Virus record (IMG/VR): IMGVR_UViG_3300036846_000948
Location: 1-25,298 of that record
DNA from: a virus
Length of the DNA: 25,298 nt
Reading direction: 5' to 3' (one strand)
A program made the translations under genes and the position numbers. The notes below the pieces were generated by a model. That model had not been told where the DNA came from. It searched no databases and saw only the letters and a program-made list of their open reading frames with translations. Shown in pieces: positions 1 through 25,298 of the stretch (positions within the stretch are counted from its first letter, which is position 1; every line of letters begins with the position of its first letter).

Positions 1-728
1 CTGATGGCCCCGACGTCCACGTTCGGCGCACCGGCTCGGATTACGCCGAGGCTTTCCTCGCGCTGTTGCCGCGCGGACCAGCTTGGCCGAGGCACGCCCT
101 TTCGACTCTGGTTGAGGCCTGCTCGGGACTTGCCGATTATTGGGGCTTCGTCGACAGCCGCGCCGCCGACCTGTTGGAGATCGAGTCCGATCCACGGCGA
201 ACGGTCGAGCTATTGCCGGATTGGGAGCGCAATTGGGGACTGCCCGATCCGTGCGTGAAAGCACCGCAAGGCATCGTTGCGCGCCGGCAGGCGTTGCTGC
301 TCAAGATGACCATGCTGGGCGGGCAGTCGCGCCAGTTCTTTATCGATGTGGCGGCGCAGCTCGGCTACACCATCACCATCACCGAATATCTGCCCTACAT
401 TTGCGGCATCTCGCGCGTCGGCGACACGCGCTCGGAGTTGGACAATCCCGGCGATCCCACGCATTTCATGTGGCAGCTCGGGCCACCGGAGATTCGCTAT
501 CAGTGGACCGTTCACGTCAACGCGCTCTCGCTGACTTATTTCCGCACCGGCATCAGTGAATGCGGCGTCGACCGGTTGTTGGCGATTGGCGTGCCCGAAG
601 ACCTTGAATGCGTCCTCAACCGCTGGAAACCGGCGCACACCGAGATCGTCTATGACTTCTCGTCGGTCATGTCGCTCGACTTCTCCCAGACGTTCAACAG
701 CTCCTATCTCGGTTTGGGGATGATGTAG
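1..728 (+). CDS. YmfQ/DUF2313-type phage tail protein, 5' partial
   Basis: The frame is open from base 3 with no start codon before the conserved block, so the gene begins left of the window. The block LLPRGPAWPR (about bases 61-90), followed by a helical stretch ending in ELLPDWERNWGLPD, is the hallmark of the YmfQ/DUF2313 family (Mu gp48-like). That family sits between baseplate-J proteins and tail fibres in contractile-tailed phages and is thought to help build the baseplate/fibre attachment. At least 241 residues are visible, a normal length. The TAG stop directly abuts the ATG of the next gene, so translation is probably coupled. Family assignment is by motif recognition only. Confidence 0.9.
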   Translation, partial: DGPDVHVRRTGSDYAEAFLALLPRGPAWPRHALSTLVEACSGLADYWGFVDSRAADLLEIESDPRRTVELLPDWERNWGLPDPCVKAPQGIVARRQALLLKMTMLGGQSRQFFIDVAAQLGYTITITEYLPYICGISRVGDTRSELDNPGDPTHFMWQLGPPEIRYQWTVHVNALSLTYFRTGISECGVDRLLAIGVPEDLECVLNRWKPAHTEIVYDFSSVMSLDFSQTFNSSYLGLGMM

Positions 729-1409
729 ATGGACAACAAGCAAATCAAAGACGGCGTCGGCGACGTCTTCACGCTTCGCATGCGCGACCTCTCGCCGGCC
801 GGCGACGGATCGCTGCAACGCTCGATGATCCTGACGTCAGGCTATCCGCTCGATTACGCCACCGGCGGCATGTTCCAGCACTGCGCCAAGAGCGGCGTCA
901 TGGCCGCCGGCCTCGCCGCCAATTCGCCGATCTATTCGTTCTACTGGCCGGCGACATTGATCGCCCTCGTGCGCCGCGTGCGGTTGAATGCCTGGACGCT
1001 CGGCACACCTTTCGCGGCCGGGCTCGCGACCTTCGACCTTTTCGCAGCCCGCAATTTCACCGCGAATTACGGCGGTGGCAACGCGGCCGATCTCAGCGGC
1101 GAGCACGCGCAGCTGCGCACCAGCATGGGGTCGTCGCTGGCGAACATCGAGGTCGCCGCCACGGGGGCGCTCGTCGCCGGATCACGCACGCTCGATCCCG
1201 ATCCGCTCGACTCGCGCACTGTGAACGCGCCGGTCGCCGGCAACACGACGTTCACCGCAGGCGCCATGACGCTTTTCGAGAAGCTACAGGACGAGCACCC
1301 GCTGATGCACGTCACCAATGAGGGCTTTGTGATCTGGGCCACCGTGCCGCCGACCGGCGTGTGGGGATTCGCGGTGACGACCGAATGGGACGAAGTCACG
1401 ATTTTCTAA
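729..1409 (+). CDS. Hypothetical phage tail-region protein, 226 aa
   Basis: I do not recognise a named domain. The protein begins MDNKQIKDGVGDVFTLRM and is rich in Ala, Gly, Thr and aromatics, with no transmembrane segment or signal peptide, which fits a beta-rich virion component. A repeated small-residue pattern in the middle (around residues 110-160) and the C-terminal WGFAVTTEWDEVTIF look like a structural fold rather than an enzyme. It starts immediately after the stop of the DUF2313-type gene and is followed 14 bases later by a fibre gene, so a baseplate-to-fibre connector or fibre trimerisation role is plausible but inferred from position only. Confidence 0.88.
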   Translation: MDNKQIKDGVGDVFTLRMRDLSPAGDGSLQRSMILTSGYPLDYATGGMFQHCAKSGVMAAGLAANSPIYSFYWPATLIALVRRVRLNAWTLGTPFAAGLATFDLFAARNFTANYGGGNAADLSGEHAQLRTSMGSSLANIEVAATGALVAGSRTLDPDPLDSRTVNAPVAGNTTFTAGAMTLFEKLQDEHPLMHVTNEGFVIWATVPPTGVWGFAVTTEWDEVTIF

Positions 1410-1423
1410 ACGAGGTTCGCCCG

Positions 1424-2779
1424 ATGAAATACAATCAACCTTTCGATCAGCCGTCGAATCCGAACGCGCCTTATGTCGACGGCAATCCCGCCGCCGGCAT
1501 CCAAGGCTCGATCGTGCCGGCGGCGGCGATCGAATATCCGCAGCGCGAGATCATGAACACGATCCAGGCGGCTGGTCTGGCCGGCACCAATGCCGATCTC
1601 AGCCAACTGCTCGAAGCGCTCAAGATTGTTGACGTGTTCAATCATTTCAAGATCGGCACCAACGCCGGCAATGCCTCGCAATGGAGCACTACGATCCCGA
1701 CGCTGCCGATCATGCCGCCGCCTCGTGGCTGCACGATCTGGTTCGAGCCGCTGCTGCCATCGGTCAACGGCGGCACCGTGTTTTCCGTCAACGGTAGCAC
1801 CTTCGCTCCGGTCAAGATGACCGACGGGACGGCCATCGCCATCGGCGATGTGGCCGGACCCGGTTGGCTCCTGTTGTTCTTTGACGGCACCAATTGGGTC
1901 ATTCTCGCTGGCTCGACGCGCGTGCCGGCGAGCCCACAGGGCGGCACGCCGACCAATCCGGGCACCATCCCGGCCCTGCAAAAAAATGCTGATTGGTACG
2001 TCAACGGCACGACCGGAGACGACACCAACTACGATGGCACATCGGCCACGGTGGTCAGCGCCAAAGTCGGGCCGTTCAAGACGCTCCAGCGCGCCGCGAA
2101 CGAACTCCCGAAATACAACATGAACGGCTACAGCCAGACCATTCACGTCGCCGACGGCAATTATGGGCCGGTCATTTTTGGTTCCACGAACGGCGCCGGC
2201 ACCGCCTATGTGAAAGGTAACCCCGCCGCGCCGCAGAACTGCACGGTCACGGCGTCTGCGAGCGTGGTGCCATATTGCGCCATTGCCCAATACGCCGAGG
2301 GCAGCACCTATGATTATGATGGCTTTCGGCTTTCGACACCGGCGGGATGCGAGGACGGCTTCGCGGGCAACGGCGGATATGCGACGCTGCACACCATGCG
2401 GTTCGGGCCTTGCACGCGTTATCATATTTCGTGCAATCAAGACGGCGCTACCGTCGATCTCGAAACCGGCACCATCTTCATCGAGCCGGGTGCCAATGCC
2501 GTGGCGCATCTATCCGCCGAGCAACTTGGCTTCATCACGCACTCGCCGAATTTGCCGACGCTCAACATTCTCGGATCGGTGACATTCACCAACGGCTTCA
2601 TCCAAGCAGATCATTTGGGCTACGCGCAGATGCAGTACACGAGCATCACGGGCGCTGCCAACGTCACCGGACCAAAGTTTTCAGTACGGATGAACGGCGT
2701 CGTCTCGTCCCTTCAAGGCGTGAATTACTATCCGGGCAGCGTCGCCGGCACGCAAAACACCGGCGGCCAAGTCGATTGA
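1424..2779 (+). CDS. Tail fibre/spike protein with beta-helix domain, 451 aa
   Basis: The ATG at 1424 is preferred over upstream in-frame codons because a GAGG ribosome site lies just ahead and the sequence then begins MKYNQPFDQPSNPNAPYV, typical of fibre N-termini. The first ~150 residues probably attach to the baseplate. From about residue 188 the pattern WYVNGTTGDDTN...GPFKTLQRAANEL...HVADGNYGP is the opening of a right-handed parallel beta-helix (DUF1565/pectate-lyase-like) as in phage tailspikes. Such domains bind or cleave surface polysaccharide; no catalytic residues can be assigned by eye. It is the first of two beta-helix proteins in this cassette (the other is at 5169-6977). Confidence 0.9.
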   Translation: MKYNQPFDQPSNPNAPYVDGNPAAGIQGSIVPAAAIEYPQREIMNTIQAAGLAGTNADLSQLLEALKIVDVFNHFKIGTNAGNASQWSTTIPTLPIMPPPRGCTIWFEPLLPSVNGGTVFSVNGSTFAPVKMTDGTAIAIGDVAGPGWLLLFFDGTNWVILAGSTRVPASPQGGTPTNPGTIPALQKNADWYVNGTTGDDTNYDGTSATVVSAKVGPFKTLQRAANELPKYNMNGYSQTIHVADGNYGPVIFGSTNGAGTAYVKGNPAAPQNCTVTASASVVPYCAIAQYAEGSTYDYDGFRLSTPAGCEDGFAGNGGYATLHTMRFGPCTRYHISCNQDGATVDLETGTIFIEPGANAVAHLSAEQLGFITHSPNLPTLNILGSVTFTNGFIQADHLGYAQMQYTSITGAANVTGPKFSVRMNGVVSSLQGVNYYPGSVAGTQNTGGQVD

Positions 2780-2792
2780 GGGATCAACAACA

Positions 2793-3170
2793 ATGGCTGG
2801 CCCCGCTTACTACACCGGCACGATGAATATCGCGATGAACGAGGATTGGATCGTGCCGTTCCTGTATGCCACGCTCAACTCAGATGGAGTCACCACGACG
2901 CCCATCGATCTCACTGGCTCGACGTTGAAGATGGAAGTCAGGAAAAGCGAAAGTGATCGCAACGTCGTCGTCTCGATGTTCTCCCCGAACAACGGCATTC
3001 AAATCACCGACGCGCCCGGCGGCGCCTTCACGGTCCTGATGGATCGCAATCGCTTGAGCCAATTGTCGCCGGGCAGCTACGTGAGCGACATCGTGCGGCT
3101 GATGCCGAACGGCTGGCAGGAACGGCTCTGGGAAGGCACCGCCACGGTCGTCGAGGGGACGACGCGATGA
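2793..3170 (+). CDS. Small beta-rich tail/baseplate-associated protein, 125 aa
   Basis: A GAGGGA ribosome site precedes the ATG by nine bases. The pattern NEDWIVPFLY...PIDLTGSTLKMEVRK...LSPGSYVSDIVRL...[14 protein letters not shown] resembles the immunoglobulin-like N-terminal module of BppU-type baseplate proteins and similar small phage proteins that precede fibre genes. That similarity is from memory of the pattern, not a search. The stop overlaps the next start as ATGA (3167-3170), so it is translationally coupled to the collagen-like fibre. A role as adaptor or attachment module for that fibre is inferred. Confidence 0.85.
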   Translation: MAGPAYYTGTMNIAMNEDWIVPFLYATLNSDGVTTTPIDLTGSTLKMEVRKSESDRNVVVSMFSPNNGIQITDAPGGAFTVLMDRNRLSQLSPGSYVSDIVRLMPNGWQERLWEGTATVVEGTTR

Positions 3171-4165
3171 GCCTGCAAACGCTCACGGTGCCGCAGGTCG
3201 GACCGCCGGGGCCGCCAGGGCCGCCAGGGGCGCAAGGCGTGCAAGGCGTGCCCGGCCCGCAGGGTCCAGGCGGCACAGGTCAGCAAGGCGAGCCGGGGCC
3301 GCCGGGGCCGGCCGGCGGGCTGCCCGAAGCGCCGACCGACGGCAACCGCTACACGCGGCAGAACGGCGGGTGGGTCGGGATTAATGGCGTGCTCGCGCCG
3401 CTCTCGTCACCGATCTTCACCGGCGATCCGCATGCGCCGACGCCGCCCGCCGCCGACAACGATACCTCGATCGCGACGACCGCCTTCGTCCAGACGGCGA
3501 TTGCCAATTCGGTTCCTGGTAGCACCGCGCCCAAGGTCACCCTGATCTCGGCGAACGGGACGTTCACCACGAACGTCAACCCGCCAACCAAATACGCCAC
3601 CATTGAGAGTTGGGGCGGTGGTGGTGGTGGTGGTGGCTGCGCTGCTTCCACATCGACGACAGGTTCGGGAGGCGGCGGCGGCGGGGCCGGAAGCTACTCG
3701 CGCAAAACCGCAAGTGCGGCGGCGCTCGGCGCGTCGCAGCCGGTCACCGTCGGCACCGCTGGAGCAGGCGGCGCCGCTGGGAACAATGTCGGCTTAGCTG
3801 GCGGCGACACGTCGTTCGGGACTCTCTGCGTCGGCAAAGGCGGCAGTGGTGGCCTCGGCGGCACGGGCAACCTCTGTACGCCACCGGGCGGTAACGGTGG
3901 TGTTCCCGGCACCGGGGACGTGACCGGCTACGGACAACCCGGCGAGCACGGAGCCGGTTCGGCTAATACCGTCAACTTTCAGCCCATGAGCGGCAACGGA
4001 GGATCGACCTTGGTCGGTCAGGGAGGTCGCGGCACAGGTGGCGGCGCGTCCAGTGCGTTCGGCTATGGGGCCGGTGGTGGTGGCGCCAACTCATTCAACG
4101 GCGCTGGCGCGCTCGCTGGCGGCGCTGGTGCTCCCGGCCTCATAGTCGTTACGGAGTATTTCTGA
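3167..4165 (+). CDS. Collagen-like and glycine-rich tail fibre protein, 332 aa
   Basis: Three parts are visible. Residues ~12-51 are Gly-X-Y triplets ([16 protein letters not shown]...), expected to form a collagen-type triple helix in a trimeric fibre. Residues ~52-115 contain [21 protein letters not shown]...[11 protein letters not shown], a common phage fibre repeat module. From about residue 146 the protein is extremely Gly-rich, including a run encoded by GGC(GGT)5GGC, and resembles the glycine-rich tip domain of phage adhesins such as those with polyglycine-II helices. The last residues (GLIVVTEYF) end one base before the next ATG. It probably forms a receptor-contacting fibre; the receptor is unknown. 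Confidence 0.92.
3614..3634 (+). repeat. GGT trinucleotide microsatellite encoding polyglycine
   Basis: The unit reads GGC, five GGT, GGC in the reading frame of the collagen/glycine-rich fibre. Slippage here would add or remove glycines without breaking the frame. Confidence 0.85.
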
Positions 4166-4166
4166 A

Positions 4167-5159
4167 ATGGCGAACGGCGGTGATCGCTTCACGCTCGCCA
4201 GCGGCACGCCGCGCATCACGCTGATCAAGAGCGCGACGGCGGAAGATCAAGTGCTGACCATGCCGCCGATCGGGCCGGCGGGGCCGCAGGGCCCGCAAGG
4301 CGCGCAAGGCATTCAAGGCGTGCCCGGCCCGCAGGGTCCGGGCGGCACAGGTCCGCAGGGCGAGCCAGGCCCGCAAGGCGTGGCAGGGCCGGTGGGACCG
4401 ACCGGCGCGGCCGGCGCGCAGGGACCGCAGGGGCCGATCGGCAACACCGGGCCGGCAGGCCCGCAGGGCACGACCGGCGCGCAGGGGCCGATCGGCAACA
4501 CCGGGCCGCAAGGGCCGATCGGCAACACGGGGCCGCAGGGACCGACCGGCGCGCAAGGACCGAAAGGCGATACGGGCGCGCAAGGCCCGCAAGGTCCGCA
4601 GGGCGTGCCGGGAACGCCCGGCTCTGGTGGTAGTTCGACGATTTATATTTCTGACACTGCCCCGACCGGAGTGCCTGTCGGAAGCATGTGGTGGGAGAGC
4701 GACACCGGCGTTCTCTATATCTACTACAACGACGGCGACAGCACCCAATGGGTCCAGGCGGCGGCTTCTGCACCCAGCCCCTCTTATGTGAACACCAATG
4801 GGGTGTGGGTTCCTAACGATCAGAGTGGTGCCGGCCTCGTATTCAGCAACGTAAACGTCGGCTATTCCCGCGTCGGGAACATGGTTCATGTTTATGGCCG
4901 CTGCCAATATCCAACGAATTCGGACAGCAAGACCCACTTGATTGGCGGGCTTCCTATTCTAGTGCCAGCCGGCTTGGCCAATCAGAATCCAAACGTCGTT
5001 TATAATTCCAAGCAGACGCTCTCGACTGGACCTTACACGATCACGCCATTGAATAATTCTACAAACATGCAAATTTGGGACATTACTGGAAGTCCGCCAA
5101 CCAATGCGACCTTGAGCAACGCATTGTTGGTGTTCAACGCAATGTACCCGGCTTCGTAG
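4167..5159 (+). CDS. Collagen-like tail fibre protein, 330 aa
   Basis: After a ~32-residue N-terminus, about 40 Gly-X-Y triplets run from residue ~33 to ~152, rich in [15 protein letters not shown] and GPTGAQGP units. Then comes [31 protein letters not shown], a short beta-rich module common in phage fibres, and a C-terminal globular domain (~residues 200-330) that would be the distal tip. The first triplets are nearly identical in DNA to those of the preceding fibre gene, pointing to duplication or gene conversion between them. It starts one base after the previous stop; an ACGGAG-like ribosome site lies inside that gene's end. Function: trimeric shaft plus receptor-binding tip, by inference. 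Confidence 0.92.
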
Positions 5160-5168
5160 GCTTCATTC

Positions 5169-6977
5169 ATGGCCATGAATTTTCCCAACAGCCCGGCCGT
5201 CGGTCAACTCTACCCGACGGCGGTGACCGCTGGTCAACCGCAGTACAGGTGGAGCGGCAGTGCGTGGCTCATGCTGGCGGCGGTCGCTGGCATTCTCCAG
5301 GCAGATACCACCTATTACGTCCGCACGGACGGCAACGACGCCAACAACGGGCTCGCCAACACTCCAGCCGGCGCCTTCCTGACCATTCAGGCCGCGCTCA
5401 ATCTCGTTCAGACGATCAATCTCAACGGCCACAACGTCACCATCAGCGTGCAGGCCGGGACGTACACGACGCCGGTCGTTCTGCTCTCGGCGTTCCTCGG
5501 TGCGGGCTCGGTCAAGATCAGCGGCGATGTCGTCACGCCCGCCAACGTGCTCGTTTCGACCAGCGGTCCTGCTATTGCCGTCGGTGGATCGGCGCCTCCC
5601 GTGGGGACGGCTCCGACACTTCAGCTTGAAGGTCTTAAGCTGACCTCATCGGGGAACACTAACCTTGCAGCGACAGATGGCGCCTACGTCTTCCTTACGG
5701 GCAAGATGGATTTTGGTGCGTCAGCCAACTTCCACCTGCTTGCTACTCGTGGTGGGCGCATCATGGTGGGCGCCGCCTACAACATTTCAGGCCCCGCTCA
5801 GTACCATCTTAGAGGCGTGAACGGCGGCCAGATTATCTACACGCCAAGTCTCGCCCTGACGGGGGCCGTTGCGTTTAGCGTGGCGTTCATCGCCCTCATT
5901 CGAGGCTCTAGCGTCGCCCTCAATGGCGTCACGTTTGGCGCATCGACCGCGCCCGCGCAATGGAACTTGGATGGCTGCTCGGTGCTCGATGCCGGCGGCA
6001 CCGTCGTCCCAGGCACCGCGTCGGGGAACAGCGTCACCAACAACGCGACCGCCTTGCAAGGCGTCACGCCGGCGACTGGCTTTCGCAATCGCATCATCAA
6101 CGGCGAATTTAGGATCGACCAGCGGTTCGCTGGAAACGGCGCAACCAGTCCCATAGCCGCTTACGGATACACGGTCGATCGATGGAATATCTACAGTGCG
6201 GGCGCGGCCGTCACCGGCTCGCGCACCCCCTGGGGGCCTCCGGGCGGCTCGCAATACTGCTATCAAATAAACGGCGTGGCCGGCAATACGACGGTTCAAT
6301 TCACGCAGAGGATTGAACAGGCGAATTGTTTTGATTTGGCTGGACAGACCATCACGATCTCGGCCTCCTTGGCGAACACTCTCGCGACCGCTGGTGTTAC
6401 TTGGGCGTTGTACTACGCAAACGCTGCCGATAATTTCGGCAGCTTCACGGCCATCGGCTCGGGCGGTTTGACGCTGACTGGCAGTCTGGTTCGTTACAGC
6501 TGGCAGGTCGCCGTACCGGCAGCGGCGAACACCGGGCTTTGGCTGATATTTCAGATTGCCAATCAAACCAGCGGACAGTTTTATGTCGGCGACGTGCAAC
6601 TCGAACTTGGCAACGCCGCGACGCCATTCGAGCGGCGACCGATCCAAACCGAATTGGCGATGTGCTGCCGATACTACAACAAGACGTTTGCTCAAAATCA
6701 GATGCCTGCCAGCAGCGTTAGCGTAGGGCAATTGCAGACCGACTATCCTTATGCGGCTGGGGCTCCCTCTTGCGTGGAGTGGTATTTTCCGACGCGAATG
6801 CGGGCTGCTCCCACCATTACAACTTTTCGTCCTGATGGTGCCGGCAGCGGTTGGTCGGGCGGCGCGGCAACTATGAGCACCGGGCCAACCGAATATGGCT
6901 GCCGACTCGTGGCCAGCGGCAGCACAGCGGTAGGCGTTACCTACACCACACAGTTGACAGCCGATGCGGAGCTTTAG
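5169..6977 (+). CDS. Tail fibre/spike: beta-helix plus C-terminal binding-type module, 602 aa
   Basis: The N-terminus MAMNFPNSPAVGQLYP is a typical fibre anchor. Residues ~48-270 carry TTYYVRTDGNDANNGLANTP...FLTIQAALN, the start of a parallel beta-helix (DUF1565-like). From ~305 the pattern GFRNRIINGEFRIDQR...YTVDRWNIY, followed around residues 470-500 by VQLELGNAATPFERRP, is a module I know from many phage fibres, probably carbohydrate-binding with a jelly-roll fold. The TAG stop is two bases before the GTG of the next gene, whose ribosome site lies within this gene's last codons. Polysaccharide receptor recognition is likely; depolymerase activity cannot be judged. Confidence 0.92.
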   Translation: MAMNFPNSPAVGQLYPTAVTAGQPQYRWSGSAWLMLAAVAGILQADTTYYVRTDGNDANNGLANTPAGAFLTIQAALNLVQTINLNGHNVTISVQAGTYTTPVVLLSAFLGAGSVKISGDVVTPANVLVSTSGPAIAVGGSAPPVGTAPTLQLEGLKLTSSGNTNLAATDGAYVFLTGKMDFGASANFHLLATRGGRIMVGAAYNISGPAQYHLRGVNGGQIIYTPSLALTGAVAFSVAFIALIRGSSVALNGVTFGASTAPAQWNLDGCSVLDAGGTVVPGTASGNSVTNNATALQGVTPATGFRNRIINGEFRIDQRFAGNGATSPIAAYGYTVDRWNIYSAGAAVTGSRTPWGPPGGSQYCYQINGVAGNTTVQFTQRIEQANCFDLAGQTITISASLANTLATAGVTWALYYANAADNFGSFTAIGSGGLTLTGSLVRYSWQVAVPAAANTGLWLIFQIANQTSGQFYVGDVQLELGNAATPFERRPIQTELAMCCRYYNKTFAQNQMPASSVSVGQLQTDYPYAAGAPSCVEWYFPTRMRAAPTITTFRPDGAGSGWSGGAATMSTGPTEYGCRLVASGSTAVGVTYTTQLTADAEL

Positions 6978-6978
6978 C

Positions 6979-7344
6979 GTGGCCGAATATCAGCTCACGA
7001 GCGACAGCGACCATGTGATCCGTGCCAGTGACGGCGCCTGGATTCCAAATCACGAAGGCAACCGTGATTGGCAGGAATATCAGGATTGGCTCGATCAAGG
7101 CGGCGTGCCCGATCCTTACGTGCCGCTACCCGACCCGCCACAGCCACCCGACGCCAATGCGCGACTTGATACCGGGGTCCATGACGCGGTAAGCGCCTAC
7201 GATGCGAACACGCCACCAGCTTCGGCTCCGGCAGGCGGTCAGGGCGGAATGACCGCCGATGAAAGGCTTCTGCGGCTGGAGGAAACCATAAAGGCGCTGT
7301 GCAATGGACATATGGCCTACTCTGGCGAATCGGCGATAAAGTGA
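6979..7344 (+). CDS. Possible tail fibre assembly (chaperone-like) protein, 121 aa
   Basis: I choose the GTG at 6979 because GGAG lies seven bases ahead; an in-frame ATG at 6964 would overlap the fibre gene by 14 bases. The pattern HVIRASDGAWIPNHEGNRDWQEYQDWLDQGGVPDPY resembles the C-terminal part of small proteins encoded right after fibre genes in alphaproteobacterial phages. A Pro/Ala-rich linker follows, then a short helix (DERLLRLEETIKAL). The position after the last fibre fits an assembly chaperone or fibre cap, but no function is demonstrated. Its TGA overlaps the next ATG as TGATG. Confidence 0.85.
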   Translation: MAEYQLTSDSDHVIRASDGAWIPNHEGNRDWQEYQDWLDQGGVPDPYVPLPDPPQPPDANARLDTGVHDAVSAYDANTPPASAPAGGQGGMTADERLLRLEETIKALCNGHMAYSGESAIK

Positions 7345-7508
7345 TGGCCTGCCGGTTCTGCGAGAAGACGCGCCAGCTCGCCGCTGCGGCGATGCGACGT
7401 CGGCCGCGCTCGGCGCGCGTCATCGGCAAAGAGCGCGACCACCGGGTCGCCGTCATTCTTGCTCGGATGATCAGGAATGTGGTAAGAGATCGGCGCGGCG
7501 CTCGGTAG
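7344..7508 (+). CDS. Tiny Cys-containing basic protein, 54 aa
   Basis: It begins MACRFCEKTR, overlapping the previous stop by one base (TGATG). A single CxxC at the N-terminus and an Arg-rich body (MRRRPRSARV) are all that can be seen. Similar miniproteins with a leading CxFC motif occur at the ends of phage tail operons. Coupled translation and a terminator about 50 bases downstream support it as the last gene of the module. Function unknown. Confidence 0.55.
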   Translation: MACRFCEKTRQLAAAAMRRRPRSARVIGKERDHRVAVILARMIRNVVRDRRGAR

Positions 7509-7527
7509 GCGCTGCATCTCCTCTGGG

Positions 7528-7719
7528 TTAGTTGGAAACCTCCCCACGACTTTGTTGGGCCGGCTTTGCCGGCCCTTTTTTTATGTCCTCATCGTCGTGG
7601 AATAGCTTGCAGAACCCGCAATAGCGGTGCGCGACGTCCATGCGATGAAAGCTCCTCCTGCCGCAGCGGTGGCATGTGATCCAGCTGCCGTCGGGCGCAA
7701 TCGTGTAGCCTTTGGTCAT
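7528..7719 (-). CDS. Zinc-ribbon-like small protein, 63 aa
   Basis: Four cysteines in two CxxC pairs (C16/C19 and C34/C37) with intervening aromatic and basic residues (ITCHRCGRRSFHRMDVAHRYCGFCKLFH) make a compact zinc ribbon, a pattern I recognise from many alphaproteobacterial phage and host miniproteins. The last ~17 residues (KKGPAKPAQQSRGE...) are low-complexity and are read through the opposing tail-operon terminator, so the C-terminus may be unconstrained. It is the last gene of the leftward operon, coupled by ATGA to the upstream gene. Function unknown. Confidence 0.82.
   Translation of the reverse strand: MTKGYTIAPDGSWITCHRCGRRSFHRMDVAHRYCGFCKLFHDDEDIKKGPAKPAQQSRGEVSN
7557..7582 (+). 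terminator. Intrinsic terminator of the tail operon
   Basis: A perfect 8-bp GC stem GGGCCGGC/GCCGGCCC with a TTT loop is followed by seven T on the + strand. It lies 49 bases after the last + gene. It also falls inside the 3' coding part of the opposing gene 7528-7719 (residues ~47-55), so one stretch serves both strands. Confidence 0.93.
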
Positions 7720-8285
7720 CCCAGGATCACCTTGCGGGCCTTGGCCAGATTGGCGATCACGTCATGCGCATAGCCGGCCTCGGTCGCGCGTTGCTCCTCC
7801 TTGAAGTGCTCGCCGCCCTGTTCGTGCCATTGCCCGTCTCCCGCCATCGCGGGCGGGATGATCGCAAACCCGGCCGATGACGAGTAGCGCACCAGACCGG
7901 CGATGCCTTCCTCGCCGCGCCGCGCGAGGTACGCGCGCAAGTTGGGATCACGATGCGCGTCTGGGTAACGCGGGTCGCACCAAATCTGCACGACCTCGAC
8001 AATGACCGGTTCGGCGCCGGGCTCTCCCGGCACCAGCTTGATGTAATCCGGCATGATGTCGATGACGTAGTGCGAGTGATCCGGCCGGCTCATGCCACCG
8101 GTGTCGTTCCTGACCAGCCAGCGGCAATTCCAGATCGCGCACGACGTCGGCATGCCCGGCTTGTGGTAGACGCCGCAGCCCTTGGCGAAAGTCTGATGCC
8201 GACACTTCGTGCTCGCCGGCTTGTCCAGCTCGCGCACCGGGAGCAATTTACAGCAGAGCTGGCAGTCGCCGCATTGCCTCATCAT
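7716..8285 (-). CDS. YkgJ-like Fe/Zn-chelating protein, 189 aa
   Basis: The first ATG of an ATGATG pair is preferred because GGAGG lies seven bases ahead and it makes an ATGA overlap with the upstream gene. The N-terminal C5xxC8xxC11C12 cluster, then C28, GC37GVY, C49 and C54RWL, match the YkgJ/PF03692-like family (CxxCxxxCC-type zinc or iron-chelating domain). Those proteins are thought to bind a metal or Fe-S centre; some relatives are linked to oxygen-sensitive modification, but no reaction is established. The C-terminal half carries a conserved-looking IIPPAMAGDGQWH segment. Occurrence in a phage early operon is notable. Confidence 0.88.
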   Translation of the reverse strand: MMRQCGDCQLCCKLLPVRELDKPASTKCRHQTFAKGCGVYHKPGMPTSCAIWNCRWLVRNDTGGMSRPDHSHYVIDIMPDYIKLVPGEPGAEPVIVEVVQIWCDPRYPDAHRDPNLRAYLARRGEEGIAGLVRYSSSAGFAIIPPAMAGDGQWHEQGGEHFKEEQRATEAGYAHDVIANLAKARKVILG

Positions 8286-8587
8286 GTTGGTGCCTCCAGC
8301 ACGCGGCCGCCGTCGTCTGCCCACCGGCGGTATGCGGCTTCATCGTCAAAGGCGGCGTTGATCGCTTCGACGTTCTCGGCGGTGATCTTGATGACGAGGC
8401 CCCAACCACCAAATCCGATCTGCTCGACCTTCGTCAGGAAGCCGCGTGCAATCATTCGCTCGGCTGCCTTCGTCTGGCCGGGCGAGCAAAGATAACTCTC
8501 GATCCCAAATTCTCGCTGGGAATAGATTGCCGCGCGGATCACGTTCCACTCGCGCGGTTTCAGGACCGTCGGTTGCTCGGTCGTCAT
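8282..8587 (-). CDS. Hypothetical phage protein, 101 aa
   Basis: Both ends are four-base ATGA overlaps with neighbours, which strongly supports coding. The protein is mixed alpha/beta without Cys motifs or membrane segments. The core TKAAERMIARGFLTKVEQIGFGGWGLVIKIT has the shape of a winged-helix recognition unit (helix, turn, two strands), so a small DNA-binding role is possible but weakly supported. I do not recognise a family. Confidence 0.85.
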   Translation of the reverse strand: MTTEQPTVLKPREWNVIRAAIYSQREFGIESYLCSPGQTKAAERMIARGFLTKVEQIGFGGWGLVIKITAENVEAINAAFDDEAAYRRWADDGGRVLEAPT

Positions 8588-8769
8588 TTGAGCACCACGC
8601 GAACAACAGGACTGCTTTTCCGCAGATCATATTCGACCGAATGGACCGTGAGCTGCGTCACGTCGTCGATGATGACGGATTCGCCCTCGCGCGGGACCGC
8701 ATCCATTCTTGCTATCTTGAATACGTTCCGCTCGCCGCCCGGTTTCCTCAAAATAAATTCGATCATCAT
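8584..8769 (-). CDS. Hypothetical small beta-rich protein, 61 aa
   Basis: The start is the first ATG of an ATGATGATC run and overlaps the previous stop as ATGA; the end overlaps the next start in the same way. The sequence MMIEFILRKPGGERNVFKIARM...DDVTQLTVHSVEYDLR suggests five or so short beta strands, a small barrel. No family recognised. A longer ORF in this frame reaching to 9402 is only the shadow of the gene upstream. Confidence 0.82.
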   Translation of the reverse strand: MMIEFILRKPGGERNVFKIARMDAVPREGESVIIDDVTQLTVHSVEYDLRKSSPVVRVVLK

Positions 8770-9857
8770 TCGGTGACCTCGTAGGCTTCGCGCCTCGGCA
8801 TTGGGCGGCTTTGGTCGCCGCGCTCGAACTCGTGCCACCAGTAAATGCCGGTGCTCCTGATCTTGAAGTGGCCGCGAACCTTGTGGCCGCGCGCTTGCTC
8901 GCGGCTCATCCCGTGCGCATGGCCGCGCCGGGCCTCCGTCATCGACAGCGACAGATCGGTGACGTAGTGGGTCAGGAACGGCGCGCGGCCGAGCCGCACG
9001 CGCTTGCGATTGAGCCGCGTCAGATCGGCCGGCACGCTCTCGACCGCGTTGCGCGAATTCATCAGGGCGAGCACCGCCTCCATGAACGGGCCCTCGCCGA
9101 CCGTGTCGGCTTCCCATCCGGTCAGGATGCGCGTCGTTTCTTCGGGGCGCATGCGCAGCATCGAGGCACCGGCACGGGCAAAGAAATTCCACGCGTGGCG
9201 CGACACCCAGCGCGCCGATCGCTTGGTCAGCACGCGCAGCGCCTCGACCTCGCGCGGCGTCTTGGCGAACTTTTCCCAGCCGGGACGGGAATCGGTCATC
9301 ACCCATTTCAGGGTGTCGTCGCTCAACTCGCGCAGCCATCGGCCCTTGCCGGCCTCGATGATGAGATCGAGCATGCTCGACCGCTCGTGCTGCGCGATCC
9401 ACTCATCCGCGAACTGGTTCAACAGCTCCGGGATGTTGCCCTCGGGACGCCAATCGAACACCAGCCCGAACGGACAGACGTTGACGGCGGATTCGCCGGG
9501 CATCTCGGGCAGATCAAAATGCACCCACGCCCACGTCATGGTGCCGATCTGGTCGGCAATGCCCTCGATCAGGCAACCCATCTTGGCCGGCGGCGGTGCT
9601 TCCCTGCGGGTTTGCTCGGCGCCGACCCGGCCGCCCTTCCACTCGATCCACATGGTTTGATAGGGCAGCCGGCAGAGCGGCAGCGCCGTGACCAGGGTCG
9701 ACGGTTTCGAGCGAATGATGTTGGCAGCCGCGTCGCTCGCGTGATCGGTCAGGACGAAGCGCTCGGCGCGCTCGATGCCGGCGCAGACCGACGTCACGAT
9801 GCCATGAATGTCGCAGATGCTCCCGCGCGCCTCCATCAGATGGTCGGAAAGCCTCAC
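8766..9857 (-). CDS. Conserved phage protein with C-terminal RGHF-type motif, 363 aa
   Basis: I choose the GTG at 9857: GGGGAGAG lies six bases ahead and the codon overlaps the upstream stop as GTGA. The upstream extension of the frame is low-complexity shadow sequence. The C-terminal ~75 residues (LNRKRVRLGRAPFLTHYVTDL...GHKVRGHFKIRSTGIYWWHEFERGD) match a motif I know from hypothetical proteins of many phages, where HxVRGHFK is followed by a WW/RGD element. The N-terminal part contains LPLCRLPYQTMWIEW. Its biochemical role is unknown. It is the largest protein of the leftward operon. Confidence 0.9.
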   Translation of the reverse strand: MRLSDHLMEARGSICDIHGIVTSVCAGIERAERFVLTDHASDAAANIIRSKPSTLVTALPLCRLPYQTMWIEWKGGRVGAEQTRREAPPPAKMGCLIEGIADQIGTMTWAWVHFDLPEMPGESAVNVCPFGLVFDWRPEGNIPELLNQFADEWIAQHERSSMLDLIIEAGKGRWLRELSDDTLKWVMTDSRPGWEKFAKTPREVEALRVLTKRSARWVSRHAWNFFARAGASMLRMRPEETTRILTGWEADTVGEGPFMEAVLALMNSRNAVESVPADLTRLNRKRVRLGRAPFLTHYVTDLSLSMTEARRGHAHGMSREQARGHKVRGHFKIRSTGIYWWHEFERGDQSRPMPRREAYEVTE

Positions 9858-10192
9858 GGCATCTCTCCCCACTTCTCGCCGGCATTTCCCCTGTGACGAT
9901 CGGCGACGATCTTCTGGCAGTCCTCCAGCGTGTACGGCCGCGCGATCACGTACACGGCGAAAATAAAATCGGGCTGGCGCGGATTGAGCACGCGCTCGCG
10001 CAGACGCGTTAGCATGCCGCAGAATTCGAGCATCATGGTGCAGCCGACGCACACCGGAATGATTTGGTTGTCGCGCCAGAGCGCGGCCATCGCTGGCTCT
10101 TTCATTCCCAGCTCCTCAAACGATGGGATCACGATGCTATCGTCCGTTTCGTCGCACGCCTTCTTGGTCAGGAACGACATGATGCCGCTCAT
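9854..10192 (-). CDS. Hypothetical protein with CxxC motif, 112 aa
   Basis: The ATG at 10192 overlaps the upstream stop (ATGA) and the stop overlaps the downstream GTG (GTGA). A single C48xxC51 pair in VCVGCTMMLEFCGML could contribute to metal binding, possibly with C58. The region NPRQPDFIFAVYVIARPYTLEDCQKIV looks like a small alpha/beta domain. No recognised family. Confidence 0.83.
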   Translation of the reverse strand: MSGIMSFLTKKACDETDDSIVIPSFEELGMKEPAMAALWRDNQIIPVCVGCTMMLEFCGMLTRLRERVLNPRQPDFIFAVYVIARPYTLEDCQKIVADRHRGNAGEKWGEMP

Positions 10193-10407
10193 TCCAGCTC
10201 CGATTCCTCGCACGCCTCGTAGGCGTCGGGCATGATCGTGAAAGGCGGCAGGCCGATCGCGGCGCGCTTCTGGTTGACGAGCCCCATGCAGCGCTCGCAC
10301 AGCGGCTCGCGGACCCCGTTGACGCGGAAGCTCGGCACCCGCATCGGGTTGAAGACGAAAGGCACGCGGCAGCAGACGCACGGCCCTATGCAAAACGCGA
10401 CGCCCAT
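10189..10407 (-). CDS. Zinc-ribbon-type miniprotein, 72 aa
   Basis: Two CxxC pairs (C10/C13 and C37/C40) frame a beta-hairpin-like stretch (FVFNPMRVPSFRVNGVREP), giving a treble-clef or ribbon fold. The motif PLCERC followed by a short helix is typical of phage Zn miniproteins of this class. There is a three-base gap to the upstream stop and an ATGA overlap downstream. Function unknown; binding to nucleic acid or to a host protein are both open. Confidence 0.84.
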   Translation of the reverse strand: MGVAFCIGPCVCCRVPFVFNPMRVPSFRVNGVREPLCERCMGLVNQKRAAIGLPPFTIMPDAYEACEESELE

Positions 10408-10410
10408 CGG

Positions 10411-10644
10411 TCAACCTCCCGGCGGCAATTCGATCTGCATCATCCGGATATGCGCCCAATCCTGCCGGTAGTCGCAGTGGCAGCAAATCCAGCCGCCTCG
10501 CGTGGCGACCAGATCACGATCGCCGCCGCCTTCGTGGCCCGGACAGGTGAAGGGATGGATGAAACCGAGCCGCTGAAATTTGTTCAGCTTGTCGACTTGC
10601 TCGGCCGTCCAGGGCGCGCGGACTATGCCAGGATCGTCATTCAT
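10411..10644 (-). CDS. Conserved phage Zn-binding protein (HPFTCPGH type), 77 aa
   Basis: The pattern WTAEQVDKLNKFQRLGFIHPFTCPGH...LVATRGGWICCHCDYRQDWAH is one I recognise from many unrelated phages as a conserved hypothetical family. C34, H37, C54 or C55, and C57 can form a zinc site. The start overlaps the previous stop as ATGA. The role is unknown in every member I can recall. Confidence 0.88.
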   Translation of the reverse strand: MNDDPGIVRAPWTAEQVDKLNKFQRLGFIHPFTCPGHEGGGDRDLVATRGGWICCHCDYRQDWAHIRMMQIELPPGG

Positions 10645-11063
10645 TGCTGCACCTTGTGGACCATGTTGATCGCCTTGCCGACCTCGGCGCCCGCGATGAA
10701 GTCCTCGACCCAGATGTGAACCCCGCTCGACCCATCGGGCGAAAACGGAATCCCGCATTCCTTCGCGATCATTTCCGCTGCCCACGGATTCGGCAGCGTC
10801 CCGCGCACCGAGATTGAAATGTGGATGCACAGGCCCGCCGTTGGTTGCTCCTCGAAGCTGATCGACAGCCGGTAGCCGTTCGGCAAGATGACGTGCTCAG
10901 ATGACGTGACCCGCTTGCCGACGCGATCCGCGAGCGTCACGTGGAACTTGTCGGGCACGCCCAACCGCTCGAACTCGGCGCGCGGCACCGGATGCTGGCG
11001 CGCCCGCGCAATCGCCGCCTGGATCGCGGCGTGCTCGGGCGCGCCTATGACCAGCGTCGTCAT
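10641..11063 (-). CDS. Hypothetical protein, 140 aa
   Basis: The ATG overlaps the upstream TGA by one base (TGATG) and the end overlaps the next start by four. An N-terminal helical region (HAAIQAAIARARQHPVPRAEFERLG) is followed by a beta-rich core (YRLSISFEEQPTAGLCIHISISV) and a C-terminal helix pair. No motif points to an enzyme, and no family is recognised. Confidence 0.85.
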   Translation of the reverse strand: MTTLVIGAPEHAAIQAAIARARQHPVPRAEFERLGVPDKFHVTLADRVGKRVTSSEHVILPNGYRLSISFEEQPTAGLCIHISISVRGTLPNPWAAEMIAKECGIPFSPDGSSGVHIWVEDFIAGAEVGKAINMVHKVQQ

Positions 11064-11698
11064 CAGGGTGCCGACAGGTTGACGACCAGCCGCAGATTGC
11101 GGTCGAGCACGAAGCGCATATGCGTGCGCCGCTCCATCGCCTGGATGATGGCGCGCGCCTCGGCGAGCTTGATGCCGAGATCGGTTTGCAGCTTCATGAA
11201 ATCGGCATCGGCCGGCACCTGATAGACCGGCGCCTGCGGCTTGGGCAGCGGCGCGGTCGGCGAGGCGCCGTTGCCGTTGCCGTTGTGTGGCTTCGCTTCG
11301 GCCTGGACCTCGCGCGTGAACTCGGCCTCCGCATCGATCCAGGCCGGCGGCAGCGCCGGCAATCGCATGGTGTGGTTGTCCTTGGAAAACTCGGGCCGAA
11401 CATAGATGGCCCTGCGCTCGCAAGGCGACAGCTCGAAATTCGCGATGGTGGTGGCGAGATAGATCAGCGTGCCTTTGGGCGGTATTTGAGGCTTTAGTCC
11501 CTTGGGATCGGCCGTGATAATGAAGCCGTTCGCAGGCTGGCCGCGTATCGAGAGCTTCTTGGGATTGCCGATCCGCGCCAGCATCGGCTTGCGAAGATGG
11601 AGCCGCAGGAACAAATAGTCGTCCGTTCCCGCAAAGACCGAAACCCCGACAAGATTATCCTTCGGGTCCGCTAGCTTGCGCGTCGTAACATCCAACAT
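11063..11698 (-). CDS. Hypothetical two-domain protein, 211 aa
   Basis: GGAG seven bases ahead supports the ATG at 11698 over one further upstream. Residues 1-~115 form a beta-rich domain (DDYLFLRLHLRKP...GFIITADPKG). A flexible Asn/Gly/Pro/Ala-rich linker (around 130-155, with HNGNGNG) joins it to a ~50-residue C-terminal helical unit (DADFMKLQTDLGIKLAEARAIIQAM). This resembles a ligand- or DNA-binding head plus oligomerisation tail. The first 44 bases overlap the end of the upstream gene, the longest overlap in the operon. Not recognised. Confidence 0.86.
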   Translation of the reverse strand: MLDVTTRKLADPKDNLVGVSVFAGTDDYLFLRLHLRKPMLARIGNPKKLSIRGQPANGFIITADPKGLKPQIPPKGTLIYLATTIANFELSPCERRAIYVRPEFSKDNHTMRLPALPPAWIDAEAEFTREVQAEAKPHNGNGNGASPTAPLPKPQAPVYQVPADADFMKLQTDLGIKLAEARAIIQAMERRTHMRFVLDRNLRLVVNLSAP

Positions 11699-12245
11699 CT
11701 CGCTTCTCCGTTGGGTTGGTTGTTGTTGTTTTAATGGGCGCACCATCGCGCCATTTCTCTACGCTCGACCACTCGCCGGCCCTGATGACCAGGTTTGGAT
11801 TGGTGAGCGACGTCCTCCCGTAGGTATAGGAGCCCGTGTGCATCAGCGCGAACCAGTCGCATTTGACGTCGCTGGCAATCGCGCTCTCGACCACCGTGAA
11901 CGGGCCCGTCGGATAGGCGCTCGTGTTGAACCGGCCCTTGTGATTCGCGAGATGCGGACAGGCCTGGAGCGCATAGATCGCGCAGTCCTTGTGCATCGGC
12001 GGATCGAGGAACAGCCGGTTGACCACGCACAGATCGCCGCCGATGAAATACAGGTGCCGCCCGAGCGGCTGGCCGCACATGCCGCACAGGCGCGCTTGCA
12101 GGCAATGCATCAGCTTGGCGTCATCGACGGCGCGAAAATCCGGTTTGCCATCGCCGTCAAGCAACGTGACGTAAGTGATCGGATAGCCGCGCGCGTCACG
12201 CGGTCGGGTGTGCAGACGCGGCGGGATCGCGGGCAGCTCGGTCAT
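11655..12245 (-). CDS. Conserved phage Cys-rich protein (CGMCGQPLG type), 196 aa
   Basis: The pattern DARGYPITYVTLLDGDGKPDFR...C54GMC57GQPLG...C73VVNR...DPPMH85KDC88...C96PHL is one I know from phages of Rhizobiales and Actinobacteria, always hypothetical. The cysteines and histidine are spaced to build one or two metal sites. AAGGAAG precedes the ATG, which also forms an ATGA overlap with the upstream stop. The C-terminal ~50 residues run into the next gene. Function unknown. Confidence 0.88.
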   Translation of the reverse strand: MTELPAIPPRLHTRPRDARGYPITYVTLLDGDGKPDFRAVDDAKLMHCLQARLCGMCGQPLGRHLYFIGGDLCVVNRLFLDPPMHKDCAIYALQACPHLANHKGRFNTSAYPTGPFTVVESAIASDVKCDWFALMHTGSYTYGRTSLTNPNLVIRAGEWSSVEKWRDGAPIKTTTTNPTEKRDVGCYDAQASGPEG

Positions 12246-12463
12246 TTCTTCCTTGCTCGCTCGAATACGTCGGTGAAGGTCAAGGCCGGGTCGATGCGCA
12301 GCATGTCGACCATCTCGGCGAGTGAGGCGTGCGGCGCCTCGACGCCGATCTCGAAATGGCAACCGGGGTGCGCCACGTCGAAATCGCGGACGTGCTGCAC
12401 AAACGCCTTCTCGAGCCCGGTCGGGATGTAGGCGATGATGAAGGTCTTAGTTTCCGTCGTCAT
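12242..12463 (-). CDS. Hypothetical small protein, 73 aa
   Basis: ATGA overlaps at both ends support this small gene. The sequence MTTETKTFIIAYIPTGLEKAFVQHVRDFD suggests a beta-alpha-beta unit followed by an acidic C-terminal helix (SLAEMVDMLRI). It has no membrane or metal motif and belongs to no family I recognise. Confidence 0.82.
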   Translation of the reverse strand: MTTETKTFIIAYIPTGLEKAFVQHVRDFDVAHPGCHFEIGVEAPHASLAEMVDMLRIDPALTFTDVFERARKK

Positions 12464-12678
12464 CGGAACGCCAGCGCCAGCAATTGGGCGACGCAAACGG
12501 TGGCCAGGACCATGATGCCCCATAGCGCGCGATCGAGCGCCCGGCCGGCGGTCTGCACGGAGATGCACATGGCCTGGATCGCCGTCAGCATTTGCATCAT
12601 GTCGATATCTTGCTTGGGGAAATGCTTGGCGATCTCCGCGAGCGGGTCGAGTGGTGGTCGCTCGGTTTCCTCGGTCAT
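12460..12678 (-). CDS. Small single-pass membrane protein, 72 aa
   Basis: The N-terminal ~45 residues are polar and helical (PLAEIAKHFPKQDIDMMQMLTAIQ) and the C-terminus is a hydrophobic segment (ALWGIMVLATVCVAQLLALAF, about residues 51-71) ending in one Arg. A soluble head with a C-terminal anchor is expected. It could be a holin-like or superinfection protein, but it lacks neighbouring lysis genes, so this stays open. ATGA overlaps on both sides. Confidence 0.85.
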   Translation of the reverse strand: MTEETERPPLDPLAEIAKHFPKQDIDMMQMLTAIQAMCISVQTAGRALDRALWGIMVLATVCVAQLLALAFR

Positions 12679-13328
12679 GACGATGCGACCCTTTGCGCCG
12701 GCTGTTCGTTCCAGACGCCGAACTTATCGATCAGCGCGTCAACCACCGGCATGCGCCTATGCGGATCGCGCCCGTCGCCGCCGTATTGCCAGCTCTTGTT
12801 GCTCGGGTTGTCGAACCATCCAATGCTGACTTCCTCGCTCTCGACGCCGTAAGCGGCGGACGCGATCACGTCGAGGTTCCACCATGCGCGAATGCGCTTG
12901 TCCGAAAGTGGTAGCGCCATCATGCCGGGCAGCTCCTGCCACTGCGGACGTCGAACCGGATAGAGCGTGGTGTCGATCAGGAACTCGCGACCCCGCGTTT
13001 TGACGGTCACGACCATGTGGCCCTTCCAGCTGTCCTTCAATACGCGCTTATCGTGGGGCGCCCCGATCGCGAGCGAATGCAGCAGCTTGCCATCGCGCTC
13101 GGCCCAGAGCACGGTCGCGACCGGCCGCGCCACCGCGTTGAAGCCGATACGCACCAGGAAATCGCGCACCGTCAGCGAGGACAGAACGCAGGCATGGCGA
13201 GAGTAGAAGGGTTTGATATCGGGGCGTAGATCGAAGGCGGGATGCAACGTGTCGGCGATGACCGCCAGCGCCTTGACCAGCTTCGCCGGCGGGTACGGCT
13301 CGGTGACGTACAGATCGCCGAGGTTCAT
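12675..13328 (-). CDS. Putative transglutaminase/papain-like cysteine enzyme, 217 aa
   Basis: C47 opens a helix (HACVLSSLTVRDFLVRIGF), H104 lies in WKGHMVVTV followed by a beta strand, and D119 in FLIDTTLYP. The order and spacing Cys, then GH-beta, then D after the next strand are those of transglutaminase-like or papain-fold enzymes, including peptide-maturing cysteine proteases. No family name can be given from sequence reading alone. The Trp-rich C-terminus (SNKSWQYGGDGRD) looks like an additional element. No signal peptide is seen, so it would act in the cytoplasm. Coupled to both neighbours by ATGA. Confidence 0.85.
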   Translation of the reverse strand: MNLGDLYVTEPYPPAKLVKALAVIADTLHPAFDLRPDIKPFYSRHACVLSSLTVRDFLVRIGFNAVARPVATVLWAERDGKLLHSLAIGAPHDKRVLKDSWKGHMVVTVKTRGREFLIDTTLYPVRRPQWQELPGMMALPLSDKRIRAWWNLDVIASAAYGVESEEVSIGWFDNPSNKSWQYGGDGRDPHRRMPVVDALIDKFGVWNEQPAQRVASS

Positions 13329-13801
13329 TGCGGCGTCCCCAGCGCAGGAAGCAACCCGACCATGCGACCTTCCATACCGTCAAATTTGTCGATGACCAGC
13401 GGACCTAGCCGCACCTTGCCGCGCTCGCGAATGATGTCGCAGCGAGCCATCAGCATGCCGAGGGTTTGATCCTCGCCCGTGATCATCAGAATTTCTTTCC
13501 GATCGGGATGGTTCTTGATGCCTTGCTCATAGGCTCGATCTATCTCGGCCCGGTCGACGCACTTGCGTTCCAAAATCCAGGCCTCATCGATGAAGACATA
13601 GCGCACGACCTTCCTGATGATCATCAGCGCTTTGAGCATCGCGACCTGGGTGTCTTTGTCGTGGCTGATCGGCCCGCTGAACAGATGCTCGCCGTCAGCG
13701 GTGACCATGTGCCAAACCGGGGAGAAGTGGCCCTGTGCCAGAAATTGCTTCTGCGCGACGGCGGCGGCCGTCTCGATCAGCTCGTGCAGGACGTCGGTCA
13801 T
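13325..13801 (-). CDS. Conserved hypothetical phage protein, 158 aa
   Basis: The pattern VWHMVTADGEHLF...DKDTQVAMLKALMIIRKVVRYVFIDEAWILE looks like a small alpha/beta domain that I have seen in hypothetical proteins of bacteria and phages, often described by the motif of an acidic residue followed by AW. No catalytic site is evident. ATGA junctions with both neighbours support coding. Function unknown. Confidence 0.86.
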   Translation of the reverse strand: MTDVLHELIETAAAVAQKQFLAQGHFSPVWHMVTADGEHLFSGPISHDKDTQVAMLKALMIIRKVVRYVFIDEAWILERKCVDRAEIDRAYEQGIKNHPDRKEILMITGEDQTLGMLMARCDIIRERGKVRLGPLVIDKFDGMEGRMVGLLPALGTPQ

Positions 13802-14076
13802 GCGTTCCCCAATTCGTCATCTGGCGCCGGTCGCTCGTCCCAGGAGACGGGGCGGGAGCCGGTCGCGTCCTTCAAGATGTCACCGACTGCCTCGCGCATC
13901 AGCGCCATGAACTGCGCCTTGCGCCGTGGGTGGTTGCGGACGATCCCCATCCTGATCGAGCCGAGAAAGAGAGCGCCGACCATCGTGCCAGGCATCGCGT
14001 AGTAGGCGTTCCAGCACTCGCCTTCCTCGCGTAGCGCGAGGCGCCCGGCTTCGATGGCAGCGGGCTTGTCGATCAT
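13798..14076 (-). CDS. Hypothetical protein, 92 aa
   Basis: It is mostly helical: MIDKPAAIEAGRLALREEGECWNAYYAM, then GTMVGALFLGSIRMGIV, then MREAVGDILKD and a Pro/Asp-rich tail. The middle segment is moderately hydrophobic but has charged residues close by, so a membrane span is uncertain. It is the second gene of the leftward operon, ten bases after the HTH gene and overlapping the next start as ATGA. Similar short proteins occur in Rhizobiales phages; function is not known. Confidence 0.83.
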   Translation of the reverse strand: MIDKPAAIEAGRLALREEGECWNAYYAMPGTMVGALFLGSIRMGIVRNHPRRKAQFMALMREAVGDILKDATGSRPVSWDERPAPDDELGNA

Positions 14077-14086
14077 TCTCTCTCCG

Positions 14087-14320
14087 TTACGCCGCCGGTG
14101 GCGGGTCTTGCTGCTCTTGCATCCTGCGGCGCCATTCGTCCGCTGCTTCCTTCGAAATCAGCACTCGCGCCCCGAGCCTGATCTCTGTCGGTCCCTGACC
14201 CTTCTCGCGCAGCATGTAGTAAAACTGGCGAGAGATGCGGTTCCTCAAGCAGAATTCCTCGATCGAGAGACAGTCAGCGGGCGTTTCTCGTTTTGGCGTC
14301 TGTCGTGAAACACGGGACAT
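14087..14320 (-). CDS. HTH DNA-binding protein (AlpA/excisionase-like), 77 aa
   Basis: The helix-turn-helix reads LSIEEFCLRNRISRQFYYMLREKGQGPTEIRLGARVLISKEAADEWRRRM, matching the MerR-like fold of excisionases and AlpA-type regulators: helix, recognition helix, wing, C-terminal helix. It is divergent from the integrase across the 14321-14839 gap and heads the leftward operon. Directing excision (Xis), regulating int and/or controlling its own operon are therefore the likely roles. AAAGGA precedes the ATG by about nine bases. Which of these roles applies cannot be told from sequence. Confidence 0.87.
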   Translation of the reverse strand: MSRVSRQTPKRETPADCLSIEEFCLRNRISRQFYYMLREKGQGPTEIRLGARVLISKEAADEWRRRMQEQQDPPPAA

Positions 14321-14404
14321 TTCGTTCGGTCCTTTTCATCGGGTTCGGCCCCGGCCGTTCCCGAATCTAAGGCACCGCTCGCGTCTGCATTGAAAGGACG
14401 AAAT
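14319..14404. repeat. Imperfect inverted repeat at the HTH gene start
   Basis: The left arm (14319-14338) contains ATTTCG and TCCTTTTCA separated by five bases. The right arm (14391-14404, TGAAAGGACGAAAT) is the reverse complement of those two parts joined. The left arm covers the ribosome site and start codon of the HTH gene, so this could be an operator or a chance similarity. Confidence 0.4.
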
Positions 14405-14839
14405 ACAGCTATTGCGCCCCTTCAACAGCCTTTGACAGACCCTGCGGAAATTGTGGCGGGCCGCAACCGTAAAATGACACCCTGTGGAAGGCGGTCGGCG
14501 AATTTTTACGCCCGGTCGTCCGGTCGAGCGGACCCTTCCCGACCCCCGAAAAGGGTCCGGTCGGCGAGGGATGCGTGGCGCGCATGGGGTACGCGTATTC
14601 TCATACCCCGAGGGCCCCGAAATGGACACCTATGCGGAAAAGCCCCATATTTCAATGCGATAGCATGGGTGGGAACGCCCACAAGGGGCGCTCTTCGCTT
14701 ACCATCCAGATACAACGTCGACAAGGATTGACACGATAAACCATTGATATGCAAAACGGAATGGTCCAAGTTGTGGATTGCAGACACGCATTGACAGCCT
14801 TTGGGAAAGGCTCGATTTGCGGTTCAACCCACCCCCAAA
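14321..14839. promoter_or_regulatory. Divergent intergenic region; candidate attP/operator zone
   Basis: This is the only gap above 300 bases. It lies between the leftward HTH gene and the rightward integrase, so it must hold promoters for both operons. Three TTGACA hexamers on the + strand (14432, 14728, 14791) could be -35 boxes, but none has a convincing -10 at 16-18 bases. Also present are direct repeats of CCCCxAAATGGACAC, a perfect 9-bp hairpin at 14529-14559, a GGGGTA/TACCCC pair around TACGCGTA (14586-14609), a hairpin GTGGG-AACG-CCCAC (14669-14682) and ACAGCCTTTG twice (14425, 14794). No tRNA fragment was recognised, so an att core cannot be named. Confidence 0.7.
14529..14559. repeat. 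Perfect 9-bp inverted repeat (hairpin)
   Basis: CGGACCCTT and AAGGGTCCG pair perfectly around a 13-base C-rich loop. There is no T-tract on either strand, so it is not an intrinsic terminator. It is flanked by two copies of GGTCGGCGA (near 14493 and 14561). A recombinase or regulator site is possible. Confidence 0.6.
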
Positions 14840-14847
14840 ATGGACAC
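14615..14847 (+). repeat. Direct repeat pair CCCCxAAATGGACAC
   Basis: Copies at 14615-14629 and 14833-14847 match at 14 of 15 bases and are spaced 218 bases apart. A third, shortened relative (AAAATGACACCC) lies at about 14471. The second copy contains the likely ATG of the integrase, so a protein bound there would block its translation start or transcription. Confidence 0.6.
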
Positions 14848-16114
14848 TCCGATGCCAGTGAAGATCGATCGAAAAGAGTACGATACCCCGACCGAGCGCG
14901 TGAAGCTCACGAGGCGGAAAAAACCATATTGGTTCGGCCTCGGTCGCAAGGGCGTCATGCTCGGCTACCGTCGCAACAAAACCGCCGGCACTTGGTCGGT
15001 CAGGAGCACCGACGCCAATGGCAAAAAGTGGACGAATGCGTTCGCTCTTGCTGACGATCACGACCTCGCCAACGGCGATACCATCCTGACCTTCGAGGAA
15101 GCAGTCATCAAGGCCAAGGCATTGGCGGGCGTCGGGGGCGGCGCGCCCATCACGCTCGGTCAGGCGTTGATCGACTATCGCGCCCATCTCATAGCTGAGG
15201 ACCGCGATCCGCAAAACGCGGATCGTGTCCTTCTGCATTTGCCGGACTTGCCGACCGGCAAGCCGCATCCGCTCAAGGCCAAATTCGTCGCTGATCTGAC
15301 CAACAGAGATTTGAAGACCATTTGCGACGGCATGAAGCGAAAAGGGCTCCAGCCCGACACCATCATCCGCACCATGAAGCCTCTGCGCGCGGCGCTCAAT
15401 CGAGCTGCGGCCGATGATAGGCGGATCACGAATGTCGACGTCTGGAAGGGCGAGCGCAATGTGGAGCCCGATAACAATTGTCGCCGAATGGCGCTGATGA
15501 ACAACGTGATCAGCGACATCATCACTGCGGCGCACGCGATCGATAGGCGCTTGGGCCAAATCGTCGAGGTGTTGGCGCAGACCGGCGCCCGCATCAGTCA
15601 AGTGGCAAAGGTGCGCGTTTGCGATTTGAAGGCCGATGGGATTTTGATCGTGCCGCCATCGAAAAAGGGCAAAGGACGGCCGATCGTAGCTCGTGTCGCA
15701 ATCCCGCTGCCGCTCTGCGCGGAGCTGATGGCAGCCGAAGGTCACCGCCCGGCTCAAGAATTGTTGCTGTTGCAGAGCAACGGAAAGCCGTGGACCTCGA
15801 AAAACATCTGGAAGCCGTTCCGTCAAGCTGTCGCGGCCGCTGGGCTCGACCCGGACAATTACCTGATCGAGGGCGACGATGATCCGATAAGGATATCAAG
15901 CTACTCGCTGCGGCATTCGCACATCGTCGACCAATTGGAGAAGGGGATTGATCCCATGAACGTCGCGCTGATGCACAACACGAGCCAACAGAAGATCAAC
16001 AGCAATTATGTCCGTCACGCTGCCGATCGGGCGCGCGATAGGCTGCGAGCTGCGGTGACCGATCTCTCGGCGGCCCGACGCGCCAATGCGCCCGCACTGA
16101 CGGAAGCCGCGTGA
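14840..16114 (+). CDS. int: Tyrosine recombinase (phage integrase), 424 aa
   Basis: Residues ~1-115 form an N-terminal arm-binding/DNA-interacting part. A core-binding SAM-like domain covers about 120-210 (ITLGQALIDYRAHL...DTIIRTMKPLRAALNRA). The catalytic domain has TGARISQV (first Arg), SKKGKG (beta-hairpin Lys), YSLRHSHIV (second Arg) and LMHNTSQQKINSNYVRH (Tyr nucleophile in SNYVRH). The usual His two residues before LR is Tyr here. The start is uncertain: ATG 14840, ATG 14852 (GGA eight bases ahead) or TTG 14801 are all open. It site-specifically integrates the phage, presumably with the divergent HTH protein as directionality factor. Its stop overlaps the next start as GTGA. Confidence 0.95.
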   Translation: MDTPMPVKIDRKEYDTPTERVKLTRRKKPYWFGLGRKGVMLGYRRNKTAGTWSVRSTDANGKKWTNAFALADDHDLANGDTILTFEEAVIKAKALAGVGGGAPITLGQALIDYRAHLIAEDRDPQNADRVLLHLPDLPTGKPHPLKAKFVADLTNRDLKTICDGMKRKGLQPDTIIRTMKPLRAALNRAAADDRRITNVDVWKGERNVEPDNNCRRMALMNNVISDIITAAHAIDRRLGQIVEVLAQTGARISQVAKVRVCDLKADGILIVPPSKKGKGRPIVARVAIPLPLCAELMAAEGHRPAQELLLLQSNGKPWTSKNIWKPFRQAVAAAGLDPDNYLIEGDDDPIRISSYSLRHSHIVDQLEKGIDPMNVALMHNTSQQKINSNYVRHAADRARDRLRAAVTDLSAARRANAPALTEAA

Positions 16115-16284
16115 TCTGCGAAACCTGCAAGGGCAAGCCGACCGTCCCGCCGTGCTCCGAGTGCGGCGGGTGCGGCATCTCGCATTGCTGCGAAGGGCTG
16201 CAGGCGCAGCCGGAAAGGACGAGCGACGATGGTCACACGAAACGAGATCGAGGCCGAAGCCGCGTTCATCCAACATCTGATTGA
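16111..16284 (+). CDS. Cys-rich zinc-finger miniprotein, 57 aa
   Basis: It starts at GTG 16111, overlapping the integrase stop as GTGA, with GGAAG just ahead inside int. The first 30 residues carry seven Cys: C3xxC6, C15xxC18xxC21 and HC26C27 with Gly between, like DnaJ-type CxxCxG zinc fingers of other phage miniproteins. Residues 31-57 are low-complexity and overlap the next gene by 56 bases. Length, overlap and Cys spacing support coding. Function unknown. Confidence 0.72.
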   Translation: MICETCKGKPTVPPCSECGGCGISHCCEGLQAQPERTSDDGHTKRDRGRSRVHPTSD

Positions 16285-16861
16285 TACCGCAAACCCGACC
16301 GGCGGCGGGCATACACCGACGCCCTGGCAAAAGGCACCGGGGTCGCTCGGGGATTACGGCATTGCAGGAGCCGGCGACGTCGGAACGCTGATTGCCAATT
16401 TCCTGCGCGAGGAGGACCGCGACCTCGCGCTCTATTTCGTCAACGCGCACGCCGGCATGCTGGCGGTGATGCGCAATAATGCCGACGCGTTCAAGTTCCT
16501 TGCGGCCGTGATGGACAATTCTAGTTGCCGCGACCTTGCGCTCCACCACGAGGAACTGACTCGCACCTATGAGGCCGGCTTCGCCAGCATGGGCGAGACG
16601 TTCGCGCAAGCCAAAGCGCCCGAGCCGGGACCGGAGCACACCTATCCAAGCAATCACGATCCGCGCGTGCCGGGCGCTCCGCCGGCCCTGGTCGCTTCGT
16701 TCGCCATCATGGACTTGCTCAAGCCCGGCGCGATCAGCCACACGGCGCGCATCTATCTGGCCGGGCTCATTCGCGGGCTGATCGAAACCGCCTACGAGCA
16801 GGGCGCCGACGGCGAGGCGCTGCGATTCGAGCGGCCGGCGATCTGGCCGACGCCGCAATGA
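16229..16861 (+). CDS. Hypothetical phage protein, 210 aa
   Basis: AAGGAC lies ahead of the ATG. The segment HTPTPWQKAPGSLGDYGIAGAGDVGTLIANF...LYFVNAHAGMLAVM resembles a widespread phage pattern, TPW...I.dadG..Ia......NAH, whose function is unknown. The C-terminal ~70 residues are helical (IMDLLKPGAISHTARIYLAGLIRGLIETAYEQG). No membrane segment is evident. It overlaps the previous miniprotein by 56 bases and the next gene by ATGA. Confidence 0.88.
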   Translation: MVTRNEIEAEAAFIQHLIDTANPTGGGHTPTPWQKAPGSLGDYGIAGAGDVGTLIANFLREEDRDLALYFVNAHAGMLAVMRNNADAFKFLAAVMDNSSCRDLALHHEELTRTYEAGFASMGETFAQAKAPEPGPEHTYPSNHDPRVPGAPPALVASFAIMDLLKPGAISHTARIYLAGLIRGLIETAYEQGADGEALRFERPAIWPTPQ

Positions 16862-17262
16862 CCCTGCGCACCGGCGATGCCATCGTCATCAGGTGGCGCG
16901 GCAAGCAAGTGCCGGGCCGGATCAGGCTTGCGTCGGACAACGAGCGCTCGCTGTTCATCGAGTGGGACGTGTTCAAGACGGAGGCCATGATCGCCGGCTG
17001 CCTCGGCGCGATGCCGCTGCTGCGCGATGACGACACCGGCATCTATCGCTGCCTGATGAATGACGAAGCGATCGACATAGAGCAAATCGTCGCGGTGCAT
17101 GTGCTCCATTATGGCCGACCGCTTTGCGGATTTTCGTTGGAGGTTTTCCCGCGCGATTGGCCGCCGGGCCACAGATGGGTCGGCCTCGATGAGCTTGGCG
17201 ATGCGACGTGCCCGCGTTGCATCGACGTCGCCGGGAAAATTACGGGAGCAACGCGACCATGA
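16858..17262 (+). CDS. Hypothetical small beta-barrel-like protein, 134 aa
   Basis: The N-terminal half, LRTGDAIVIRWRGKQVPGRIRLASDNERSLFIEWD, has the alternating pattern of an SH3-like barrel. Then CLGAMPLLRDDDTGIYRCL follows the style of a conserved Rhizobiales phage family I recall (residue pattern SL-x-x-x-F/W-D...MP). A CPRC near the C-terminus (DATCPRCIDVAG) could hold a metal with another Cys. Coupled by ATGA to both neighbours. Function unknown. Confidence 0.86.
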   Translation: MTLRTGDAIVIRWRGKQVPGRIRLASDNERSLFIEWDVFKTEAMIAGCLGAMPLLRDDDTGIYRCLMNDEAIDIEQIVAVHVLHYGRPLCGFSLEVFPRDWPPGHRWVGLDELGDATCPRCIDVAGKITGATRP

Positions 17263-18056
17263 CAAAACTCTCCGACGATCAGATTGACCGCTTGGTGAAC
17301 GAGCTGGAGTTAACGCGTTTTCAAGTCATCGACATGGCCCCCGGTGAATTCGGTCGCCTCCTCCGAGGCCATGATCATAAATTCCACGATGAAGATGATT
17401 TATGGGCTTGGCAGAAAGACGTTGTCGAGGCGGTGATCGATGCGGCCATCAAGGCGACGACCGATCGCTACAACCCTCGCGCCGCCTGTCCGCTGTGCCG
17501 CAGTCTCGGCAGCAGCTGGCGCGAGAGCGAAGGCGGTTGGCTCGTTCCCAACGGTCTAGCGATGCATCTCGAAGGCATTGGACGCGCGGAAAGCTGCCCG
17601 GTGATCGAGATCGCTTTCAAGCTGTTGCGCAACAGGCACAGGGAAACATTCAACGCAACCGAACAGGCAAAGCAAGACGCGCATGCCGCGCGCCTCAAGA
17701 CTGACCCGGTGCTACTTATCGATCCACACAGGGAGCCGGTGTTGGCGGCGACCACGCATTACAGCAGCGACGCAGCTCGCCCACCGGACGCCTGGCCTGC
17801 GATCGAGGCGAGGCTACGCGAGATAGGCTTTGCAATCGAGAAGACCGGTAACGTCACGACCTACAAATACATGATCGGCGAGGACTGGATGATTCTTGCC
17901 GATCCGCGCATCGCCAACTCGGTCGAGTTTGCCATATTCAAGCGGTCGGGCAAGTATCGCTGGAAGTCGATCGCCAACTACATACGCCTGCAGGATCGAT
18001 GGAAGGATTGGCCGGGCAAATTCCGCGAGCGGCTTCTGACGAAGGTGCGACCATGA
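17259..18056 (+). CDS. Hypothetical protein with zinc-binding core, 265 aa
   Basis: The ATG at 17259 overlaps the previous stop (ATGA) and has GGGAG about ten bases ahead; earlier in-frame codons are in shadow sequence. Residues 77-113 read CPLC...GWLVPNGLAMHL...ESCPVI, a C-C-H-C arrangement I know from alphaproteobacterial phage proteins of the CPLCxxxS...LPxGLxxHL type. The N-terminal ~65 residues are helical and the C-terminal ~100 (AWPAIEARLREIGFAIEKTG...RWKSIANYIRLQDRW) form another helical domain. Function unknown, perhaps nucleic-acid binding. Confidence 0.87.
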   Translation: MTKLSDDQIDRLVNELELTRFQVIDMAPGEFGRLLRGHDHKFHDEDDLWAWQKDVVEAVIDAAIKATTDRYNPRAACPLCRSLGSSWRESEGGWLVPNGLAMHLEGIGRAESCPVIEIAFKLLRNRHRETFNATEQAKQDAHAARLKTDPVLLIDPHREPVLAATTHYSSDAARPPDAWPAIEARLREIGFAIEKTGNVTTYKYMIGEDWMILADPRIANSVEFAIFKRSGKYRWKSIANYIRLQDRWKDWPGKFRERLLTKVRP

Positions 18057-18301
18057 TCACGTTTCGACTGGCGACCGCGACCCACGGCAAGGAAATCGTC
18101 GAGGTTCTGTGCGACGGCGAGGTCTGCGCCGCGATCTATCCGGCGGAAGCCAACACGATCAGGATCGTGAGCGCCCACATGACGACGACGGCGATCGAGG
18201 ACGGGCGCAACAGCAAGCCGCCGATCCCGGCGGTCGCCATCACGTTCGAGCCCGAGCCCTACGTCATCCAGCACGGCAGCATCATAAGGCAGCGCCGATG
18301 A
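18053..18301 (+). CDS. Hypothetical small protein, 82 aa
   Basis: ATGA overlaps at both ends fix the boundaries. The pattern MITFRLATATHGKEIVEVLCDGEVCAAIYPAEANTIRIVSAHM is beta-rich, with two nearby Cys. The end EPEPYVIQHGSIIRQRR is basic. No family recognised. Confidence 0.85.
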   Translation: MITFRLATATHGKEIVEVLCDGEVCAAIYPAEANTIRIVSAHMTTTAIEDGRNSKPPIPAVAITFEPEPYVIQHGSIIRQRR

Positions 18302-18639
18302 TCGACGAGAAATTGCGCGATCAGTTCAATGCGCTCGGCGCCCACTACGTTCTCAAGGACCGCGTGCCGGTGCGCATCGATTTTTCTGAATGGATCAAGG
18401 CCGTCGGCGAGCGCAAGTCGCTATCAGAACGGCTTTGGCAAACCGATGTAGGCGACGCCTGCGTGTCGACCATCTTCCTGGGTTTCGCCGTGCATTTCGG
18501 TCGTCATCCCCCGCTGCTGTTCGAAACCATGATCTTCGGCGGCGCTCGCGATCTCGCGCAATGGCGCTATGCGACCTATGACGAAGCCGAAGCCGGCCAC
18601 GCCGCCGCCGTGCAAGCCGCAAAGGACGCGCTCCAATGA
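18298..18639 (+). CDS. Conserved phage protein with YATxxEAxxGH motif, 113 aa
   Basis: ATG 18298 overlaps the previous stop as ATGA. The segment PLLFETMIFGGARDLAQWRYATYDEAEAGHAAAV is a motif I recognise from many phage proteins of unknown function: a hydrophobic strand, then an R-Y-x-T turn, then EAExGH on a helix. The N-terminal half contains GDACVSTIFLGF. No catalytic assignment is possible. Confidence 0.86.
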   Translation: MIDEKLRDQFNALGAHYVLKDRVPVRIDFSEWIKAVGERKSLSERLWQTDVGDACVSTIFLGFAVHFGRHPPLLFETMIFGGARDLAQWRYATYDEAEAGHAAAVQAAKDALQ

Positions 18640-19085
18640 CCAAGCGGCGCAAGCGAGCGAGGATCACCCGCGCGCGCCGGGCCGGGCCCGACCACGCCGT
18701 CATCACGGTGGTCAGCGGCGGCCCTGCGAAGGGACGGGGATACCGCATCGAGCCTTGCGCGCAATGCCCCTGGCGATGCGATCAGCAGGGGACATTTCCA
18801 GCCGAAGCCTTCCGGCTGTCGGCGCCGGTCGCCTACGATGCGGCGATGAGCACCTTCGGCTGCCACATGAGCCCGACCAGCGCGCCGCAGACGTGCGCCG
18901 GCTTCCTGCTCTCGCCCGGCGCCATACATAACCTCCTCGTGCGGCTGCGCCTCGCCGATGGGCAGCTCGATCTCGACAAGGTCAAGCGCGCCGGCAAGCA
19001 GCTGTTCAAGAGCTATCGCGCAATGGCCATCGCCAACGGCGTCGCGCCGGATGATCCGGTGCTCGCGCCCTGCCGGGACAGGTAG
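18636..19085 (+). CDS. DUF6283-type Cys-rich protein, 149 aa
   Basis: The N-terminal ~18 residues are strongly basic. Then PC41AQC44PWRC48...FPAEAFRLSAPVAYDAAMSTFGC76HM...C87AGFLL follows the DUF6283 pattern (PCxxCPW...FxCH...CAGfL). Four or five conserved Cys plus His suggest a zinc or Fe-S site. The C-terminal half is helical. The family occurs in phages and actinobacteria and has no known function. ATGA overlap with the upstream gene; 11 bases separate it from the next. Confidence 0.87.
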   Translation: MTKRRKRARITRARRAGPDHAVITVVSGGPAKGRGYRIEPCAQCPWRCDQQGTFPAEAFRLSAPVAYDAAMSTFGCHMSPTSAPQTCAGFLLSPGAIHNLLVRLRLADGQLDLDKVKRAGKQLFKSYRAMAIANGVAPDDPVLAPCRDR

Positions 19086-19096
19086 AGGTGTCATTC

Positions 19097-19192
19097 ATGC
19101 CCGATATCCCCTGGCTCGCGGCCCTGATCGGGATGGCGATCGGCGTGGCGTTGTTCGCGGCCGGCGTCGATCTCATGCGAGTGCTGCAATGA
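19097..19192 (+). CDS. Membrane miniprotein, 31 aa
   Basis: AGAGG lies eight bases before the ATG, and the TGA overlaps the next ATG as ATGA. The sequence MPDIPWLAALIGMAIGVALFAAGVDLMRVLQ is one Gly/Ala-rich hydrophobic helix. An in-frame GTG at 19088 would add three residues. Boundaries, ribosome site and amphipathic ends support it; its role is not known. Confidence 0.7.
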   Translation: MPDIPWLAALIGMAIGVALFAAGVDLMRVLQ

Positions 19193-19365
19193 CCGAAGCC
19201 GAAATGCAGGCACGGCTCGATCGGATCGACGGCAGCAAGGTGCTCGCCAAGATACGCGCCGACCTCGCCTACCGGATGCCGCACAGCGGCAGACCGCTCG
19301 GTCATATCGTTATCCCCCGCGAAGATGCCGAGCAGCTGATCGCCGACATAGGAACGCCGCAATGA
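19189..19365 (+). CDS. Hypothetical helical miniprotein, 58 aa
   Basis: It starts at ATG 19189 inside the stop of the membrane miniprotein and ends in an ATGA overlap with the next gene. MTEAEMQARLDRIDGSKVLAKIRADLAYRMP is a charged helix pair; the rest is a short alpha/beta tail. No family recognised. Confidence 0.78.
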   Translation: MTEAEMQARLDRIDGSKVLAKIRADLAYRMPHSGRPLGHIVIPREDAEQLIADIGTPQ

Positions 19366-19748
19366 ATTTGACCCGCATCATCGACATCAAGGAACGAATC
19401 GCGATCTCGACCGTATGGAAGCCCGACGAACGCGATTTCATCCTCGAATGCATCAACATCGCGATCGAGGCGCAGGCGCCGCGCGTCGCCGTCGCCATCT
19501 CGCCGCCGAACTACATGGGGCGCATTGATCAGATTTGGGCCTTCCTCTCGCTCGACGATGGCGGCGAAGGCGTGGTCGCCGGCCCATTGCTCGGACCAGG
19601 AAGCATGGTGCCGCTGATCGCGGCCGACAAGCGCCGGCTCGACTCGCTGATTCCCAAGGCGAAGGAAATAGTGAGGATGTTCGGCAAGCCGATCCGCCTC
19701 GCCAAATTCACCAAGCGCGAGGACGTCGAAATCTATCGGTCGGAGTAA
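19362..19748 (+). CDS. Hypothetical protein, last gene of the int operon, 128 aa
   Basis: ATGA overlap with the previous gene. The segment ERDFILECINIAIEAQAPRVAVAISPPNYM is helical, then GRIDQIWAFLSLDDGGEGVVAGPLLGPGSMVPLIAADKRRLDSLI is beta-rich; the C-terminus is basic. The TAA at 19746-19748 is one base from the stop of the opposing gene, with no terminator visible between them. Function unknown. Confidence 0.85.
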   Translation: MNLTRIIDIKERIAISTVWKPDERDFILECINIAIEAQAPRVAVAISPPNYMGRIDQIWAFLSLDDGGEGVVAGPLLGPGSMVPLIAADKRRLDSLIPKAKEIVRMFGKPIRLAKFTKREDVEIYRSE

Positions 19749-19749
19749 T

Positions 19750-19980
19750 CTACAGCCAAACCTCGACGATCACCGGATCGTCGTCAGGGTGGCGATCGAG
19801 CCGATAGAGGCCGGGCGGCAATTGCTTGCGCAATTCCTCGAGCGTGGCGGCGGTGATGATCTCCCGCGTCGGGACAAAGCCGTCAACCGAGACAAGCGAC
19901 ATGCGCGCGATGAAGCAATCGGGGAAATCGGATGGATGGTCAAAGACGGTCCAGATGCGCAGCGCTTCCTGCGGCGACAT
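19750..19980 (-). CDS. Conserved small protein ending DDPVIVEVWL, 76 aa
   Basis: The pattern WTVFDHPSDFPDCFIARM...PTREIITAATLEELRKQLPPGLYRLDRHPDDDPVIVEVWL is one I recognise from many alphaproteobacterial genomes and phages: an N-terminal YDHPxDFPxxFVAR, a helix of ATLEE, then PPGLxxLxR and the C-terminal acidic/hydrophobic end. AGGAAG precedes the ATG. It is the last gene of its leftward set and meets the int operon tail to tail. Its function is not established. Confidence 0.88.
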   Translation of the reverse strand: MSPQEALRIWTVFDHPSDFPDCFIARMSLVSVDGFVPTREIITAATLEELRKQLPPGLYRLDRHPDDDPVIVEVWL

Positions 19981-20072
19981 GACAGCTTCCTTTGTGGAAA
20001 AAAGAGCCGACGGCCACACCCCACAAAAGACTATGCATGACCGCCGGCTCCCCCGACAACGCGGTTCAACGC

Positions 20073-20282
20073 TCACCCGCGTTGCCGAACCTTGCCCGTC
20101 TCGACCAGAACGAACGCGCGCCGGATTTCCTCGCCCTCGCGCCGCTCGACCCTCGCCATCAGCCGACCCCACACCACCCGCCGCACCCGGAAGCCGCCGC
20201 GCTCCTGCCGCCCGAGCGCATAAGCAGCAGCGTTGCACGGGCGCCGGCAGTCTTCGGGCCTAAGATGATAGCGCACCGTCAT
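20073..20282 (-). CDS. Doubtful small basic ORF, 69 aa
   Basis: It starts at ATG 20282, overlapping the 3' end of the upstream gene by 23 bases, with only a weak ribosome site (GGTTGGA). The product is Arg-rich (AYALGRQERGGFRVRRVVWGRLMARVERREGEEIRRAFVLV) with two Cys near the start. Without it the interval 19981-20259 would be empty. The Arg/Gly bias can also arise from random GC-rich sequence, so I hold it as tentative. Confidence 0.42.
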   Translation of the reverse strand: MTVRYHLRPEDCRRPCNAAAYALGRQERGGFRVRRVVWGRLMARVERREGEEIRRAFVLVETGKVRQRG

Positions 20283-21297
20283 TGATCCAACCCAATTCGC
20301 GCATGGCATCAAGCACGACGCGCTCACGCTCCACCCGCGCCTGTGCATACCCACGCCGCTGCTCACGCCATTCTATTGTGCCGGACAAGCGGTGACGTCG
20401 CTGCCGCCTTTTCCAACGTCCCCACTCTGGCAGCTTGGTTTTGACCCCAGACAGCGCCTTGGTTAGTTCCGGCGGAATCGCTGCCCCACTTTCTTCCAGA
20501 TCGATAAGTTGCTGAATCAGCGAATGATGAATCGCCTCTGGCTGTCGTTTGCGCTTGTGTTTCATCTTTGCGCGGTATTCGGGGTCTTGCCATCTCAGTC
20601 GCATGGCTTCGCTGCAGGTGCGGCGAACCTTTTTGGCGCGGAAGTCTGGTAATTGCCATTTTCGCATAGCCTCGACATCTGAATTGCCGGGAGGCGGCGA
20701 CGGATTGGGAGGTCTTTTCGGCGGCGGCGGATCGCGATGCTGCTGAACCTTGTATCCGTCTAACCATCCAAGCTCGCGGAGTGCGATTATCGGCGCTCGA
20801 CGTTTGAGCTTCCTCGCCTTATCCCGCTCGTAACGGCGTGCTTTATATTCCGGTGTATGTTGGCGCTCTAAGCGGAGCGGATATCGGCGCTCGTCACGCC
20901 TTCGCCGCCCGATACGTTCGGCAACTAACTTGCAATCGAGCGAGCATGTGAATCGGCGCCCATCCTCGCTCGTGATATCAGTTCCGCAAACGATGCACGC
21001 GCGCATTTGTCTCTCAGCAAGCCGCAAAACACGCGCTTGGTTCCTCTCGGCCTCGCGCTCGCGCCGTCGCTGCTCAATTTCTCGCCGTCTCTCGGCAAGC
21101 CGCAAAACGCGCTCTTGCCGTCGCAGTTCGCGAGTCTCGGCAGAGCGCTCACGGCGTCGCGCATCACGGCGCCGGTAATGCATTCGCCGCCTGGCACGTT
21201 CGGCAGCTAACTTGCAATCCAGCGAGCATGTGAATCGGTTGAGCGGATGCTCGCTCATGTCGGTTCCGCAAACCATGCACGCGCGCTTGGGATACAC
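20260..21297 (-). CDS. Arg-rich protein with duplicated Cys4 zinc motif, 345 aa
   Basis: Start is GTG 21297 with AGGAAGG four bases ahead. C7xxC10...C24xxxC28KLAAER and C101xxC104...C118xxxC122KLVAER are two copies of the same zinc motif, with the CVCG...YCS..C style of phage DNA-binding proteins. Between them (~33-98) is an Arg/Glu-rich, probably coiled-coil helix containing LRLAER twice. Downstream are repeats of PEYKAR/PEYRAK and RELGW (174 and 333). A nucleic-acid-binding role is likely by composition. The C-terminus overlaps the doubtful ORF 20073-20282. Confidence 0.87.
   Translation of the reverse strand: MYPKRACMVCGTDMSEHPLNRFTCSLDCKLAAERARRRMHYRRRDARRRERSAETRELRRQERVLRLAERRREIEQRRREREAERNQARVLRLAERQMRACIVCGTDITSEDGRRFTCSLDCKLVAERIGRRRRDERRYPLRLERQHTPEYKARRYERDKARKLKRRAPIIALRELGWLDGYKVQQHRDPPPPKRPPNPSPPPGNSDVEAMRKWQLPDFRAKKVRRTCSEAMRLRWQDPEYRAKMKHKRKRQPEAIHHSLIQQLIDLEESGAAIPPELTKALSGVKTKLPEWGRWKRRQRRHRLSGTIEWREQRRGYAQARVERERVVLDAMRELGWINDGALSS
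20914..21286. repeat. Duplicated ~90-bp segment within the Arg-rich gene
   Basis: Copies at about 20914-21003 and 21196-21286 share ACGTTCGGCA, AACTTGCAATC, AGCGAGCATGTGAATCGG and CCATGCACGCGCG-like blocks, so the two Cys4 motifs come from a DNA duplication. They are in the same orientation and direct, not tandem. Confidence 0.8.
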
Positions 21298-21306
21298 AGT
21301 GCCTTC

Positions 21307-22602
21307 CTACTTGCCTTTATAGAGCTTCCGCACCTGTTCTTCGGATAGCGTCTGAGCGACGGTCTTGTTGCGCGGAACGCGCTTGGCAAGGTTGGCAAAC
21401 CAGCCGCCGAATTTCTTGCACTCAGGGCCCGTGCAGTCGCCCAACACTTTGTTGTTCGGCATGACCAATTCGAGCAGCGCTATCTTTGCTTCATAATTGA
21501 CGCGCTCTTGGAGCTTCTGTTTGATCTTGGCGACGGCTGCGCCATTTGACTTGAGGGCCGCGCCATTGGGCTTTTTGGCTGGACTGCGCGGCGCCGGCGT
21601 AGGCAGCATCATTGACCGCATATTGTTGTCCAGAAACGATTCAACGATGGAGCGCAGATAGTTCTTATCGTCTTCGACTTCCTTCCAGAACAATTCGCGC
21701 AGCTCGGCATTGCTGGCGGTCTTGTTGGCGACGATCGTCGTCTTCAACAGTGCCCTTGGGTTGACTGTTCGCCATGTCGGCCGCTTGGCCCCAGCCATTC
21801 CCGTGTCTGCATAGGCCATGTCTGTTCCCTCCACTGGCTTGTTGTGACGTATCGCAAATTGCACCATCGGGACCGTGTCGATGTATTCCAGATCATGCAG
21901 AACATCGCCGCTTAGATGTTCGCGCAGCCAATCGGAGTGAGTCCCCGCTTGGTTGATCGCGGCGCTAGTCTCTCGGTTCCACCGCGCCTTGAGCGCTGTT
22001 ATGATCAGGGTGTGCCGTATCGCTTTTTCATAGAATTGTTTGATCAGCTCCAATCGCTCGACCGAGAGCGGTCCAATGTAATCGAGCCAAGCCGCATCCC
22101 AAGATGATTCCCATTCGCCGTGCGCCATGAAGTCGTCGATGTTGGCAAAGAAAAACGATGCGAAGCGGGTTTTGACGCCGCGTTCTGCGAACGGAAACGG
22201 TCGCAGCTGCTTGAGCGGAGCTTTCTTGTGCAGTCCCGGCATTTGCGCGATGGCAGCGAAATAGATGGAGCGATCGTTCTCGGCGCTGGTAAAAAATGTG
22301 CGCTGCGGAGCTTCGACGCCATCTCTCAGCCAGCCGACTTCGCGCGTTCCCAACAGCAGCCGCTCAAATCGCCAATTCACACCGGGCAGCGTCAGCATGT
22401 GCAGCCGACCGGGCCAGCAATCCGGGTGGAATAGCTCAAGCACATATTGCCGAGCTACTTCCTTCTGTTCGCGATCCGCGTTGCGGGCAAACATAACGCC
22501 ACCGCTTGGCACGATGGATCGTTGCCGAGCGGCTAGTTCATCCATTCCGTATTGATTTAAGGGTTTGTACTCGGCCACTTGGCCGATCCCTTTGCTAGAC
22601 AT
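21307..22602 (-). CDS. Phage protein, possibly methyltransferase-like, 431 aa
   Basis: GGAGGCG precedes ATG 22602 closely. Several features are those of class-I methyltransferase-like proteins: LHMLTLPGVNWRFE (~68-80), AENDRSIYFAAI (~107-118), then AWLDYIGPLSVERLELI (171-187, D-Y-x-G-P), HTLIITALKARWN (197-209), and DTVPMVQFAIRH (242-253). These are weak and no SAM motif is convincing. Residues ~345-385 are a Pro/Ala/Lys linker, and the end has CTGPECKKFGGWF with basic residues. Nothing else resembling a restriction partner is nearby. Alternatives: a DNA-binding or injection protein. Confidence 0.9.
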   Translation of the reverse strand: MSSKGIGQVAEYKPLNQYGMDELAARQRSIVPSGGVMFARNADREQKEVARQYVLELFHPDCWPGRLHMLTLPGVNWRFERLLLGTREVGWLRDGVEAPQRTFFTSAENDRSIYFAAIAQMPGLHKKAPLKQLRPFPFAERGVKTRFASFFFANIDDFMAHGEWESSWDAAWLDYIGPLSVERLELIKQFYEKAIRHTLIITALKARWNRETSAAINQAGTHSDWLREHLSGDVLHDLEYIDTVPMVQFAIRHNKPVEGTDMAYADTGMAGAKRPTWRTVNPRALLKTTIVANKTASNAELRELFWKEVEDDKNYLRSIVESFLDNNMRSMMLPTPAPRSPAKKPNGAALKSNGAAVAKIKQKLQERVNYEAKIALLELVMPNNKVLGDCTGPECKKFGGWFANLAKRVPRNKTVAQTLSEEQVRKLYKGK

Positions 22603-22626
22603 TCACGCCTCCCCATCAGATTCGCA

Positions 22627-22839
22627 TCATATTGTTGACGCCGCCGCCTTGATGTCGGTGGCGCATTGCATCGCGGCGTGCTCGGCCTCGACGATCTCGG
22701 CGTGCAGCGTGGCCAGTCGGGTCTTCGGATCGCCCTCGGGCAGCTCCTCGATGAACGATTTGGCGATCGTCGCCGCCGCGCTGATGCGGCTCAACTCGTG
22801 CCAGAGGCGATCGGTATGCGTCCTCGCCGGTGGTTTCAT
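22627..22839 (-). CDS. Hypothetical helical protein, 70 aa
   Basis: AGGAAG precedes ATG 22839, which also overlaps the upstream stop as ATGA. The sequence is almost entirely helical (TDRLWHELSRISAAATIAKSFIEELPEGDPKTRLATLHAEIVEAEHAAMQCATDIKAA), suggesting a helical hairpin. No family recognised. Confidence 0.83.
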   Translation of the reverse strand: MKPPARTHTDRLWHELSRISAAATIAKSFIEELPEGDPKTRLATLHAEIVEAEHAAMQCATDIKAAASTI

Positions 22840-23111
22840 TGCGGCTTCCTCCTGTCGACGTGAAGCAGGCTCAAGGTGTCGCGCGCCTTGGTGATGCGCG
22901 GATCGGACATGAGCGCCCGCAGCTCGTCCGGTCGCGGCTCCCGAAGATTGCCGCCGCGTGTGAAGATCGCGACGTGATTGCACTTCAAGCAGATCGAAGC
23001 ATCGCCGCGCTTGGGCGCATGATCGCCGGTGATCGAGGTCGCGGCGTCGAGCAATTCACCGCAGCGGATGCAGTGCTTGGCCTTCATGCGAACTGAGGGC
23101 CCGAGCTTCAT
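22836..23111 (-). CDS. Zinc-ribbon protein, 91 aa
   Basis: C14xxC17 and C41xxC44 flank KRGDASI in a classic zinc-ribbon arrangement (CIRCGELLDAATSITGDHAPKRGDASICLKCNHVAIF). The ATG at 23111 overlaps the stop of the membrane miniprotein; an internal Met at residue 9 is an alternative start. The C-terminal helix (PDELRALMSDPRITKARDTLSLL) is reminiscent of transcription-linked zinc ribbons. Function unknown. Confidence 0.85.
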   Translation of the reverse strand: MKLGPSVRMKAKHCIRCGELLDAATSITGDHAPKRGDASICLKCNHVAIFTRGGNLREPRPDELRALMSDPRITKARDTLSLLHVDRRKPQ

Positions 23112-23218
23112 TCGACGTCTGCCCCAATCTTGCAGATCGCCATGATGGTAGCGCCGATGCAGGCACCGGCGACGGCGCCGATGGCGAGTCCAAGAACAAT
23201 CCCAACTCCGAAGGTCAT
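23108..23218 (-). CDS. Glycine-zipper membrane miniprotein, 36 aa
   Basis: AGGAGGCG sits five bases before the ATG, an excellent ribosome site, and the stop overlaps the next ATG (ATGA). MTFGVGIVLGLAIGAVAGACIGATIMAICKIGADVE is one hydrophobic helix with Gly every fourth residue, as in glycine-zipper and DUF3789-like phage miniproteins; the family link is a guess. A membrane anchor or partner of the neighbouring ATPase is possible. Confidence 0.78.
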   Translation of the reverse strand: MTFGVGIVLGLAIGAVAGACIGATIMAICKIGADVE

Positions 23219-23234
23219 TTTGCGCCTCCTGTTT

Positions 23235-25007
23235 TCAGGGATAGAGCCAGTCCGAAATGCGCACCTTCCCGCGTTCGGGATAGGTGATGAGGTCGAGGCT
23301 TTTCATCCGCGACCGGAGCGTGTCGAACGTCGAGGACGTGAAGGAATAGCCGGTCGCGTCGGCAAGCTGCTCGAGCGTCAGGGTCTTCCTGCCGATCAGC
23401 GCATCGAAAAACTTCTGCATCGGGCCCCGGAGCTTGCCGCGCACCCGAGCGTGATATTCCATCATCGTCGGTGATCGGGCCGGCGCGACCGCGAGCCGCG
23501 TGCCCTTGTCGGTCAGCCGCATGCGGCCTTGGTCGGGATAGTCGATCAGCCCGGCCGATTTCACCCGCGATCGGAGGGTGTCGAACGTCGAGCTGGTATG
23601 GGAATAACCGGCAACGAACGCGGTCTGGGCGAGGCTCGCGGAGCTGTGCCCACCGACGCCCCACCATGCCAGCGCGTCGAGGATCGCCTGCTGCCCCTTG
23701 GGAAGCCCACCGTTGGGCTTCGCGGCGCCCCCTGTCGGTGCCCGTCGCATGGGCGCGGGCGCAATGGGCGCCTGCCGCTGCTCGATCTGGGCAGGGTACA
23801 AAGGGCGGTCGATTTCGGGGGGCGCTTTGATGGCCTCCCGCAGCTCGCACTCGATCTGCGCCATGTTGGCGGCGACGCCTTGGGTGATCGCCGCGATCCG
23901 GGTTGTGAGCCCGACGATCCGCGCCGTCACCTCATTGCGGCCTTCCGCATATCCTTCTGCGCGTGCGAGATCGCCCAATTCGTCGAGTTCATCCTGGCTC
24001 CAATTCCTTTCGCCTGGCGCCTGGGCGGCGAGCGCCCGCTCCAGATCGCCGATCCGCGCCTTGAGCGCGATGGGGTCACTGCCCTCGGCCTCGGCCGCCG
24101 CCTCGCCGATCAGCTCGCGCAGCTCGCCGACGTCGACCGGCGCCGTCGTGATCCGCGCCGGCCCGCTGTCCTGTGTCGGGGTCGCGGTGTTGTCGTAGGT
24201 GGCGATCCGCGCGAACGCCATGCGCTTGAAAATCTGCGCCTCGCCCGAGCACACCCAGCCGGTGCCGGTCGGCAGCTTGGCGAGCGAGCCCTCGACCTCG
24301 GCGCGCAATTCCTTGTCGGCGACATTGGCGCGCAGCCATTTGATGACGGGCTCCTGGTCGGCCGGCGACAGGATGCGATGCGCGATCAGCGTCTCGCACG
24401 AGCCGAGCACGGCGTTGTGCAGCGATTGAATCCGGTGCGTCGCGACGATCAGCCGGATGCCCTTGGTGCGCGCTCCGGTCGCGAGTTTCTTGGCCCAATG
24501 GATCGCCAGATTCTCGCTGCCGAACCCGACGCGTTCCTTGGGCGCGAATTCGTGCGCCTCCTCGATCACCAGATAGACGACGCCGCGCATGTTCTTCCAA
24601 AGCGCCTGCGCGAAATCGACAAAGAACCGCTGCAGGCCGCCGGCTTCAAAATCCGCCATGTCGACGATCGAGAGCGGCAACTTACCCTGGCCGACCAGCG
24701 TGCCGATGATCTTGCCGGCCGACGAATGCAGCGGGACGTGACCGTGCGGGCCGCCGAGAATCTTGAACGGCAGGCCCGGCTGGCGGCCATCGGCGCTCGA
24801 CGTGATGCCCCACCAGTCGGATTTGATTGGATCGAGAATGCAGACGCGGAAGCCGGCGAGCTGGGTTTCGATCGCGAGCTGCTCGATCGCGAGCTTGGCG
24901 GTCGACGTCTTGCCGCTGCCGGTCTTGCCGAGCACAGCCGTATGCGCAAGCAGAACCGCTTCGGGAATCTTGGCGTTGCGTTCTGATTGTTCGCGACCTA
25001 TGTTCAT
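23235..25007 (-). CDS. HerA/FtsK-like ATPase with duplicated C-terminal wHTH, 590 aa
   Basis: Walker A GKTGSGKT (27-34) and Walker B VVYLVIEEAHEF (143-154, E149/E150), then IRLIVATHR (184-192), place it in the HerA/DUF87 branch of FtsK-HerA ATPases. LDPIKSDWWG (58-67) fits the same core. Residues ~300-400 are helical, followed by a Pro/Ala linker. The C-terminus has two winged-helix copies sharing GYSxTSSTFDTLRSRxKS (468-484, 554-570), each about 85 residues. No NurA nuclease is adjacent. A role in DNA translocation, replication or defence is open. No clear ribosome site precedes ATG 25007. Confidence 0.93.
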   Translation of the reverse strand: MNIGREQSERNAKIPEAVLLAHTAVLGKTGSGKTSTAKLAIEQLAIETQLAGFRVCILDPIKSDWWGITSSADGRQPGLPFKILGGPHGHVPLHSSAGKIIGTLVGQGKLPLSIVDMADFEAGGLQRFFVDFAQALWKNMRGVVYLVIEEAHEFAPKERVGFGSENLAIHWAKKLATGARTKGIRLIVATHRIQSLHNAVLGSCETLIAHRILSPADQEPVIKWLRANVADKELRAEVEGSLAKLPTGTGWVCSGEAQIFKRMAFARIATYDNTATPTQDSGPARITTAPVDVGELRELIGEAAAEAEGSDPIALKARIGDLERALAAQAPGERNWSQDELDELGDLARAEGYAEGRNEVTARIVGLTTRIAAITQGVAANMAQIECELREAIKAPPEIDRPLYPAQIEQRQAPIAPAPMRRAPTGGAAKPNGGLPKGQQAILDALAWWGVGGHSSASLAQTAFVAGYSHTSSTFDTLRSRVKSAGLIDYPDQGRMRLTDKGTRLAVAPARSPTMMEYHARVRGKLRGPMQKFFDALIGRKTLTLEQLADATGYSFTSSTFDTLRSRMKSLDLITYPERGKVRISDWLYP

Positions 25008-25027
25008 GACGTCGTAAACATCTCTTG

Positions 25028-25055
25028 GCCCTGGCTGCGTGCCGGGGCTTTTTTT
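25028..25055 (+). terminator. Terminator-like hairpin, + orientation, no + gene assigned
   Basis: GCCCTGGC/GCCGGGGC (8 bp, one G-T wobble) around TGCGT is followed by seven T on the + strand. On the leftward strand the A-run comes before the hairpin, so it is not a terminator for the gene 25057-25298. It lies between that gene and the ATPase start, where the mRNA leader of the ATPase would pass through it. Confidence 0.6.
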
Positions 25056-25056
25056 G

Positions 25057-25298
25057 TCAGTGGCTCTCGCGTCGCGTTCTGGCGAGGATCATCTGCTCGT
25101 TCGGCTCGATCAGTTGGCGCACGGTATCAAGCCACTGACTGATCAGCTGCTCGCGCAGCACGGCGGTTTCGGCGGGCCCTTTCTCATCGAAATGGCCGGC
25201 AAGAAACATGGAGAACAGATCGGCGAGCGCGCCGCCGACGACTTCCGGCGCATTGCCGGCAAGGATCGGACGGATGCGCTGGACGATCTCGTCGACCA
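25057..25298 (-). CDS. Hypothetical small phage protein, 5' partial (at right edge)
   Basis: The leftward frame is open to the edge and ends at TGA (25059-25057), giving 79 visible residues. IVQRIRPILAGNAPEVVGGALADLFSMFLAGH...LREQLISQWLDTVRQLI has the pattern of a family I recall from Rhizobiales phages (LAGxxPxxxGAxLADLxxxxLAGH...REx). It is wholly helical. It ends 50 bases before the ATPase start, with the hairpin between them. Function unknown. Confidence 0.8.
   Translation of the reverse strand, partial: VDEIVQRIRPILAGNAPEVVGGALADLFSMFLAGHFDEKGPAETAVLREQLISQWLDTVRQLIEPNEQMILARTRRESH

Follow-up and report, generated by a model that had tools for sequence, protein, structure and literature searches.

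Sequence recognition through a C-terminal domain or motif is described for other DNA translocases. In FtsK, a C-terminal winged-helix (wH) domain, gamma, loads the motor on KOPS (PMC5357621), and in TraB of Streptomyces plasmids a C-terminal motif recognises 8-bp TRS repeats on the plasmid that encodes it (PMC4170104, PMC5365140). TraN of pIP501 also has a pair of wH domains within a single chain, and there the pair makes up an internal dimer that reads two half-sites (PMC6540685); the contact residues differ between its two helices, being R23, N24 and Q28 in one and H82 and R86 in the other (PMC10877727). Here we describe a phage ATPase that carries two C-terminal wH domains whose recognition helices are matched to each other. 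In the open-access literature, outside which most subscription journals fall, we found no description of this ATPase family or of matched tandem recognition helices.

The window, by which we mean the whole stretch of DNA analysed, is a virus record of 25,298 bases. A Mu gp48-like tail gene (3-728) and a tyrosine integrase identify it as part of the genome of a temperate tailed phage. Downstream of the tail gene lie two genes for collagen-like proteins with Gly-X-Y repeats, which probably belong to the tail fibre (3167-4165 and 4167-5159, plus strand). The ATPase gene forms an intact open reading frame, and its features are collected in Table 1. Besides the duplication within the ATPase, a second internal duplication was found near this gene, in a 345-aa protein (20260-21297, minus strand) with two treble-clef-like Cys modules, RACMVCGTD...FTCSLDCKLAAER and RACIVCGTD...FTCSLDCKLVAER.

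Table 1. Positions in the window of the ATPase gene and its predicted parts.
Feature	Position	Strand	Basis
Whole gene: 590-aa ATPase of the HerA/FtsK superfamily, with two winged helices in tandem at its C-terminus	23235..25007	-	
ATPase motor (residues 14-290), which leaves no space for an N-terminal HAS barrel	24138..24968	-	Pfam DUF87 E 1.6e-6; HerA 8xau match
Walker A GKTGSGKT, residues 27-34	24906..24929	-	Invariant residues in alignment
Walker B VVYLVIEEAH, residues 143-152	24552..24581	-	E149, E150 invariant
Long helix (residues 338-394), probably a coiled coil	23826..23996	-	AlphaFold2 secondary structure
Disordered Pro/Ala-rich linker, residues 396-432	23712..23822	-	pLDDT <50 over 396-432
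Winged-helix domain 1 (wH1), residues 437-505	23493..23699	-	Structure prediction; MarR/DtxR-like, VIA Z 9-10
Recognition helix 1 TSSTFDTLRSRV, residues 471-482	23562..23597	-	Matched to helix 2
Winged-helix domain 2 (wH2), residues 529-588	23244..23423	-	Structure prediction and structural match
Recognition helix 2 TSSTFDTLRSRM, residues 557-568	23304..23339	-	Matched to helix 1

The motor is a HerA/FtsK-superfamily ATPase by its Walker A motif, its Walker B motif with the catalytic acidic pair, and its fold. Pfam found DUF87, the HerA central domain, and residues G27, T29, G30, G32, K33 and T34 of Walker A, as well as the acidic pair of Walker B, were invariant among the aligned relatives. 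An AlphaFold2 model of the whole protein, made from an alignment of 26 relatives, had a mean pLDDT of 83.6. Over about 240 residues, its motor matched HerA structures with VIA Z scores of 20-24 (for 8xau, Z 24.0 and rmsd 2.7 over 238 aligned residues), VirB4 with Z about 20, the packaging ATPase B204 with Z 16-18 and FtsK with Z about 16. The N-terminal HAS barrel that precedes the motor in classical HerA is absent, since Walker A starts at residue 27 and the structural match starts at about residue 130 of HerA. NCBIfam HerA models scored only 31-37 bits against cut-offs of 800-970, so there was no full-length HerA match, and the regions matched by defence HerA models were mostly common ATPase motifs. 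A match to PHROG 2666, which is labelled terminase, was limited to residues 21-241. A separate TerL was present in 13 of 50 records with the ATPase gene and also in MW202482; the ATPase is therefore not the packaging motor in those records, and that reading was rejected for them.

A sequence-only reading of this DNA had proposed a C-terminal internal duplication with two nearly identical wH repeats. The duplication was confirmed: the two 18-mers, GYSHTSSTFDTLRSRVKS (residues 467-484, DNA 23556-23609) and GYSFTSSTFDTLRSRMKS (residues 553-570, DNA 23298-23351), share 41 of 54 nucleotides and lie about 10-20 bp away from the coordinates first given, and the protein alignment of the first repeat (R1) with the second (R2) scored 139 against 22.8 +/- 4.4 for 2000 shuffles, with a maximum of 52. 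When the C-terminal 160 residues were modelled alone, both repeats folded with high confidence as winged helices (pLDDT 93.5, pTM 0.80). Single wH domains matched MarR, DtxR and Z-alpha type winged helices (VIA Z 9-10), and a Foldseek search with the whole tandem arrangement returned no PDB chain at E<=0.001. The near-identity of the two winged helices is confined to the recognition helix. The overall architecture first suggested, in which a HerA-type ATPase bears a pair of modules for reading DNA and no fused NurA, is supported, with DNA binding by the modules presumed.

Comparison with relatives placed this single duplication within a larger pattern of paired helix variation and swapping that is visible only across the family. 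We fetched 23 viral and 6 genome loci, with one phage record annotated 'hera helicase', and then about 40 further viral loci and relatives on plasmids of Mycolicibacterium, Clavibacter, Mycobacterium and Gemmatirosa. About 55 relatives came from phages and prophages, mainly of Alphaproteobacteria, with Bradyrhizobium, Reyranella and Ferrovibrio among the named hosts. Two wH domains were present in every relative that covers the C-terminus, and actinobacterial plasmids carry proteins of the same design. The window's nearest relative (locus L032) is 60% identical and has the same helices, and its locus shows synteny to the window.

In an automatic alignment of 55 relatives, the recognition helices of R1 and R2 were 0.830 identical within a protein and only 0.220 identical between proteins. 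The flanks behaved differently. Before the helix, R1-R2 identity within a protein was 0.213, compared with 0.219 (R1-R1) and 0.242 (R2-R2) between proteins; after the helix, the corresponding values were 0.257, 0.303 and 0.305. Because the flanks are no more alike within a protein than between proteins, the two wH domains stem from an old duplication in which only the reading helix has been locked. The same matching was seen in a set of 54 proteins with 52 distinct R1 helices, where none of 10000 permutations reached the observed value. In this set, positions 472-474, 476-478 and 480 were matched between R1 and R2 in 87-100% of proteins, whereas positions 475, 479 and 482, which are mostly hydrophobic and presumed buried, were matched in just 54-69%. 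Nearly all relatives follow this pattern; the helices of L014 and L018 match poorly, and L022, L065 and L080 are partial. No third protein with the same helix motif was found elsewhere in the records searched.

Matching of this kind could be produced by gene conversion. Among 255 identical residues in 20 genes, both copies used the same codon 104 times, compared with 104.0 expected from each gene's own codon use; sharing exceeded expectation in the window's gene (10 against 6.7) and in MW202482 (12 against 6.7). With no overall synonymous excess, gene conversion was rejected as the source of the matching. The helix pair is kept matched by co-selection.

Helix identity was uncorrelated with motor identity (Spearman -0.10 over 1431 pairs), and exchanges were found in both directions. 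The motors of L044 and L012 are 95% identical and those of L003, L010 and L022 86-91% identical, yet within each group the helices are unrelated; conversely, L033 and L072, and L042 and L092, have identical helices on motors that are only about 38-40% identical, and overall the same pair was seen on motors with identities down to about 36%. At the DNA level, the 90% similarity of L044 and L012 ends some 784 bp short of the stop codon; the stretch that follows is unalike, and similarity of 81-90% returns at the stop and continues beyond it. L033 and L072 share no more than the final ~460 bp of the gene. These comparisons indicate that the wH pair behaves as a swappable specificity cassette, which most probably recognises a single DNA word in two copies.

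Several searches for such a word yielded no target site. Among over-represented words in 30 records, no dispersed KOPS-like or Chi-like word was enriched; palindrome counts were biased in this search, and short palindromes were left out. No credible direct or inverted dyad was shared within 13 groups of elements with the same helix, the candidates in the EKN and GHLKN helix groups being rejected as they look like Walker A coding DNA and a coding PQDV repeat, respectively. Differential words among five Bradyrhizobium records were scattered single copies only. Clustered repeats were also considered. In record G001 (L096 10095-10380), AGTTTGGGA-N3-AGTTTGGGA pairs lie to either side of the 3' end of a tRNA; they were discarded as a target, as they are probably integrase arm sites at an attachment site of the window's nearest relative. 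In record G028 (L114 2531-2660), a set of six repeats of ~24 bp, each with a TGACA...TGTCA core and separated by C-rich spacers, begins roughly 300 bp downstream of the ATPase gene. This is a possible binding array, but it was not found in further phages whose helices are related. A CACGCTGTC repeat, spaced at 12 bp, forms arrays at both ends of record G040 (L148 1-200; L151 4072-4300). The target site may be present in low copy number, may lie beyond the fragments searched or may be a host site.

No gene was constant near the ATPase across 55 loci. Within 6 kb we found an ExoX-like DEDDh exonuclease in 11 of the 55, DUF5131 in 10, a ParB-like gene in 7, a Dam methyltransferase in 5 and an SMC/Rad50-like gene in 3. 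In Bradyrhizobium elements the ExoX-like gene is usually 1-2 kb upstream of the ATPase, and in L003, L010, L022 and their relatives from this genus the 1-7 kb upstream hold a recurrent set of genes: a PP2C phosphatase, a kinase-like protein, a Dam methyltransferase and the ExoX-like exonuclease, followed by the ATPase. ExoX was not found near the ATPase of the window's nearest relative. NurA was not seen among the annotated neighbours of the 55 loci, several of which, like the window, are truncated. No nuclease partner is constant across these loci. The window itself extends only 291 bp beyond the start of the gene, too little to tell from it alone whether a nuclease is encoded upstream.

With slightly better than even confidence, we regard the protein as a TraB/FtsK-like dsDNA translocase of temperate phages and plasmids that is loaded at an element-specific site through its wH pair. 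The motor would form a ring, presumably a hexamer, on dsDNA. The wH pair would read its short, element-specific word in direct or inverted copies, and this binding would load or orient the motor on the element's own DNA. ATP-driven pumping of dsDNA, in a presumed direction, would follow and could serve segregation, replication or transfer of the element. Against this reading count the negative target searches, the inconsistent neighbours and the fact that no conjugation module was evident adjoining the window's gene. Loading at a two-copy word is proposed from the layout of FtsK and TraB, here doubled with matched helices.

A different role for the same motor would be end processing in phage recombination or repair. 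Its partners would be an ExoX-like exonuclease and, in some cases, a Rad50-like ATPase, and processing would be controlled by a sequence, either Chi-like or a mark of self, that the wH pair recognises. The HerA-NurA precedent and the ExoX/DEDDh and SMC/Rad50-like neighbours speak for it, but the exonuclease is absent within 6 kb in 44 of 55 loci in the sequence stretches examined, and neither NurA nor an enriched dispersed Chi-like word was found. We consider this role unlikely. Less probable again is a motor for defence or superinfection exclusion, whose matched helices would recognise competitor DNA and change under an arms race. Many defence systems include HerA motors, and cassettes are exchanged rapidly on a conserved motor here; nevertheless, the motor has neither a fused nor a constant neighbouring effector nuclease, SIR2 or DUF4297, and the matches to defence HerA models cover chiefly the common motifs.

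The matching itself might have a cause other than DNA reading. If the wH domains packed as a pseudo-dimer through helix 3, symmetry could keep the helices alike, and TraN demonstrates that such an internal dimer can arise from a pair of wH domains on the same chain (PMC6540685). We give this a low probability, marginally below that of the defence role: by its position the segment corresponds to the recognition helix of an HTH, drift is seen at the presumed buried positions and locking at those that should point outward, and the TraN helices differ in their contact residues (PMC10877727), so that an internal wH pair alone need not force matching. Recent duplication or gene conversion within each gene, without functional meaning, is very improbable. 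The DNA similarity of the window's 18-mers would fit it, but synonymous sharing equals expectation, the likeness stops at the helix, and the two-domain layout recurs in every relative covering the region.

Returning to the element-specific translocase, we suggest tentatively, and with somewhat less than even confidence, that the cassette with its paired helices serves the motor as an address label: the same word would always be read by both helices, exchange would re-target the motor, and the label could mark self and non-self. If so, exchange of a cassette of about 150 residues is how phages and plasmids direct a conserved DNA motor to new targets. Specificity-domain swapping in restriction enzymes is a parallel. 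The matched pairs predict a repeated DNA word for each element, and more than 50 natural proteins, in which about 50 different recognition helices occur as co-selected pairs of copies on a common scaffold, would be unusually clean data for a winged-helix recognition code.

Compared with known systems, the protein shares its ATPase fold and Walker A and B motifs with HerA of the archaeal HerA-NurA and the HerA-SIR2 and HerA-DUF4297 defence systems, but it lacks the HAS barrel and any fused or constant NurA, SIR2 or DUF4297, and it has a C-terminal tandem wH. FtsK/SpoIIIE, whose gamma domain reads KOPS/SRS, likewise places a winged helix C-terminal of a superfamily motor; here there are two per subunit, their helices vary between elements and no KOPS-like word was detected. 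Streptomyces TraB resembles it in having an FtsK-family motor, a linker and a C-terminal wHTH, but TraB is described with a single recognition motif and a role in conjugation, whereas the present family has two matched wH domains on a HerA-type motor in both phages and plasmids. TraN of pIP501 shares the two wH domains in one chain, but it has no ATPase and its recognition helices use different residues. The machine is a variant of known translocases, and its new part is the matched, hypervariable and swappable pair of readers.
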